A DNA stretch of 64,000 nt from the NCBI RefSeq assembly GCF_017811755.1, contig NZ_JADDJF010000007.1:62001-126000 (forward strand). Reading direction: 5' to 3'. Within the stretch, counting starts at the first letter, position 1. Each line of letters begins with the position of its first letter. Under the pieces are notes generated by a model. That model saw only the letters and a list, made by a program, of their open reading frames with translations, searched no databases and had not been told where the DNA came from. This DNA comes from Pararhodobacter sp. SW119 (GTDB lineage: Bacteria; Pseudomonadota; Alphaproteobacteria; Rhodobacterales; Rhodobacteraceae). Below, piece by piece: positions 1 to 64,000 of the stretch. The translations under genes and the position numbers were made by a program.

Positions 1-1
1 G

Positions 2-3000
2 GACAAGGCCAGCGCCCGGCGCGTGGCAATGGAGGCCGGCGTGCCGGTGATCCCCGCGACCGAGGTCATGGGCGAGGACATGGACGCGATCCGCAGGGAG
101 GCCGCCGAGATCGGCTTTCCGCTGATGCTGAAGGCCAGCCACGGCGGCGGCGGGCGCGGGATGCGCGCGATTGAGGGTGCGGACGAGCTGGAGGCGAAAG
201 TCCGCGAGGGCCGGCGCGAGGCGGAAGCGGCGTTCGGCAATGGCGAGGGCTATCTGGAGAAGATGATCGAGCGCGCGCGCCATGTCGAGGTGCAGTTGCT
301 GGGCGACCAGCACGGGCAGCTCTATCACCTGTTCGAGCGGGACTGCACCGTGCAGCGCCGCAACCAGAAGGTCGTCGAGCGCGCCCCGGCCCCCTACCTG
401 ACGCCCGAACAGCGCGCCGAGGTCTGCGCGCTGGCGCTGAAGATCGGGCAGGCGGTGGGCTACCAGAACGCCGGCACGGTCGAGTTCCTGATGGACATGG
501 ACACCGACCGTTTCTACTTCATCGAGGTCAACCCCCGCATCCAGGTCGAGCATACCGTCACCGAGGAAGTGACCGGCATCGACATCGTCAAGGCGCAGAT
601 CCGCGTGGCCGAGGGCACGACGCTGGCCGAGGCCACCGGCACGCCCGCGCAAGCGGACATCCGGCTGCGAGGCCATGCGATGCAGTGCCGGGTGACGACC
701 GAAGACCCGCTCAACAACTTCATCCCCGACTACGGGCGCATCACCGCCTACCGCTCGGCCACCGGGATGGGCATCCGGCTCGATGGCGGGACGGCCTATG
801 CGGGCGGGGTCATCACGCGCTATTACGACTCGCTTCTGGTCAAGGTCACCGCCTGGGCGCCGACGCCGAAGGAGGCGATCGCGCGGATGGACCGGGCGTT
901 GCGCGAATTCCGCATCCGCGGGGTCAGCACCAACATCGCCTTCGTCGAGAACCTGCTGAAGCATCCGACGTTTCTGGACGACAGCTACACGACGCGCTTC
1001 ATCGACACGACGCCGGAGTTGTTCATCTTTCGCAAGCGGCGCGACCGCGGCACGAAAGTGCTGACCTATCTTGCCGACATCACCGTCAACGGCCACCCCG
1101 AGACCGCGGGCCGGCCCCGACCCGCGCAGCCACGCGCCCCGGTCGCGCCCGCGCAGCGCGCCGAGCCCGTCGCCGGCACGCGAACGCTGCTGGAGGAAAA
1201 GGGGCCCAAGGCCGTCGCCGACTGGATGAAGGCGCAGCGGAAGCTGCTGATCACCGACACGACGATGCGCGACGCCCACCAGTCGCTGCTGGCGACGCGC
1301 ATGCGCTCGATCGACATGATCCGCGTGGCGCCGGCCTATGCCGCGAACCTGCCGCAGCTTTTCTCCGTCGAATGCTGGGGGGGGGCCACCTTCGACGTCG
1401 CCTATCGCTTCCTGCAGGAATGCCCCTGGCAGCGTCTGCGCGATTTGCGCGCGCGGATGCCGAACGTGATGACGCAGATGCTGCTGCGCGCCTCGAACGG
1501 GGTGGGCTACACCAACTATCCCGACAACGTGGTGCAGTTCTTCGTGCGGCAGGCGGCGGAGACCGGGATCGACGTCTTTCGCGTCTTCGACAGCCTTAAC
1601 TGGGTCGAGAACATGCGGGTTGCGATCGACGCGGTGCTGGAAACCGGCCGCATCTGCGAGGCGACGATCTGCTACACCGGCGACCTTCTGGACCCGGCGC
1701 GGCCGAAATATGACCTGAACTACTACGTGTCCATGGCCAAGGAACTGGAGGCCGCGGGTGCCCATGTCCTGGCGCTGAAGGACATGGCGGGCGTGCTGAA
1801 GGCCCCGGCCGCGCGGTCGCTTTTTGCCGCGCTCAAGGATGCGGTCGATCTGCCGATCCATTTCCACACCCACGACACCTCGGGCGCGGCCATCGCCACC
1901 ATCGTCGCCGCCGCCGAGCAGGGCGTCGATTGCGTCGATGCGGCGATGGACGCGCTGTCGGGCAACACCAGCCAGCCGACGCTGGGATCGGTGGTCGAGG
2001 CCTTCCGCCACACCGACCGGGACACCGGGCTGGACATTGAGGCGATCCGCGAGATCTCGGATTACTGGGAAACCGTCCGCGCCCTCTACGGCGCGTTCGA
2101 GACCGACCAGCAGGCGCCGTCGTCCGAGGTCTATCTGCACGAGATGCCGGGCGGGCAGTTCACCAACCTCAAGGCGCAGGCGCGGTCGCTGGGGCTGGAG
2201 GAGCGCTGGCCCGAAGTCGCCCGCGCCTATGCCGACGCCAACCAGATCTTCGGCGATATCGTCAAGGTCACGCCATCGTCGAAGGTGGTGGGGGACATGG
2301 CGCTGATGATGGTGGCGCAGGGCCTGACGCGGGCGGATGTGGAGAACCCCGAGCGGGACATCGCCTTCCCCGAGTCGGTCGTCGACATGATGCGGGGCAA
2401 CCTGGGACAACCGCCGGGGGGCTTTCCCGAGGGCATGATCGCCAAGGTGCTGAAGGGCGAGGCGCCGATGACCGAGCGGCCGGGCAAGAACCTGCCGCCC
2501 GTCGACCTCGAGGCCGAGCGCGCGAAGCTGATCGAGGATCTGGAGGGCTACAAGGTCGATGACGAGGACCTGAACGGCTACCTGATGTATCCGAAAGTCT
2601 ACCTCGACTACATGGGCCGGCACCGGCTTTACGGCCCGGTGCGCACGCTGCCGACCTGGAACTTCTTCTACGGGATGGAGCCGGGCGAGGAGATCGCGGC
2701 CGAGATCGATCCCGGCAAGACGCTGGAGATCCGCCTGATCACGGTGGGCGAGACGCAGGACGACGGCGAGGTGCGGGTCTTCTTCGAGCTGAACGGCCAG
2801 CCGCGGACCATCCGGGTGCCCGACCGGAAGGCCAAGGCCAGCGTCACGGCAAGGCCCAAGGCCGAGGAGGGCAACCCCGCGCATGTCGGCGCGCCGATGC
2901 CGGGGTCGGTGGCGTCGGTCGCGGTGAAGGCGGGGCAGAAGGTCAGCCCGGGCGATCTGTTGATGACGATCGAGGCGATGAAGATGGAAACCGGGCTGCA

Positions 3001-3097
3001 CGCCGAGCGCGCCGGGCAGGTGAAGGCGGTGCATGTCCAGCCCGGCGCGCAGATCGAGGCGAAGGAGCTGCTGATCGAGTTCGACGCGGCGGATTGA
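2..3097 (+). CDS. pyc: Pyruvate carboxylase, 5'-truncated by window edge
   Basis: ATP-dependent carboxylation of pyruvate to oxaloacetate (anaplerosis) by a biotin enzyme. The frame is open from base 2, so the gene starts outside the window; about 1,031 residues are visible and roughly 115 N-terminal residues are missing compared with the usual ~1,145. In order: most of the biotin carboxylase/ATP-grasp domain (visible 1-340), the carboxyltransferase TIM barrel starting at the LLITDTTMRDAHQSLLATR motif near 415, the tetramerisation region, and a C-terminal biotinyl domain with EAMKMETG, the biotinylated Lys being about visible residue 994. Single-chain architecture separates it from split acetyl/propionyl-CoA carboxylases. 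It converges on the next gene. The family call is very secure. Confidence 0.97.
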   Translation, partial: DKASARRVAMEAGVPVIPATEVMGEDMDAIRREAAEIGFPLMLKASHGGGGRGMRAIEGADELEAKVREGRREAEAAFGNGEGYLEKMIERARHVEVQLLGDQHGQLYHLFERDCTVQRRNQKVVERAPAPYLTPEQRAEVCALALKIGQAVGYQNAGTVEFLMDMDTDRFYFIEVNPRIQVEHTVTEEVTGIDIVKAQIRVAEGTTLAEATGTPAQADIRLRGHAMQCRVTTEDPLNNFIPDYGRITAYRSATGMGIRLDGGTAYAGGVITRYYDSLLVKVTAWAPTPKEAIARMDRALREFRIRGVSTNIAFVENLLKHPTFLDDSYTTRFIDTTPELFIFRKRRDRGTKVLTYLADITVNGHPETAGRPRPAQPRAPVAPAQRAEPVAGTRTLLEEKGPKAVADWMKAQRKLLITDTTMRDAHQSLLATRMRSIDMIRVAPAYAANLPQLFSVECWGGATFDVAYRFLQECPWQRLRDLRARMPNVMTQMLLRASNGVGYTNYPDNVVQFFVRQAAETGIDVFRVFDSLNWVENMRVAIDAVLETGRICEATICYTGDLLDPARPKYDLNYYVSMAKELEAAGAHVLALKDMAGVLKAPAARSLFAALKDAVDLPIHFHTHDTSGAAIATIVAAAEQGVDCVDAAMDALSGNTSQPTLGSVVEAFRHTDRDTGLDIEAIREISDYWETVRALYGAFETDQQAPSSEVYLHEMPGGQFTNLKAQARSLGLEERWPEVARAYADANQIFGDIVKVTPSSKVVGDMALMMVAQGLTRADVENPERDIAFPESVVDMMRGNLGQPPGGFPEGMIAKVLKGEAPMTERPGKNLPPVDLEAERAKLIEDLEGYKVDDEDLNGYLMYPKVYLDYMGRHRLYGPVRTLPTWNFFYGMEPGEEIAAEIDPGKTLEIRLITVGETQDDGEVRVFFELNGQPRTIRVPDRKAKASVTARPKAEEGNPAHVGAPMPGSVASVAVKAGQKVSPGDLLMTIEAMKMETGLHAERAGQVKAVHVQPGAQIEAKELLIEFDAAD

Positions 3098-3150
3098 TCC
3101 GTCCGTTTGCGCGTTGGCCGGGATTGCCGTTCGGGTGCGCTATGGGCGCG

Positions 3151-3224
3151 TGCTCAAGCTTGAGCAATCGGATAAGCGCTTGAAACAAGGTGAAAAGAGT
3201 TTTTTCAGAAACCATTTATTAACC
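3151..3224 (+). repeat. Palindrome-spacer-AACC element, copy A
   Basis: A perfect 16-bp palindrome TGCTCAAGCTTGAGCA (3151-3166) is followed after exactly 41 nt by GAAACC (3208-3213), five bases, then TTAACC (3219-3224). Inside the spacer an inner AAGCGCTT dyad sits 10 bases after the palindrome. The same geometry recurs at 55282, 57890, 60120 and, inverted, at 36026. This copy lies in the convergent gap between pyc and the C45 gene, 53 nt past the pyc stop. There is no T-run directly after the palindrome, so it is not a normal intrinsic terminator. Function unknown. Confidence 0.75.
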
Positions 3225-3296
3225 CCGGTTGGGGCCCTGTCGGCCTGACCGGGTAGGCCGGGTGGCGACCGGATTGGTCCCCTCCGCGCCGCTTGA

Positions 3297-4283
3297 CTAG
3301 GCCGGCTGGCTGGCCTCGGGCGTGTAGATCACGCGCGTATCCTCGTGGAAATCGTGCAGGTCCAGCGGCCATGTGGCGCGCGGCCAGCGCAGTTCCATCT
3401 TGCCCAGCCGCGGCCGGTAGACGGCGGTGTAGAGTGTGCCGAAGCCTGCCGTGAAGGCCGAGGAATAGAGCGGGGCGCGCAGGAAGGCGGAAACGAACTT
3501 TTCCTGCGGTTCGACATGCAGGGTCAGGCGCTGCAGCAGGAAACGTTCACGCTCCACGGTTGCGGTGAAGCGCGCGTGGCTGTCCCACTCGACCTTGTCC
3601 TGGTGGTTGGTGGCGACGGCGGCATGGCTCACGCGGGCGGGCCGGTCGGGGGCCATCATCACCGTGCGGAAATGGCGATGGCGGTCGACGACGGTCACGT
3701 TGTAGCTCATGTGCGTGGGGATGCGGGCCAACGCCGCGCCTGCCTCGGCCGCGGTCTCGCAGGTCTGCAGGACGTAGCGCAGGATGATCGGCACGCCGAA
3801 GCCGTCGCCCACCACCCGCCGCCCGCCGAAGGTCAGCGAGATCGCCAACCCTGCGTCGTTCATCCCGTCGACCAGCCCCCAGAGCCCGTCGGACGTGCCC
3901 AGAACCGTCCGCCCCGCCCATTCGGTGCGCAGGACCAGCGCATCGAAAGCCTGCGCGTGGTAGTCGTAGTTGCGCACCAGCACCGGCTCCTTGCCCGGCC
4001 AGATCGCCTGGCTGCAGCCCGAAAGATAGGGCGGCGGGCGGTAGAAGCTGAGAAACCGCGCCGCGTGATCGCCGCCGCCGGCCAGTTCGCACAGACGGTC
4101 GTAGAGCGGCAGGATCTCGGGCATGTGGGCGGCCAGCGCCTTGCGGCTTTCCCAGTAGGTCGGGCGCGGGTCCTCGCCCTCGCGCAGCCACCAGCGGTGA
4201 TAGTCGGGCCAGAATTCGTGGAAGAGCCCGGCCCATTTCGGGCCGGGCTGGGGTTCGTTCAGGGCGCGCCAGACCAGCTGCAC
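3297..4283 (-). CDS. C45-family acyltransferase/peptidase (isopenicillin N acyltransferase-like)
   Basis: The 328-residue product belongs to the Ntn-hydrolase C45 family (acyl-CoA:6-APA acyltransferase, carcinine hydrolase and relatives). Seen: LSGCSQ with the candidate nucleophile Cys90, which in this family becomes N-terminal after self-cleavage, then VLVRNYDYH, a DGLWGLVDGMNDAGLAIS stretch and an ATNH motif, all typical. The family makes or breaks amide bonds to small amines or amino acids. It starts with GTG only 4 nt after the ATP-grasp stop, so it is translationally coupled and is last in the operon. Substrate unknown; from the neighbours an acyl-amine or amino-acid amide is likely (inference). 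Confidence 0.85.
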   Translation of the reverse strand: MQLVWRALNEPQPGPKWAGLFHEFWPDYHRWWLREGEDPRPTYWESRKALAAHMPEILPLYDRLCELAGGGDHAARFLSFYRPPPYLSGCSQAIWPGKEPVLVRNYDYHAQAFDALVLRTEWAGRTVLGTSDGLWGLVDGMNDAGLAISLTFGGRRVVGDGFGVPIILRYVLQTCETAAEAGAALARIPTHMSYNVTVVDRHRHFRTVMMAPDRPARVSHAAVATNHQDKVEWDSHARFTATVERERFLLQRLTLHVEPQEKFVSAFLRAPLYSSAFTAGFGTLYTAVYRPRLGKMELRWPRATWPLDLHDFHEDTRVIYTPEASQPA

Positions 4284-4287
4284 CGGA

Positions 4288-5748
4288 TCAGAGGATCTTG
4301 AAGGCTGGGTCGCTGAGCGCCGGTCCGGCCTCGGCCATCGGCAACGGCTTGGCCGACACCGCCTGCTTGATGCCGTGGATCCATTTCTTCGCGCGCTCGT
4401 TGAGCTGGAAGCTTTGGGTCATCGAGCGGCCGCGGGTGACCAGGATGCCGATATCGGCACCCTCGTAACGGTAGTCGCCGGGACGCAGGATGCGCAGGAA
4501 GAAGGCTTCGTTTTCGGACTCGACCGCACGGCGGTGATAGTCGAAGCGGTCGAAGACGACGCGCCCGTCATCAAGCAGCCGGTAGATGCCGGTCTCCGGC
4601 ACATCGGTGCAGATATCGACCGAATCCTCGGTGTGCTTGATGACCATCTGCGACCAGCTGTCGATCATGTCCGGATCCGACCAGCGGGCGTTCAGCTCGT
4701 CCACATCCAGATTGAACTTCTTTTTCGAGAATTCCAGTAGGTGGAACAGGAAGAGCGGCGCATCGGCATGGGCGAAGGCCGCGTGGTTGGTCATCGAACT
4801 GGCGCCGGTGATGCGCGGGTTCAATTCGCCCAGCCAGAGGTCGCCGGTCTTCTTGTCGATCAGGAAGTCGAGTTCGAAATAGCCGCGATAGCCTTCCTTG
4901 CGCAGCTGTTCACCGAACTTGAAGGTCAGGTCGCGCGCCTGCTGGCGAACCTTGGGCGAGAAGGCGGTGGCGAATATCTCGTTGCCGCACCAGCCGCCGC
5001 GATAGGGGGTCAGTTCCTTGAAGCCGACAAGCTCGGTCATCAGCGGGCCGACGATGGTGCCTTCCTTGGTCGCGCAGGCCTCGATCGCCGAGCCGCGGCA
5101 GTCGATCCGCTTCATGATCTTGATCTCGCCCTCGCCGATGATCTCGTGCTCGTGGCGGCGAAAATCGGCCTCGGACTTGATGAAGAAGGTGGTGTGGCCT
5201 GAGTCGCCAAAGGCCGATTGCAGCACGAGGTCGTGGCCGATGCCGGCCTTCTCGCAGGTCTTTCGCAGATCCTCGTAGCTTTTCACCTCGGCCAGCACGT
5301 TCGGGACCGAGGGGACGCCGGCCTTGTTGCCGATGCGCACGGTCTCGATCTTGTTGTCCATCCGTTGGCGGAGATCGGCCTTGGGGAACCAGACCTCGGC
5401 ACCGAGTTCCTTGGACAGCCGCTCGGTCTCCTCGTCGAACATCAGGAACACGAATTTCGGCTTGCCGCCGCGTCGCTTGATGAAGTCGATGACCTCCTTG
5501 TGCTGCAGCAGGTAGTTGTTGATGTCCTCGATCGACTGGAACTCGGCATGCGGCTGCTCGGACGGGCAGAAGACGTTCGGATGCTTGCCGTCATAACAGT
5601 CGATGTAGCAGATGTACTTGAAGTTCTTGACCCATTCATCGAGGCCGAGCAGGTTGAAGTTGGTCGCCGAGATGAAGTAGACGGGCTCCTCGTTACGGTG
5701 AAAGAACCGCCGGATCTCGGATATGTTGCGCAATTCCTTCTTGGGCAT
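4288..5748 (-). CDS. ATP-grasp ligase (biotin-carboxylase-like fold)
   Basis: 486 residues from the MPKKELR start, chosen because GGGAGG lies just upstream; the frame stays open further upstream but only antisense to the decarboxylase. Residues 1-130 look like a pre-ATP-grasp domain. A central ATP-binding region follows, and the Mg/ATP signature WLGELNPRITGASS lies near 330. There is no biotin-carboxyl-carrier partner next to it, so despite the usual automatic label this is more likely an amino-acid or amine ligase working through an acyl phosphate (inference). It lies 23 nt after the decarboxylase and 4 nt before the C45 gene. Homologues with this gene order are to my knowledge uncharacterised. 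Confidence 0.8.
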   Translation of the reverse strand: MPKKELRNISEIRRFFHRNEEPVYFISATNFNLLGLDEWVKNFKYICYIDCYDGKHPNVFCPSEQPHAEFQSIEDINNYLLQHKEVIDFIKRRGGKPKFVFLMFDEETERLSKELGAEVWFPKADLRQRMDNKIETVRIGNKAGVPSVPNVLAEVKSYEDLRKTCEKAGIGHDLVLQSAFGDSGHTTFFIKSEADFRRHEHEIIGEGEIKIMKRIDCRGSAIEACATKEGTIVGPLMTELVGFKELTPYRGGWCGNEIFATAFSPKVRQQARDLTFKFGEQLRKEGYRGYFELDFLIDKKTGDLWLGELNPRITGASSMTNHAAFAHADAPLFLFHLLEFSKKKFNLDVDELNARWSDPDMIDSWSQMVIKHTEDSVDICTDVPETGIYRLLDDGRVVFDRFDYHRRAVESENEAFFLRILRPGDYRYEGADIGILVTRGRSMTQSFQLNERAKKWIHGIKQAVSAKPLPMAEAGPALSDPAFKIL

Positions 5749-5771
5749 CTTTGCCTCCCTGTTATTGTTCG

Positions 5772-8510
5772 TCATTCGGCCGCGTCGGCCAGTCCCTTGC
5801 GGTCCAGTCGCGCCAGCGCCTCGTCGGTGAAGACCCGCAGGCCCAGGTCGGGCCGGTAGCCGTGGATCTCGTTCACGTCGAGCGCCAGCATGAAGGCGAG
5901 GATCTCTCGGCTGACCACCTGGCCCGGCACGAGGATCGGAAAGCCGGGCGGGTAGGGGATGATGAAGCTGGCCGAGACGACCTCGCGCCCTGATTCCAGC
6001 GCTGTGCGCAGGGCGCCGGTCAGGTCCAGGTAGTCGCAGTTGTCCTCGTCGTAGGCGAGGAAGAAGGCGCTGCGGATGTCGCCTTCGGCGGTGACCTGAT
6101 CGGCGCGGAAGGCATCGTGGAAGCGGCTGAAGTCGGGCAGGGGGGGCAGATCCTCGACCAGGCTCTTCACCCGCCGCTCGAACGACAGGCGCTCCATCTT
6201 CGAGGCGTCGTCGTGCAGATCGTCGAGGCTGCGCGCGATCTCGACCAGCACCTCGATCAGGTAGGCGACCGAGGACCGCGTGGTCCCGATATTGGTCATG
6301 AAGAGGACCGTGTTGCGCGAGGTCTTGTTGATCTGGATGCCGTACTTGTCCATCAGGATCTGGGTCTTGAAGGTGTCGCCATCCCAGCCCGTGCCGCCGA
6401 CGGCCACCGTGACCCGCGTGGCGTCGAGGACGAACTCGTCCTTCTCCCAGCATTCCCAGATGTCGGTCCAGCCCTGATCGGCGCTGTAATAGCTCTCGAC
6501 CCCGCTTTCGCGAAACTCGGTCGGGATCATGTCGCCGGCGGTCAGGACCTTGAAGTATTTCTGCAAAAGCGGATGGGTCGAGATCGCGCGGCGCATCGAC
6601 ATCGCCGCCTCGACCTGGCGCTGCACGAATTCGAACCCTTCCAGTTCCACCTGTCGGCGCCCGACGTCGAGGCTGGCGATGATCTGGTAGTTGGGCGAGG
6701 TCGAAGTGTGGGTCATGTAGGCTTCGTGGAAGCTCTGCTCGACCTGTCCCTTGAAGTCCTGATCGTTGACATGGATCATCGACCCCTGTCGCAGCGCGGT
6801 CAGGGTCTTGTGGGTGGATTGCGTGGCGTAGATGCGCACGCGGGCATGCGGTGGCGCGACCAGACGGGTCTTCAGGATCGTTTCGTCGTCGGCGTCCTTC
6901 ATCTTTGCCTGCTGCTTTTCCCAGGCCTTGGCCTGTTCGGGGGATTTCAGGCGTTCGCGCAGGTTGTTCGCCGCGTTCATCGCCGTGCGCTGCCGGTAGG
7001 TCGGGCCAAAACGGGCAAAGGCGAACCAGGCCTCGTCCCACAGGAAGATCAGGTCGGGCTTGATCGCCAGGCATTCCTCGATCACGCGCTCGACATTGTA
7101 GACGATGCCGTCGAAGGTGCAGTTGGTCAGCAGCAGCATCCGCACCCGGTCCAGCTTGCCGGCGGCTTTCAGCGCCAGAAGCTGGTGCTTGATCTCGCGC
7201 AGCGGCACGGCGCCGTACATCGAGTATTCGTTGAGTGGATAGCTGTCGAGGTAGACCACCTGCGCGCCGGCCAGCACCATGCCGTAATGGTGCGACTTGT
7301 GGCAGTCGCGGTCGACCAGCACGATGTCGCCGGGATGGACCAGCGCCTGCACCACGATCTTGTTGCAGGTCGAGGTGCCGTTGGTGGCAAAGAAGGTCTG
7401 CCGCGAGCCGAACGCCCGGCTGGCCAGTTCCTGCGATTCCTTGATCGGCCCGTGCGGCTCCAGCAGGCTGTCGAGCCCGCCCGAGGTTGCCGAGGTCTCG
7501 GCCAGAAAGATGTTGGGCCCGTAGAAGGCGCCCATGTCCTGGATCCAGTGCGACCGGGTGATCGACTTGCCGCGGCTGATCGGCATGGCGTGAAAGACGC
7601 CTGTCGGCTGCTTGGAATAGTTCACGAGCGCGGTGAAGAAGGGCGTCTTGTAGCGCGACTGGACCCCGCGCAGGATGTTCAGGTGCAACTCCAGGAAGTC
7701 TTCCTGATTGTAGAAGACGCGCCGGCAGATGCCCAGGTCGTGTCCGGCGATATCCTCGACCGAGCGATCGGTGATCAGATAGGCGTCGAGTTCGGGACGC
7801 ACGCGGGCGATCAGGCGGCAGGTCTCGGGGCCGTAATCCTCGGGCGAGAGCGTCTCGATCCCCTCGGCGCCGCCGGCGCGGTTCAGGTAGCGCTTGAGGA
7901 TCGCCAGTTCCGTCCGCGACTTCAGCGACAGGCCGGGGCGCACCACGATCGCCTGGATGTTGTGGTTGAACAGCACCGCGATCAGCGCATCCTCGACCGA
8001 GGGCACGACCACGGGTTCGTAGATGAACGGGTCCTCGGGCCGGCGCATGCGAGTCATGTTCGCCTTCAGCCAGCGTTCCTGCTGCTCGTTCACGTCATCG
8101 ACGATCAGCACCTCGAAATAGGGCTTCGACAGCGCCCGCGCTTCGGGCGAGAGCAGCGCCTCGTCCTCGTGATCTTCGCTGTCGGCCAAGTCGCGTTCCA
8201 GCGGGATGTGCCGCCGGCGATACGCGCCCGAGGTGAGCGCGCGGGTGATCCGGTGCGTGGCGAAGGCCGCGGCCTCCAGATGCCCGTGATCGAACTGCCG
8301 GCGCAGCATGTCGAAGGCGGCCATGCCGGGAAACGCCCAGTAGGGCTCGATCACCGTCAGCGCGTCGAAAAGCTGCACGATCCGCTTGCGCAGACCGACC
8401 GAGCCGCGCGCATCGGGGTTTCGGGCCAGCGTTCCCAGCGATTCGCGCAGGGACGACCAGCGATCAGTCCTCAGCTGGACTGCGGAATAGTATTCGTTCA
8501 CCGACTGCAT
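5772..8510 (-). CDS. Orn/Lys/Arg decarboxylase, fold type I PLP enzyme
   Basis: 912 residues, larger than the usual 700-760 for inducible bacterial Lys/Orn/Arg decarboxylases. Residues about 100-230 form a response-regulator-like wing domain (LIVDDVNEQQERW). The PLP domain carries the AFGSRQTFFATNGTSTCNK segment and the Schiff-base motif STHK with Lys568. Start ATG at 8510 follows GGGAGG by 5 nt; an in-frame TTG directly upstream is less likely. It should decarboxylate a basic amino acid to a di- or polyamine, but substrate preference cannot be read from the sequence. Second gene of the operon; the flanking ATP-grasp, C45 and nitrilase genes suggest the amine is then modified. Confidence 0.9.
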   Translation of the reverse strand: MQSVNEYYSAVQLRTDRWSSLRESLGTLARNPDARGSVGLRKRIVQLFDALTVIEPYWAFPGMAAFDMLRRQFDHGHLEAAAFATHRITRALTSGAYRRRHIPLERDLADSEDHEDEALLSPEARALSKPYFEVLIVDDVNEQQERWLKANMTRMRRPEDPFIYEPVVVPSVEDALIAVLFNHNIQAIVVRPGLSLKSRTELAILKRYLNRAGGAEGIETLSPEDYGPETCRLIARVRPELDAYLITDRSVEDIAGHDLGICRRVFYNQEDFLELHLNILRGVQSRYKTPFFTALVNYSKQPTGVFHAMPISRGKSITRSHWIQDMGAFYGPNIFLAETSATSGGLDSLLEPHGPIKESQELASRAFGSRQTFFATNGTSTCNKIVVQALVHPGDIVLVDRDCHKSHHYGMVLAGAQVVYLDSYPLNEYSMYGAVPLREIKHQLLALKAAGKLDRVRMLLLTNCTFDGIVYNVERVIEECLAIKPDLIFLWDEAWFAFARFGPTYRQRTAMNAANNLRERLKSPEQAKAWEKQQAKMKDADDETILKTRLVAPPHARVRIYATQSTHKTLTALRQGSMIHVNDQDFKGQVEQSFHEAYMTHTSTSPNYQIIASLDVGRRQVELEGFEFVQRQVEAAMSMRRAISTHPLLQKYFKVLTAGDMIPTEFRESGVESYYSADQGWTDIWECWEKDEFVLDATRVTVAVGGTGWDGDTFKTQILMDKYGIQINKTSRNTVLFMTNIGTTRSSVAYLIEVLVEIARSLDDLHDDASKMERLSFERRVKSLVEDLPPLPDFSRFHDAFRADQVTAEGDIRSAFFLAYDEDNCDYLDLTGALRTALESGREVVSASFIIPYPPGFPILVPGQVVSREILAFMLALDVNEIHGYRPDLGLRVFTDEALARLDRKGLADAAE

Positions 8511-8567
8511 CAAGCCCTCCCCCGTCCTGCCGAAGCCGGGTCGGGGACAGGGCCGTCCGCGTGACGG

Positions 8568-9539
8568 TCAGTGCCCTCCGCCGTTCGACAGAGCTGTGCC
8601 CGGGGTCGGGATGTGCAGGTTGTGCCCGTGGCGGGTCTGCGTGGCCGTCGTCCCGGTATGGTCGACATGCAGTCCAGCGCGCGATCCCTGCTTCGGTATT
8701 TCCAGCGGCCCCAGGCTATTCAGATACTCATCCCAGCCACTATTCCGGTCGTAGACGGAAAAATCAACCGTCCTGTCCCGGAAGCTCTTCAGGACCTGGC
8801 CCAGGCCCTTCATGCCGGTCTCGCGCTGGCGCCGGACCATGTCGAGGTCGATCTCGATCGGAAAGACATCCTCCTGACCGGCCGACTGGTGCAGGACGTG
8901 CGACGCGGGATCGACCACGCAGGACCGTCCGACGCCGCCGGCGCCCAGCCCGTTCACCGAAAAGACGTAGCACTGGAACTGCACGGCGGTGGCGCGCGTG
9001 ATGGCCAGTTCCGCGTCGCGGTCGGTGGTCCCGGTCAGCACCGGGTGCAGCAACACCTCGACCCCGGCGCTGGTCAGTTGCCGCGTGGTTTCGGGAAACC
9101 AGATGTCATAGCAGATCGACAGGCCGAACCGGCCGACGCCCGGCACGTCGAAGATGCAGAACTCGTTGCCGCCATCGATCCCGGCCTCGTAGGGGCGGAA
9201 GGGAAACATCTTGCGGTAGCTGGTGACGATGTTGCCGGTGGGGTCGATCACGGCCGAAGTGTTGTAGATCTTGCCGTCGGCTCCCTTCTCGAACATCGAG
9301 CCGGGGATCAGCCAGATCCCGTAATGACGCGCGGCGGTGCAGAACCGCTCCAGCGTGTCGTTCAGGAAAGGTTGGGCATAGCGCGGCAAGGGTCCGAACG
9401 GCGCCAGTTCGCTGAACAACACCATCTGCGTCCAGGGAAAGCGGGCCATCAGGATGTCGAGCCGCTGCAGCATGCCTTCGACATTCGAATTCAGTGCGCT
9501 GACATGCATCTGCACACCGGCAATGGCGAAGGGGGTCAT
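8568..9539 (-). CDS. Nitrilase-superfamily amidase (carbon-nitrogen hydrolase)
   Basis: 323 residues with the complete Glu-Lys-Cys triad context: Glu in FSELAPFG near 44, Lys in YRKMFPFRPYE near 112, and Cys in SICYDIWFPE near 146. The fold hydrolyses amides, carbamoyl groups or nitriles in the cytoplasm. N-carbamoylputrescine amidase is a tempting call beside a decarboxylase, but no agmatine deiminase is present, so I leave the substrate open. ATG 9539 has AGGAGA upstream. It is first in the minus-strand operon, 57 nt before the decarboxylase, and diverges from the aldolase-family gene, so the 9540-9740 gap should hold the operon promoter. Confidence 0.88.
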   Translation of the reverse strand: MTPFAIAGVQMHVSALNSNVEGMLQRLDILMARFPWTQMVLFSELAPFGPLPRYAQPFLNDTLERFCTAARHYGIWLIPGSMFEKGADGKIYNTSAVIDPTGNIVTSYRKMFPFRPYEAGIDGGNEFCIFDVPGVGRFGLSICYDIWFPETTRQLTSAGVEVLLHPVLTGTTDRDAELAITRATAVQFQCYVFSVNGLGAGGVGRSCVVDPASHVLHQSAGQEDVFPIEIDLDMVRRQRETGMKGLGQVLKSFRDRTVDFSVYDRNSGWDEYLNSLGPLEIPKQGSRAGLHVDHTGTTATQTRHGHNLHIPTPGTALSNGGGH

Positions 9540-9570
9540 GGGGCAGTCTCCTGACTATTCTGGCCAACGC

Positions 9571-9582
9571 TTGGTATACGAG
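9571..9582. promoter_or_regulatory. Possible GntR-type operator half
   Basis: TTGGTATACGAG, with a GTATAC core of the kind bound by GntR-family repressors, lies about 32 nt upstream of the nitrilase start in the divergent gap. No regulator gene is adjacent. Weak, from pattern only. Confidence 0.25.
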
Positions 9583-9740
9583 AGTCGGCGCGGCACCTGA
9601 TATGCGCAATCTGGCGGAAGATACAAGGGTCGGACCCCCTGCGGGCGCACAACCGTAGCGCGAATGCCATGGTTCGTGACGTGACGTTGCATGCCGCGCC
9701 GTCGCTGCCTAGACTTTGCGCAAACCTTGAAAGGCCTGCC

Positions 9741-10517
9741 ATGTCCGTTGCCGCCACCGACGCCCCGACGCCCCCCGAAACCGCTGCCGACACGGTCGCC
9801 GGGATGCGCGCCGACCTCGCCGCCGCCTTTCGCTGGGCCGCGCGCCTGAACCTGCACGAGGCGGTCGCCAACCACTTCTCGCTCGCGCTCGACCCGGCCG
9901 CGCGGCGGGTGCTGATCAACCCGCGCGGGCGCCATTTCGCCCGCATGCGCGCCGCTGATCTGCTGGAGATCGACGCCACGGACCCGGCGACGATGGACCG
10001 CCCAGACGCCCCCGATCCCACCGCCTGGGGCCTGCACGGCGCGATCCACCGGCGCCTGCCGCATGCCCGCTGCGTGATGCACCTGCACCCGCCGTTTGCG
10101 ACTGTCCTGGCCAGCCTGGCCGATTCGCGCATGCCGGCGATCGACCAGAACAGCGCGATGTTCCACGACCGCCATGTGATCGACGACGGCTACGGGGGCA
10201 TGGCCTTCGAGGCCGAGGGCGAGCGTTGCGCCGGCCTCCTGTCCGATCCGAAGACCGTCGCCATGGTCATGGGCAACCACGGTCTGCTGGTCATCGGCCG
10301 GACCGTCGCCGAGACCTTCAACCGCCTCTACTATTTCGAGCGCGCGGCCGAAACCTACCTGCGCGCGCTGCAGACCGGCCGGCCGCTGCGCGTGCTGCCC
10401 GATGCGGTCGCCGAAAAGACCGCGCAGGAATGGGAGGACTATCCCGCCTTCGCCGAGGATCACCTGCGCGAGATCAAGGCCCTCCTGCGCGAGGAGGGCG
10501 CGGATTTCGACGCCTGA
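9741..10517 (+). CDS. Class II aldolase/adducin-family protein
   Basis: 258 residues from ATG 9741; upstream in-frame extension lacks family similarity. The fold uses zinc bound by histidines: here HLHP (near 117) and MGNHGLLV (near 178) supply the expected metal ligands, and an Asn-His pair in EAVANHFSLAL (near 48) matches the phosphate/substrate region. Members are fuculose-phosphate aldolase, ribulose-phosphate epimerase, decarboxylases and eukaryotic adducin heads. Without an adjoining sugar operon the substrate is unknown. It diverges from the decarboxylase cluster, so a shared promoter region is possible but a shared pathway is not shown. Confidence 0.85.
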   Translation: MSVAATDAPTPPETAADTVAGMRADLAAAFRWAARLNLHEAVANHFSLALDPAARRVLINPRGRHFARMRAADLLEIDATDPATMDRPDAPDPTAWGLHGAIHRRLPHARCVMHLHPPFATVLASLADSRMPAIDQNSAMFHDRHVIDDGYGGMAFEAEGERCAGLLSDPKTVAMVMGNHGLLVIGRTVAETFNRLYYFERAAETYLRALQTGRPLRVLPDAVAEKTAQEWEDYPAFAEDHLREIKALLREEGADFDA

Positions 10518-10625
10518 CGCGGCGCGCATTCTGCGCGCCCTTGCCGGACTGCGGAATTTGCGCCAGATGGGGCCGGTTGCAGGCATGACACGCCACGCCG
10601 CCGCCGGGGTCAGAGAGGTTTGCCC

Positions 10626-11405
10626 GTGAAGAAACCCGCCTGGGTGATCGACAAGGAACGCGCGCGCCGGGCGGCCGCGGCCGAGACGGTGTGGCTGTTC
10701 GGGCTGCACGCGGTGCGCGACGCGCTGCTGAACCCGGCGCGCGAACGCCTGCGCCTGATCGTCACGCGCAACGCCGCCGACCGGCTGGGCGACGCCCTCG
10801 CGCAGGCCGGGGTCGAGCCCGAGATCGCCGACGCGCGCCAGTTCCCTGCGCCGCTCGACCCCGGCTCGGTCCACCAGGGCGCGGCGCTGGAGGTGAAGCC
10901 GCTGGAATGGCCCCCACTGGACGACCTCTGCGCCGCGGGACCCGATGCTTGCGTCGTGCTACTGGACCGGGTGAGTGATCCGCACAACGTCGGCGCCGTC
11001 CTACGCTCGGCCGAGGTGTTCGGCGCGCGCGCGGTCATCGCTCCCGCGCGCCACGCGGCCCCCGAAACCGGGGCGCTGGCCAAGACCGCCTCGGGCGCGT
11101 TGGAGCGCCAACCCTACCTGCGCGTCACCAACCTGTCCGAGGCGATGACTCGCCTGCAGGACATGGGCTACATCCTGCTGGGCCTCGACGGCGCGGCCGA
11201 GCAGACGCTGGCGCAGGGCATCGCCGCCGCCACCGGCCGCCCGCTGGGCCTGGTGCTGGGGGCCGAGGGGCCGGGCATGCGCGACAAGACCCGCGCAACC
11301 TGCGACGCGCTGGTGCGCATTCCCGCCACCGGCGCCTTCGGCTCGCTCAACGTCTCGAACGCCGCGGCCGTCGCCCTTTATGCGGCCGCCGCGACGCGCA
11401 ACTGA
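10626..11405 (+). CDS. rlmB: 23S rRNA 2'-O-ribose methyltransferase, TrmH/SpoU family
   Basis: About 259 residues. GTG 10626 is preferred because GAGAGG lies 7 nt upstream; a TTG two codons earlier is possible. An N-terminal L30e-like substrate-binding domain (WLFGLHAVRDALLNPARER) precedes the SPOUT knot with the three motifs LLDRVSDPHNVGAVLRSAE, VLGAEGPGMRDKTRATCD and IPATGAFGSLNVSNAAAVA. RlmB methylates G2251 in the peptidyl-transferase loop; the family also contains tRNA methylases, so the exact site is by best resemblance. It is monocistronic, with a weak stem and seven Ts right after the stop. Confidence 0.88.
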   Translation: MKKPAWVIDKERARRAAAAETVWLFGLHAVRDALLNPARERLRLIVTRNAADRLGDALAQAGVEPEIADARQFPAPLDPGSVHQGAALEVKPLEWPPLDDLCAAGPDACVVLLDRVSDPHNVGAVLRSAEVFGARAVIAPARHAAPETGALAKTASGALERQPYLRVTNLSEAMTRLQDMGYILLGLDGAAEQTLAQGIAAATGRPLGLVLGAEGPGMRDKTRATCDALVRIPATGAFGSLNVSNAAAVALYAAAATRN

Positions 11406-11416
11406 CAGATGTATCA

Positions 11417-11440
11417 CACTATCGAGAGTGGCCTTTTTTT
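11417..11440 (+). terminator. Probable weak terminator of rlmB
   Basis: CACT and AGTG can pair across six bases, and a run of seven Ts follows at 11434-11440, twelve bases after the rlmB stop. The stem is short, so efficiency is doubtful. Confidence 0.4.
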
Positions 11441-11551
11441 CGCAAACCGTGTCCCCATATCCACAGTGTGAAGCGCGGAACCGGAACATTCGTGCTTCCT
11501 CCACTGTCCCTCGTTCCTGCCTTTGCGCCCGGTTTTTACCGGGCGCTTTTT
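11441..11551 (+). ncRNA. Candidate small RNA or 5' leader ending in a strong terminator
   Basis: This stretch between rlmB and zwf has no convincing ORF. It contains an ACAGTG/CACTGT pairing, an exposed CTTCCTCC that could pair with ribosome binding sites, and ends in a textbook intrinsic terminator. Because a T-run already follows rlmB, the second terminator needs its own transcript to act on. No clear promoter is visible, so this is a hypothesis. Confidence 0.3.
11524..11551 (+). terminator. Strong intrinsic terminator upstream of zwf
   Basis: Nine-base-pair stem GCGCCCGGT/ACCGGGCGC with a TTTT loop, followed by TTTTTTATT. It separates the rlmB side from zwf. Confidence 0.85.
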
Positions 11552-11677
11552 TATTGAGCGGGGCCGTGCATCCGTGGCTTGCCACGCGCCGCCGCGCGCA
11601 CGAATAGCTGGACCCGGCGGCATCCGGGCGCTACCCCTCTGCCTCAGGTTGCCCGCCGACCGCCAATCGAGGCCCGC

Positions 11678-13126
11678 ATGGTTGCACGCGTCATTCCCGT
11701 CGATCCCTTCGATCTGGTCGTCTTCGGCGCGACCGGCGATCTGGCGCGGCGCAAGATCCTGCCCTCGCTTTTCCGCCGCTTCGCCGACGGGCAGATGCCG
11801 CCCGAGGCGCGGGTGATCGGCGCGGCGCGCAGCCCGCTGTCGCCGGCCGAATTCCGCGCCCACGCCGCCGAGGCGCTGGCCGAGTATCTGGACGGCGTCC
11901 CGCCCGATCCCGCCAGCATGGCCGCCTTCCTCGAACGGCTCGACTACGTCGCGCTGGACGCGGGTGACGCCGCGGGCTGGCAGACGCTGGCGGGGCGACT
12001 GCGCGACGACGTGGTGCAGGCGCATTACTTCTCGGTCGCGCCGGCGCTTTTTGCCGATCTGGCCGCCGGGCTGGACCGGCACGGCCTGAACCGGCCCGAA
12101 ACCCGCGTCGTGGTCGAAAAGCCCTTCGGCCACGACCTCGGCAGCGCCCGCGCGCTCAACGCCATGCTGGCGCAGCATTTCGACGAGGGTCAGGTCTACC
12201 GGATCGATCATTATCTGGGCAAGGAAACCGTGCAGAACCTGATGGCGGTGCGCTTTGCCAACATCCTGTTCGAACCCCTGTGGAACGCCCGCTTCGTCGA
12301 TCACGTGCAGATCACCGTCGCCGAAACCGTGGGCGTGGACGGGCGCGGCAGCTACTACGACGACGCCGGGGCGATGCGCGACATGGTGCAGAACCACCTG
12401 ATGCAGCTTCTCTGCCTGATCGCGATGGAACCGCCGCACCGCTTCGACCCCGACGCCGTGCGCGACGAGAAGCTGAAGGTCATTCGCGCCCTCGACCCGG
12501 TGCAGCCCGGCGACATCGTGCGCGGCCAGTACGGCGCGGGCAACGGCGCCAAGGGCTTTGCCGAGGAGGTGGGCAATCCGGGCACGCGCACCGAAAGCTA
12601 TGTCGCGCTCAAGGTCGGGGTCTCCAGCTGGCGCTGGAAGGGCACGCCCTTCTACCTGCGCACCGGCAAGCGGTTGCGGGCGCGGGCGTCCGAAATCGCT
12701 GTGACCTTCCGCGACCCGCCGCATTCCATCTTCGGCGAGGAAGCGCCCTGGCGCGCCAACGTGCTGGTCATCCGCCTGCAGCCCGACGAAGGCATGACGC
12801 TGCGCGTGATGATCAAGGAACCGGGGCCGGGCGGCATGCGTCTGAAAGACGTCGCGCTCGACATGTCGTTTGCCGAGGCGCTGGGGGAGGGGGTGCATAT
12901 CCCCGATGCCTACGAGCGGCTGATCATGGACGTGATCCGGGGCAACCAGACCCTCTTCATGCGCGGCGACGAGGTCGAGGCCGCCTGGGCCTGGACCGAC
13001 CCGGTGATCGCCGGCTGGTCCGAGCGCGGCGACCGGCCCCACCCCTACGATCCGGGCTCCTCGGGGCCCGAGGACGCGCTGATGCTGATGCATCGGGACG
13101 GACGACGCTGGCGGGAGATACGCTGA
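11678..13126 (+). CDS. zwf: Glucose-6-phosphate 1-dehydrogenase
   Basis: 482 residues, the normal length. Oxidises glucose 6-phosphate to 6-phosphogluconolactone with NAD(P)+. Seen: Rossmann GATGDLARRK near 16, the catalytic RIDHYLGKETVQN near 170, and the EKPFGHDLGSA motif. The start MVARVIPVDPFDL is chosen because the upstream in-frame extension has no family similarity. The stop overlaps the pgl start by one base (TGATG), so the first two steps of the oxidative pentose phosphate/Entner-Doudoroff route are coupled. No edd/eda genes follow here, unlike some relatives. Confidence 0.97.
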   Translation: MVARVIPVDPFDLVVFGATGDLARRKILPSLFRRFADGQMPPEARVIGAARSPLSPAEFRAHAAEALAEYLDGVPPDPASMAAFLERLDYVALDAGDAAGWQTLAGRLRDDVVQAHYFSVAPALFADLAAGLDRHGLNRPETRVVVEKPFGHDLGSARALNAMLAQHFDEGQVYRIDHYLGKETVQNLMAVRFANILFEPLWNARFVDHVQITVAETVGVDGRGSYYDDAGAMRDMVQNHLMQLLCLIAMEPPHRFDPDAVRDEKLKVIRALDPVQPGDIVRGQYGAGNGAKGFAEEVGNPGTRTESYVALKVGVSSWRWKGTPFYLRTGKRLRARASEIAVTFRDPPHSIFGEEAPWRANVLVIRLQPDEGMTLRVMIKEPGPGGMRLKDVALDMSFAEALGEGVHIPDAYERLIMDVIRGNQTLFMRGDEVEAAWAWTDPVIAGWSERGDRPHPYDPGSSGPEDALMLMHRDGRRWREIR

Positions 13127-13797
13127 TGGACCTGAAGGAATACGCCGACCAAGAGATGATGTGCCTGTCGCTGGCCGACCGGCTGGCCAGCGAGTTGCGC
13201 CGCGCGCTGTCGCGGCGCGAGCGCGCGCTTTTCGTCGTGCCGGGCGGCACCACGCCGGGGCCGGTCTTCGACATCCTCTCCGACATCGACCTCGACTGGG
13301 CCAGCATCGACGTGCTGCCGTCCGACGAGCGTTGGGTGCCCGAGGATGACCCGCGCTCGAACGCGGGCCTGCTGCGCCGCCGGCTCTTGCAGGGCCGGGC
13401 GGCGGCGGCGCGGCTGATCCCGCTCTGGCTGCCCGACCGCACGCCCGAGGAGGCGCTGGAGACGCTGAGCGAGACCGTCGGCGCGCTTCTGCCCATCGAC
13501 GTCGCGCTGCTGGGCATGGGGGCGGATCTGCACACCGCCTCGCTCTTTCCCGGCGCCGAGGGGTTGGACGCGGCGCTGGCCTCGGACGCGCCGCCGCTGA
13601 TGCCGATCCGCGCCGCCGCCGCGCCGGAGCCGCGCATGACCCTGACCCTGCCGGTGCTGAAGGAGGCCTTCGCGATCCATATCGTGATCACCGGCGCCGA
13701 GAAGCGCGCAGCCCTTGAGCGCGCCGAGGATCTGGACCCGGCCGAGGCGCCGGTCGCCGCGCTGCTGGGCGAGGCGCAGATCCACTGGGCGGAATAG
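13126..13797 (+). CDS. pgl: 6-phosphogluconolactonase
   Basis: 223 residues, standard size. Hydrolyses 6-phosphogluconolactone made by Zwf. Seen: the phosphate-binding VPGGTTP loop, SDERWVPEDDPRSN, and LLGMGADLHTASLFPGAEG, which carries the family's catalytic His region. It begins inside the zwf stop (ATG shares its A with TGA), a strong sign of coupled translation. Confidence 0.95.
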   Translation: MDLKEYADQEMMCLSLADRLASELRRALSRRERALFVVPGGTTPGPVFDILSDIDLDWASIDVLPSDERWVPEDDPRSNAGLLRRRLLQGRAAAARLIPLWLPDRTPEEALETLSETVGALLPIDVALLGMGADLHTASLFPGAEGLDAALASDAPPLMPIRAAAAPEPRMTLTLPVLKEAFAIHIVITGAEKRAALERAEDLDPAEAPVAALLGEAQIHWAE

Positions 13798-13839
13798 AAG
13801 CCCCGCGCCGCGCCGACGCGCACCCCCGCAAGGAGGAAC

Positions 13840-14325
13840 ATGGAAGAGCCCCGCTACCAGCCGCCCGACGACGCAAAACTGCGCGCGATCCTTAAACGAG
13901 CGCATTGCATCGCCATCGTCGGCGTCTCGCCCGACCCGATCCGGCCCAGCCATTACGTCGCGCGCTACCTGCGCCTGCGGGGCTATCGCGTGATCCCGGT
14001 CAATCCGGGCCATGCCGGGACGACCCTTTTCGGCGAAACCGTGCGCGCGCGCCTCGCCGACTGCCCGCCCGAGACCGACATGCTGGACGTCTTCCGCCGG
14101 TCCGAGCAGGTCCCCCCGGTGGTCGAGGAGGCGCTGGAGGCATTGCCGAACCTGCGCACCATCTGGCTGCAGATCGGTATCGAAAGCGACGCGGCCTTCC
14201 GCATGTCGGCCAGCCGGGGGATAGATTTCGTGCAGAACCGCTGCCCGAAGATCGAGTATCAGCGCCTCTTTGGCGAGTTGCGCATGGGCGGCTTCAACAC
14301 CGGCATCATCTCCTCTAAGCTCTGA
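13840..14325 (+). CDS. CoA-binding (YccU-type Rossmann) protein
   Basis: 161 residues. A single CoA_binding domain: nucleotide loop AIVGVSPDPIRPSH near 23, GYRVIPVNP near 48 and a C-terminal NRCPKIEYQRL signature typical of the YccU group. It lacks the ligase and ATP-grasp parts of acyl-CoA synthetases. Physiological role unknown. AAGGAGG lies ideally placed before ATG. It sits 42 nt after pgl in the same direction, so it may share that transcript. Confidence 0.85.
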   Translation: MEEPRYQPPDDAKLRAILKRAHCIAIVGVSPDPIRPSHYVARYLRLRGYRVIPVNPGHAGTTLFGETVRARLADCPPETDMLDVFRRSEQVPPVVEEALEALPNLRTIWLQIGIESDAAFRMSASRGIDFVQNRCPKIEYQRLFGELRMGGFNTGIISSKL

Positions 14326-14416
14326 TCGCATCCGGCCGCCATCCGCGGGCCCGGAACCGTTCGCCGGCCGGACGTGTTGATGATTGACGGCGCAGTTTCC
14401 AGATGGAGGGATTGGA

Positions 14417-15637
14417 ATGGCAGAGGTTGGATCGCAGACACAGCGTTACCGCTACATCGGTATTGCCGTGGTCACGGTGGCGGTATTGGGCTGGCTGCTC
14501 GCCATCTACTTCTGGACCACGCGGGCGCAGGTGGAGAACGAGCTGGCACGTCAAGTCCAGATGGTGGGCACGGCCGAAGAGATCGACCAACGCATCGCAC
14601 AACTGCAGGCCGAGACGACCGACGCACAGACCCAACGCGACGCGGCGACAAGCGCGCTAGAACAGGAACAACGCCAGCAGGAAGAGACGCGCGAGCGTAT
14701 CGCGGCCGAACTGGACGAAGCCCAGAACGAACTGGAAGCCACGCGGGGGCGTCTTGAGCAGGCACAGGCGGAAATGGCCGACCTGGAAAGCCAGGTGGAG
14801 GAGATGCGCGCGGAGCAGGAAGCGTTCGAGGCAGAGCGGGCGCAAGACGATGAGGTGCTGGCCGAACTGGACGCAACCATCGCCGACGCCCGCGAGGAGG
14901 TCGCCGCGACCTCGGAAGAACTTGCCGAGGTCGGCGCGCGGCTGGAAGACGCCCGCGGTCGCGAATCCGAACTGCAGGCGCGCCTTGCCGAACTTTCCGC
15001 CGAACTGGCCGACCTGACGCGGGAAGCCACCGATTCCGAGCAGCGGGTTCAGGCCGCCCGGCTAGCCGAGGCGGAACTCGAGCAGCAAAAGGTTTCGGCC
15101 CGCGCGGAACTGGAGGAGATTGAGGCCGCGCGCGAAACCCTCGACGCGACGGTCGAAACGCTCACCCAGCGGCGCGACGAACTCGCGTCCGATACCGAGG
15201 CCGCTGAGGCGCACATGGAGGCGACTCAGAACATGGTCGTCGAGCTGACCTTGGCGCTTGCCGAGCGCGGCGAGCAACTCGCCGAACTCGAGGGCCGGAT
15301 TTCGGAGATGCAGCAGGCAGCAAGATCAGCCACCGACCAGGAAGTGTCGGGCCTCGCTTTCGGGACGCGCTACGCCCATGATCAGGTCACTGCCATCTTC
15401 GACGCCGACGGAATGTACACGATGCTCAATCGCCGAACCGGCGCCCGTGCGAGCGGAGAGTACGAGTTGTCGGAGGGCATCCTCACGCTCAACGAGGCGG
15501 ACGGCGACCTGGAGGGCGTGGAATTTCCGATCCGTTGCGCCATCGAGGCGGACGCGTCGGGATTCAAGCTGGCGCAAACGGACGACGAGTCCTGTGGCGC
15601 GCTCGCCGATACGACGTTCACCCGCGACAGCCCCTGA
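14417..15637 (+). CDS. Membrane-anchored long coiled-coil protein
   Basis: 406 residues of no family I recognise. One N-terminal membrane span (near 15-35), then roughly 280 residues of almost unbroken Glu/Ala/Gln-rich heptads predicted as coiled coil, then a small globular C-terminal domain of about 85 residues starting FGTRYAHDQVTAIFD. Topology suggests the coiled coil and C-terminal domain lie in the periplasm, about 40 nm long if extended (inference). The C-terminal part resembles small ligand-binding beta domains only vaguely. ATG 14417 follows GGAGGG. Monocistronic, converging on the ABC ATPase gene. Confidence 0.7.
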   Translation: MAEVGSQTQRYRYIGIAVVTVAVLGWLLAIYFWTTRAQVENELARQVQMVGTAEEIDQRIAQLQAETTDAQTQRDAATSALEQEQRQQEETRERIAAELDEAQNELEATRGRLEQAQAEMADLESQVEEMRAEQEAFEAERAQDDEVLAELDATIADAREEVAATSEELAEVGARLEDARGRESELQARLAELSAELADLTREATDSEQRVQAARLAEAELEQQKVSARAELEEIEAARETLDATVETLTQRRDELASDTEAAEAHMEATQNMVVELTLALAERGEQLAELEGRISEMQQAARSATDQEVSGLAFGTRYAHDQVTAIFDADGMYTMLNRRTGARASGEYELSEGILTLNEADGDLEGVEFPIRCAIEADASGFKLAQTDDESCGALADTTFTRDSP

Positions 15638-15737
15638 GAGAGCGTCGACGCCCGCGTTGATCACGCGTGCCGGAAAAGCGCCACGCGGAGTTCCCAATTC
15701 GGGTGGCGCAAACCCTGCCAAATCCCTGCGGCACCGT

Positions 15738-15802
15738 TCGGAACTGCCATACGTTTGCCATACGCTTGCCAGCCGCTTGCCATACGCCCGCCAGCACCCT
15801 GC
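15738..15802 (+). repeat. 11-bp tandem repeat array, copy 1
   Basis: About five and a half units of an 11-bp motif close to TTGCCATACGC or TTGCCAGCCGC, beginning TCGGAACTGCCATACG. The array recurs almost base for base at 50532. It starts 100 nt after the coiled-coil gene stop. Eleven bases is about one helical turn, so the units present the same face of DNA. Confidence 0.8.
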
Positions 15803-15812
15803 CGGCGGGCGT
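15784..15812. terminator. GC-rich hairpin between converging genes
   Basis: ACGCCCGCC pairs with GGCGGGCGT across an 11-nt loop at the end of the 11-bp array; only three Ts follow on the plus strand. It may block read-through between the coiled-coil gene and the ABC ATPase gene. Confidence 0.45.
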
Positions 15813-15834
15813 TTCGGCCCTCGCGGCGACGCGT

Positions 15835-16764
15835 TCAGCGGGTGCCGGTCAGCGCCAGGAAGGCGTCTTCCAGGTCGGGCTCGGCGGTCGAAAGGTCGCG
15901 GATCTCCACCCCTGCGGCGTCCAGCGCGGCCAGGATCTGCCCCGCCTGCACCCGGCTGCGCGGATAGGTGAAGGCCATGAGCCCATCCAGCCGATCCTCG
16001 CGCGTGACGCCCTCGGGCAGGTCCAGCGGCCCCACCGCGCCGGCGGCGCGAACCAGCAGCGTCTTGCCATCCATTCGCCCTAGGATCGCCGCGGTCGTGT
16101 CCCGCACGATCACCGCGCCATGGTCGATGATCGCGATCTCGTCACACATTTCCTGAGCTTCTTCAAGGTAATGCGTGGTCAGGATGATCGTCATGCCCTG
16201 CGCGTTCAGCCGCCGCACGTTCTCCCACAGCATCTGCCGCAGCTCGATGTCCACGCCCGCCGTCGGCTCGTCCAGCACCAGCACCTGCGGCCAGTGCACC
16301 AGCGCCTTGCCCAGCAGAAGCCGCCGCCGCATCCCGCCCGAGAGGGTGCGGGCATGGGCATCGGCCTTGTCCTCCAGCCCGATCAGGCGCAGGATCTCGG
16401 CCGTGCGCCGTTCGCGCCGGGGCACACCGTAGAGCCCGGCCTGCACCTCCAGCGAGTCGCGGGCGCTGAAGAAAGGATCGATGTTCAATTCCTGCGGCAT
16501 CACCCCGATCGCCGCCCGCGACTGCCTGGGATTGGCGTCCTGATCGAACCCCCAGATCCGCACGCGCCCCGCGGTCTTCACCACAAGGCCCGCCAGGATG
16601 TTGATAAGCGTGGACTTTCCCGCGCCGTTCGGCCCCAGAAGTCCGAAGATCGACCCGGCCGGAACGGTCAGGTCGACGTCTTTCAGCGCTTCCATGGCGG
16701 GGCCCTTGCCGGTCCCCGCATAGACCTTGCGCAGGCCTTCGATCTCGATGGCGTTCTCGCTCAT
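15835..16764 (-). CDS. ABC transporter ATPase, CcmA/DrrA-type
   Basis: 309 residues. Complete nucleotide-binding domain: Walker [10 protein letters not shown] near 44, signature [15 protein letters not shown] near 142, Walker [13 protein letters not shown], and the H-loop [11 protein letters not shown]-terminal region of about 90 residues is typical of ABC-2 exporters. ATG 16764 follows AGGAGCAAG. No permease gene is adjacent on either side, which is unusual because ABC-2 ATPases are normally paired; the permease must be elsewhere or lost. Substrate unknown. Confidence 0.9.
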
Positions 16765-16840
16765 CTTGCTCCTGCCGGACAAATTGGTATCAATGCCCGC
16801 GTGCTTAGGCCGAATGCCCGCCCGTGACAAGGAAGCCCAG

Positions 16841-17050
16841 ATGACTGCGCTACCCGCCCATCCCGCCCCCGCGACCGAGATCGTGACCCGGACCCGCGTC
16901 GCCTGCGATGGCGGTGACGGGGCGCTGGGACACCCCCGCGTGTGGCTATCGATCCCCGAGGACGCCGGATGGGTCGATTGCGGCTATTGCGACAAGCGCT
17001 ATATCCTCGAGGGCACCGAGGCCGCGAAGGCCGCCGGCAAGGCCGCCTGA
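16841..17050 (+). CDS. zf-CHCC zinc-finger protein (NDUFS6-like)
   Basis: 69 residues with one zinc-finger CHCC domain: Cys in RVACDGG, His in GHPRVW and the CGYC pair, followed by DKRYIL. Mitochondrial homologues are the NDUFS6 accessory subunit of complex I, so a link to respiratory NADH dehydrogenase is a family-based possibility. GGAA lies before the ATG. Small but convincing; it diverges from the ABC ATPase and precedes polA by 151 nt. Confidence 0.85.
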
Positions 17051-17201
17051 TCCGGACAAATGGCCGCCCTGGCGCCGGGTCCCGGTCGCACGACTGACGC
17101 GCGGCGCACCGGGCATTGCGCGTTGTCGGCGGCCCCGGTCCGTCTGGCCCCCGGTCGATGAAGCTGGCATAACCCGCCCGATGGCACGGAAAGGGGCAGG
17201 G

Positions 17202-20006
17202 ATGGGCACGACTTTCGGCAAGGGCGATCATCTGCATCTGATCGACGGATCCGCCTATATCTTCCGCGCCTACCACGCCCTGCCGCCGCTGACGCGCAAG
17301 TCCGACGGGCTGCCGGTAGGGGCGGTCGCGGGGTTCTGCAACATCCTCTGGAGCGAGCTGACGCGCGCCAACGACGACGCGCCGACGCATCTGGCGGTGG
17401 TCTTCGACTTCTCGGCCACCACCTTCCGCAATGCGATCTATGACGCCTACAAGGCCAACCGGCCGGAGCCGCCCGAGGATCTGCGCCCACAGTTCCCGCT
17501 GACCCGCGAGGCGACGCGGGCCTTCAACGTCCCCTGCCTGGAGATCGACGGCTACGAGGCCGACGACATCATCGCGACCCTGGCCCGGCGGGCGGTGGCG
17601 GCGGGCGGGCGCGCCACCATCATCTCGTCCGACAAGGACCTGATGCAACTGGTCGGTGACGGCATCCTGATGCGCGATCCGATGAAGGACCGGCTGATCG
17701 ACCGCGACGGCGTGATCGAGAAGTTCGGCGTCCCGCCCGAGAAGGTGGTGGATGTGCAGGCGCTCGCCGGCGACAGCGTCGACAACATCCCCGGCGCGCC
17801 CGGCATCGGCATCAAGACCGCGGCGCTGCTGATCAACGAGTTCGGCGATCTGGAAACGCTGCTGGCCCGCGCCGAGGAGATCAAGCAACCCAAGCGCCGC
17901 CAGACCCTGATCGAGCATGCCGAGCAGATCCGCGTCTCGCGCCGGCTGGTGGAACTGGACCCCGAGACGCCGCTCGACGTGACGCTCGACGACCTCGCCA
18001 TCCGCAAGCCCGAGGCCGAGCCGCTGCTGGGGTTCCTGGCGCAGATGGAGTTTCGCACCCTCTCGCGCCGCGTCGCCGACAAGCTGGGCACTGAGCCCCC
18101 GGTCATCGCGGAGCCCGCCCCCTTGGAACCCGCGTCCGAAGATGCCGACACGCCCGAGGCCGCGCCCTTCGATCCCGCGGGTTACGTCTGCATCCGCGAG
18201 ATGTCGGTGCTGCAGGACTGGATCGCGGGCATCCGCGAGCAGGGCTTTGTGGCGTTCGACACTGAAACCACCTCGCTGGATGAAATGAAGGCCGAACTTG
18301 TCGGCATCTCGCTGGCGCTTGCGCCTGGGCAGGCCGCCTATGTGCCGGTCGGGCACCGCGAGGGCGACGGCGATCTCTTCGGCTCGGACGCGCTGAGCGA
18401 GGGGCAACTGGTGCGCGAGGAGGTGCTCGATGCGCTGCGGCCCGTCTTGGAAGACGACGCGATCCTGAAGATCGCGCAGAACATGAAATACGACGCCAAG
18501 ATCCTGGCGCGCCACGGCGTGAATGTCGCGCCCTTCGACGACACGATGCTCATGTCCTACGCGCTTCACGCAGGGCTGCACGGGCATGGCATGGACACGC
18601 TGAGCGAGCAGTATCTGGGCCATATTCCCATCCCGATCAAGGACCTGATCGGATCGGGCAAGTCGATGAAGACCTTCGACCGCGTGCCGATCACTGACGC
18701 TGCGCGCTACGCCGCCGAGGATGCCGATGTGACGCTGCGCCTCTGGCAGACCTTCCGACCCCGCCTGCACCGGGCGCGCGTGACGACGGTCTACGAGACG
18801 CTGGAGCGCCCGCTGGTGCCGGTGCTGGCGGCGATGGAACGCGCGGGCGTGCTGGTCGATCGCGAGACGCTTTCGCGCATGTCCAACGCCTTCGCCCAAA
18901 AGATGGCGCAGCTGGAGGACGAGATCCACGACCTCGCCGGCGAGCAGTTCAACGTAGGCTCCCCCAAGCAGCTGGGCGAGATCCTGTTCGACAAGATGTC
19001 CCTGCCGGGCGGGTCGAAGGGCAAGACCGGCGCCTGGTCGACGCCCGCCGATGTGCTGGAGGATCTGGCGACCGAACACGACCTGCCGGCGCGGGTGCTC
19101 GACTGGCGGCAGATCGCCAAACTGAAATCGACCTATACCGACGCGCTGCAGGAACACATCAACCCCGAAACCGGGCGCGTGCATACTTCCTATGTGCAGA
19201 CCGGGGCGAACACCGGGCGCCTCGCCTCGACCGATCCGAACCTGCAGAACATCCCCATCCGCACCGAAGAAGGGCGCCGCATCCGCGAGGCTTTCGTGGC
19301 CGGGCCGGGGATGCGTCTGGTCAGCCTCGACTACAGCCAGATCGAATTGCGCATCCTCGCCCATGTCGCAGATATCGCCGCGCTGAAGCAGGCCTTCGCC
19401 GACGGGCTGGACATCCACGCCATGACCGCGTCCGAGATGTTCGGCGTGCCGCTCGACCATATGACGCCCGAGGTGCGCCGGCGCGCCAAGGCGATCAACT
19501 TCGGCGTGATCTACGGGATTTCGGGCTTCGGTCTGGCCCGCAACCTGCGCATCCCGCGCAGCGAGGCGCAGAGCTTCATCGACACCTATTTCGAACGCTT
19601 CCCCGGCATCCGCGCCTACATGGACGCGACCGTGGGCTTCGCCAAGGCGCATGGCTACGTCCAGACGCTTTTCGGCCGCAAGGTCCACACGCCCGAGATC
19701 AACGCCAAGGGGCCGGGCGCGGGATTCGCCCGTCGAGGCGCGATCAACGCGCCGATCCAGGGCACGGCCGCCGACATCATCCGCCGCGCCATGGTCCGCA
19801 TCCCCGCCGCGATCGCGGGCTTGCCGGCGACCATGCTGCTGCAGGTCCATGACGAGCTGGTCTTCGAGGTCGAGGCCGCGGCCGTGGACGAGACCATTGC
19901 CCGCGTGCGCGCGGTGATGGAGGGGGCGGCGGCCCCCGCGGTGGCGCTCGACGTGCCGCTTGTCGTCGATGCCGGCACCGGCGCGCACTGGGCCGAGGCG
20001 CACTGA
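17202..20006 (+). CDS. polA: DNA polymerase I
   Basis: 934 residues, all three parts present. 1-300: 5' nuclease (IDGSAYIFRAYHALPP; DGYEADDIIATLARR). About 390-570: 3'-5' proofreading exonuclease with intact FDTETTSLDEMKAELVG, NMKYDAK and YAAEDADVTL, so proofreading should be active. About 600-934: polymerase, with VSLDYSQIELR (catalytic Asp), RRRAKAINFGVIYG (O helix) and LLQVHDELVFE (second catalytic Asp). GTG/ATG choices exist; ATG 17202 has AAGGGGCAGGG upstream, while ATG 17181 would add seven residues. Repairs gaps and removes Okazaki primers. Confidence 0.97.
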   Translation: MGTTFGKGDHLHLIDGSAYIFRAYHALPPLTRKSDGLPVGAVAGFCNILWSELTRANDDAPTHLAVVFDFSATTFRNAIYDAYKANRPEPPEDLRPQFPLTREATRAFNVPCLEIDGYEADDIIATLARRAVAAGGRATIISSDKDLMQLVGDGILMRDPMKDRLIDRDGVIEKFGVPPEKVVDVQALAGDSVDNIPGAPGIGIKTAALLINEFGDLETLLARAEEIKQPKRRQTLIEHAEQIRVSRRLVELDPETPLDVTLDDLAIRKPEAEPLLGFLAQMEFRTLSRRVADKLGTEPPVIAEPAPLEPASEDADTPEAAPFDPAGYVCIREMSVLQDWIAGIREQGFVAFDTETTSLDEMKAELVGISLALAPGQAAYVPVGHREGDGDLFGSDALSEGQLVREEVLDALRPVLEDDAILKIAQNMKYDAKILARHGVNVAPFDDTMLMSYALHAGLHGHGMDTLSEQYLGHIPIPIKDLIGSGKSMKTFDRVPITDAARYAAEDADVTLRLWQTFRPRLHRARVTTVYETLERPLVPVLAAMERAGVLVDRETLSRMSNAFAQKMAQLEDEIHDLAGEQFNVGSPKQLGEILFDKMSLPGGSKGKTGAWSTPADVLEDLATEHDLPARVLDWRQIAKLKSTYTDALQEHINPETGRVHTSYVQTGANTGRLASTDPNLQNIPIRTEEGRRIREAFVAGPGMRLVSLDYSQIELRILAHVADIAALKQAFADGLDIHAMTASEMFGVPLDHMTPEVRRRAKAINFGVIYGISGFGLARNLRIPRSEAQSFIDTYFERFPGIRAYMDATVGFAKAHGYVQTLFGRKVHTPEINAKGPGAGFARRGAINAPIQGTAADIIRRAMVRIPAAIAGLPATMLLQVHDELVFEVEAAAVDETIARVRAVMEGAAAPAVALDVPLVVDAGTGAHWAEAH

Positions 20007-20062
20007 CGCCGGAACCCGCACCGCCCCCCCGCGTTCTACCCTGAAGGCCAGAGGGGGTGGAG

Positions 20063-20677
20063 ATGTCTTGGATCGCGGAGCACAGCGCCGTGCTGCAGGT
20101 TGGCGTGGGCGTTCTCAACGCCGGTATCTGGCTGCTTTACCTGCACCTCATCCTCAGCAGCTACCGCCGTCAGCAGGAGACCGTGATCCTGATCCATCGC
20201 GGGGCCAGCGATGACGACCGCGCCCGATGCATCGTCTCGAACATGGGGAGCGAGCCGATCTACATCCTGTCGGTGATCGCCGAACTGACCATCGACGGCG
20301 AAGTCTGCGAGGCCCGCGTCACCGACCGCGAGGAACTCGACATGGAAACCTTCGACGATCCGCTTCGTCGCACCTCGCAGGGGCCGTTGAAAAGCGGCGA
20401 TTTCCTCGACATCGGCAGCTTTCACGACCTTGCCCAGCGGACACTGCAGCAAGTCGCCCCGGGCACCTCCCCCGAGGCGGTCGACCGCCTGCGCGTCACC
20501 GTCGTCGCAGCGTCCAGCCATGCCTCGGCCCTGGTCGGCGCCACGCGCGATTTCGTCCGCGAAAGATCGGGCAAAGGCTACAGCGTGGCGCCCACCACGC
20601 TGGTCGCGCGCCAATTGCGCAGCCGTGCCGACCGGCGCCGGGTCGAAAGCATGTTGCAGAACGAGCTTGCCGCCTGA
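20063..20677 (+). CDS. Uncharacterised single-span membrane protein
   Basis: 204 residues. One membrane segment near 10-32 (LQVGVGVLNAGIWLLYLHLIL), then a soluble beta-rich domain beginning QETVILIHRGASDDDRARC, followed by a helical, basic C-terminus. I recognise no family beyond general similarity to conserved alphaproteobacterial hypothetical proteins. ATG 20063 has GGGGGTGG close upstream. It lies 56 nt after polA and 68 nt before the hydrolase; no functional context. Confidence 0.65.
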   Translation: MSWIAEHSAVLQVGVGVLNAGIWLLYLHLILSSYRRQQETVILIHRGASDDDRARCIVSNMGSEPIYILSVIAELTIDGEVCEARVTDREELDMETFDDPLRRTSQGPLKSGDFLDIGSFHDLAQRTLQQVAPGTSPEAVDRLRVTVVAASSHASALVGATRDFVRERSGKGYSVAPTTLVARQLRSRADRRRVESMLQNELAA

Positions 20678-20745
20678 CGCGGGGCTTGCCTTCGCGGTGC
20701 GGCGCGCGCAGGATCGGTCCGCTGCGACGGGCGACGGGAGGGGTA

Positions 20746-21642
20746 ATGTCGGACCTGGCGGGGTTCACCGAGGCGAAGATCGACACCGGCGAGGTGCGGC
20801 TGAGTGTGCACCGCGCCGGGCAGGGCGCGCCGCTGATCCTGCTGCACGGGTTTCCGCAGAACCATCGCTGCTGGGAAAACGTCGCGCCCGCCCTTGCCGA
20901 GCATTTCCACGTCATCGTCCCCGACCTGCGTGGCTACGGCGAGTCCGACGCGCCCCCCGACGATGCCGGGCATCGCACCTATTCCAAGCGCCGCATGGCC
21001 GAGGATATCACCGGGCTGATGGCCGCCCTGGGGATCGAGCGGGCGCATGTGCTGGGCCACGACCGGGGCGCGCGCGTCGCCTACCGCCTGGCGCTGGATC
21101 ACCCCGAGCGGGTGGCGCGTCTCGGCCTGATCGAGATCCTGCCGACGGTCGAGTACTGGGACGCCTTCGGCGCCGAATTGGCGATGGCGCTCTATCATTG
21201 GACCTTCCTCGCGCAGCCGGCGCCGATGCCCGAACGCCTGATCGGCGCCGACCCGGGCGCCTGGATCGACCACACGCTGAAGGGCTGGACGCGCGAAAAG
21301 TCCCTCGCGCCCTTCTCAAGCGTCGCGCTCGCCTCCTACCGCGCGCAGGCGGCCGATCCGGCGCGGCTGACCGCGATGTGCGCCGACTACCGCGCCGGCG
21401 CCACCGTGGACCGCCGCCAGGACGCCGAAGACCGCGCCGCCGGGCTGACCATCGCCGCGCCGCTGCATTTCCTCTGGTCGGACGGCGGCTTTCCGGCGCG
21501 CACCGGCGATCCCGCCGGGACCTGGCGCCGGTGGGCGCGGCAGGTCACCGATGGCTCCTGCGTCTCGGGCCATTTCGCGATGGAGGAAAACCCCCAGGCG
21601 GTACTCGCCGCCTTCCTGCCGCATTTCCGCAAGGGCGGATGA
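20746..21642 (+). CDS. Haloacetate (fluoroacetate) dehalogenase-like alpha/beta hydrolase
   Basis: 298 residues. The nucleophile is Asp106 in GHDRGARV, not Ser, as in dehalogenases and epoxide hydrolases. Compared from memory with the Rhodopseudomonas palustris fluoroacetate dehalogenase (Asp110, Arg111, Arg114, His155, Trp156, Tyr219, His280), this protein has Asp106, Arg107, Arg110, His151, Trp152, Tyr215 and His276, all at a constant offset of four. The second acid (Asp134 there) is Glu130 here. That is a strong match to the halide pocket and catalytic set. GGGAGGGG precedes ATG. It overlaps the acyltransferase start. Activity on C-F bonds is not proven. Confidence 0.82.
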   Translation: MSDLAGFTEAKIDTGEVRLSVHRAGQGAPLILLHGFPQNHRCWENVAPALAEHFHVIVPDLRGYGESDAPPDDAGHRTYSKRRMAEDITGLMAALGIERAHVLGHDRGARVAYRLALDHPERVARLGLIEILPTVEYWDAFGAELAMALYHWTFLAQPAPMPERLIGADPGAWIDHTLKGWTREKSLAPFSSVALASYRAQAADPARLTAMCADYRAGATVDRRQDAEDRAAGLTIAAPLHFLWSDGGFPARTGDPAGTWRRWARQVTDGSCVSGHFAMEENPQAVLAAFLPHFRKGG

Positions 21643-23036
21643 CCCGGCACGCGCGCCCTTCTGCCACCGGGCCGATGGTGAAGCCCGCGCCGGAAGGGCG
21701 TTCCGGGGGCGGCGGGCTTGGCGGTCTTGCGGCGCGCGTCGAGGCGCAGACCGGGGCCGATCGGGACCGCTACCTCGATTTCCTGCGCGTGGCGGCGATC
21801 CTGATGGTGATCTTCGGTCACTGGATCGTCCGCGTCGTCGTGGCGCCGGGGGGTGCGCCGGAAGCGGGCTATCTTCTGGAACTGCGGCCGTCCTGGCAAT
21901 CGGCGACGCTGATCTGGCAGGTCATGCCGCTGATCTTCATGGTTGGCGGCGCGCTCAATGCAGGCAGCTGGCGGCGCGCGCGGGCCGACGGCGTGGCGCC
22001 GGTGGGCTGGATCCGACGCCGGGCCCGGCGGCTCTTGCGCCCGACCCTGCCACTTCTGCTGGTCGTGGTCCCGGCCTGGCTGGCGGCGGACCTGCTGTTC
22101 CCCCGCGCCCTGCTGATCGACCCCGGCGTGGCGCTGATCCCGCTCTGGTTCGTCGCGGCCTATCTGGCTGTGCTCTCGCTGACGCCGGCGACGCTGGCCC
22201 TGCACGAGCGCGGCTGGAGTGTGCCCGCCATCGCGACGGCGGTGGTCGTGGCGGCGCTGGTCGATGTCGCGCGGCTTGCCGGGATCGGCCCGGTGGTGGG
22301 AACGCAGCCGCTGCTGGGGCTGCCGAACTTCTTGCTGATCTGGGTGGCGATCCACCAGCTTGGGCACCTCTGGGCCGACGACCGGCTGCCTGTGCGCCCG
22401 GCCGGTCAGGCGGGGATGGCCGTGGCCGGCGCCGCCGCGCTGGTCCTGCTGATCGGGGTCGGAGGCTGGCCGCTGACGATGGTGCCGGTCGAGGGCACGA
22501 CGCTGCCCAACAACGCCGCGCCGCCGACGATCGCGCTCTTTTCGCTGGCACTGGTTCAGACCGGGCTGGCGCTGCTGGCGCGCCATCCGCTGCGCCGGGC
22601 GCTTCGGCGACCGCTGGTCTGGGCGGGGGTCGCCCTGACCGGATCACGGATGATGACTCTCTTCCTGTGGCATCAATTGGCGATGGTGGTGGTGACCAAC
22701 CTGGCGGTGCGTCTGGCCTGGCTGCCGCTGGCCGAGACGATCGGCGCCCGCTGGTGGGCACATCAGCCGCTTTTGCTGCTGGCCTTCGCGGTGGCACTGG
22801 CGGGCTGCGTGGCGGCCGCCGGCCGGTTCGAGGATGCCGGTGGCGCGGCAAAGGGCGCGGACGGCGGCGGTTGGGGATCGACGCTCCTCGGCATCGCGCT
22901 CGTCGCTTCCGCGGTGGCGGGACTGTTGTGGCTGGGGGTGGCCGAACTGCCGCCGGCCTTGGGACTTATCTTCCTGATCTTCTTCGCGGCGGGGCTTCGG
23001 GCGCTCGACGGAATGCGCGGGCGCACCGAAGACTGA
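21639..23036 (+). CDS. Acyltransferase-3 family integral membrane protein
   Basis: 465 residues, about ten membrane spans. The family motif is present: DRYLDFLRVAAILMVIFGHW, whose Arg and His are expected for O-acylation of sugars or lipids at the membrane. The start overlaps the hydrolase stop by four bases (ATGA), implying co-translation; an internal ATG at 21675 is an alternative because the first 35 residues are low-complexity and lie before the motif. Acceptor unknown. Confidence 0.85.
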   Translation: MTRHARPSATGPMVKPAPEGRSGGGGLGGLAARVEAQTGADRDRYLDFLRVAAILMVIFGHWIVRVVVAPGGAPEAGYLLELRPSWQSATLIWQVMPLIFMVGGALNAGSWRRARADGVAPVGWIRRRARRLLRPTLPLLLVVVPAWLAADLLFPRALLIDPGVALIPLWFVAAYLAVLSLTPATLALHERGWSVPAIATAVVVAALVDVARLAGIGPVVGTQPLLGLPNFLLIWVAIHQLGHLWADDRLPVRPAGQAGMAVAGAAALVLLIGVGGWPLTMVPVEGTTLPNNAAPPTIALFSLALVQTGLALLARHPLRRALRRPLVWAGVALTGSRMMTLFLWHQLAMVVVTNLAVRLAWLPLAETIGARWWAHQPLLLLAFAVALAGCVAAAGRFEDAGGAAKGADGGGWGSTLLGIALVASAVAGLLWLGVAELPPALGLIFLIFFAAGLRALDGMRGRTED

Positions 23037-23100
23037 GCGCGAGGGCATCGGGTTGCACCCGCCCCCAATCTAGCCGTCCCCGAATCACCGGCAGTCGATC

Positions 23101-23694
23101 TCAGACTTCCAACTCGTTCGAGGGGATCACCGGGAAGAACCGCCCGTGCGACCACAGGCCGAACCAGCGCGCGCCGTCGTGGTCCTCGTGCGCGCCAATC
23201 TCGACCAGCCGGTAGAAACTCTTGCGGTCGATCAGCGCCTCCAGCCCCGCGCGCACCATGACATAGGGTGACGGCTCTCCGGTCGCGTTGTCGCGCACCA
23301 CGCGGATCGGGTGCTCGGCGCCGGCGGTGACGGTGTCGCCGACATTCGTCTCGAAGGTCAGGCGCTGATCCTGCCCGGCGCCCTCGGCAACGAAATCCAC
23401 CGCGACAAAGGGCGCGTCGTCGACCTGAATCCCCACCTTCTCGACCGGCGTGACCAGGTAGTAACTGTTCCCCTCGCGCTTCAGAATGGTCGAGAACAGC
23501 CGCACCAGCGGCTTCCGGCCGATCGGCGTGCCCAGGTAGAACCAGGTGCCGTCCCGCGCAATCCGAATATCCAGATCGCCGCAATAGGGCGGATTCCACA
23601 GATGCACCGGCGGCAATCCGCCCTTCCGGCTCGCGTCCTTGGCGGCTTTCGCAAGGCTTTCGGCGTCGGGGGTCACATTGTCTTGTTGCTTCAT
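23101..23694 (-). CDS. DUF1285-family protein
   Basis: 197 residues. Matches the DUF1285 pattern: PPVHLWNPPYCGDLDIRI near 30, then WFYLGTPIGRKPLVRLFSTILKREG, YYLVTPVEKVGIQVDDAPF, and Gly-rich beta strands at the end. Function unknown; structures in this family form a PH-like beta barrel. ATG 23694 chosen with GAGGG upstream. It diverges from moxR with 84 nt between. Confidence 0.85.
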   Translation of the reverse strand: MKQQDNVTPDAESLAKAAKDASRKGGLPPVHLWNPPYCGDLDIRIARDGTWFYLGTPIGRKPLVRLFSTILKREGNSYYLVTPVEKVGIQVDDAPFVAVDFVAEGAGQDQRLTFETNVGDTVTAGAEHPIRVVRDNATGEPSPYVMVRAGLEALIDRKSFYRLVEIGAHEDHDGARWFGLWSHGRFFPVIPSNELEV

Positions 23695-23778
23695 GCTTTT
23701 TCCCTCGCTTGGGCTGGGCGACAGGGGCCTATGCATCATATAGTTGGCGCCAAGCCGAATTCACCCGCCGGAGGCCGC

Positions 23779-24791
<1,013 letters not shown>

Positions 24792-24795
<4 letters not shown>

Positions 24796-25682
24796 GCGTC
24801 ACACCGGCCTCCCTCCGCCAGTCGGCCGAGACGCTTTCCGGCGCGCTGCCGCCGCTGCTGGTCGGGGCCGAGCACTTGGCCAACAGCGCGCTGCCCGGCG
24901 CGCACGGGCGCCGGCGGGCCGGCACCGGGGCCGAGTTCTGGCAGTTCCGCCCCGCCGTCGCCTCGGACAGCGCGACGCGCATCGACTGGCGCCGCTCGGC
25001 CCGCGGGGACGAGCATTTCATCCGCGAAACCGAGTGGCAGGCGGCGCGCGCCGTCACCATCTGGGTCGATGACGGCGCGGCGATGGGGTTTTCCGGCGCG
25101 CCGCGCAAGCGCGTCGGCAAGGGCGACCGCGCGCGGCTTCTGGCGATGGCGCTGGCGCTTCTGCTGCTGCGCGGCGGCGAACGCGTCGGGCTGGCACGTG
25201 CCGACATGGCGCCGCGCGGCGGCCGCGCCCAGGCGACGACGCTGGCGCTGGCGCTGGCCGAGACGGCCGCCGAGACCGGCGAGCACGCCACCCCGGACCT
25301 GAGCGCGACGCCGACCGGCGGGCACGCGGTGCTGTTTTCGGACTTCCTCGGCCCGCTGGACCCGGTCGAACACGCGATGCACGAGGCCGCCGAACGCAAC
25401 CTGCGCGGCATGCTGGTGCAGGTGCTGGACCCGGCCGAGGAAAGCCTGCCCTATGACGGGCGCACGCGGTTCGAATCGATGTCCGGCCACCTGGCGTTCG
25501 AGACCCTGCGCGCCGGCGATCTGCGCGCCGCCTATCGCGACCGGCTCGCCGCGCGCAAGGACCGGCTGGCCACGCTGGCGCGGTCCGGCGGCTGGCAGTT
25601 CGCCACCCTGCACACCGACAGCGCGCCCTCCGCGGGGCTTTTGTGGCTCTGGCACGCGCTCGGCGGCGGCTGGAGGCGCTGA
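24792..25682 (+). CDS. DUF58 protein (MoxR partner)
   Basis: 296 residues. DUF58 hallmark [20 protein letters not shown] near 58, then a von Willebrand-like core whose usual DxSxS metal site reads DDGAAM here, so metal binding may be lost. GTG start shares the GTGA overlap with moxR. Its 3' end overlaps the next start by one base. Probably the scaffold through which MoxR acts on its membrane partners (family inference). Confidence 0.88.
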
Positions 25683-28480
25683 TGCTGACCTTCGGTGCCC
25701 TGGGCTTCACCACGCCCCTGATCCTGATCGCGCTTCTGGCGCTGCCGATCCTCTGGTGGCTGCTGCGCGCCGTGCCCCCGGCGCCGACTCTGCACCGCTT
25801 TCCCGGCATCGGCCTGCTTCTGGGACTGCGCGAGAAGGATCCCGAAAGCCAGCGCACCCCGTGGTGGTTGCTGGCCCTGCGCATCGGCGCCCTCGCGGCG
25901 CTGATCCTGGCGCTGGCCGGGCCGGTTCTGAACCCGCGCCAGGTCAGTCCGGGCAGCGGCCCGCTGCTGGTCGTGATGGACGCAAGCTGGGCCAGCGCCC
26001 GCGACTGGCCGCGCCGGATCGAGCGTCTGGGCCAGGCCCTGGCCGAGGCGCGGCGGACCGGCCGGCCCGTCGCCGTAGTGCCCCTGACCGCGCCGCCGGT
26101 GGACGCGCTGATGTTCCGCTCCGCCGACTACTGGCAGGAACGCGTCTCGACCCTCGCCCCCGAACCCTTCGCGCCGCCGCGCGATCTGCCGGTCTGGCTG
26201 GAAGACCTGCCACAGGGGGTCGAAACGCTGTGGCTCTCCGACGGGCTGGCGCGCGACGGACGCCAGGGCCTGCTGCAGGCCCTGCAGACGCGCGGACCGG
26301 TCAGCGTTTTCGAACCGGCGGGCGCGGTGCTGGCCCTCATGCCCGCGGGGTTCGAAGGCGGCGCAGTCACGCTGAACGCGCGCCGCGCCGCCCGCGACCT
26401 CGGCACGGCCGAACTGATGGTCCAGGCGATCGGCCGCGACCCCTCGGGGGCCGAGCGGTCGCTCGCCCGCGCCCCCCTGACCTTCGCCAGCGGCGCCACC
26501 ACCGCCGAGACGGCGATGGTCCTGCCGCCGGAATTGCGCAACCGTATCACCCGTTTCCAGATAGAGGGCGCGCGCGGGGCAGGGACCGTCAGCCTGACCG
26601 ACGACAGCCTCCAGCGCCGCAAGGTGGCGCTTCTGACCGTGCGCGACGGGACCGAGGCGATGGCCCTCCTCTCGCCGTTGCACTACATCCGCGAGGCGCT
26701 GGCGCCCACCGCCGAACTCATCGAAAGCGCCAGCCTCGACGATCTTCTGCTGGCCGCGCCCGACGTGCTGGTGCTCGCCGACCACCCCGGCCTGACCGAG
26801 GCCGAGGGCCTGGCGCTGCAGGGTTGGGTGGATGAAGGCGGGCTTCTCCTGCGTTTCGCCGGGCCGCGGCTGGCCAGCGCCGGCGGCTCGCCGACGACCG
26901 GCGCGCAATCGGGGCTGGGCGGCGATCCGCTTCTGCCCGTGCAGCTGCGCGCCGGCGGGCGCACGGTCGGCGGCGCAATGAGCTGGGGCGCCCCGCGCCG
27001 TCTCGCCCCCTTCCGCGACGGTACGCCCTTCGCCGGGCTCGCCGTGCCCGAGGATGTCGAGATCAGCGCCCAGGTGCTGGCCCAACCCGGCGCCGAACTC
27101 GCCAACCGCTCCATCGCCGAACTCGTCGATGGCACGCCGCTCGTGACCCGCCGGTCGCTGGGCGAAGGGCAGGTGGTGCTGTTCCACGTCACCGCCAATG
27201 CCGAATGGTCGAACCTGCCGCTCTCGGGCCTCTTCGTGTCGATGCTCGAACGGCTGGCGGTGTCGACGCGCGGGGCGATGCCCGAACCCGCGGATCTGGC
27301 CGGCACCACCTGGCAGATCGAGGAACGAATGGACGGCTTCGGCCTGCTGCACCGCGCCGCCGACCGCCCCGCCGTCACCGGCACCGCGCTGGCCGAGGCG
27401 CTGACCGGCGCAGCAGCCGGCGATCCCGACCTGCCGCCCGGCCTTTATATCGCGCGCGAGCAGCGCGTGGCACTCAACGCCACGGGGCCGCAGACGCGGC
27501 TGCAACCCGCCGACTGGCCCGCCTCGGTCCCCGTCGAGACCGGCCTCGACCGCCCCGAAACACCGCTTGCGGGTTACCTGCTGGCGCTCGCCGCGATGGT
27601 CCTGATGGCCGATGTGCTGGCGACACTGGCGCTGGGGGGCCGCCTGCTGCGCGCCGCCGCGGTGCTGGGCGCGCTGGCTCTGGTGCCCGCGCCCCCCGCG
27701 CAGGCCGATGAGCAGTCGCTCGATCCGCGCATCCTGCAGGCGACCGAATCGGTCACGCTGGCGCATGTCGTCTCGGGCGAGGCGCGCGTCGACGAGATCG
27801 CGCAGGCCGGGCTGCGCGGGCTGTCGGACGCGCTGTTTCTGCGCACCTCGGTCGAACCCGCCGCACCCATGTCCGTCAATCCTGAAAGCGACGAACTGGC
27901 CGTCTTCCCCTTCCTCTACTGGCCGGTGCTGGAGACCAGCCCGATCCCGTCACCGCAGGCCTATGAGCGGCTCAACCGCTACCTGCGCTCGGGCGGGATG
28001 ATCCTCTTCGACACCCGCGATGCGGAAATCGCGCGCCTGACCACCGGCACCACCCCCGCCGCCCGTCGCCTGCGCGCCATCGCCGAGGGGCTGGACGTCC
28101 CGCCGCTGGAACCCGTCCCCGCCGACCATGTGCTGACTCGCACCTTCTACCTGCTGGGCGATTTTCCCGGCCGCCACACCGGCGCACCGGTCTGGGTCGA
28201 GGCAGCACCGCCGGATGCGTTCCGCGCCGAAGGGATGCCGTTTCGCAACCTCAACGACGGGGTGACGCCGGTGGTGATCGGCGCCAACGACTGGGCCGCC
28301 GCCTGGGCCGTCGATGACGCCGGCATGCCGATGCTGCCCGTCGGGCGCGGCATGACCGGCGACCGGCAGCGCGAGATGGCGCTGCGATTCGGCATCAATC
28401 TGATCATGCATGTGCTGTCGGGCAACTATAAATCCGACCAGGTGCATGTGCCGGCGCTGCTTGAAAGGCTGGGCCAATGA
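25682..28480 (+). CDS. BatA/DUF4159 large membrane protein
   Basis: 932 residues. N-terminal BatA-type domain with two membrane spans (near 8-27 and 60-80), a long periplasmic part, another span near 625-650, and a C-terminal DUF4159 domain from about 690 (PRILQATESVTLAHV; RYLRSGGMILFDTRD), which has a glutamine-amidotransferase-like fold. Typical of alphaproteobacterial MoxR operons. One-base overlap with DUF58 and four-base overlap with the next gene mean obligate co-translation. No enzyme activity can be assigned. Confidence 0.88.
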   Translation: MLTFGALGFTTPLILIALLALPILWWLLRAVPPAPTLHRFPGIGLLLGLREKDPESQRTPWWLLALRIGALAALILALAGPVLNPRQVSPGSGPLLVVMDASWASARDWPRRIERLGQALAEARRTGRPVAVVPLTAPPVDALMFRSADYWQERVSTLAPEPFAPPRDLPVWLEDLPQGVETLWLSDGLARDGRQGLLQALQTRGPVSVFEPAGAVLALMPAGFEGGAVTLNARRAARDLGTAELMVQAIGRDPSGAERSLARAPLTFASGATTAETAMVLPPELRNRITRFQIEGARGAGTVSLTDDSLQRRKVALLTVRDGTEAMALLSPLHYIREALAPTAELIESASLDDLLLAAPDVLVLADHPGLTEAEGLALQGWVDEGGLLLRFAGPRLASAGGSPTTGAQSGLGGDPLLPVQLRAGGRTVGGAMSWGAPRRLAPFRDGTPFAGLAVPEDVEISAQVLAQPGAELANRSIAELVDGTPLVTRRSLGEGQVVLFHVTANAEWSNLPLSGLFVSMLERLAVSTRGAMPEPADLAGTTWQIEERMDGFGLLHRAADRPAVTGTALAEALTGAAAGDPDLPPGLYIAREQRVALNATGPQTRLQPADWPASVPVETGLDRPETPLAGYLLALAAMVLMADVLATLALGGRLLRAAAVLGALALVPAPPAQADEQSLDPRILQATESVTLAHVVSGEARVDEIAQAGLRGLSDALFLRTSVEPAAPMSVNPESDELAVFPFLYWPVLETSPIPSPQAYERLNRYLRSGGMILFDTRDAEIARLTTGTTPAARRLRAIAEGLDVPPLEPVPADHVLTRTFYLLGDFPGRHTGAPVWVEAAPPDAFRAEGMPFRNLNDGVTPVVIGANDWAAAWAVDDAGMPMLPVGRGMTGDRQREMALRFGINLIMHVLSGNYKSDQVHVPALLERLGQ

Positions 28481-30552
28481 GCGGCGCGCAGATCGTCTTC
28501 GACCCGTTCCTGGGCTGGCTGCCCGTCGCGGTGCTGGCGGCGCTCGCGGTCCTTGCCGTGGCGCTCGCGATCTGGCGCGGCCTCGCCGGCTGGTGGCTGC
28601 GCGCGCTTGGCCTGACGGCGGTCCTCGCGGCGCTGGCCAACCCCTCGCTGCAGACCGAGGAGCGCGAGTCCCTGCCCGACATCGCGCTGGTCGTCGTCGA
28701 CGAGACCGGCTCGAACCGCCTGTCCGCGCGCGCCGAACAGACCGAGGAGGCCGCCGCCCATTTGACCCGCCGCCTTTCCGCCCTGGGGGTGGAGGCGCGC
28801 ACCGTCACGCTGCCCGACGGCGCCTCCAACACCGGCACCGAACTGTTCGAGGCCGTCGCGGCCGGCCTTTCGGACCTGCCGCGCGACCGGCTCTCCGGGG
28901 TCTTCGTCGTTTCCGACGGCATCGCACATGACGCGCCGTCCCTCATGCCCGACCTGCCCGCGCCCCTGCACCTGCTCCAGACCGGCGAGGGCGACGACTG
29001 GGACCGCCGCCTGATCATCCGCAACGCCCCGGCCTACGGCATCCTCGGCGAAACCCTGACCCTGACCCTGCGGATCGAGGATGAAGGCGCGGTACCGCCG
29101 GCCCTGCGCGGCCAGCCCGCGCGCGTCGGCTTCTCGATCAACGGCGAGGATCTGCGCCACGCGATGGCCCCCGTCGGGCAGGACATGGAACTCAACCTGA
29201 CGCTCGACCGCGGCGGGCTGAACGTGCTGCATTTCGTCCTCGACCCCGCGCCGGACGAACTGACCGCGCGCAACAACGAAGCCGTGGTGCAGATCAACGG
29301 CATCCGCGACCGGCTGCGCGTCCTTCTCGTCTCGGGCGAGCCGCACACCGGCCAGCGGACCTGGCGCAACCTGCTGAAATCCGACCCGTCGGTGGACCTC
29401 GTCCATTTCACCATCCTGCGCCCGCCCGACCGGCAGGACGGCGTGCCGGTGAACGAGCTGTCGCTGATCGCCTTTCCCACGCGCGAGCTTTTCATCGACA
29501 AGATCGACGAATTCGACCTGATCATCTTCGACCGCTACCGCCGCCGCGGCATACTGCCCAACGCCTATTTCGACAACATCCGCCACTACGTCACGCAAGG
29601 CGGCGCGCTGCTGGTCATCGGCGGGCGCGAACTGGCCGGCGCCGACAGCATCTTCTACTCGCCCCTGGGTCGCATCTTCCCGGCCGAGCCCACCGGCCGC
29701 GTGTTCGAGACCGCCTATCGCCCCGGCCTGACCGATCTCGGCCGCCGCCACCCGGTCACCGCCGAACTGCCGCGCGCCGGCGCGCTGGAGCCGGGCGAAA
29801 GCGCTCGCTGGGGGCGCTGGCTGCGGCAGGTCGACCTGACCCACCGCACCGGGCACGCGGTGATGGAAGGGGTCGACGGCCGCCCGCTCCTCTCCCTCGA
29901 CCGGGTGGGCGAGGGGCGCATCGCGCTCCTCGCCTCGGACCAGGCCTGGCTCTGGGATCGCGGCTTCGAAGGCGGCGGGCCGCAGGCGGAACTGCTGCGC
30001 CGGCTCGCGCACTGGATGATGGGCGAGCCCGAGCTGGAGGAGGAAGCCCTCAGCGCCAGCGCCCAGGGCATGACCATGACCGTGACGCGCCGCTCGCTCG
30101 ACGACGGCCCGCACGGCGTGACCGTCATCCGCCCCGACGGCGAGGAAGAGGCGCTGGACCTGGCGGAGGCCGAACCCGGCCGCTTCACCGCCACCTACGC
30201 CGCCGACGAAGCCGGCCTCTACCGCCTGCGCGACGGCGATCTGGACACAGTCATCGTGCTGGGCCCCGGCAATCCGCGCGAATACGAAACCACCATCGCC
30301 ACCGACGCCGACCTTGCCCCCTTCATCGCCACGACGCGCGGCGGCACCATGCGGGTCGAGGCCGATCTGCCCGACTTGCGCACCGTTGCCGCCGGCCGTC
30401 AGGCAGCCGGGCGCGGATGGCTCGGCGTGACCCCGCGCCAGGCCTATGTGACCACCGACCTGCGCCTCAGCGCGCTGCTGCCGCCGTGGGTCTGGTTGCT
30501 GCTGGGCGGCGCGCTGATCCTCGCTGGCTGGCTGCGCGAAGCCCGCCGCTGA
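28477..30552 (+). CDS. Membrane protein with glutamine-amidotransferase-like domain
   Basis: 691 residues. Two N-terminal spans (near 12-32 and 40-56), an extracytoplasmic region containing a Rossmann/GATase1-like fold (RVLLVSGEPHTGQRTWRNLL; DLIIFDRYRRRG; GGALLVIGGRELAG) and a C-terminal span ending in a basic tail. Usual fourth member of the MoxR-DUF58-DUF4159 operon, starting at the ATGA overlap. The catalytic Cys of true amidotransferases is not evident, so it is probably structural. Confidence 0.82.
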   Translation: MSGAQIVFDPFLGWLPVAVLAALAVLAVALAIWRGLAGWWLRALGLTAVLAALANPSLQTEERESLPDIALVVVDETGSNRLSARAEQTEEAAAHLTRRLSALGVEARTVTLPDGASNTGTELFEAVAAGLSDLPRDRLSGVFVVSDGIAHDAPSLMPDLPAPLHLLQTGEGDDWDRRLIIRNAPAYGILGETLTLTLRIEDEGAVPPALRGQPARVGFSINGEDLRHAMAPVGQDMELNLTLDRGGLNVLHFVLDPAPDELTARNNEAVVQINGIRDRLRVLLVSGEPHTGQRTWRNLLKSDPSVDLVHFTILRPPDRQDGVPVNELSLIAFPTRELFIDKIDEFDLIIFDRYRRRGILPNAYFDNIRHYVTQGGALLVIGGRELAGADSIFYSPLGRIFPAEPTGRVFETAYRPGLTDLGRRHPVTAELPRAGALEPGESARWGRWLRQVDLTHRTGHAVMEGVDGRPLLSLDRVGEGRIALLASDQAWLWDRGFEGGGPQAELLRRLAHWMMGEPELEEEALSASAQGMTMTVTRRSLDDGPHGVTVIRPDGEEEALDLAEAEPGRFTATYAADEAGLYRLRDGDLDTVIVLGPGNPREYETTIATDADLAPFIATTRGGTMRVEADLPDLRTVAAGRQAAGRGWLGVTPRQAYVTTDLRLSALLPPWVWLLLGGALILAGWLREARR

Positions 30553-30618
30553 TCCACCCCTGGCACAGTTAGTCGTTGCGCTAAGTATTCGCTTGACCTG
30601 TCGCCTGCGGTGGAATTA

Positions 30619-30636
30619 CTTAGGCGTATGGCTAAG
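30619..30636. promoter_or_regulatory. CTTAG/CTAAG inverted repeat over the arsR-like start
   Basis: CTTAG (30619-30623) and CTAAG (30632-30636) flank the ATG at 30628 and could be the operator for the ArsR-type repressor. A TTGACC near 30594 could be a -35 box; that would place transcription start almost on the ATG, giving a nearly leaderless mRNA. Pattern evidence only. Confidence 0.35.
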
Positions 30637-31014
30637 CATGATCCGCACCTCGACGACCTTTTCACTGCCCTCGGCGATCCGACGCGGCGGGCGGTACTGG
30701 CCCGGCTGGCCCGTGGCCCGGCCAGCGTCAGCGAACTGGCGGCGCCGCATGCGATGGCGCTGCCCTCGTTCATGGGTCACCTGCAGAAGCTGGAAACTGC
30801 AGGGCTGATCGAAACCCGGAAACAGGGCCGAACCCGCATCTGCCGCCTTGCCCCCGACGCGCTGGCGCCCGCGCTGGACTGGCTGAGTAAGCAGCGCGCA
30901 CTCTGGTCGGGGCGGCTGGACCGCTTCGACAACTACGTCACCCGTTTGAACGACGCCCGATCGCAGAAGGAGCCCCCGCATGGACACCCGGACAGACCTC
31001 GACCCGCAGACTGA
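30628..31014 (+). CDS. ArsR-family transcriptional repressor
   Basis: 128 residues. Winged helix with DDLFTALGDPTRRAVLARLARG near 8 and SVSELAAPHAMALPSFMGHLQKLETAGLIE near 34-63. No metal-binding CxC motif, so it is of the SdpR/YceI-like, non-metal subgroup usually paired with SRPBCC proteins. Its last 35 bases overlap the following SRPBCC gene. ATG chosen by family start. Probably autoregulates the pair. Confidence 0.88.
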   Translation: MAKHDPHLDDLFTALGDPTRRAVLARLARGPASVSELAAPHAMALPSFMGHLQKLETAGLIETRKQGRTRICRLAPDALAPALDWLSKQRALWSGRLDRFDNYVTRLNDARSQKEPPHGHPDRPRPAD

Positions 31015-31456
31015 TCTCAGCTTCACCCGCGATCTGGACGTGCCACCGGAACTGGTCTGGGAATGCTGGACGCAGCCCGAACATATCCCGCATTTCTTCG
31101 TCCCGCACCCGCATCGCGTGACCGATTGCCAGATCGACCTGCGCCCCGGCGGACGGTTCAACACCACCTTTGATGTCGACGGCGCCAAGATGCAGAATCA
31201 GGGCGTCTGGCTGGAGATTGTCGAGGGCCGACGCCTCGTCTTCACGGATGCCTTCAGCGAAGGCTGGAAACCCGCCGCCGATCCCTTCATGACCGCGATC
31301 ATCGAGATTGCGGATAACGGGCGCGGCGGTACACGCTACACCGCCACGGCCCGCCACCGCTCGGCCGAGTCGCGCCAGCGGCATGAGGACATGGGATTTT
31401 TCGAGGGTTGGGGCACCGTCGCCGACCAGCTTGAAGCCTACGCCCGCACGCTCTGA
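30980..31456 (+). CDS. SRPBCC/AHSA1-domain protein
   Basis: 158 residues, a single START-like hydrophobic-cavity fold: LSFTRDLDVPPELVWECWT near 13, PGGRFNTTFDV, and a C-terminal FFEGWGTVADQLEAY helix. Ligand unknown. It overlaps the arsR-like gene by 35 bp in another frame; GGAGCC lies before the ATG. The ArsR plus SRPBCC pairing is widespread and probably acts as a small sensor-effector unit (inference). Confidence 0.87.
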   Translation: MDTRTDLDPQTDLSFTRDLDVPPELVWECWTQPEHIPHFFVPHPHRVTDCQIDLRPGGRFNTTFDVDGAKMQNQGVWLEIVEGRRLVFTDAFSEGWKPAADPFMTAIIEIADNGRGGTRYTATARHRSAESRQRHEDMGFFEGWGTVADQLEAYARTL

Positions 31457-31543
31457 TCGCGGCCGCTGGCTCGACACCCTTTTCGGTCTGTGCTTCCTTT
31501 CCGTTCTGATCGGGCAGGGGGCGACCCCGCAAGGGATGTCGAC

Positions 31544-32440
31544 ATGGCAGCGCAGAAGGCACAACCGGCGGTTCTGAAGATCGCGCTGCTCACCGCGGCG
31601 GCCATGGTGGCCTTCGCGGCAAACTCGATCCTCAACCGCCTGGCGCTGGCGGGCGGCCATATCGACGCCGTCACCTACACCGGCATGCGGCTTCTGTCGG
31701 GGGCGGTGATCCTCGCGCTGATCCTGTCGCTGCGCGGCCGCGCGCCGCGCCGCGACCGCCTCGGCGGCAGCCTGGGCGGAGCCCTTGCGCTTCTCGCCTA
31801 CGCGATCGCCTTCTCGCTGGCCTATCTCGAGCTGGCGGCGGGGACGGGCGCGCTGATCCTCTTCGCCTCGGTGCAGATCGCCATGCTCGGCTGGGCCCTG
31901 CGCCGGGGCGAGCGGCCGGGCGCCTTCGAATGGCTGGGCTTTCTGGTCGCGGGCGCGTTCCTGCTGGCGCTGCTCTTGCCCGGCGCGACGGCCCCGGACC
32001 CGCTGGGCGCCGCGCTCATGGTGCTGGCCGGGATCGCCTGGGCGGCCTATTCGCTGATCGGTCGGGGATCGGCGGCGCCGCTGGTCGATACCGCCGGCAA
32101 CTTCATCCGCTGCCTGCCGCTGGCGCTGCTTTTCCTCCTGCCGGGCCTGATCCTGCAGACCGCCAGCCCCGCCGGCTGGGGCTATGCCATTGCCTCCGGC
32201 GCGCTGGCCTCGGGACTGGGCTACGCCATCTGGTACAGCGTCCTGCCCGCCCTGACCCGCATCTCGGCCGCCTTCGTGCAGCTCAGCGTCCCGGCCATCG
32301 CGGCGGCAGGCGGCGTCGTCTTCATCGCCGAGCCCCTGACCCTGCGGCTGACCGTCTGCGCAGTCGGCATCCTGGGCGGGGTAGCGCTCGCCCTCTGGGC
32401 CGCCGAAGCGCGCAAGGCGCGCGTCCCGCCCCACAAATGA
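31544..32440 (+). CDS. DMT-superfamily transporter (EamA-type)
   Basis: 298 residues, ten predicted membrane spans in two EamA repeats (first from about 10, second from about 155: MVLAGIAWAAYSLIGRGSA). Such proteins export amino acids, metabolites or drugs. ATG 31544 follows AAGGG. Substrate cannot be inferred. It is followed by the longest gap in the window. Confidence 0.88.
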   Translation: MAAQKAQPAVLKIALLTAAAMVAFAANSILNRLALAGGHIDAVTYTGMRLLSGAVILALILSLRGRAPRRDRLGGSLGGALALLAYAIAFSLAYLELAAGTGALILFASVQIAMLGWALRRGERPGAFEWLGFLVAGAFLLALLLPGATAPDPLGAALMVLAGIAWAAYSLIGRGSAAPLVDTAGNFIRCLPLALLFLLPGLILQTASPAGWGYAIASGALASGLGYAIWYSVLPALTRISAAFVQLSVPAIAAAGGVVFIAEPLTLRLTVCAVGILGGVALALWAAEARKARVPPHK

Positions 32441-32818
32441 AGCGCGTTCCGCCCGAAACCAAGGCGCGGACCCCCCTTCGGGGACGCCTTCGCGGAGTCC
32501 GTTCGACCGGCCCGGAGGCGCCACCACGCCAATTCGGTGCCATATGTAGTGTACGACATCAGCCCGACTACAAAACGCCCCGAAAAATGTGCAAAATTCA
32601 AACGCGCAAAAATGACGTTTCTTTTCACTTTCGACCAAAAAACCGTCGCTCACTTTCACGCTTGGGGCAAAACCCTAAAAATTTCGACGATTTTCGGGCG
32701 CGAGCGGCCAGTTGCTCACGCGTGAGCACCCGACCCCATTTCGAGAAGGTCCGGCCCCCGCGGCCACGGCGTCCGAATGGCCGCCGCAAGGCGGTCGCCA
32801 CCCCGCCCGCGCCTCCGC
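32441..32818. other. 378-nt convergent gap, partly AT-rich
   Basis: Between the DMT transporter and pyrF stops. Bases about 32,560-32,695 are clearly richer in A and T than the surroundings and contain no convincing ORF. A perfect 16-bp palindrome TGCTCACGCGTGAGCA lies at 32713-32728. On the minus strand an AT-rich spacer follows it, as in the five-copy element, but the hexamers at the expected position are not recognisable (TTTGCC at most). I treat it as a possible decayed copy. Confidence 0.5.
32713..32728. repeat. 16-bp palindrome, possible degenerate copy D
   Basis: TGCTCACGCGTGAGCA, same arms as copy A except for the central bases. It lacks the downstream AACC hexamers at the fixed distance on both strands. 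Confidence 0.4.
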
Positions 32819-33523
32819 TCACGCTGCGCCGCGCAGCTCCGCCAGCACCGCCTCGGCCGCGGCCCGGGGGTCCGCCGCCTGCCAGATCGGCCGGCCGATG
32901 ACGATGTGATCCGCCCCCGCCCGGACCGCCGCCGCCGGGGTCGCGATGCGCTTCTGATCGCCCGCCGCGCTGCCCGCCGGGCGCACCCCCGGCGTGACGA
33001 TCAGCCGGCCCGCCGCCTGGGGCAGGGCGCGGATCGCCGCGGCCTCGTGCGGGCTGGCGATCACCCCGTCGGCGCCCGCCTCGAACGCCCGCGCCGCGCG
33101 CAGCGCCACGATCTCCTCCATCGTGCCAGGGGCGATCAGCGCGGCGTCCAGATCCGCCCGGTTCGAGGAGGTGAGCACCGTCACCGCAAGGATCTTCAGC
33201 CCCGATCCCGCCGCCCCCGCCCGCGCCGCCCGCACCACGTTCGGATCGCCGTGTACGGTCAGGAAATCCAGACCGAACCGCGCCACCCCGGCCACCGCGG
33301 CCTCCACCGTCGCGGGGATGTCGAAGAACTTCATGTCCAGGAAAATACGCTTGCCGTGCTCGGACTTCAGCTCGTTCGCCAGCGCCAACCCGCCGGCGGT
33401 CAGCATCCCCAGTCCGATCTTGTAGAACGCGACCGCCGGCCCGATCCGCTCCACCAGCTTCAGCCCGGTCAGCGGGTCCGCCACGTCCAGCGCGACGATC
33501 AGCCGCTCGTCGGCGTTGTTCAT
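32819..33523 (-). CDS. pyrF: Orotidine 5'-phosphate decarboxylase
   Basis: 234 residues. Last step of UMP synthesis. Seen: LIVALDVADP near 8, FLDMKFFDIPATV near 61 with the catalytic Asp-Lys-Asp, VTVLTSSNRADL, and the phosphate loop IVTPGVRP near 176. It starts at the overlapping TGATG with the upstream methyltransferase; GGAAAGGA is the binding site. Complete and ordinary. Confidence 0.96.
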   Translation of the reverse strand: MNNADERLIVALDVADPLTGLKLVERIGPAVAFYKIGLGMLTAGGLALANELKSEHGKRIFLDMKFFDIPATVEAAVAGVARFGLDFLTVHGDPNVVRAARAGAAGSGLKILAVTVLTSSNRADLDAALIAPGTMEEIVALRAARAFEAGADGVIASPHEAAAIRALPQAAGRLIVTPGVRPAGSAAGDQKRIATPAAAVRAGADHIVIGRPIWQAADPRAAAEAVLAELRGAA

Positions 33524-34332
33524 CAGCTTGTCCTTTCCAGCCGGATCAGTCGATACTCGAACGCCTCGCCAAAGGTCGCCTCGCGCATCGACGGTTTCAG
33601 GAACCGCTCGATCCGCCGCCCCAGCACCGCCTCGACCCCCCGGCTCAGCAACGGCCGGCTCCGCCGGAACTCGGCGCGAAACCGGGTCAGGAAGGGGCCG
33701 ACATGTGCGTTCTTGAGGTGATCGAGCACGTAGAACGTGGGCAGGATCGCCGCGGTCACATCCTCGTCCAGCGCCACCCGCCAGCCCGGCCGCTGCGCCA
33801 GCGCCGCCAGAAAGGCCGCATGCGTCTGCCGCCGCCCGTCCTCGCCGGCGCCTTCGCGACGGAAGTAATCGAAGATCAGCGCCGCGCGGCCCGCGTAGCG
33901 CTCGATCTGGTCCAGCGCTGTTTCCTGCTGGATATAGTGGAAGCTTTCGCCGAACAGGCACAGATCGAACCGCCGCGGCAGATCCAGCGTCTCGAACCCG
34001 GTTTCATGCACGGGGACAGTCGCCGGCAGTTTCGCGCGCGCCATCGCATTCAACTGGGCCGAGGGGCTCAGGCACTCGACCTGAAACCCGGCGCGCGTCA
34101 ACGCCAGGGCATTGGCCCCGGTGCCGGACCCGACATCGAGGATCGTCGCGGTGCCCGACGGAATTTCGGCGCGCATCCGGTCGAACCAGGCCTGCTGCGC
34201 CTCGCCCAACGCGCGGGCTGAGGGCGTCGCCGGGCGCCCCTCGGGCCAATATCCGTAATGCAGGAAACCATGTCCGAACACCGCCTCGGAAAGCATCGCT
34301 TCGAAATCGAGCCGGAAGTCCTTGAGCTTCAC
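33523..34332 (-). CDS. Class I SAM-dependent methyltransferase
   Basis: 269 residues from GTG 34332, which has GGAGGA upstream. SAM loop ILDVGSGTGANAL near 63, FETLDLPRRFDLCLFGESFHYI in place of motif II/III, and a Tyr/Phe-rich C-terminal half. The N-terminus HGFLHYGYWPEG recalls methyltransferases acting on lipid or polyketide-like substrates; substrate not assignable. It overlaps the pyrF start by one base. Confidence 0.83.
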   Translation of the reverse strand: MKLKDFRLDFEAMLSEAVFGHGFLHYGYWPEGRPATPSARALGEAQQAWFDRMRAEIPSGTATILDVGSGTGANALALTRAGFQVECLSPSAQLNAMARAKLPATVPVHETGFETLDLPRRFDLCLFGESFHYIQQETALDQIERYAGRAALIFDYFRREGAGEDGRRQTHAAFLAALAQRPGWRVALDEDVTAAILPTFYVLDHLKNAHVGPFLTRFRAEFRRSRPLLSRGVEAVLGRRIERFLKPSMREATFGEAFEYRLIRLERTS

Positions 34333-34470
34333 CGGAACGTTCCTCCGGCTGGGGCCGGAAGCGGCGCAAAATGGCGCATGGCGGATTCCTTCTGTTGCAC
34401 GCCCCTGATAGGCTGACCCCGGGGCGCGGGCAAGTTCCGCGTGTTCGCTTGAAACGGGAGAGGAAAAGAC

Positions 34471-35757
34471 ATGAAGAAACTCGCCGCCGCGATCGTCACG
34501 ATCGCCGGACTGACAGGGGCTGCCATGGCCGAGAACCGCATCGACACCGTTCGCCCCGACGCGCCGGAACTTGCCGGTTACGGCCAGCATCCGGTGGGCG
34601 TGCGAAGCCTGCAACTGACCGACGAAGACCGCGTCGACGTGCTGAACTCGACCGAGGCCGTGGTGCGCGGGGCGCGCAGCTTCGCGGCCGAACTCTGGTA
34701 TCCGGCGGCGGACGGCACCTCGGCCGGCACCGCGTACCAGACCGTTCTGCGCGACGGTCAGACCGCGGTCGAGCTGACCGGCCGGGCGGCGCGCGATGCC
34801 GAACCCGCCGCCGGGCCATTTCCGCTGGTGCTGATCAGCCACGGCTATCCGGGCAATCGTTACCTTCTGTCGCATCTGGCCGAAACGCTGGCCTCGCGCG
34901 GGCACGCGGTGCTGGCGCTCGATCATACCGACAGCACGTATTCCGATCAGGCCGCCTTCGGCTCGACGCTGTTCAACCGGCCCCTGGATCAGGCCTTCGC
35001 GATCGAGGCGATGGCCGATGCCGGCGCGCTCGACCCCGTGCTCGAGGGCTTGATCGATGCCGACCGCGCCGCGGTTGTCGGCTATTCGATGGGCGGCTAC
35101 GGCGCGCTCATCTTCGGCGGGGCAGGGGTCAGCGCCAGCGCGCTCGATCTGCCTTTCGCGCCACCGCAGGACCTGCTGTCGCAGCATCGCGCCGGCAGCG
35201 ACACGCACGAGGACCTGATGGATTCGCGCGTCAAGGCTGTCGTCGCCATCGGCCCCTGGGGCATGAACACGGCCTTCTGGGATGCCGAGGGGCTTTCCGG
35301 CCTCAGGGTGCCCACGCTGATCATGGCCGGCGACCGCGACACGGTCTCGGGCTACGGGCCGATGCGCGCGATCTTCGAAGGCGCCCGCGGCACCGAGCGT
35401 CACCTTCTCACCTTCATCAACGCCGGCCACAACGCCGCCGCGCCGATCCCCGCCCCCGCCGAAAGCTGGCCGGTGTCCGAAAGCCTGGGCTGGGCACCCT
35501 TCGCCCACTATGCCGACCCGGTCTGGGACACGGCGCGCATGAACAACATCGCCCAGCATTTCGTCGCCGCGTTCCTCGACCTGCACCTGAGCGGCAACGA
35601 AGCGGCCGCCGAATGGCTGGACCTCGTCGAATACGCCCACGACGGCGTCTGGTCCGAGGATGAAGGCACCCGAACCCCCGAACACACCTACTGGGAAGGG
35701 TTCGACCGGGGCACGGCGCTTGGCCTGCGGTTCGAATCGCGCACCCAGGGTGAATGA
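34471..35757 (+). CDS. Secreted alpha/beta hydrolase (PAF-acetylhydrolase/dienelactone-hydrolase-like)
   Basis: 428 residues with a cleavable signal peptide (KKLAAAIVTIAGLTGAAMA, cut after AMA). Core: LVLISHGYPGNRYLLSHLAE near 115 (oxyanion), nucleophile in VGYSMGGYGA near 205, acid in MAGDRDTVSG near 288, and His in INAGHNAAA. The nucleophile elbow GYSMGG is intact. Probably a periplasmic esterase. GGAGAGG precedes ATG. Converges on the UspA gene. Confidence 0.85.
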   Translation: MKKLAAAIVTIAGLTGAAMAENRIDTVRPDAPELAGYGQHPVGVRSLQLTDEDRVDVLNSTEAVVRGARSFAAELWYPAADGTSAGTAYQTVLRDGQTAVELTGRAARDAEPAAGPFPLVLISHGYPGNRYLLSHLAETLASRGHAVLALDHTDSTYSDQAAFGSTLFNRPLDQAFAIEAMADAGALDPVLEGLIDADRAAVVGYSMGGYGALIFGGAGVSASALDLPFAPPQDLLSQHRAGSDTHEDLMDSRVKAVVAIGPWGMNTAFWDAEGLSGLRVPTLIMAGDRDTVSGYGPMRAIFEGARGTERHLLTFINAGHNAAAPIPAPAESWPVSESLGWAPFAHYADPVWDTARMNNIAQHFVAAFLDLHLSGNEAAAEWLDLVEYAHDGVWSEDEGTRTPEHTYWEGFDRGTALGLRFESRTQGE

Positions 35758-35821
35758 GCGGGCTTTCGACCGCCAATTTTCTACCCGGAAGTATCCTCGG
35801 GGGTGAACGGGCCGCAGGCCC

Positions 35822-35844
35822 GGAGGGGGCAGACAGCCCCCTCC
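35822..35844 (+). terminator. GGAGGGGGC hairpin downstream of the secreted hydrolase
   Basis: Perfect nine-base-pair stem GGAGGGGGC/GCCCCCTCC with a five-base loop, 64 nt after the stop, followed by only TT. Probably a bidirectional terminator or repeat hairpin rather than a classical intrinsic terminator. Confidence 0.5.
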
Positions 35845-35952
35845 TTCCACCCACGCGTTTGCCTCGGCAAAAGGCGACCCGGACCCGGTTGCCGCGCGAG
35901 TTTCGGCACCCGTCCAGCATTTGGATTGGCCCCCGTCTGCGCGCGTCCCAGA

Positions 35953-36026
35953 CATTTCAATCGGGTTAACAGCCAAAAGTTTTGTTTTGACAATCAAGGT
36001 CTTGAAAGAATGCGCGCATGCGCGCA
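35953..36026 (-). repeat. Palindrome-spacer-AACC element, copy F
   Basis: On the minus strand: palindrome TGCGCGCATGCGCGCA (36026-36011), exactly 41 nt, TTAACC (35969-35964), five bases, then GAAATG (35958-35953), a close match to GAAACC. The inner site reads TCAAGACCTTGA, 7 bases from the palindrome. It lies downstream of, and co-oriented with, the uspA-like gene, in a convergent gap, as in the other copies. Confidence 0.7.
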
Positions 36027-36078
36027 CCAGCGCCATTCTGCGCGCCCCGGGCTTGGACCGGTGGCTTAGCGGGTCCGG

Positions 36079-36534
36079 TCAGGCGATCGCTTCCATCCGT
36101 TCCTTCGACAAGCCGCCGGGTACGATCGTGATCGGCACCGGCAAGCTGCCCGAGTTTCGCGAAAGCTGCGTCACCAGCGGCCCGGGGCCGGACCGGTCGG
36201 CGCCTGCGCCCAGGACCAGGATGCCAATCTCCTCGTCGTCGCGGATCTGACCCAGGATCTCGTCCACCGGTTCCCCCTCCCTGATCACCAGTTCGGGGTC
36301 GATCCCCTGCCGGTCGCGCATCCATTTGGCGAAAACCTCGAAATGCGCCTCGATCCGCTCGCGTGCCTCGGCGCGCATCAGGTCGGCCACCCCCAGCCAG
36401 TGCTGGTACTCCTCAGGCGGGATGATGGACAGGATCTGCACACCGCCGCCGGTATGCGCGGCCCTGAGCGCGGCAAAGCGGATCGCGTTCAGACATTCTC
36501 GGCTGTCGTCGAGCACGACGAGGAACTTGCGCAT
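36079..36534 (-). CDS. Universal stress protein, UspA family
   Basis: 151 residues. FLVVLDDSRECLNAIRFAALRAAH at the start and LVLGAGADRSGPGPLVTQL near 115, then VPITIVPG. The ATP loop Gx2Gx9G(S/T) is only partly kept, so nucleotide binding is uncertain. ATG 36534 chosen with AGGGGGTAGGG upstream. It lies 84 nt downstream of prs in the same direction. Confidence 0.88.
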   Translation of the reverse strand: MRKFLVVLDDSRECLNAIRFAALRAAHTGGGVQILSIIPPEEYQHWLGVADLMRAEARERIEAHFEVFAKWMRDRQGIDPELVIREGEPVDEILGQIRDDEEIGILVLGAGADRSGPGPLVTQLSRNSGSLPVPITIVPGGLSKERMEAIA

Positions 36535-36618
36535 CCCTACCCCCTGTTGCCGCGCATATTGGCGCAAGCCTCGGGGCCTGTCCAGAAGCAGCCGCGCTGG
36601 GGTCCCACCGGCCGGACC

Positions 36619-37635
36619 TCAGCGCGGGTAGAGGCCCTCGTAGATCGGAACCAGCGTTTCAAGATCGAATAGCGACGACACGCTGGTGCCGTTCCAGGTG
36701 TTCAGGATCGCCTGCGCGAATAGCGGCGCGGTCGGCACGATGCGGATGTTCGGGGCGTCCTGCACCGCAGCGGTCGGCTGGATCGAGTCGGTGATGACCA
36801 GGGTCTTCATGACCGATTTGGTGATCCGTTCGACCGCCGGGCCGGAAAGGACGCCGTGGGTGATGTAACTGTGAACCTCGGTCGCGCCGGCCTCGATCAG
36901 CACCTCGGCCGCCTTGCACAGCGTGCCCGCCGTGTCGCAGATGTCGTCGACGATCACGCAGATCTTGCCCTGCACGTCGCCGATGACGGTCATCTCGGCC
37001 ACCTCGCCGGGCCTTTCGCGCCGCTTGTCGACGATGGCCAGCGCCACGCCCACGCGCTTTGCCAGTTCGCGCGCCCGCGCCACGCCGCCCACGTCCGGCG
37101 AGACAATGGTCACGTCCTGCAACCGTCCGCGGAACTGATGCTCCAGGTCCAGCCCGAAGATCGGCGCGGCATAGAGGTTGTCGACCGGGATATCGAAGAA
37201 GCCCTGTATCTGTGCCGCGTGCAGATCCAGCGTCAGCACCCGCTCGATTCCCGCCTGGACCATCATGTTGGCCACCAGCTTGGCCGAGATCGGGGTGCGC
37301 GCCTTGGTGCGCCTGTCCTGTCGGGCATAGCCGAAATAGGGGATCACCGCGTTGATCCGTGCCGCCGAGGATCGCTTCAGCGCATCGGCGATGATCAGCA
37401 GTTCCATGAGGTTGTCGTTGGCGGGGTTCGAGGTCGGCTGGATAATGAACATGTCCTCGCCACGGACATTCTCGTATACCTCGACAAAGATCTCCTGATC
37501 GTTGAACCGTTCGACGCGGGCATCGACCAGCTTGACCGACATCCCGCGATGCAGGCTCATCCGCCGGGCGATGGACTGCGCCAGCGGCCGATTGGCGTTT
37601 CCGGCAATCAGTTTCGGTTCGGTCAGTGTCGGCAT
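36619..37635 (-). CDS. prs: Ribose-phosphate pyrophosphokinase
   Basis: 338 residues. Makes PRPP from ribose 5-phosphate and ATP for nucleotide, His and Trp synthesis. Seen: [19 protein letters not shown] near 8, [39 protein letters not shown] near 110 (catalytic loop), [17 protein letters not shown], and the PRPP loop [13 protein letters not shown] near 240. Together with pyrF it serves pyrimidine synthesis. Complete. Confidence 0.97.
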
Positions 37636-37677
37636 GGATATCCCCGGCTGGACAGGATGCACCGGCGAGTCGCGCGG

Positions 37678-37705
37678 TTGACACCGCTTAGCACCCCGCT
37701 ACGAT
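37678..37705 (+). promoter_or_regulatory. Sigma-70-type promoter for the 37.7 kb operon
   Basis: TTGACA (37678-37683), 16 bases, TACGAT (37700-37705), about 30 nt before the GTG start of the DsbA-like gene. Confidence 0.6.
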
Positions 37706-37739
37706 CTTGCAAACCGCATCCCCCACCGGAGCAGGCACC

Positions 37740-38348
37740 GTGTCGCAGATCGACTACTTTCTCACCGTCACCTCGCCCTACGTCTACTTCGCCGGGCGCA
37801 CTCCGGCCGAGATCGCGACGCGTCATGGCGTTCCCATGGTCTATCGGCCGGTCGATCCCGGTGCCATTTTCGCGCGCACCGGCGGCACGCCGCTGGCCGA
37901 GCGGCACGAAAGCCGCAAGACCTATCGACTGCAGGATCTGCGCCGTCAGGCGGCGAAGCGGAACCTGCCGATGACCCTGCAGCCGCGTCATTTCCCCACC
38001 AACCCGGCGCCGGCCGGATACGCGGTGATCGCCGCGCAAGAAGCCGCCGCCGCAGGGCAGGGCGGCGATATCCACGCACTGGTCCAGGGCCTTTCCCGCG
38101 CCTGCTGGGAAGAGGAGCGCGACGTGGCGGATGACGCCGTGATCCGTGACTGCCTTTCGGCTTCGGGCTTCGACCCCGGTCTCGCCATGTCGGGGCTGCT
38201 GTCGGGTGCAGACACCTATGACCGCAACCTCGTCGCCGCGATGGAGGCTGGCGTCTTCGGCTTTCCCTTCTGGGTCGTCGGCGAGGAAAGGTTCTGGGGG
38301 CAAGACCGGCTGGAGGATCTGGATCGCTATCTTACGGAAAGCGCGTGA
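37740..38348 (+). CDS. 2-hydroxychromene-2-carboxylate isomerase-like DsbA-family protein
   Basis: 202 residues from GTG 37740, preceded by GGAGCAGG. DsbA/kappa-GST fold: IDYFLTVTSPYVYFAG at the N-terminus with Ser in place of the CxxC thiols, then FPTNPAPAGYAVIAAQEA near 83 and the GVFGFPFWVVGEERFWGQDRL signature near 180. The family uses glutathione to isomerise naphthalene catabolites, but lone homologues like this have unknown substrates. Followed by an overlapping hydrolase. Confidence 0.85.
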   Translation: MSQIDYFLTVTSPYVYFAGRTPAEIATRHGVPMVYRPVDPGAIFARTGGTPLAERHESRKTYRLQDLRRQAAKRNLPMTLQPRHFPTNPAPAGYAVIAAQEAAAAGQGGDIHALVQGLSRACWEEERDVADDAVIRDCLSASGFDPGLAMSGLLSGADTYDRNLVAAMEAGVFGFPFWVVGEERFWGQDRLEDLDRYLTESA

Positions 38349-39175
38349 GCCGCGTCCATTCCGTCCGCCTCGGCGTGGCGGGTGGATTGCCCGCGGTACT
38401 GGCGCACTGCTTCTTGGGGCACAGCGGTGCCTGGTCGCGACTGATCCCGGCACTCAGGACCCCGATCGATGCGCTGGCCTTCGATCTGCCGGGGCACGGC
38501 GGCTCAGCCCCCTGGGACGGGCAGAGCGATCCCCTGGGGTTCGTCGCAGCGACATTCGAGGAACTTGTCGATCGCCCGACGCTTCTGATCGGTCACAGCT
38601 TTGGCGGCGCGGCGGCGCTTCGCTTCGCGGTCGCGCATCCCGAGCTTGTGGCGGGCCTTGTGCTGATCGAGCCGGTCTACTTCTCGGTGGCCGTGGACGA
38701 GCCCGAATTCGCCGCGAACCAGTTGGCCGAGGAGCCGATGCACGCAGCCTTTCGCAACGGCGACCTGGAGCGTGCAGCCGCCGAATTCTTCGCGTTGAAC
38801 GGCGATTCGGCGGGGTGGGCGGCAATGACCGAACGCATGCGCCGGCAGATCATCGGACAGATGCCCATCCTTGCGGCCAGCCTGCCGCGGCTTCAGCGCG
38901 ACAGTGGCGGGGTGCTGGAGCCCGGTCGGCTGGACGAACTGCGCGCGCCGGTCCTGCTGCTGGATGGCGCGAACTCGCCGCCGATCTTCGACGCGGTGAA
39001 CCGTGCTCTGGCCCGGCGCTTGCCGCATGCCCGGCGGCACACGGTGCCGAATGCCGGTCACATGCTTCCCATCACCCACGCAGCCGAGGTGGCCGCGGTC
39101 ATCGATGACTGGCTGGACGCCACACCGGATGGTGCCGAAGCCGGCCGCCAGAAAACGGAAACCCGCGCCGGTTGA
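38345..39175 (+). CDS. Alpha/beta-hydrolase fold protein
   Basis: 276 residues. HCFLGHSGAWSRL (oxyanion region) near 20, nucleophile Ser in LLIGHSFGGAAALRFA near 82, acid Asp in VLLLDGANSP near 206, and His in NAGHMLPITH near 240. Starts with GTG at a four-base overlap with the isomerase-like gene, so the pair is co-translated. The stop codon lies in the loop of a terminator hairpin. Substrate unknown. Confidence 0.87.
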   Translation: MSRVHSVRLGVAGGLPAVLAHCFLGHSGAWSRLIPALRTPIDALAFDLPGHGGSAPWDGQSDPLGFVAATFEELVDRPTLLIGHSFGGAAALRFAVAHPELVAGLVLIEPVYFSVAVDEPEFAANQLAEEPMHAAFRNGDLERAAAEFFALNGDSAGWAAMTERMRRQIIGQMPILAASLPRLQRDSGGVLEPGRLDELRAPVLLLDGANSPPIFDAVNRALARRLPHARRHTVPNAGHMLPITHAAEVAAVIDDWLDATPDGAEAGRQKTETRAG

Positions 39176-39187
39176 CGCGGGTTTCCG
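39156..39187. terminator. 12-bp perfect hairpin, bidirectional terminator
   Basis: CGGAAACCCGCG pairs perfectly with CGCGGGTTTCCG around an 8-nt loop that contains the hydrolase stop codon. On the minus strand the stem is followed by TTTTC, suiting termination of the DUF6280-like gene; on the plus strand by ATTGTCTT. Confidence 0.7.
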
Positions 39188-39211
39188 ATTGTCTTCAGGT
39201 TAACTGCGGAT

Positions 39212-39532
39212 TCAGGCAGCCTCGGCGATCGCGGCAGCGGCGCGACGTTCGCTTTCCTCGCGCGACAGCGCGACAGAGGTGCGAACGCCGGCGCCCACGA
39301 ACTTCATGAGGCCTTCGACCACACGCTCGTTGGGGTCGATCCCGGCGCAGGTCAGAACTTCGCGCCCGTCGCGCGAACGTGCCCAGCGGGCGATCTGTTC
39401 CGGCCCATTGCCGTATTTCTTGTCATCCGCAATGGCGTCGTCCAGCGCCGCAAGTACGACCGCTGCAAAAAGTTTGCGCGCGCGGGTACCCTGCTCCTGA
39501 TTATACGCTGTGCCATCCATCGAATCGAACAT
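39212..39532 (-). CDS. DUF6280-like small protein
   Basis: 106 residues. A short helical protein ([21 protein letters not shown] at the start, then [21 protein letters not shown]) that I recognise as a DUF6280-type family largely confined to Rhodobacterales. No catalytic motif. It diverges from efp. Function unknown; the regular size and good start (GGACGGAAGC upstream) argue it is real. Confidence 0.75.
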
Positions 39533-39679
39533 GTGCTTCCGTCCTGTTCTTTCTTGCTCTTGCTTTTCCCGGCCTGTGCCTGTCTAGCGGGGAAAGCGTG
39601 CGATTCGCTACCAATCTGTTGCATGGCTGCCATGCGGTTTGTGCATGGCAGCGGAAAACTGCCGCATGATCTGGTAAGC

Positions 39680-39708
39680 TTGTCAGCCGATCCCCCGCAA
39701 GATATAGG
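39680..39708 (+). promoter_or_regulatory. Sigma-70-type promoter of efp
   Basis: TTGTCA (39680-39685), 17 bases, TATAGG (39703-39708), about 40 nt upstream of the efp ATG. Further upstream, GCATGGC-T-GCCATGC at 39621-39635 forms a dyad, with a second GCATGGCAGC 16 bp later, possible operator sites. Confidence 0.6.
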
Positions 39709-39748
39709 AAGCCCGCAAACGATCTCAACACTTTATCAAGAGTTTCCC

Positions 39749-40312
39749 ATGCCAAAGATCAACGGCAATGAAATCCGGCCCGGCAATGTGCTGGAACACG
39801 ACGGTGGCCTGTGGGTGGCCGTGAAGGCCAATCACGTCAAGCCCGGCAAGGGCGGCGCCTTCGCCCAGGTTGAGATGAAGAACCTGCGCGACGGCCGCAA
39901 GCTGAACGAGCGTTTCCGGTCCGAAGACAAGGTGGAGCGCGTGCGGCTGGACCAGAAGGACCAGCAGTTCCTGTTCGAGGCCGACGACATGCTGACCTTC
40001 ATGGACAGCGAGACGTTCGAGCAGATCGCACTGCCCGCGGATATCCTCGGCGATCGCCGTCCCTTCCTGCAGGACGGGATGATGGTCACGATCGAATACT
40101 ACGGCGACGAGGCGCTGAACGTCACGCTGCCGCAGAAGGTCACCTGCACCGTGGTCGAGACCGAGCCGGTGGTGAAGGGCCAGACCGCGGCCAACAGCTA
40201 TAAACCCGCGATCCTTGACAATGGCGTGAGGATCATGATCCCGCCTTTCATCGGTACCGACGAGGCGATTATCGTCAATACCGAGACCTTCGAATATTCC
40301 GAGCGCGCCTGA
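39749..40312 (+). CDS. efp: Translation elongation factor P
   Basis: 187 residues, normal size, three beta-barrel domains. Relieves ribosome stalling at polyproline. The modifiable tip reads [10 protein letters not shown] near 30-37 with Lys at the position beta-lysylated in Escherichia coli, so an EpmA/EpmB-type modification is expected; no such genes are near. C-terminal signature [22 protein letters not shown] present. Own promoter upstream. Confidence 0.97.
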
Positions 40313-40337
40313 CGCGCGCATCGTCGCCGTGGGGTAC

Positions 40338-40748
40338 ATGCAGATGCAACGGTCGGCTTCCCTGCTCGCGGTATGCGCCGGCATCATGGTGGCCGGGTGC
40401 GCCATGGCGAACGGCGGCGGTTCCCTCGACGGCACGTCTTGGCAGGTCTCCGCCGTCGGCGAACTTCAGATCGAACCCGCGGACGATGTCACCCTCCGGT
40501 TTCAGAACGGTCGCATCAGCGGGCGGTCGGGCTGCAACCAGTACACCGGGCCCGTCTCTCTCGGTCCCGAAAATATCGACGTCGGCGCCATCGCCGGGAC
40601 GCGCATGGCCTGCCCGGGTCGCGCCAGCGAGATCGAGCGCAGCTTTCTGGCCGCGCTTGACGCCGTCACGGGCTGGCGCGTGACCGAGGAAGGAACGCTC
40701 GAGTTGACCGCCGAGGGGGCGCCCACGGTACGCGCCCTCGCGCCCTGA
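40338..40748 (+). CDS. META-domain lipoprotein
   Basis: About 136 residues; ATG 40338, 40344 or GTG 40329 could be the start and none has a strong binding site. Signal peptide with lipobox VAGC, so an outer- or inner-membrane lipoprotein. Then a META (HslJ-like) domain: LDGTSWQVSAVG, GRISGRSGCNQYTGP near 60, and a MACPG motif. META/HslJ proteins are linked to heat and antibiotic stress tolerance in E. coli. It lies 25 nt after efp. Confidence 0.83.
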   Translation: MQMQRSASLLAVCAGIMVAGCAMANGGGSLDGTSWQVSAVGELQIEPADDVTLRFQNGRISGRSGCNQYTGPVSLGPENIDVGAIAGTRMACPGRASEIERSFLAALDAVTGWRVTEEGTLELTAEGAPTVRALAP

Positions 40749-40761
40749 TCCGCGCTCCCGG

Positions 40762-41367
40762 GTGTTCGACCGACATCTTCGCCCCTTGATCGACCCGCCG
40801 CTCAACCGGATCGGGGCGCGGCTGGCCGGGGCGGGCGTGCATCCGGACAAGGTGACACTGACGGGGCTTTTTCTGGGTCTTCTGGCCGCCGGGGCCGTGG
40901 CGCTTGGGGTCTTCTGGCTCGCGCTGGGGATGGTGCTCTTGTCTCGGCTGGCCGACGGGCTTGACGGCGCGGTGGCGCGGGCGCGCGGCATCACCGATTT
41001 CGGCGGCTATCTCGACATCGTCGCGGATTTCATGTTCTACGCCGCGATCCCGCTGGCTTTCGTCTGGTACGACCCGGTCGCAAACGGACTGGCCGGCGCC
41101 TTCCTGCTGGCCAGTTTCTACGTCAACGGCGCGACCTTCCTTGGCTTTGCCGTCCTTGCCGAAAAACGCCGGATGCGCACCGATGCGCAGGGGGTCAAGT
41201 CGCTCTATTACTCCGCCGGGCTGCTCGAGGGGAGCGAGACGATCTTTTTCTTCGCGCTCATCTGCCTTTTCCCCACGGCGTTCGCACCTCTCGCAGCCAT
41301 CTTCGGCGCGCTTTGCATCTTTACCGCGATATCGCGCATCCTGCTCGCCGCGCGCCTGTTCCGCTGA
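40762..41367 (+). CDS. CDP-alcohol phosphatidyltransferase family protein
   Basis: 201 residues, about six membrane spans. The catalytic CDP-OH motif is complete: D-G-L-D-G-A-V-A-R, eight residues, G-G-Y-L-D-I-V-A-D near 65-90. Makes a phospholipid or related alkyl phosphodiester by moving a phosphatidyl group to an alcohol; the alcohol cannot be read. Starts with GTG, 13 nt after the META lipoprotein gene, same operon direction. Confidence 0.9.
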   Translation: MFDRHLRPLIDPPLNRIGARLAGAGVHPDKVTLTGLFLGLLAAGAVALGVFWLALGMVLLSRLADGLDGAVARARGITDFGGYLDIVADFMFYAAIPLAFVWYDPVANGLAGAFLLASFYVNGATFLGFAVLAEKRRMRTDAQGVKSLYYSAGLLEGSETIFFFALICLFPTAFAPLAAIFGALCIFTAISRILLAARLFR

Positions 41368-41469
41368 TCCGCTGCCATTGTGCAATGGCGCGCAGACCCG
41401 GCGCGCACTCTCGCCTTTATCGGTGCGCCGAAGCGGCTACATTCAGTCCAGCATCGAATGGAGAACGCC

Positions 41470-42342
41470 ATGAGCATCGCAGGTCTTCACCACGTCACCG
41501 TCACCAGCGGACCACCCGCGCCGAACCTTGCCTTCTACGCCGAAGCACTGGGGCTGCGCTTGGTCAAGCGCACGGTCAATTTCGACGACCCCGGGGTCTA
41601 CCACCTCTATTTCGGGGATGCCGCGGGCAATCCCGGCACGATCATGACCACCTTCCCCTTTCCTAACGCGCGGGCCGGTCAGGCGGGTGCGGGGTCAACC
41701 TCGGCGGTGGCCTTCTCCGTGCCCGATCCGGCAGCCCGGGTTGACGCACTGGAACGCGCCGGCACCGCGGTCGCCCGAACAGAACGGTTCGGCGCCCCGA
41801 TCTGGCAGTTCACCGACCCGGACGGATTGGCGCTGGAACTGCTCGAGGGTCCCGAGGGGATCGCCGGCGTGACGCTCTGGCTCGACGATCCGGAACCGAC
41901 CGCACGGCTTCTGGTCGAGGTGTTCGGCTACACCCAGGGCCCCGAGCAGCAGGAGGCGGGTGGCCACCGCCGACGCCTTGCGCTTGCTGGGGACGCGCCG
42001 GGACGGTTCATCGACCTCTGGCGCGCCGATGCGAGCAGCCGCTCGCGCGGCGGCGCCGGCACGGTCCATCACATCGCCTTCCGGGCTCGCGACCGCGCCC
42101 ATCAGGATGAACTGGCCGCGGCGCTGCGCGCCCGCGGAGAGCAGGTGACCGAGCGCAAGGATCGCCAGTACTTCGAATCGATCTATTTCCGCGAGCCCGG
42201 CGGCGTGCTGTTCGAGATTGCGACCGATCCGCCCGGTTTCGCCGTCGACGAACCCGCCGATGCGCTGGGACGGGAATTGAAGCTGCCGCCCTGGCTGGAA
42301 CCGCACCGCACGCGGATCGAGGCAGCGCTGCCCGCCCTCTGA
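41470..42342 (+). CDS. VOC-family protein, ring-cleaving dioxygenase-like (MhqO type)
   Basis: 290 residues, two vicinal-oxygen-chelate modules: GLHHVTVTSGPPAPNLAFYAEALGL at 5 and a second from about 137 (GVTLWLDDPEPTARLLVEVFGY). Metal ligands expected as His-His-Glu: HHVT (8), VHHIAF near 198 and LFEIATDPPG near 246. Resembles putative hydroquinone dioxygenases such as Bacillus MhqO. TGGAGAA precedes ATG. Substrate uncertain. Confidence 0.87.
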   Translation: MSIAGLHHVTVTSGPPAPNLAFYAEALGLRLVKRTVNFDDPGVYHLYFGDAAGNPGTIMTTFPFPNARAGQAGAGSTSAVAFSVPDPAARVDALERAGTAVARTERFGAPIWQFTDPDGLALELLEGPEGIAGVTLWLDDPEPTARLLVEVFGYTQGPEQQEAGGHRRRLALAGDAPGRFIDLWRADASSRSRGGAGTVHHIAFRARDRAHQDELAAALRARGEQVTERKDRQYFESIYFREPGGVLFEIATDPPGFAVDEPADALGRELKLPPWLEPHRTRIEAALPAL

Positions 42343-42358
42343 CGGCGCCCGGCTTCGC

Positions 42359-42847
42359 TTATTCGCGGCATACGGTCTGGCTTCGGCCGGTGCGGTCCAG
42401 CGCCTCGTGACAGCCATAAAGCGGCTCGAACGGGGCGCAGGTGCCGGATCGCGCCAGGCAAAGCCCTTCGCAATCGGCTCCGCTCCGGCAGGCTCGGCCG
42501 GCGTCGCGCATCGCCCGTACGCAGGACCAGAGGCCACCTGTCCCGCGCGGGCGCAGCGTGCCGCCACGCGCTTCGCAGGCGCGGGCCTCGGCGGCCAGAA
42601 ACGGGGGCAGGGGGGGCGCGTCGGCCTCGGCGGGTGAGGGGACTGGCTCAGTGGCAGTTTCCTGTTCCTCGGGGCCGACCTCCGGCACTTCTGCGACCTC
42701 GACCGCCGGCGTGCCGGTCCCGGCGTCGGGCGCGGCTTCCAGCGCGGTCACTTCGATCCGGTCCTCGCCCGGCGCAACCTGCGCATCGCGACCGGGCAGG
42801 CAGGCGGACAGAAGCAGCAACGCCAGGGCGGGAAGTGCCGCGCGCAT
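42359..42847 (-). CDS. Small cysteine-rich lipoprotein
   Basis: 162 residues. Signal peptide and lipobox LSAC near 16, a 60-residue acidic Pro/Glu-rich linker, then a compact Cys-rich C-terminal half (eight Cys, patterns RACRSGADCEGLC and YGCHEALD). Disulfide-bonded surface protein, function unknown. It starts three bases after the aldo/keto reductase stop, so they form an operon. Confidence 0.75.
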   Translation of the reverse strand: MRAALPALALLLLSACLPGRDAQVAPGEDRIEVTALEAAPDAGTGTPAVEVAEVPEVGPEEQETATEPVPSPAEADAPPLPPFLAAEARACEARGGTLRPRGTGGLWSCVRAMRDAGRACRSGADCEGLCLARSGTCAPFEPLYGCHEALDRTGRSQTVCRE

Positions 42848-42850
42848 CGC

Positions 42851-43897
42851 TCAGTACGGCATCGGATGCGCCTTGTGTACGGCATCGATCGCCGCCAGCA
42901 AGTCGTCGTCCAGCGTCAGGGCGGTCGCCGGCAATTGCAGCGCCAGTTGCTCGGCCGTGGTCGCGCCCAGGATCGGCACCACCGGAAAGGGGCGGCTGCG
43001 GACCCAGGCCAGCGCCATCTGCACCGGCTCCAGCCCCCGTTCCCGCGCCAGACCCAGATAGGCCGCGACCGCCTCGAAGACCCGCGGCGTGATGCGCCCG
43101 CCCAGATCGGGCCGATGCGACCGCCGCGAGCCGTCGGGGATCACGTCGCCGGCGTATTTGCCCGTCATCAGCCCCGCCGCCAGCGGCGAGAACGCCAAGA
43201 GCGGCACGCCCTCCAGCTTGCAGAGTTCGGCCATGTCGGTGTCGGCGATCCGGCAGAGCAGCGAATATTCGTTCTGCACCGTCACCGGGCGCGGCAGGCC
43301 GTTCGCCTCGGCCAGCGCGATCCAGTTGGCCAGGCCCCAGGCCGTCTCGTTCGACATCGCGATCGCGCGGATCTTGCCCTCGGCGATCAGCTTCTGCGCT
43401 TCCGTCAGCACGTCCAGCATGTGCTCGCGGACCGCATCGCGGCTGTCCTCGGGCGGCGCGTAGACCCAAGACTTGCGGAAATGGTACGTGCCGCGATTGG
43501 GCCAGTGCAACTGGTAGATGTCGATCACATCGGTCTGCAGCCGCCCCAGCACATCCTCGACCGCGCTGCGCAGGCGAGCGGCGTCGATCGCCGGCGCGCC
43601 ACCCTCGATCACCTCGCTGCCGGTGCCGGTGACCTTGCTGGCCAGGATCGGCCGGTCGCGTCCGCGGTTGCGGGCGATCCATTCGCCGATGATCTCCTCG
43701 GTGCGGCCGCGGGTTTCCGGGCTGACCGGGTTGACCGGATACATCTCTGCCGCGTCGAGGAAGGGGATGCCATGTTCCAGCGCCATGTCGATCTGCCGGT
43801 GCGCATCGGCGGCGGGGGTCTGGGTGCCCCAGGTCATCGTGCCAAGGCACCAGGCGGGAATGTCGAATCCCGCGGCGGCGAGCGAAAGCTTCTGCAT
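42851..43897 (-). CDS. Aldo/keto reductase, Tas-type
   Basis: 348 residues. (beta/alpha)8 NADPH enzyme: tetrad Asp-Tyr-Lys-His visible as FLDAAEMYP (48-56), ILASKVTG (84-91), and IYQLHWPN near 131. The long insert before the His and the DTAEMYP-like opening match the Tas/YghZ group. ATG 43897 with AAAGGGGG upstream. Substrate broad or unknown. Confidence 0.9.
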   Translation of the reverse strand: MQKLSLAAAGFDIPAWCLGTMTWGTQTPAADAHRQIDMALEHGIPFLDAAEMYPVNPVSPETRGRTEEIIGEWIARNRGRDRPILASKVTGTGSEVIEGGAPAIDAARLRSAVEDVLGRLQTDVIDIYQLHWPNRGTYHFRKSWVYAPPEDSRDAVREHMLDVLTEAQKLIAEGKIRAIAMSNETAWGLANWIALAEANGLPRPVTVQNEYSLLCRIADTDMAELCKLEGVPLLAFSPLAAGLMTGKYAGDVIPDGSRRSHRPDLGGRITPRVFEAVAAYLGLARERGLEPVQMALAWVRSRPFPVVPILGATTAEQLALQLPATALTLDDDLLAAIDAVHKAHPMPY

Positions 43898-43964
43898 GGA
43901 ACCCCCTTTTCTTGCCGGCGGGACACTAGCCTTTTGGGGCGGAAAGGCAAGGTGGCGGCGTTGA

Positions 43965-43979
43965 GAACATAAGGCGAAC
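43965..43979 (+). promoter_or_regulatory. LexA (SOS) box of imuA-like gene
   Basis: GAAC-ATAAGGC-GAAC, an exact GAAC-N7-GAAC direct repeat, the LexA operator form of Alphaproteobacteria, 17 nt before the ATG. Confidence 0.85.
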
Positions 43980-43995
43980 ATGATAGTCATACCGC

Positions 43996-44685
43996 ATGCA
44001 CGAACCCGCCGATTCCCCTGCCCAGGTCCGGGCCCGCCTGACCGCCGCGCTGGAGGGGTTGACCGGCTTGCCGCCCGCGCCGCTGCCGCCGCTCGACCTG
44101 GTGCCGATGATGGGTCTGGCCCGCGGCCGGGTGCACGAGGTGTGCGGCCTGTCCCGGCATGTTCTGGCATTGGCCTTGGCCGGGCGCGCCCAGGCCGAGG
44201 GGCCGGTCCTCTGGCTGCGGCCGTCCTGGGGGGCGGAGGGGTTTCATCCCCGGGGCATGCGCCCCTTCGCCGATCCCGGCGCGCTGATCTTCGTGGCCTG
44301 CCCGCGCGCGCCCGATATCCTCTGGACCGCGGAAGAGGCGCTTTCAAGCGGGGCGGTGGCGCTGGTCGTGGCCGAACTTGCCGCCCCGCCCGACCTGCGG
44401 CAGGTTCGCCGGCTGCACCGCGCCGCGGCCGCGGGGGTGGCGCGCGCCGGCGGGCTTGCCGGCGTCGGGAAGGGACAATGCGCGCCGCTGGGGGTGCTGA
44501 CGATGCAGGAGCGCGCCGACAGCCGCATCGCCGGGGTCGAAAGCCGCTGGGCGCTGCACCCGCTGCTGGCCGCCGGCGCGGACCGGCCGGCCTGGCGGCT
44601 GGAACGCCTACAGGCGCGCGCCGCGCCCCCCGGCGCCTGGCCGCTCCGGGCCGGCCCGCACGGCCTGGAACAGGATCAGGCATAG
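43996..44685 (+). CDS. ImuA-like SOS mutagenesis protein
   Basis: 229 residues. A short RecA/ImuA-like protein: RGRVHEVCGLSRHVLALALAGRA near 48, VLWLRPSWGAEGFHPRGM, DPGALIFVACPRAPDILWTAEEAL near 95-118, and RLHRAAAAG. It lacks a usable Walker A Lys, as expected for ImuA. In the family it teams with ImuB and DnaE2 in translesion synthesis, but neither gene follows here; the next gene is on the other strand. The perfect LexA box supports the assignment. Confidence 0.8.
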   Translation: MHEPADSPAQVRARLTAALEGLTGLPPAPLPPLDLVPMMGLARGRVHEVCGLSRHVLALALAGRAQAEGPVLWLRPSWGAEGFHPRGMRPFADPGALIFVACPRAPDILWTAEEALSSGAVALVVAELAAPPDLRQVRRLHRAAAAGVARAGGLAGVGKGQCAPLGVLTMQERADSRIAGVESRWALHPLLAAGADRPAWRLERLQARAAPPGAWPLRAGPHGLEQDQA

Positions 44686-44758
44686 ACGCCGCCGAACGGG
44701 ACCGATCAGGGCGTCATGCGCGGCTGGGCCGGTTTCTTGCTGGGCCCGCGCTTTCCCG

Positions 44759-46537
44759 TCACTCCCAGCAGGACACCAGCACGGTCAGGTCGGCCGAGAC
44801 GCGGGTCAGCGTCTCGGGCGGCATCGCGCCATTCTCGCGGCTGAGCGCGCCGCGCCGTCCGGCGCGATCCAGCGCATCGATCATCGCCTGGGCCGAGACC
44901 GAGAAGTTCACTTCCTCGGGCAGGGTGCGGTCGGGGTCCTCGGTGCGCGGCAGCAGCATGCCGACGACCGCGCCCGAACTGTCGAAGACCGGCCCGCCGC
45001 TGTCGCCTTCCTGAACCTTGATCGACAGCCGGTGCAGCATCGGCTCGTCGTTCAGCCCTTTCAGATCCGCCACCTGGCCGCGGGTCAGGATCGGGCGGGT
45101 CAGCGTATCGGCGTAGGAAAAGCCCGACACGCGCACCTCGGCATCCAGCCGCGTGCCGTTCGGCGCGAACTGCGCATAGGCCAGCGGCACCAGCGGCTCG
45201 GCCGGCGTCAGGATGGCGATGCCGTTGTCGGCATCCAGCAGCGTCACATCGGCGCGATAGGCGGTGTCGATGGTCACGCTGCCGCAGCCTTCGACCGCCT
45301 CGGCGGTGGTGGCGACGGTGCCGCGCGCATCGACGAAAAAGCCCGAGCGCGAGCGCAGCGGCCGCCGCACATCGAGCCCCGCCAGCAGGTCCCGCCGCGC
45401 CACGGTCGAGGCCGAGGCCCCGAGGTTGTCGGGCAGCGCCCCGCCGAAGGAACGGAAGGACTCGCGCATCGCCGGCAGGACGCGTTCGGCATCGTCATCC
45501 GCCCCCGGCTCCCAAAGCAGCGCCCAGCCCTTGATCTGCCCGCCCTGATAGCCGGCTTCGACATGCGCGCGGGCGTTGGCGTTGCGGCCGGTCAACAGAA
45601 AGCCGTTCGACCGCCGCGCGCGCTCGCCCTCCAGCGGGATCACCGCCAGCGTCTGCATGATCTCGTAGAGGCCGAAAAGCGTGGCCTGCGTGCCTTCCTG
45701 GCTGATCAGCAGGACACGCATGCCGCTGTCGTTGATCTCCTCGAAATGCGCAAAGGGGCTTTCGTGCCGGTCGAAGGCGACCATGCCCAGCGGCAGCGTG
45801 ATCTCGACGCCGGCTTCCTCGTCGCGCCAGGTCTCCAGGCCCAGCCGCGCCAGTTCGGCGGCGTGGCCCTGCAGCAACTGGTTGCGTTGCCGCGTGGTCA
45901 GGAAACCCGTGGGCTCGAACCCCTCGGCTTCCTGCCAATCGCCAACCGCCCGGCGCGTGCCGGGGCCGAAGGCCGCGTCGATGGCCAGAGTGTAATGGCC
46001 GAAATATTGCAGCGCGGTCTGGATCGCCAGCCGGTCGTCGCGGGTCAGGCGCGCCTCGTTCGCGCGGGCCTGGGCCAGCGTTTCCTCCGGCTCCTCGACC
46101 ACGACCGGGGGTTCGGGGGCAACGATCGCAGGGGTGTCGCTGTCGGTCAGCACTTCTTCCTGCGGCTCGGGCAGGGCCTGCAACTCGGACCGGGCGGCCT
46201 GCGCGCCGGCGGGCCAGAACTGCTGACCGTAATCGCTATCTTGCGTCAGATAGGCGTCGCGCGGGATCATCCGGTCGGCCAGCAACTGCAACCGCACGGC
46301 GCCCGCGTCCGCCTCCGTCTCGAACGGGCCAAGCGCCAGCGCGTACCAGCCGCCCGGCACGCGGAACCCGGCGACATTGCCGAACTGCTGCTCGTAGCGC
46401 GCGGCCCATTCCTCGGCGGTGCGCAAGGTCGGATGCGCCTCCACCTGGACCCAGTGCTGGCTCTGGGCCAGCGCGGCCAGGGGCAGCATGCAGAAAACGA
46501 GGGCGGCAACGAGGGTCGTCGAAAGGCGCTTGGTCAC
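44759..46537 (-). CDS. Secreted trypsin-fold protein with PG-binding domain, probably inactive
   Basis: 592 residues. Signal peptide (cut after ALA), an SPOR-like segment about 25-110, a proline/glutamate linker, a peptidoglycan-binding-1 domain about 150-220 (LQYFGHYTLAIDAAFGPGTRRAVGDWQ), a middle domain, then a chymotrypsin-fold domain from about 385. The Ser is present (QEGDSGGPVF, Ser513), but the catalytic His motif TNAHV reads TTAEAV (Glu413) and the Asp position reads NGIAIL instead of xDIAIL. Two of three triad residues are missing, so I predict a pseudoprotease anchored to the cell wall. Confidence 0.82.
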   Translation of the reverse strand: MTKRLSTTLVAALVFCMLPLAALAQSQHWVQVEAHPTLRTAEEWAARYEQQFGNVAGFRVPGGWYALALGPFETEADAGAVRLQLLADRMIPRDAYLTQDSDYGQQFWPAGAQAARSELQALPEPQEEVLTDSDTPAIVAPEPPVVVEEPEETLAQARANEARLTRDDRLAIQTALQYFGHYTLAIDAAFGPGTRRAVGDWQEAEGFEPTGFLTTRQRNQLLQGHAAELARLGLETWRDEEAGVEITLPLGMVAFDRHESPFAHFEEINDSGMRVLLISQEGTQATLFGLYEIMQTLAVIPLEGERARRSNGFLLTGRNANARAHVEAGYQGGQIKGWALLWEPGADDDAERVLPAMRESFRSFGGALPDNLGASASTVARRDLLAGLDVRRPLRSRSGFFVDARGTVATTAEAVEGCGSVTIDTAYRADVTLLDADNGIAILTPAEPLVPLAYAQFAPNGTRLDAEVRVSGFSYADTLTRPILTRGQVADLKGLNDEPMLHRLSIKVQEGDSGGPVFDSSGAVVGMLLPRTEDPDRTLPEEVNFSVSAQAMIDALDRAGRRGALSRENGAMPPETLTRVSADLTVLVSCWE

Positions 46538-46600
46538 GGTGGGTATGATCCTGCTTATTCTGGCGTACTGATTCTTTGCAGCAACCTCGCCTTGGCAACA

Positions 46601-46617
46601 TTAACATCGCTCTAACC
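46601..46617 (+). promoter_or_regulatory. CtrA-like direct repeat in a divergent promoter region
   Basis: TTAA-N7-CTAACC (TTAACATCGCTCTAACC) lies 64 nt upstream of the pseudoprotease start and 113 nt before glyQ. It matches the CtrA consensus TTAA-N7-TTAAC at all but one base. Confidence 0.45.
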
Positions 46618-46729
46618 ATATGCAATTCAACGCTGCGTTGCACCTCGGCAACGCGCATCCCGCCCGCCGCGCCGTTGACCCGCCCCCGCGCCTTGCCTAT
46701 GGAGGCGCAGAACGCTCCCCGAGGCTCCG

Positions 46730-47659
46730 ATGCACCCAGCCACCGACCGCCGCCCCCGCAGTTTCCAGGAGATCATCCTGCGCCTGCAGTCCTACTGGGC
46801 GGGGCAGGGCTGCGCGATCCTGCAGCCCTACGACATCGAGGTCGGCGCCGGCACCTTCCACCCGGCCACGACCCTGCGCGCGCTGGGATCGAAGCCCTGG
46901 GCCGCGGCCTATGTCCAGCCCTCGCGCCGCCCCACCGACGGCCGCTATGGCGAGAACCCCAACCGCCTGCAGCACTACTACCAGTACCAGGTGATCATCA
47001 AACCCTCGCCCCCCGACCTGCAGGACCTCTACCTCGGCTCACTCCGCGCCATCGGCATCGACGACACCCTCCACGACATCCGCTTTGTCGAGGATGACTG
47101 GGAATCCCCCACCCTCGGCGCCTGGGGCCTGGGGTGGGAGGTCTGGTGCGACGGCATGGAGGTCAGCCAGTTCACCTATTTCCAGCAGGTCGGCGGCCAC
47201 GACTGCCGCCCCGTCTCGGGCGAGTTGACCTACGGGCTGGAACGCCTGGCGATGTACGTCCTCGGCGTCGATCACGTCATGGACATGCCGTTCAACGACC
47301 CGGGCGCGCCGCAACCCCTGACCTACGGCGACATCTTCCGCCAGACCGAGCGGGAATATTCCCGCTGGAACTTCGACATCGCCGATATCGACACGCTCTT
47401 CCAGCACTTCAAGGACGCCGAGGCCGAGTGCGAACGCACCCTCGCCGCGCCCGAAACCGACAGCGCCGGCCGCCGCATCACCATGGCGCACCCGGCCTAT
47501 GACCAGTGCATCAAGGCCAGCCACATCTTCAACCTCTTGGACGCGCGCGGCGTGATCTCGGTCACCGAACGGCAGGCCTATATCGCCCGCGTCCGCACCC
47601 TGGCGAAGAAATGCGCCGATGCCTTCGTGATGACCGAGGCCGGCGGGGCCGCGGCGTGA
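46730..47659 (+). CDS. glyQ: Glycyl-tRNA synthetase alpha subunit
   Basis: 309 residues. Catalytic subunit of the alpha2beta2 enzyme that charges tRNA-Gly. [54 protein letters not shown] and [16 protein letters not shown] are all family-typical. Its stop overlaps the next GTG by four bases. Ends at a normal length. The beta subunit gene is one gene away. Confidence 0.98.
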
Positions 47660-48153
47660 CCGGACGCATCGTGGTCGTCGTGCTGGTTCTGGCCGGTGTC
47701 CTGTCGGGCGGCGCGATGTACTATTTCCAGGTCTGGGGCCTCTACGACCCGCTGCCCCCCACCGACCGCCTGACCGTCGCCACGCCGGACGGCCCGGCCG
47801 ATCTGGCCGTCACCGACTTCCGCGGCATCGACTCGGACAGCTCGCCCCTGCGCCGCCGCGCCTGCTTCCGGCTCCACGCGGCCGAGGGGCTGATCGAGCA
47901 CCCCGCGCCCGAACCGCTCAACGCGCCGCGCTGGTTCGACTGCTTCGACGCCGCCGCGATCGGCGGCGACCTCGCCCAGGGCCGCGCCACCGCCTACCTG
48001 GTCGAGGGCGACTTCGCCTGGGGCTTCGACCGCGTCATGGCCGTCTACCCCGACGGCGCCGCCTACCTCTGGAACCAGATGAACACCTGCGGCCGCGCGC
48101 ATTTCGACGGCCGCGACCTGCCGCCGGGCTGCCCGCCCGCACCTGAAAGCTGA
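47656..48153 (+). CDS. DUF6446-like single-span protein
   Basis: 165 residues from GTG 47656 at the GTGA overlap with glyQ. One N-terminal span ([20 protein letters not shown]), then a periplasmic domain with four Cys ([25 protein letters not shown]). Conserved between glyQ and glyS in Rhodobacterales as I recall it; function unknown. Its location between two synthetase subunits is probably just operon packing. Confidence 0.78.
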
Positions 48154-48170
48154 TCTGCGAAAGCCCGACC

Positions 48171-50402
48171 ATGCCCGACGTCCTGATCGAACTCTTTTCC
48201 GAGGAAATTCCCGCCCGGATGCAGGCTCGCGCCGGCGAGGACCTGAAGCGCCTGGTCACCGACGGCCTGGTCGAGGGGGGGCTGACCTACGCCCACGCCC
48301 ACGCCTTCGCCGCCCCCCGCCGCCTTGCGCTGGCCATCGAGGGGCTGAGCGCGCAAAGCCCGACCCTGACCGAGGAACGCAAGGGCCCCAAACTCGACGC
48401 CCCGCAAAAGGCCCTCGACGGCTTCCTGCGCGCCACCGGCCTGACCCTCGACGACCTGACCACGCAGGACGACAAGAAGGGCGCCTTCTACCTCGCGCGC
48501 ATCACCCGCCCCGGCCGCCCCGCCGCCGCGATCCTGGCCGAGGTGCTGGAGCACGCGATCCGCACGTTCCCCTGGCCGAAATCCATGCGCTGGGGCGCGG
48601 GCAGCCTGCGCTGGGTGCGCCCACTCCACTCGATCCTCTGCATCCTGACGACCGAAGCGGGCGCGGAGGTCGTGGATCTGGAGGTGGACGGCATCCGCGC
48701 CGACGACACCACGCGCGGCCATCGCTTCATGGCGCCCAACGCGTTTTCCGTAACGGGTTTCGAGGATTACGCGGCAAAGCTCAAGCGCGCCTTCGTCACC
48801 CTCGACCCCGACACGCGGGCGGAGGCGATCCTTTCCGACGCCGAGAACCGCGCCTTCGCCATGGGCCTGGAACTGGTCGAGGACCGCGCCCTTCTGGCCG
48901 AGATCGCGGGGCTGGTCGAATGGCCCGTGGTGCTGGTCGGCCAGATCGACGCCGACTTCCTCGACCTGCCGCCCGAGGTGCTGCAAACCTCGATGCGCGA
49001 ACACCAGAAGTTCCTCTCCCTGCGCGACCCCAAGCGCGACCAGATCACCCATTTCGTCACCGTCGCCAACCGCGAGACCGCCGATCAGGGCGCGACCATC
49101 CTCGCCGGCAACCAGAAGGTGCTGGCCGCGCGCCTGTCGGACGCCAAATTCTTCTGGGACAACGACTTGCGGGTTGTGTCCGAGAAGGGACTCGAAGGCA
49201 TGGCCGCCGGCCTCGCCAACGTCACCTTCCATGGGCAACTCGGCACCCAGGCCGACCGCATCGCCCGGATCGAGGCGCTGGCGCGCGAAATCGCCCCCCT
49301 CGTCGGCGCGCAACCCGACCTCGCCGCCGAGGCCGCCCGCATCGCCAAGGCCGACCTGCAATCGGCGATGGTCGGCGAGTTCCCCGAACTGCAAGGCACG
49401 ATGGGCACCTACTACGCCCGCGCCGCCGGCCATTCCGACGCCGTCGCGCAAGCCTGCAAGACCCACTACCAACCCCTCGGCCCCTCGGACGACGTGCCCA
49501 CCGATCCGGTGGCCGTCGCTGTCGCGCTCGCGGACAAGATCGACACGCTGACGGGCTTCTGGGCAATCGACGAGAAGCCCACTGGGTCAAAGGACCCCTA
49601 TGCGCTGCGGCGCGCGGCTCTGGGGGTTATTCGGTTGGTTTTAGGAAATGCGGTACGGATGCCGCTTCTTCACGTCTTCGATCACACGTATCAGCGGCGA
49701 GTAATCGAACAAGAACGACAGCACGCTTTCGAGGTGCAGGAAGCTCGGGAGAACTTTGAGAGACTTAGCGGATTGACCGTGAAGAGCACCGAAAATGCCA
49801 AGTTCATAATTGATACTGGTTACACTCAAACGAACTTCTTCGACTTCAACACTGCTGAGATGCATTCTGCTATTGCTTCTAGCTTGGTCAATTTCATTCA
49901 CGACCGTCTGAAAGTCCACCTCCGCGAGCAGGGCATCCGGCACGATGTCATCGACGCCTGCCTCGCCATGCCCGGCGCCGACGACCTGACGCTTCTGGTC
50001 AAACGGGCCGAGGCGCTCAGCGACTTCCTCAAGACCGAGGACGGCGAAAACCTCGTTCAGGGCTTCCGCCGCGCCAACAACATCCTGACCCAGGCCGAGG
50101 AAAAGGACGGCGTCGAATACTCCTTCGGCCCCGAGCCGAAACTGGCCGAGACCGACGAGGAACGCGCCCTCTTCACCGCCCTCGACCGGGCCGAGGCCGC
50201 CATCGCCCCGGCAATGGCCGAGGAGGACTTCGCCGCCGCCATGCGCGCCATGGCCGGGCTGCGCGCGCCCATCGACGCCTTCTTCGAGGCGGTGCAGATC
50301 AACACCGACAACGCCATCCTGCGCCGCAACCGGCTGAACCTGCTGCACCGCATCCGCGCCACCTGCCTTCAGGTCGCCGACCTCACGCGGCTGGAGGGCT
50401 GA
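48171..50402 (+). CDS. glyS: Glycyl-tRNA synthetase beta subunit, with an atypical insert
   Basis: 743 residues, roughly 40-50 longer than the ~695 I expect. Binds tRNA-Gly. Standard parts: LIELFSEEIPARMQARA, KSMRWGAGSLRWVRPLHSI, SMREHQKFLSLRDP, DKIDTLTGFWAIDEKPTGSKDPYALRRAALG and, at the end, HDVIDACLAMPGADDLTLLVKRAEAL. Between residues about 487 and 582 (bases about 49,630-49,915) the coding sequence is markedly AT-richer, with codons such as TTA, ATA, AGA and GGT rarely used nearby. The frame stays open, so this is an in-frame foreign or divergent segment, not a frameshift. Confidence 0.95.
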   Translation: MPDVLIELFSEEIPARMQARAGEDLKRLVTDGLVEGGLTYAHAHAFAAPRRLALAIEGLSAQSPTLTEERKGPKLDAPQKALDGFLRATGLTLDDLTTQDDKKGAFYLARITRPGRPAAAILAEVLEHAIRTFPWPKSMRWGAGSLRWVRPLHSILCILTTEAGAEVVDLEVDGIRADDTTRGHRFMAPNAFSVTGFEDYAAKLKRAFVTLDPDTRAEAILSDAENRAFAMGLELVEDRALLAEIAGLVEWPVVLVGQIDADFLDLPPEVLQTSMREHQKFLSLRDPKRDQITHFVTVANRETADQGATILAGNQKVLAARLSDAKFFWDNDLRVVSEKGLEGMAAGLANVTFHGQLGTQADRIARIEALAREIAPLVGAQPDLAAEAARIAKADLQSAMVGEFPELQGTMGTYYARAAGHSDAVAQACKTHYQPLGPSDDVPTDPVAVAVALADKIDTLTGFWAIDEKPTGSKDPYALRRAALGVIRLVLGNAVRMPLLHVFDHTYQRRVIEQERQHAFEVQEARENFERLSGLTVKSTENAKFIIDTGYTQTNFFDFNTAEMHSAIASSLVNFIHDRLKVHLREQGIRHDVIDACLAMPGADDLTLLVKRAEALSDFLKTEDGENLVQGFRRANNILTQAEEKDGVEYSFGPEPKLAETDEERALFTALDRAEAAIAPAMAEEDFAAAMRAMAGLRAPIDAFFEAVQINTDNAILRRNRLNLLHRIRATCLQVADLTRLEG

Positions 50403-50531
50403 GAGGGCCGCGCCGCCCGCCACCGGGCCGGCGCGGCGCCGGCCTCCGGCACCCCGCGACTTGCCGAAAATCCGCCTCCACCCGGCCCGCGGCGTCGTGC
50501 CGCGCCGGTTAACAGGTCCGATGCGCAACGC

Positions 50532-50597
50532 TCGGAACTGCCATACGTTTGCCATACGCTTGCCAGCCACTTGCCATACGCCTGCCAGCCACCTTGC
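50532..50597 (+). repeat. 11-bp tandem repeat array, copy 2
   Basis: Same as the array at 15738 with only about six differences: TCGGAACTGCCATACGTTTG and onward, about five and a half 11-bp units. It starts 130 nt after the glyS stop and about 150 nt before the PPDK-like gene. Both arrays run in the same direction as the gene upstream. Confidence 0.8.
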
Positions 50598-50684
50598 CAG
50601 CGCCCCGGAACCCCTTTCATCCACCTGATTTCTGCACTTGCACGGTGCGCCCAAACCCCTATCTTGCCCGGGTCAGGAGTCCCC

Positions 50685-53258
50685 ATGCCCACCCGCACAA
50701 CCGCCCGGTCCTACGTCGATTTCACCGAGATCACGCACTCCGCCCCGATCTCGTTGCGAAGCCACGGCTGGCGGGCTAAGTGCTTGCAAAGATTGCTTCG
50801 TCTGGACCTGCCGGTGCCCCGGACCATCTCCCTGTCGTTCGACGCCGTGCACGCCATCGCCGCCGGCCACATGCCCAACATGTCCGCCCTCCTCGGCCGG
50901 TTCGAAGCCGGGCAACTTCTGTCGGTCCGCCCCAGTTCCGAAAACCCCGACTGGGGCGGCCCCGGCGCCCTCCTCAACATCGGCATCAACGACGAACGCC
51001 ACGAAACCATCGCCACCCGCTATGGCGAACCCGTCGCCACAGCCCTCTATTTGCGGTTCGTGCAGGCCTACGCACAGCATGTTGCGCGCCTCGACCCCGA
51101 TCTGTTCGAGGCGGTGGAGCCCAGCCGCGCCGCCCTGAAGGCGGCGCTGCGCGATTATGCCGCCGAAATGGAGGAACCCTTTCCCCAGGACCCCGCGCGC
51201 CAGCTGACCGAGGTGCTGCGCTCGATGGCGCGGGCCTGGGACGGCACCTCGGCGCGGCTATTGCGCCAGGCCAAGGGCGCCCCGATCGAGGCCGGGCTAG
51301 GCCTGGTGGTGCAGGCGATGGCCGGCGGCTTCGGCACCGGCGACAGCGGCGCCGGCGTGATCCAGTTCATCGACCCGGTGTCCGGCGCGCCGCAGATCAC
51401 CGGCCGCTACGCGATCCACGGTCAGGGGCGCGAGTCGGTAGCGAACAACCCGCAGGCGATCTACCTGCGCCGGGACCGCCGCGGCCCCTCGCTCGAGGAA
51501 CAGCACCCCGCGGTGTTCGAGCAGCTTCTGCGCCACAACGCCGTCTGCCGCGAAAAGCTGCGCGAGGAGATGCAGATCGAGTTCACCATAGAGGACGGCA
51601 CCCTCTGGGTGATCGACGCGCTGAAGGTGCCCCGCTCAAGCCGCGCCGCCGTCGCCGTCGCCGTCCGGCTGGCCGAGGATGAGATCATCACCCGCAAGGA
51701 AGCGCTGATGCGCGTGAAGCCCCGCGCGCTGTCGGAACTGCTGCACCGGCAGGTCGATCCGCGCGGCACCCGCGACGTGATCGCGCACGGCATCGCCGCC
51801 AGCCCCGGCGCGGCGACCGGCCGGATAGTCTTCACCTCCAGCGCCGCGCAGGCGGCGGCGTCGCGGGGCGAGGATTGCATCCTGGTGCGCCGCGAAACCT
51901 CGCCCGAGGATATCCGCGGCATGCATGCCGCCGTCGGCGTCCTCACCGAACGCGGCGGCATGACCAGCCACGCCGCGGTGATCGGCCGCGGCCTGGGCCT
52001 GCCCTGCATCGTCGGCGCGAACGGCATCCGCATCGACGCCCGCACGCGTGAGGTCCTCGCCGGCGGCCGCACGTTCAGCGAGGGCGACACGATCACCGTC
52101 GACGGCAGCACCGGCCAGGTTCTGGCCGGCGCGGTCGACCTGCTGGAACCCGCCCTCGACGGGCCGTTCCACACGCTCCTCGACTGGGCCGATGCGCTTT
52201 GCGACATCGGCATCCGCGCCAATGCCGACACGCCCGCCGATGCCCGCATCGCGCGCGATTTCAATGCCGCCGGCATCGGGCTTTGCCGGACCGAGCACAT
52301 GTTCTTCGAAAACGACCGCCTGACCGTCATGCGCGAGATGATCTTTGCCGACGACGCGCAGGACAGGGCCGCGGCGCTGGAACGCCTGCTGCCCATGCAG
52401 CGCACCGATTTCGTCGAGCTGTTCCGCATCATGCAGGGCCTGCCGGTCTGCATTCGCCTGTTCGACCCGCCCCTGCACGAGTTCCTGCCGCACACGCGCG
52501 ACGGGATGCGGCAACTCGCCGACGCGCTGGACAAGCCGCTGTCCCTGGTCGTGCGCCGGGCCGAGGATCTGGCAGAATTCAACCCGATGCTGGGCATGCG
52601 CGGCGTCCGCCTGGGCATCGCCATGCCCGAGATCTACGAGATGCAGGCCCGCGCCATCTTCGAGGCCACGATCGAGGTCGGGCGCACCGGCCAGCCTGTC
52701 GTTCCCGAGATCATGATCCCGCTTGTGTCGGCCGTGCGCGAGGTTGAACTGGTCAAGGCCCGGATCGATGCCGTGGCGGCCGCCGTGCGCGTGGCCAAGG
52801 GGCAGGATTTCGACTACCGGCTGGGGGTCATGGTCGAAACCCCGCGCGCCGCGCTGCGCGCGGGGGAGATCGCGCAGCATTCCGCGTTCCTGTCGTTCGG
52901 GACCAACGACCTGACGCAGATGACCTACGGGCTCAGCCGCGACGACGCCGGGCGCTTCATGTCCTACTACGTGCAGAACGGCGTCTTTGCCGAAGACCCG
53001 TTTCACCGGCTCGATACCGAAGGGGTGGGCGAGCTTCTGCATATCGCGGCGGCGCGCGGCCGGGCGGTGCGCAGCGACCTGACGCTGTCGATTTGCGGCG
53101 AACACGGCGGCGACCCCGATTCGATCGCCTTCTGCCGGGCGGCAGGGTTCGATTACGTGTCCTGTTCGCCCTTTCGGGTGCCCGTGGCGCGTCTCGCGGC
53201 GGCTCAACTCACGATTGTTGGGCGCGAGGCCGATAATCCGATGCCGGACCTGCGCTGA
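50685..53258 (+). CDS. PPDK-like PEP-utilising enzyme, divergent paralogue
   Basis: 857 residues from ATG 50685 (CAGGAG upstream). Three PPDK domains. N-terminal ATP-grasp is divergent: the usual SVRSGA and MPGMMDT motifs read SVRPSS and WGGPGA. The swivelling phosphohistidine domain is intact (ERGGMTSHAAVIGRGLG, near 430). The C-terminal TIM barrel keeps IGLCRTEHMFF, IRLFDPPLHEFLPH and ICGEHGGDPDSI with the catalytic Cys. It may interconvert PEP and pyruvate with another nucleotide or phosphate donor, or act on another substrate. With pyc in the window it belongs to the PEP/pyruvate node. Confidence 0.85.
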   Translation: MPTRTTARSYVDFTEITHSAPISLRSHGWRAKCLQRLLRLDLPVPRTISLSFDAVHAIAAGHMPNMSALLGRFEAGQLLSVRPSSENPDWGGPGALLNIGINDERHETIATRYGEPVATALYLRFVQAYAQHVARLDPDLFEAVEPSRAALKAALRDYAAEMEEPFPQDPARQLTEVLRSMARAWDGTSARLLRQAKGAPIEAGLGLVVQAMAGGFGTGDSGAGVIQFIDPVSGAPQITGRYAIHGQGRESVANNPQAIYLRRDRRGPSLEEQHPAVFEQLLRHNAVCREKLREEMQIEFTIEDGTLWVIDALKVPRSSRAAVAVAVRLAEDEIITRKEALMRVKPRALSELLHRQVDPRGTRDVIAHGIAASPGAATGRIVFTSSAAQAAASRGEDCILVRRETSPEDIRGMHAAVGVLTERGGMTSHAAVIGRGLGLPCIVGANGIRIDARTREVLAGGRTFSEGDTITVDGSTGQVLAGAVDLLEPALDGPFHTLLDWADALCDIGIRANADTPADARIARDFNAAGIGLCRTEHMFFENDRLTVMREMIFADDAQDRAAALERLLPMQRTDFVELFRIMQGLPVCIRLFDPPLHEFLPHTRDGMRQLADALDKPLSLVVRRAEDLAEFNPMLGMRGVRLGIAMPEIYEMQARAIFEATIEVGRTGQPVVPEIMIPLVSAVREVELVKARIDAVAAAVRVAKGQDFDYRLGVMVETPRAALRAGEIAQHSAFLSFGTNDLTQMTYGLSRDDAGRFMSYYVQNGVFAEDPFHRLDTEGVGELLHIAAARGRAVRSDLTLSICGEHGGDPDSIAFCRAAGFDYVSCSPFRVPVARLAAAQLTIVGREADNPMPDLR

Positions 53259-53489
53259 CTGGCGAGAGCGCCATTTTCAGGGACTTGGAATTGTCAAGGT
53301 GGCTCGGCGGAAAATCGCGTGGGGGTTGCGGCCCGCCGCGCCGGTCGGCGTAAACCTGCCGACGGAAATCCGTCAATCTTTACCAATCGGCCCGGCTGGC
53401 GTATCCGCCTCTGGTCTGACACGAGCGTGCCTGGGGGGCTGCCTGTCTACGACAATCAACATGACCCGGAACGCGCGGATCGCGCGGGG

Positions 53490-53516
53490 TCTCCGGACTG
53501 TCAATTCGTCCGGATG
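53490..53516. promoter_or_regulatory. TCCGGAC/GTCCGGA dyad upstream of the cell wall hydrolase
   Basis: An inverted repeat with 7-bp arms around nine bases, about 35 nt before the ATG in the otherwise featureless 53,259-53,545 gap. Possible operator or mRNA hairpin. Confidence 0.35.
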
Positions 53517-53545
53517 CACCGATGGGCTGTAAGGAGTCGAACACG

Positions 53546-54202
53546 ATGCAAGGTCACCTGTTGTCCCTGTCCGCCATGGCGGCGGCGGCGGTCTCATTCA
53601 CTGTGTCCGGTCCTGTCGCGGTCGCGGCCGGGACAACCTATCAGGAACATCTTGCCGCCGCGCTGATGACCGAACGCGAGGCGATCCGCACGCTGCCGCC
53701 CGCCGTTCTGCAGCGCGCCGCAGCGACCGCAGAGGCGCCCACCGTGCCGATGACGCGCCGCGATCTGATGCGCCAGCAGGTTACGCTGGCCGGCAACGGC
53801 GAGTTCCAGTGCCTTCAGCAAGCGATCTATCACGAAGCGCGCGGTGAAGCCCTGGCCGGTCAGTTCGCGGTGGCCGAGGTGATCCTCAACCGCGTCGACG
53901 CCGGCAACTTTCCGGGCTCGGTCTGCGGCGTCGTGAACCAAGGCGCCAGCAGCGGTCGCGCCTGCCAATTCAGCTATGCCTGCAACGGCAGTTCGCTGTC
54001 GATGGGTGAACGCGGGGCAAGGGAACTGGCAGCGCGGATCTCGCAGGTCATGCTGTCGGGCGCGCCGCGGGAGTTGACCGACGGTGCCACCCATTTCCAC
54101 GCCCGCCACGTCAACCCGCGGTGGGCTCGGGTCTACGAGCGTACCGCCCAGATCGGCGCGCATCTCTTCTATCGCCAGCCGGTGCAGGTCACCAGCAACT
54201 GA
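53546..54202 (+). CDS. SleB-type cell wall hydrolase
   Basis: 218 residues. N-terminal signal peptide (cut near VAVAA), a spacer, then a Hydrolase_2/SleB domain from about 95: LQQAIYHEARGEALAGQFAVAEVILNRVD contains the catalytic Glu, followed by CQFSYACNG and FHARHVNPRWA. Cleaves peptidoglycan, probably as a lytic transglycosylase or amidase. AAGGAG lies 9 nt before ATG. Monocistronic; the long leader (287 nt) holds a TCCGGAC/GTCCGGA dyad. Confidence 0.88.
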   Translation: MQGHLLSLSAMAAAAVSFTVSGPVAVAAGTTYQEHLAAALMTEREAIRTLPPAVLQRAAATAEAPTVPMTRRDLMRQQVTLAGNGEFQCLQQAIYHEARGEALAGQFAVAEVILNRVDAGNFPGSVCGVVNQGASSGRACQFSYACNGSSLSMGERGARELAARISQVMLSGAPRELTDGATHFHARHVNPRWARVYERTAQIGAHLFYRQPVQVTSN

Positions 54203-54302
54203 CGCTCACGCCGCTACAGGGCCGCGTCATGCCGCCTTTGGGCTGGGCGAAAGTCGCGCGCTGCGTTAGAGCGGGACCGGAGCATTTCCACGGACCCGCG
54301 CC

Positions 54303-55223
54303 ATGTCGACCGAAATCCACCTCGCTTTCGCCCATCCCGAGGAACGCGCCGAGGCGACCGCCTCGGCCGATCCGCGCGACCGGATCTCGGTCCGCGACTG
54401 GCCGGTCGAGGCCGAGATCGGCGCGTTTCAGGCCGAACGCGGGCATACCCAGCGGCTTCTCTTCAATGTCGTGGTCGAGGTGCGCCCGCAATCGGGGCCG
54501 CTGGACGACGACGTCGACCGCATCCTGTCCTACGACCGGATCACCGAAGCGATCGGCGATGCGCTGGCTGTCGAGCGGCTGAACCTGCTGGAAACCCTGG
54601 CCGAGCGCGTCGCCGAGCGCATCCTGGCCGAGCCGCGCGCGATGCGCGCCTTCGTGCGGGTGGAGAAGCTGGATCGCGGCCCCGGCGCGCTGGGGGTCGA
54701 GATCGTGCGCGCCCGCGCTGCGGCGCCGGTCCGGCAGGTGCAGGACGACGGGACCGACCAGGCGCTGCATCCGCTGGTCGTCTACCTGGACAACGCCATG
54801 ATCGACGCGCCGGATCTTGGCGCGCGGCTGGATGCGCTGGAAGCGCGGGGCGCGCCGGTGGTGCTGTGTGTCGGCTGCCCGCCGATGGAGGCGCCGCAGG
54901 TCGCCGCGAAGGCGGTGCAGCGGCGCATCGACTTGCTGGCGATCGAGCAGAACGCCTGGCGGCTGGCGGCGCGCGACCGGCGATGCGTGGTGACCGCCAG
55001 CCGGACCGAGATTGATTGGGCGATCCGGCAGGGCCACACCATCGTCTGGGCGCCCTCGAAAGTGGTTCTGGACACGCCCGACGGGCCGCTGGACCGCGCC
55101 CATGACGGGGCCGCGTTGACGCTGTGGCTGGCCGAGACACTGGCGGCGCGGGGCGTCATCGTCCCGAAGGGCACGCGCCTGCCGGCGGGAAGCCGCGTGC
55201 CGGTCGAAACCGTGTCCGATTGA
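54303..55223 (+). CDS. folB: Dihydroneopterin aldolase with extra C-terminal domain
   Basis: 306 residues. Residues 1-125 are FolB-like (DRISVRDWPVEAEIGAFQAERG; ERLNLLETLAERVAERIL), the aldolase or epimerase of folate synthesis. Normal FolB is about 120 residues; here residues 135-306 form a second Rossmann-like domain (LVVYLDNAMIDAPDLGARLDALEARGAP; APSKVVLDTPDGPLDRAHDGA) of no known function. It precedes folP with an element copy between, so a folate role is likely. Start has a weak binding site. Confidence 0.8.
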   Translation: MSTEIHLAFAHPEERAEATASADPRDRISVRDWPVEAEIGAFQAERGHTQRLLFNVVVEVRPQSGPLDDDVDRILSYDRITEAIGDALAVERLNLLETLAERVAERILAEPRAMRAFVRVEKLDRGPGALGVEIVRARAAAPVRQVQDDGTDQALHPLVVYLDNAMIDAPDLGARLDALEARGAPVVLCVGCPPMEAPQVAAKAVQRRIDLLAIEQNAWRLAARDRRCVVTASRTEIDWAIRQGHTIVWAPSKVVLDTPDGPLDRAHDGAALTLWLAETLAARGVIVPKGTRLPAGSRVPVETVSD

Positions 55224-55281
55224 GCCCCGAAACCCGCCCCCTCCGGTATCCCAAACGGCCCGGAGACGACGCAATCCGGGG

Positions 55282-55355
55282 CGTCCGCATGCGGACCGAA
55301 GATCAAGATATTGATATAATATATAAAAAAGCGTGATCTTAACCTGAGCGAAGCC
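55282..55355 (+). repeat. Palindrome-spacer-AACC element, copy E
   Basis: GTCCGCATGCGGAC (55283-55296, 14 perfect bp of a 16-bp site), exactly 41 nt, TTAACC (55339-55344), five bases, GAAGCC (55350-55355). The inner site is GATCAAGATATTG, 12 of 13 matches to an IHF consensus. The spacer is very AT-rich (TTGATATAATATATAAAAAA). Here the gap is between co-directional genes, unlike the other copies. Confidence 0.72.
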
Positions 55356-55461
55356 TTTTTCTTGCGTCCGTTTCGGGCGCGCCGGGGTGGTTGTACCGAG
55401 CGCCGCGTATCCAGCCTTGAGGACGCACCTGGACCGCGCGATTCCACCTCCGCACTGCTGC

Positions 55462-55500
55462 CACGCGCTTTGGCCCCTTGCGCGAAACACGCGCTTTGGC
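55462..55500 (+). repeat. 13-bp direct repeat before folP
   Basis: CACGCGCTTTGGC occurs at 55462-55474 and again at 55488-55500, starts 26 bp apart, ending 13 nt before the folP ATG. Possible operator pair or ribosome-access element. Confidence 0.5.
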
Positions 55501-55513
55501 ATAGCCACGCGGC

Positions 55514-56521
55514 ATGAGCCGTCGCATTCTCCACTGGCCGGAACCGCGCAGTGACCTGCCGCGCCCGGCGGGCAGCCGGCCGCTGGCAGGGTCGGCGCAT
55601 GTCTGGTTCGCACGTGTCCGCGCGATGGATGCCGCGCGCGGCCCGGCCGAGGCCGACCCCACCGCCGCCGACCGTCTGGCCGCGCCGCGCCCGGTCCTGC
55701 CCGGCCTGCCGGCCGAGCGGCCGCTGGTCATGGGGATCGTCAATGTCACGCCCGACAGTTTTTCGGACGGCGGCGAGACGCCGGATCGTGCCTCGGCCGT
55801 CGAGCGGGCCCGCGCGATGGTCGCGGCCGGGGCCGACATGCTGGACATCGGCGGCGAATCGACCCGCCCCGGCGCGGCGGACGTGTCGGTCCCCGAAGAG
55901 ATCGCGCGCACGGTGCCGGTCATCGCCGAATTGCGCGCCGCCGGCATCACGGCGCCGATTTCCATCGACACCCGCAAGGCCGCCGTCGCCGAGGCCGCGC
56001 TGCACGCGGGTGCGAACATGGTCAACGACGTGGCCGCCCTGACCCACGACCCTGAACTGGGCCCGCTGGTCGCCGAGGCCGGCGTGCCACTCTGCCTGAT
56101 GCACGCGCAGGGCACGCCGCAGACCATGCAGGTCGACCCGCGCTATGACGATGCGCTGGTCGAGGTCTTCGACTGGCTGGCCGGGCGCATGGACGCCGCC
56201 AACGCCCACGGGATCGACCGGGCGCGGCTGATCGTCGATCCCGGCATCGGTTTTGGCAAGACGGTTGAACACAACATCACGCTTCTGAAAGGATTGGCGC
56301 TGATGCATGACCTCGGCGCGCCGATCCTGCTGGGCGCCTCGCGCAAGCGATTCATCGGCACGATCTCGGGCGTCGAGGTGGCGGGGCAGCGGCAGGCCGG
56401 GTCACTGGCCGTGGCGCTGCACGCGGCGGGGCAGGGGGCGCAGATCGTGCGCGTCCACGACGTGGCCGAGACGGTGCAGGCGCTCGCGCTCTGGCGGGCA
56501 TTGACGACGGAGGACGCATGA
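55514..56521 (+). CDS. folP: Dihydropteroate synthase
   Basis: 335 residues. Joins pAba to the pterin pyrophosphate; target of sulfonamides. [18 protein letters not shown] near 75, [15 protein letters not shown] near 115, and the [13 protein letters not shown] and GASRKRFIG signatures. The first ~70 residues are an unconserved extension, so an internal start is possible, though none has a good binding site. Overlaps glmM start by four bases. Confidence 0.95.
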
Positions 56522-57861
56522 GCCGGAAACTCTTTGGCACCGACGGGGTGCGCGGGCAGGCCAATACCTGGCCGATGACCGCGGAACTGGCGTTGCGGCT
56601 GGGGGCGGCGGCGGGGCTGTATTTCCGCACCGACGGGTCGAACGGGCATCGCGTGGTGATCGGCAAGGACACGCGGCTGTCGTGCTACATGCTGGAGAAC
56701 GCGCTGACCGCCGGGCTGGCCAGCACGGGCATGAACGTGCTGCTGCTCGGCCCGGTGCCGACGCCGGCGGTGGGGTACCTCACGCGGTCGATGCGCGCCG
56801 ATCTGGGCATCATGATCTCGGCCAGTCACAACCCGGCGACCGACAATGGCATCAAGTTCTTCGGCCCCGACGGCTTCAAGCTGTCGGACGAAGCGGAAAC
56901 CGCGATCGAGGCCATCCTGGAGCAGCAGATCGACCCCGCCCCGCCCCTGGAAATCGGCCGCGCGCGGCGGATCGAGGATGGCTTGGGCCGCTATGTCGAA
57001 TACGCCAAGACGACGCTGCCGCGCGGGCTGCGGTTGAGCGGGTTGAAGGTGGTGATCGACTGCGCCAACGGCGCCGCCTACCGCGCCGCGCCCGAAGTGC
57101 TGTGGGAACTGGGCGCCGAGGTGATCGCGGTCGGCGTCAGCCCCGACGGGCTGAACATCAACCGCGACGTGGGCTCCACCCATCCGCGCGCGGCGGCCGA
57201 GACGGTGGTGGCGCACGGCGCGGATCTGGGCATCGCGCTGGATGGCGATGCCGACCGTGTAATCCTCATCGACGAGAACGGAAAGGTGGCGGATGGCGAC
57301 CAGATCATGGCGCTGCTGGCCGGCCGCTGGGCCGAGGCCGGGCGGCTGAACGCAGGCACGCTGGTCGCCACGGTGATGTCAAACCTGGGGCTGGAGCGGC
57401 ATCTGGAGGGACGCGGGCTGCGGCTGGAACGCACCGGCGTCGGCGACCGCTACGTGGTCGAAAGGATGCGCGCGGGCGGCTACAACCTAGGGGGCGAGCA
57501 GTCGGGGCATATCGTGATGACCGACTACGCGACCACCGGCGACGGGCTGATCGCCGGCCTGCAGTTCCTGGGCGCAATGATCGAGACTGGGCTGCCGGCG
57601 AGCGCCCTGGTCCACCAGTTCGACCCGGTGCCGCAACTGCTGAAGAATGTCCGCTATGCGGCGGGCCAGACGCCGATGGAGGCCGCCTCGGTCAAGGCCG
57701 CGATCCGCGACGCCGAGGCCCGGCTGGAAGGGTGCGGCCGGCTTCTGATCCGCAAGTCCGGCACCGAGCCGCTCGTCCGCGTGATGGCCGAATGCGAGGA
57801 CCCTGCGCTGCTGGAAGCGGTGGTCGATGGCCTGGTCGAGGAGATCGAGGCGGCGCTCTGA
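56518..57861 (+). CDS. glmM: Phosphoglucosamine mutase
   Basis: 447 residues. Converts glucosamine 6-phosphate to the 1-phosphate for peptidoglycan and [16 protein letters not shown] at 4, catalytic Ser in [17 protein letters not shown] near 101, metal loop [11 protein letters not shown] near 243, and a C-terminal phosphate loop [14 protein letters not shown]. Start overlaps the folP stop. Normal length. Confidence 0.97.
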
Positions 57862-57889
57862 CCCCGGCTTGGCGGCGTCGGCAGCGGGG

Positions 57890-57963
57890 TGTGCAAGTTG
57901 CACAACCCCATCAAGGCATTGAAATCCAAAGATTGTCGCCGCGGCGTTAACCTTCTCGAAACC
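57890..57963 (+). repeat. Palindrome-spacer-AACC element, copy C
   Basis: TGTGCAAGTTGCACA (15 bases, one central base fewer than the other palindromes), 42 nt, TTAACC (57947-57952), five bases, GAAACC (57958-57963). Inner site CATCAAGGCATTG. Hexamer order is TTAACC then GAAACC, the reverse of copies A and B. Located in the convergent gap of glmM and manC, 28 nt past the glmM stop. Confidence 0.73.
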
Positions 57964-58034
57964 ATCGGCTCAATCGCTTCGGGGGCGCCAGTGAACCCGC
58001 GCCGGAAGCACGCGCGCGGCGTCCGGCGGGGCGA

Positions 58035-59480
58035 CTAGCGCTTGGGTTGGGCCGAACGGGCGTAGATGTCGTCGTAGCGGATGATGTCATCCTCGCCCAG
58101 GTAGGCGCCGGTCTGCACCTCGATCAGGGTCAGCGGCAGCTTGCCGGGATTTTCCAGCCGGTGATGCGCGCCCAGCGGGATGAAGACCGACTGGTTTTCG
58201 GTGATCAGCTTCACTTCGGCGTCGATGGTGATGCGGGCGGTGCCTTCGACCACGATCCAGTGTTCGGCGCGGTGATGGTGGCTTTGCAGGCTCAGCGCCG
58301 CGCCGGGATGCACGACGATCCGCTTGACCTGAAAGCGCGGGCCGGTGACCAGGCTTTCGAACCAGCCCCAGGGGCGAAAATCGCGCGGCGCCTGTTCGGC
58401 CTGGCTGGCGCCCTGCGCCTTCAGCGCGCTGACCGCCAGCCGGACGTCCTGCGCGCGGTCGCGGTGCGCCACCAGCACGGCATCGGGCATGGCGACGGCA
58501 ATGATGTCCTCCAGCCCGATCCCGACAAGCTGCTGGCGCGGGTCTTCGGCGCGCAGCAGGCTGCCGGTGCAGTCGATCGCGGTGGCCGGCCCATGGGTGA
58601 CGACGCCCGCCGCATCCGGCCCCGCATCCCGCCAGACGGCGACCCAGCCACCAAGGTCGGACCATTCGCCGCAATAGGGCATGACCGCCATGCGTTCGGC
58701 CTTTTCCATCACCGCGTAGTCGATCGAGATGGCGTCGACGCCCGACCAGGCCTCGGCATCCAGACGGGTGAAGCCCAGATCGCGCACGCCACTGTCCAGC
58801 GCGGCCTGCACGCCGGCCAGGATCTGCGGGGCGTGGCGCGCGAAGGCGTCAATGATCGCGTCGGTGGAAAAGAGGAAGATGCCGGCATTCCAGAGGTGTC
58901 GACCATCGGCCAGCATTTCGGCGGCGCGGGGCGCGTCGGGTTTTTCGACAAAGCGGCGCAACGGCAGCGGCGCGGCGGTGTCCGGCGCGGGCGGGGTTTC
59001 CAGCTCCAGCCAGCCATAGCCGGTCTCGGCCCGGTCGGGCTGGATGCCGAAGGTGACCAACTCGCCCGCCAGCGCGGTCGGGATCGCGGCTTCGACCGCG
59101 GCGCGGAAGGCTTCGGCGTCGGGGATCACATGGTCCGATGGCGCGGCCAGCATCAGCGCCCCCGGCGATTTCGCGTGCAGCGCCAGCGCGCCCGACAGGA
59201 TTGCCGGCGCGGTGTTGCGGCCCTCGGGCTCGATCAGGATGTCGGCGGGCGCGATTTCGCAGGCGGCCAGCTGTTCGGTGACGATGAAGCGGAAGTCCGA
59301 CGCGGTGACCACCAGCGGCGGCGCGAAACCCGGACCGACAAAGCGGCGGGCCGAGGCCTGGAACAGGCTTTCGCTGCCGGTGATCCGGGCGAACTGCTTG
59401 GGATAGCTGCGCCGCGACAAGGGCCAGAGCCGCGTGCCCGAGCCGCCGCAGAGGAGAAGGGGATGGATAGGCGTCGTCAT
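58035..59480 (-). CDS. manC: Mannose-1-phosphate guanylyltransferase/mannose-6-phosphate isomerase
   Basis: 481 residues, bifunctional. N-terminal nucleotidyltransferase: LLCGGSGTRLWPLSRRSYPKQF near 10, FVEKPDAP near 170. C-terminal cupin isomerase from about 350: RPWGWFESL, LSLQSHHHRAEHWIVVEGTA, supplying metal ligands. Makes GDP-mannose for exopolysaccharide. Complete. Confidence 0.95.
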   Translation of the reverse strand: MTTPIHPLLLCGGSGTRLWPLSRRSYPKQFARITGSESLFQASARRFVGPGFAPPLVVTASDFRFIVTEQLAACEIAPADILIEPEGRNTAPAILSGALALHAKSPGALMLAAPSDHVIPDAEAFRAAVEAAIPTALAGELVTFGIQPDRAETGYGWLELETPPAPDTAAPLPLRRFVEKPDAPRAAEMLADGRHLWNAGIFLFSTDAIIDAFARHAPQILAGVQAALDSGVRDLGFTRLDAEAWSGVDAISIDYAVMEKAERMAVMPYCGEWSDLGGWVAVWRDAGPDAAGVVTHGPATAIDCTGSLLRAEDPRQQLVGIGLEDIIAVAMPDAVLVAHRDRAQDVRLAVSALKAQGASQAEQAPRDFRPWGWFESLVTGPRFQVKRIVVHPGAALSLQSHHHRAEHWIVVEGTARITIDAEVKLITENQSVFIPLGAHHRLENPGKLPLTLIEVQTGAYLGEDDIIRYDDIYARSAQPKR

Positions 59481-59613
59481 GCAGCTGTCCCGTTTCTTCG
59501 GCTCCAGCGGAGCCCCGTTTTCACCGTTTCTGGCACAAACCGCGGCCGGAACCTAGGTCAGATTGCCCGGACCGCGCTTTGCGCTAGACTTGTCGAGATT
59601 CTGGGAGAAACGC

Positions 59614-60042
59614 ATGAAGATCACGTTGCTGCTTCTGTTGCTAGCGGTGGGGGCATTCGTGGCCTTCGCGCTCTGGGTGCGGTTTGCGCCCTCGGATCCG
59701 GGGCGCTGGCATGTCGATCCGGCTTCCGCGCCCGACCCGTCGCGCCCGAATTTCGCGCGCGCGGACCGGGTGGTGCCGATGCCGCCGGACGAGGCGCGCG
59801 ACCGCTTCCATGCGATCGCCACCGGGAAGGGGGCGGAACTGCTGGCCGGCGATGACCAGCTGGCCACCTATGTCGCGCGCACGCGCCGGATGCGCTTTCC
59901 GGACTATCTGAGCCTCCGCTTCGACCCGGCCGAGGGCGGGGGGACCCGCATCCAGGCGCTGTCGCGCGCGCGCTTCGGACGTGGGGACATGGGGGTGAAC
60001 GCCGCGCGGCTGCGGCGCTGGCTGGACCGGCTGGCAGAGTGA
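59614..60042 (+). CDS. DUF1499-family protein
   Basis: 142 residues. N-terminal membrane span (LLLLLLAVGAFVAFALWVRF), then a DUF1499 domain with FPDYLSLRFDPAEGGGTRIQALSRARFGRGDMGVN near 98. Family function unknown. GGGAG lies before ATG 59614. It converges on the DUF815 gene, with element copy B between. Confidence 0.83.
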   Translation: MKITLLLLLLAVGAFVAFALWVRFAPSDPGRWHVDPASAPDPSRPNFARADRVVPMPPDEARDRFHAIATGKGAELLAGDDQLATYVARTRRMRFPDYLSLRFDPAEGGGTRIQALSRARFGRGDMGVNAARLRRWLDRLAE

Positions 60043-60119
60043 GGCTTGAAGGCGCGGCGCGGGCGCGGGAAGCCGTCGATCGCGCCTCTCAGTCGCGCCG
60101 GAAAGCCGATTCGAGGAAG

Positions 60120-60193
60120 TGTCCAAGCTTGGACAATCGGACAACCTTCTGATAGTGAACATTAAAAGACGTGATTGAAACCAAATCTTAACC
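60120..60193 (+). repeat. Palindrome-spacer-AACC element, copy B
   Basis: TGTCCAAGCTTGGACA (60120-60135), exactly 41 nt, GAAACC (60177-60182), five bases, TTAACC (60188-60193). The 7 bases after the palindrome (ATCGGAC) nearly match copy A (ATCGGAT); beyond that the spacer differs, but hexamers and their pitch are the same. It lies 77 nt past the DUF1499 stop and 31 nt before the DUF815 stop. Confidence 0.78.
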
Positions 60194-60224
60194 GCGCACC
60201 GAAGGGTCCGCGCTGGGACGGCGT

Positions 60225-61067
60225 TCAGACCGCGCGGCCCATCCGGCCGGCAAGGTCGCAGAAGAACTGCCAGGCCACCCGCCCCGACCGAGCCCCGCGC
60301 GTCGCCTGCCATTCGATCGCCTGGGCGCGCAGGTCCTCAGGGGCGGGGTCCAGACCCCAAGCGCGGCAGTAGCCATCGATCATCGCCAGGTAGTCATCCT
60401 GCGAACAGGGATGAAACCCGAGCCACAGGCCGAAGCGGTCCGACAGCGAGACCTTTTCCTCCACCGCCTCGGACGGGCTGATCGCGGTGGAGCGTTCGTT
60501 TTCGATCATGTCGCGGGGCATCAGGTGGCGGCGGTTCGACGTGGCGTAGAGGATGACGTTCGCCGGCCGCCCCTCGATCCCGCCGTCGAGCACGGCCTTG
60601 AGCGACTTGTAGTGCTGGTCGTCGTGGCTGAACGAGAGATCGTCGCAAAAGAGCACGAAACGGTGGTCCGGCGCGCGCCGGAGATGCGCCAGAAGCCGCC
60701 CGACCGAGGGCAGATCCTCGCGCTGGATCTCGACCAGCTTGCAACTCAGCCCCTGCGCCACAACCTCGGCATGGACGGCCTTGACCAGCGACGACTTGCC
60801 CATGCCGCGCGCGCCCCACAAAAGCGCGTTGTTCGCCGCATGCCCGCGCGCGAACTGGATGGTGTTGGCCAGAAGCGTGTCGCGCGACCGGTCGATGCCC
60901 AGCAGGAGCGGCAGTGCGACGCGGTTGACCTGCGCCACCGGTTCCAGCCGGTCGGGGCCGACATGCCAGATGAACGCCTCCGCGCTGTCGAAATCGGGCG
61001 GGGGGGCGGCGGCAGGGCTCAGCCGCTCCAGGGCCGTCGCGATGCGCGCAAGCTCGCCGTCATTCAT
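60225..61067 (-). CDS. DUF815 AAA-type ATPase
   Basis: 280 residues. Walker [15 protein letters not shown] near 85, Walker [11 protein letters not shown] near 138, sensor region [17 protein letters not shown] near 175. Common downstream of tatC in Rhodobacterales; role unknown. Starts with a four-base overlap with tatC, so co-translated. Confidence 0.9.
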
Positions 61068-61930
61068 GCCTCGTCCTCGTCCATCAGCCCTTCGGCTTTC
61101 AGGGCTTCATTGCGTTTCCGCTCGACGCGCGCAACCAGCTGGATGGAGATTTCATAGAGACCGTAGACGACGACGAAGAGGATGATCTGGGTGATCACGT
61201 CGGGGGGCGTGACAAAGGCCGCCAGCGTCAGGATGCCAACCACCGCCCATTTGCGCCCGTTCCTCAGCCCCTCGGCCGAGACGAGCCCGGCCTTGCCCAT
61301 CAGCGTCAGCAGGACCGGCAACTGGAAGCACATGCCGAAGGCGATGATGAACTTCGTGGTCAATGCCAGGTATTCGCTGACCGAACCCTGGAAGGTGATG
61401 CCGGCCTGCGCCAGCGCGCTGGCCTCGCCCTCGACCAGCTCGGGCGTGGCACCTGTCAGCATGCCGGGCTGCTGGAAGCCGAGGAAGAAGGTGAAGGCCA
61501 AGGGCGTCACGATGTAGAAGGCAAAGGACGCGCCCAGCAGAAACATCGCCGGCGAGGCGATGATGAAGGGCAGGAAGGCCGACTTTTCGGACCGGTAGAG
61601 GCCCGGTGCCACGAAGCGCCACATCTGCGTGGCGATCACCGGGAAAGCCAGCATGAAGCCGCCCAGCATGGCGATGCGGATGGCGACGAAGAAGCCCTCC
61701 TGCAACTGGATCAGGATCAGGTCGCACTGCTGCCCGCGCGCGTTCAGCGCGTCGCACAGCGGGTTGGTCAGGAAGTTGAAGATCGGGTTCCAGAAGTAGA
61801 AGGCGATCATCATCGCGACGGCGAAGGCGGCCAGCGACTTCATGATGCGATTTCGCAATTCGGCCAGATGCTCGATCAGCGGGGCCGAGCTGTCTTCGAT
61901 CGCGTCATCCTGGGGGCGTTGGGCGGGCAT
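61064..61930 (-). CDS. tatC: Twin-arginine translocase subunit TatC
   Basis: 288 residues, six membrane spans. Recognises twin-arginine signal peptides. [19 protein letters not shown] near 18, [32 protein letters not shown] and FITPPDV-like [10 protein letters not shown] near 238 are family hallmarks. Terminates tatABC in the usual order. Confidence 0.97.
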
Positions 61931-62043
61931 GGCTGTGCGTTCAGACCGTCATCAGCGGAAGGGAAGGGCGGGCGCGCCGGCAAAGCGCGGGTCGCTGCCT
62001 GCGCGCGTGGGGAAAGGCAGGTTCGCGTCGCGACGGGGTGCGC

Positions 62044-62649
62044 TCATCGGTCGGCGTCGGTTTTCGGCGTGCCGGTGGCGCCCGGGGCTTCGGCCGCGGG
62101 GGACGCGCGGGGGGCGGGAGCGGCGCTTTCGGCTTTCTTGCGGGCGCGGATCTCGGCGGCGCGGGCGCGGGCTTCGGCGGAGCGTTCCGCGCGCTTGCGC
62201 CGCTCCTCGTCCATCGCGGCGGCGTGGGCGGCGCGCGCCGTCTGGTCGCGGTCATCGGATTGCACCGCAGCCTCGTCGGCGTCGGGCGGGGCGGCGGCCG
62301 GGTCCGGTTTCGCCTTCGTCGTTCCCGCCTTCGCCGGTTTCGGCGACGGGCTTTTGCCCCACTGGTCGGGCCGGCCCATCGAACGCATGTCGCGGTCAAG
62401 CTCGTCAAAGCCCATCGCGTCCTTGATGTCCTTGCCCGAGGCGGTGTTGCGCAGATCGCGGGCGATGTCCTTCACGCCGCTTTCGTCCGCGGCGGAGTCC
62501 ATCGCGCGCTGGAATTCGCGCGCCATGTTGCGGGCCTTGGCGGTGAACTGGCCCAGCGTGCGGAACATCTTTGGCAGGTCTTTCGGCCCGACCACGATCA
62601 GCGCCACCACGCCGATGATCAGAAGCTCGCTCCAGCCCAGGTCGAACAT
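62044..62649 (-). CDS. tatB: Twin-arginine translocase subunit TatB
   Basis: 201 residues. N-terminal span and hinge ([20 protein letters not shown]), amphipathic helix ([25 protein letters not shown]), then a long charged, Ala-rich tail. Works with TatC as receptor. A 113-nt gap separates it from tatC. Confidence 0.93.
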
Positions 62650-62685
62650 GCGTGATCCTCAGTTCCGGCCGCGGCCGGCACCCGC

Positions 62686-62943
62686 TCAGGTCTTGTCGCG
62701 CTCGGTATGCGGCGTGACGTCGCGCGCGTTCTGGACGCTTTCGTCATCGGACTTGTTTTCAAGTTCTTCGGTGCCGTCCTTGACACCTTTCTTGAAGGCA
62801 GTGATGCCCTTGCCGACCTCGCCCATCAGCGAGGCGATCTTGCCGCGGCCGAAAAGGACCAGCACCACGACGGCAATCAGAAGCAGGCCCCAGGGGCCGG
62901 CGTTGTTGATGAAATGCGGTGTGACCATGAATGTGCTCAGCAT
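62686..62943 (-). CDS. tatA: Twin-arginine translocase subunit TatA
   Basis: 85 residues. Pore-forming subunit. One span and hinge [19 protein letters not shown] followed by [19 protein letters not shown] 62943 with AGGAGA upstream; the upstream in-frame extension is not TatA-like. Confidence 0.94.
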
Positions 62944-63067
62944 GGCGGTCTCCTGTCGTCGGGGGCGGGCGCATCGGTGGCGCACAGGTTGGTTCCGCCC
63001 TTATCTATGCGCCCGCCCTGCCGGCGCAAAGCGCGAAAACGGCCCGTGAGGGCTGGTCTGGAGGGTC

Positions 63068-63089
63068 TGCTGACAGTATTCTGTCAGTA
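63068..63089. promoter_or_regulatory. Inverted repeat operator in the tatA/HTH divergent region
   Basis: CTGACAG-TATT-CTGTCAG (63070-63087), perfect 7-bp arms, extendable to 9 with one mismatch, 32 nt before the HTH gene ATG and between two divergent genes. Probably the binding site of the HTH protein encoded next to it. Confidence 0.65.
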
Positions 63090-63118
63090 GGTGCCACGGC
63101 TGCGTGAGCGGACGCCGA

Positions 63119-63478
63119 ATGAAGAGAGATCAGCGACTTTACGATCTTGTGCAACTGATGCGCGACGGGCGCGTGCGCACAGCTGCCGAACTGGCGCGCG
63201 CCATGGGCGTCTCCACCCGCACAATCTGGCGCGACATGGCGATCATGGCGCAAACCGGACTGCCCGTCGCCGGCGAGCCCGGTGTCGGCTACATCCTGCG
63301 CGAGCCGCTGGTGCTGCCGCCGACGGTGCTGACCGCCGACGAACTGGCCGCGCTGGACGAGGCGCTGCGCACGCTGGCCCGCCAGCCCGGTCACCCGCGC
63401 GCCCGCGCGGCGCGAAGCCTTCACTACAAGGTCGCGACACTGCTGCCGCAGGCCGGAATCGACCCCGACAGCGGTTGA
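63119..63478 (+). CDS. Small HTH regulator, YafY/DeoR-like
   Basis: 119 residues. HTH near 5-60 (RLYDLVQLMRDGRVRTAAEL; STRTIWRDMAIMAQTGLPVAGEPG) and a short tail, but no full WYL domain; members are usually 230-320 residues, so this is a truncated or minimal form. An in-frame GTG at 63104 is an alternative. The dyad upstream suggests autoregulation and possibly control of tatA. Confidence 0.8.
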   Translation: MKRDQRLYDLVQLMRDGRVRTAAELARAMGVSTRTIWRDMAIMAQTGLPVAGEPGVGYILREPLVLPPTVLTADELAALDEALRTLARQPGHPRARAARSLHYKVATLLPQAGIDPDSG

Positions 63479-63496
63479 GGAGGCAACCACAACCGG

Positions 63497-63525
63497 CCTC
63501 GTGTGTTTGCTTTCATACACCGAGG
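63497..63525. promoter_or_regulatory. CCTCG...CGAGG dyad upstream of the NAGGN gene
   Basis: CCTCGTGTGT and ACACCGAGG form an imperfect inverted repeat between the HTH gene and the amidotransferase gene, either a terminator of the former or an operator of the latter. Confidence 0.35.
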
Positions 63526-63570
63526 TCTTTAGACATTTCGGAAGCAGGCGACAGGAAGGATTGCACCGGC

Positions 63571-64000
63571 ATGTGCGGCATTTGTGGAGAGATCCGATTT
63601 GGACACGGCGCAATGGCCTCGACAGCGGCGATCGAGCGGATGGCCGACTGCATGGCGCCGCGCGGGCCGGACGGTGCGGGGGTCGTCATGCGCGGGCGCG
63701 TTGCATTCGGGCATCGGCGGCTGAAGATCATCGACCTGTCCGAGGCCGCCGCCCAGCCTTTCGTCGACACCCATCTGGGCCTGACCATCGCGTTCAACGG
63801 CTGCATCTACAACTACCCCGAGCTGCGCAAGGAACTGGAGGCGAAGGGCCATGTCTTCGCCTCGACCGGGGATACCGAGGTGATCGTGAAGGCGTGGCGC
63901 GAATGGGGAACCGAGGCGCCGAAACGGTTTCTGGGCATGTTCGCCTTTGCGATCTTTGACCGCGACTCGGGCCGTGTGGCGCTGGTGCGCGACCGCTTCG
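63571..64000 (+). CDS. N-acetylglutaminylglutamine amidotransferase, 3'-truncated by window edge
   Basis: 143 codons are visible. Starts MCGICGEIRFG, so Cys2 is the N-terminal glutaminase nucleophile, then MAPRGPDGAG, GHRRLKIIDLSEAA, AFNGCIYNYPELRKELEAKG and FAFAIFDRDSGRVALVRDRF. It is an AsnB-type class II amidotransferase, and the CIYNYPELR wording fits the group that makes the osmolyte N-acetylglutaminylglutamine amide better than plain asparagine synthetase. AGGAAGG lies ten bases before ATG. The synthase half is beyond the edge. Confidence 0.82.
   Translation, partial: MCGICGEIRFGHGAMASTAAIERMADCMAPRGPDGAGVVMRGRVAFGHRRLKIIDLSEAAAQPFVDTHLGLTIAFNGCIYNYPELRKELEAKGHVFASTGDTEVIVKAWREWGTEAPKRFLGMFAFAIFDRDSGRVALVRDRF

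Follow-up and report, generated by a model that had tools for sequence, protein, structure and literature searches.

The window, a 64-kb stretch of DNA, belongs to a 4.51-Mb draft genome in 192 contigs (G000, called the source genome below). By the protein encoded at 56518-57861, its closest named relatives are Pararhodobacter marinus, with 84% identity, and, with 90%, the MAG Rhodobacteraceae bacterium CSSed165cm_500. Five copies of a composite element, consisting of a palindrome, a spacer and two tandem hexamers, had been reported from an earlier sequence-only reading, and all five were recovered at the positions given there. A covariance model built from 24 copies of the source genome (R1) finds exactly these five in the window and nothing more, and another model (R3) finds the same five and one palindrome-only remnant at 32706-32728; the training sets of R1 and R3 included window copies, and tests against chance were done separately. 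The parts of the copies are as follows.

3151-3166, plus strand: palindrome of copy 1, TGCTCAAGCTTGAGCA, 16 bp, perfect
3173-3185, minus strand: IHF-type site of copy 1, TAAGCGCTTGAAA on the plus strand, YAANNNNTTGAWW, assigned by position class
3208-3224, plus strand: tandem hexamers of copy 1, GAAACC-N5-TTAACC
55282-55297, plus strand: palindrome of copy 2, CGTCCGCATGCGGACC, 7 of 8 pairs
55304-55316, minus strand: IHF-type site of copy 2, CAAGATATTGATA on the plus strand, a full match to the spacer motif YAANNNNTTGATW
55339-55355, plus strand: hexamers of copy 2, TTAACC-N5-GAAGCC
57890-57904, plus strand: palindrome of copy 3, TGTGCAAGTTGCACA, odd, 15 bp
57912-57924, minus strand: IHF-type site of copy 3, CAAGGCATTGAAA on the plus strand
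57947-57963, plus strand: hexamers of copy 3, TTAACC-N5-GAAACC
60120-60135, plus strand: palindrome of copy 4, TGTCCAAGCTTGGACA
60142-60154, minus strand: IHF-type site of copy 4, CAACCTTCTGATA on the plus strand, one letter off
60177-60193, plus strand: hexamers of copy 4, GAAACC-N5-TTAACC
36011-36026, minus strand: palindrome of copy 5 (the minus-strand copy), TGCGCGCATGCGCGCA
35992-36004, plus strand: IHF-type site of copy 5, CAAGACCTTGATT on the minus strand
35953-35969, minus strand: hexamers of copy 5, TTAACC-N5-GAAATG
32713-32728, no strand assigned: sixth site, palindrome only, TGCTCACGCGTGAGCA, matched by R3 with E 0.014 over model positions 5-27 only

The gene that ends at 57861, just upstream of copy 3, is presumably glmM. 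The sixth site, which sits between the convergent genes 31544-32440 (plus strand) and 32819-33523 (minus strand), is perhaps a decayed copy. The hexamers had been assigned to the type KWAACC, a description that two second hexamers, GAAGCC (55350-55355) and GAAATG (35953-35958), do not fit. A separate intergenic array of 11-bp units (GCCATACGTTT, GCCATACGCTT, GCCAGCCACTT and similar) occupies 50505-50610 of the window, and it recurs at many places in G008, a genome of the same genus, and in several convergent regions of the source genome.

Abundance, spacing and spread

The hexamer pair alone (KWAACC-N5-KWAACC) matches 35 times in the 4.51-Mb genome, as against 4 times for the reversed pattern, and in 27 of these 35 matches, which were chosen without regard to palindromicity, a palindrome is centred 47-50 nt upstream. 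A 28th candidate (L013, 6 of 8 pairs) was dropped by eye as a chance match, and L009 and L035, also with 6 of 8 pairs, were retained. Model R1 finds at least 150 copies in the source genome, all with E ≤ 1.5e-7. There are 29 copies in 400 kb of contig C1 and 35 in 397 kb of C116 and C105 (two of the 35 being partial matches, and one antisense row omitted), which together with the five window copies makes 69 in 860,928 bp and, by extrapolation, ∼360 per genome, in line with the few hundred that had been anticipated. Over the same 860,928 bp the layout with relaxed hexamers and a gap of 39-43 nt occurs 34 times, in every case in intergenic DNA (34 of 34), and it is absent from five first-order Markov controls. 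The histogram of gaps between palindrome and first hexamer, drawn from 20 to 69 nt, contains 20 cases at 40 nt, 13 at 41 nt, one at 42 nt, one at 32 nt and none elsewhere, and the gap is 40-41 nt in 33 of the 34 strict cases; the spacing claimed earlier is thus nearly constant, but its commonest value genome-wide is 40 nt and not 41 nt. Chance origin is ruled out by the reversed-pattern counts, the E-values of R1 and the gap histogram with its Markov controls, and the element is confirmed as a real, recurrent composite present in hundreds of copies.

Within the genus, G008 carries at least 89 copies, three of 11 genomes carry one to three, and seven of 11 carry none. Models for the two orientations of the IHF-type site are positive in at least 23 and at least 25 of 394 Rhodobacteraceae genomes. 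Two or more matches are present in 17 genomes of the first set and 19 of the second, and combined carriers number at least 37 of 394, the source genome included, if both scans drew the same 394 genomes. R1 alone is positive in at least 9 of 248 genomes. In these scans 11 or 18 candidates were scored per genome. A class-wide scan with one model gave 0 of 385, and that model misses the source genome too. The source genome and G008 hold many differing palindromes, unlike carriers having a fixed palindrome of their own: the palindrome pattern matches 48 times in G137 (all GTGCACATGTGCAC among the matches listed), 25 times in G263 (24 of them reading GTCCACATGTGGAC) and 10 times in G084, with no reversed matches in these genomes, and a GTCCCA-N3-TGGGAC palindrome is found in several other carriers. 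In G137 and G263 the anchors are fixed and the stretches between them vary, a pattern that would fit binding sites under selection better than recent copying.

For logo and alignment 127 copies were retained after duplicate removal, 100 from the source genome and 27 from G008, leaving out, from the C116 and C105 set, two partial matches, one at a contig end and one antisense echo. The best spacer matches among these copies score 0.66-0.72, hardly above the 0.59-0.68 reached in column-shuffled copies, and for a copy that G008 has and the source genome lacks, the closest relative shows 80% identity over 79 bp. Both observations rule out simple recent duplication for the copies in hand, as the sequence-only reading had maintained. 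Copies of unlike sequence share place and orientation between the source genome and G008 at L201/L038, where both flanks match, and at L200/L061 and L294/C1:202663, where one flank matches; a separate MAG contig, L066, has a copy at the position of window 55278. Copies at one junction lie in opposite orientation in the two genomes in the cases of L293/L020 (both flanks matching) and L292/L049 (one flank). Copies at L197, L210 and L215:12930 are present in G008 only, and those at C1:192612, C1:343406 and window 55278 (against L298) in the source genome only. Two empty sites are nearly clean, with ∼85-90 bp at L197 in G008 where the source genome has 8, and ∼90 bp more at L210 than in the source genome; the intergenic DNA of the two genomes is too diverged for base-exact insertion boundaries.

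Among 80 loci around the glmM match in named relatives, R1 matches L066 and L092, R2 matches L092, L076 and L127, and R3 matches L066, L092 and, weakly, L107 (E 0.008). The element stands directly behind the glmM match in one Pseudorhodobacter and two Tabrizicola MAGs, as it does in the window. The glmM-side copies located in MAGs with model R2 are the following.

L076, 5904-5990
L092, 2031-2117
L127, 5166-5252

The junction orthologous to that of window 60120 contains no element in G001, G002, G003, G004, G006 and G009, by eye and with all three models. At this junction L166 and L167 (from G009 and G006) hold another hairpin-like sequence, GGGTGCGTGA(GG/TT)CACGCACC, which is perhaps a different gene-end repeat.

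Position and polarity at gene ends

Genes were called with a home-made codon-usage caller. The 69 copies of the source genome comprise 53 between convergent genes, 14 between tandem genes (nine on the same strand, five opposite), one between divergent genes and one at a contig end. Among intergenic regions of at least 100 bp, a copy is carried by 49 of the 78 that are convergent, a figure somewhat inflated by length selection because the element itself adds ∼75 bp. The corresponding figures are 14 of 156 for tandem regions (Fisher 8e-18) and 1 of 108 for divergent ones (Fisher 3e-23).

Terminators and distances to stop codons were analysed in convergent regions of 30-600 bp with both gene scores ≥20. 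The palindrome end of single copies in convergent regions is the one nearer a stop codon in 33 of 45 cases (medians 34 and 74 nt; Wilcoxon 3e-4). Pairs of copies less than 400 bp apart in the stretches read are tail-to-tail in eight of eight cases, so that both palindromes face their own gene, with offsets of 102-103 bp in five pairs and of 134, 171 and 212 bp in the others; two further pairs from the genome-wide list have offsets of 92 and 113 bp. Of 64 copies from five other genomes, a set that includes at least one wrongly oriented G263 copy, 12 are unplaceable and 34 of the remaining 52 lie behind a gene in sense orientation; the exceptions amount to 18 of the 52, and to 4 of 5 in G402.

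Terminator-like sites, identified with a home-made score, are rarer where the element is present. At score 11 they occupy 11 of 96 strand-ends as against 24 of 84 in element-free convergent regions (Fisher 0.005), with the same direction at score 9 (19 of 96 against 30 of 84) and at score 13 (6 of 96 against 16 of 84); counted by regions, the depletion is moderate (11 of 48 against 19 of 42, p = 0.04). Of 45 single-copy regions, nine have such a site on the strand of the palindrome side and two have one on the hexamer side. In at least 2 of 48 regions the site that the scan scored as terminator-like is the palindrome itself. A strict one-way terminator was dropped because tandem copies in the source genome are divided nine to five in orientation, orientations are mixed elsewhere, and one junction can be occupied in opposite orientations in two species, an arrangement hardly expected of a device with strict polarity. 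Convergent regions without the element at C1 169242-169737, 220244-220482 and 222216-222573 (L184, L187) contain a long GC-rich repeat, CCCGCCCCTCGTCAGGCTG-like and then CCTCGCGTTGGGCCGGGCGCCGCGC-like.

Dyad symmetry and the IHF-type site

The logo of the 127 copies displays a G-rich flank, the palindrome [TGC]G[TC]NC[AG][AC][AG] with its mirror, a CAAGNNNTTGAWW block at model positions 27-39 and an AT-rich stretch followed by TTAACC-N2-A-N2-GAAAC and TTT. Five of the 127 copies fail to align as palindromes, and pairs were counted in 116 even-length copies. Pairs 6-11 are Watson-Crick in 113-116 of the 116, the base pair at position 8 being C-G in 53, G-C in 34, T-A in 20 and A-T in 6 copies, and G.T fills 2 of 696 cells. 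Complementarity is seen in 114 of 116 copies at pair 11-14 (A-T in 57, C-G in 56), the pair expected to close a loop of 2 nt, in 96 of 116 at the central pair 12-13 and in 91 of 116 at the outermost pair 5-20, with G.T (12) no commoner than A.C (10) in the outermost pair. In a shuffle test on 24 copies, none of 500 shuffles matches the observed covariation score or percentage paired, and cells changed on both sides are also far above the shuffles, but two measures, the number of pairs changed on both sides and that of further pair types, do not exceed the shuffles (325 and 449 of 500). The covariation of the arms noted earlier is supported by two of these measures, although part of the symmetry is model-selected, the copies in the 24-copy and 127-copy analyses having been found with a pairing-rewarding model. 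Pairing that extends to the centre, switching between A-T and C-G at 11-14, for which an RNA hairpin should have no need, and the near absence of G.T point to a duplex-DNA dyad rather than an RNA hairpin. A selected nucleoprotein or RNA architecture had been proposed from the sequence; the former is upheld, and RNA can no longer be regarded as equally likely, given the pairing at the centre and G.T in 2 of 696 cells.

The spacer, previously described as mostly unrelated between copies, contains an IHF-type site at a fixed place. The E. coli IHF consensus is WATCAANNNNTTR, and the spacer motif YAANNNNTTGATW (also written CAAGNNNTTGATW) is the exact reverse complement of this consensus; YAAN4YTG is found at the same spacer place in 23 of 27 source-genome copies picked by hexamers and palindrome and not by models. 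In some other Rhodobacteraceae the site is flipped (AATCAANNNNTTR) and lies at the mirror position. Three G053 copies have, in place of the motif, AATCAATGGGTTA or AATCAATGCATTA, which represent the consensus read from the opposite strand. The best IHF-type 13-mer reads on the reverse strand and starts at model position 27 in 71 of 100 copies of the source genome, 23 of 27 of G008 and 16 of 20 of G137. A forward-strand site starts at 38-40 in 12 of 20 copies of G263, 11 of 11 of G053, 6 of 6 of G304 (one copy with a shifted start, L381, being left out) and 6 of 6 of G402, the counts for G304, G402 and most of G053 not being independent because these copies were found with model R2, which contains the forward site. 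The counts for G263, G137 and the 27 copies are not produced by a model, since the G263 and G137 copies were collected by palindrome letters and the 27 by hexamers and palindrome. Both orientations are present in G263 with one identical palindrome (12 forward and 3 reverse at 27 by count in 20 copies; 6 reverse by eye). In the source genome 20 of 100 best matches read forward elsewhere; 11 of those 20 start at 24 and represent the opposite-strand reading of the nearly symmetric CAAGNNNTTG core. The argument for IHF is carried by the fixed position and not by the score, since 7 of 9 consensus letters are also reached in 13-41% of shuffled spacers.

The forward and reverse placements are mirror images about model position 39. 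IHF-bound DNA has its bend centred at this end of the consensus, and the bend would therefore be unchanged when the site is turned round. The implied bend at 39 is ∼26 bp from both the palindrome centre (12.5) and the centre of the first hexamer (∼64). The geometry is strict in that an asymmetric bend site is turned round only about a fixed centre, and a DNA complex folded by IHF, or by a protein of its specificity, is predicted with good confidence. In G137 and in some G084 copies a palindrome half-site, GTGCAC or GTGGAC, is repeated immediately ahead of the hexamers, on the far side of the bend from the palindrome (L260-L264, L265-L272), and in several G084 copies the first hexamer is replaced, with only the second reading TTAAC.

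Candidate roles of the element

Read as a whole, the element would be a duplex-DNA composite in which an IHF U-turn separates a pair of inverted half-sites from two arm sites in tandem, spaced by 11 bp, as in phage lambda attL. In the mechanism proposed here, a dimeric protein would occupy the two inverted half-sites of the palindrome, and IHF, binding between, would produce a U-turn whose centre is ∼26 bp away from that of the palindrome and equally far from the first hexamer. This would bring the tandem hexamers, one helical turn (11 bp) apart, alongside the palindrome, where another domain of the dimeric protein, or else a different protein, would grip them and so close a loop. Lying soon after a stop codon and chiefly between convergent genes, such a clamped loop might stop or insulate RNA polymerases arriving from either side. 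The copies may have spread long ago, perhaps as a non-autonomous repeat, with the anchors kept by selection and other sequence left to drift. Given the fold, we would put a barrier role at slightly better than even; the complete reading, an IHF-folded barrier or boundary complex at transcription-unit ends, is predicted with a confidence close to, if a little short of, even. Against a barrier, 5 of the 14 tandem copies in the source genome point the other way, and the preference for convergent regions would equally follow from insertion tolerated only there.

The main rival takes each copy as the attL-like end of a non-autonomous element that would be mobilised by a tyrosine recombinase of the two-domain (lambda) type, or by some other recombinase that depends on IHF, with the palindrome as a core half-site pair with a 6-bp overlap, the hexamers as arm sites, tail-to-tail pairs as full elements, single copies as remnants, and gene ends as the places where insertion harms least. 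In lambda attL IHF at H' bends the arm, and Int on core half-sites C' and B reaches the tandem sites P'1 and P'2 (PMC4880445). The element agrees with attL in the number and order of its components (two inverted core half-sites, one IHF site, two tandem arm sites); in attL a bivalent protein bridges the core half-sites across IHF to the arm sites (PMC4880445), as may be the case in the element. The mobile reading also draws support from presence and absence with near-clean empty sites (L197, L210), the patchy occurrence within the genus (at least 89 copies in G008, none in seven of 11 genomes), the genome-specific palindromes of G137 and G263, and the offsets of 102-103 bp in five of the eight tail-to-tail pairs. 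Unlike attL, however, the element exists as hundreds of scattered copies whose palindromic cores have no shared overlap, and no integrase gene is arranged with the copies as far as seen. There are no recent duplicates among the 127 copies, the nearest relative of a G008-only copy being 80% identical; even among copies with an identical palindrome the sequence between the fixed anchors is free to vary, as in binding sites and not as in copied elements; and no target duplication is seen in alignments of the source genome with G008, where intergenic divergence is high. Tyrosine recombinase matches (PF00589) number only 7-9 per genome in four genomes, with none clearly associated in the part examined: one of the seven in the source genome (C105:26842-27390), apparently a housekeeping Xer protein judging by its score, has a weak copy 104 bp away (L251:7494-7579), and the other six have no copy close by among those listed. 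Taken together, these observations leave mobility as a serious but unlikely explanation.

Sites for CtrA, DnaA and IHF lie together at the Caulobacter origin; all three are core proteins, and the DnaA box of high-GC genomes is TTGTCCACA. A chromosome or cell-cycle site, in which the hexamers form a complete CtrA box (TTAA-N7-TTAA), palindromes of some genomes approximate two head-to-head DnaA boxes and IHF joins these parts, would serve to titrate or recycle regulators or to organise the nucleoid. We regard this as improbable, even though TGTCCACA half-sites in G263, G402 and G084 resemble that DnaA box, because these proteins are core and the element is patchy, with at least 37 of 394 family genomes positive and no copy seen in the majority of relatives. 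The palindromes TTTCACGCGTGAAA, GTCCGAGCTCGGAC and GTCCCA-N3-TGGGAC, moreover, misfit the DnaA box. The full CtrA site is TTAA(N7)TTAA (PMC6180460), and the hexamer pair has the same period and partly the same letters, those of G053 and part of G263 reading TTAA-N7-TTAA; however, the second half-site in the source genome is mostly GAAAC and not TTAAC, and the element follows gene ends rather than promoters (1 of 108 divergent regions). An RNA-level element, in which a hairpin close behind the stop codon serves as a terminator or shields the 3' end of the mRNA and the remaining parts are incidental, would account for the median distance of 34 nt from palindrome to stop codon, where hairpins are common, and for the strong covariation by two of the four shuffle measures. 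It is nevertheless very unlikely, as complementarity reaches the centre of the dyad and G.T pairs are nearly absent from the stem (though a hairpin needed on both strands would avoid G.T too), the copies inspected by eye have no U-tract directly after the palindrome, and anchors 50-60 nt further on are conserved as strongly as the stem. No Rfam family matches above threshold: a scan of the window gave 0 matches above the gathering score, and a scan of eight loci gave only two weak hits, which overlap the element in L308 with E-values of 0.05 and 0.48 and reach 24 bits where the thresholds are 218 and 51. The dyad pairing pattern rules out an RNA hairpin as the main reading, and an intrinsic terminator, that is an RNA hairpin with a direct U-tract, was rejected on the lack of a U-tract by eye and on complementarity to the centre. 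Membership of a REP/BIME family with a REP-associated Y1 transposase is scarcely credible, although the element resembles REP/REPIN-RAYT systems in its hundreds of intergenic palindromic copies, inverted pairs, location at 3' ends and genome-specific palindrome. REP sequences bear a GTAG tag, whereas the element is a perfect palindrome without it, a duplex-DNA dyad rather than a tagged hairpin, with IHF and hexamer parts alien to REPs; its 127-copy logo contains no REP motif, as judged by eye. REP/RAYT was rejected because the transposase (Y1_Tnp, PF01797) is lacking in six carriers (G008, G137, G084, G263, G053 and G110, of which G008 and G137 are incomplete); the source genome gives three partial PF01797 matches.

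Closest in kind to the element are the RIB/RIP repeats of enterobacteria, BIMEs composed of REP sequences with Y and Z motifs that bind IHF and lie at 3' ends. Boccard and Prentki reportedly described such repeats (RIB) at gene ends in 1993, and we know of no settled function for them. Like them, the element is a short intergenic repeat at 3' ends that combines a palindromic part with an IHF site, IHF-type by sequence in this case; unlike them, it is a single perfect 15-16 bp dyad without a REP sequence, occurs in Rhodobacteraceae, and has an IHF-type site mirrored about a fixed bend centre with tandem hexamers 11 bp apart beyond, and it thus differs in both sequence and geometry. The earlier statement that no named element has this layout holds in that no Rfam family reaches threshold, but the E. 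coli RIB/RIP repeats are a clear functional parallel. The element amounts to a far more regular version of the enterobacterial repeats, present in 49 of the 78 sizeable convergent junctions examined in one genome. A search of open-licence literature found no description of it in that literature. Returning to the IHF-folded barrier, we suggest, with some reserve, that the element may constitute a previously undescribed gene-end class: an IHF-folded clamp with the geometry of lambda attL that would mark or block convergent transcription over much of a genome, bound by a fast-evolving dimeric protein such that the palindrome differs by genus and the geometry is kept.

The element offers directly testable sites for the meeting points of two transcription units, and carriers with one fixed palindrome provide bait for the palindrome-binding protein. 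Searches for a partner protein with PF01797 and PF00589 yielded no candidate, and among 20 G137 and 20 G263 sites inspected for the genome-specific palindrome outside the element context no autoregulatory site was recognised. Four of these 40 sites are not element-like, G137 L330 and L332:1794 lying near contig ends and G263 L336:3414 and L341 being unfit in the chosen orientation; L336:3414 is a full model match on the other strand.
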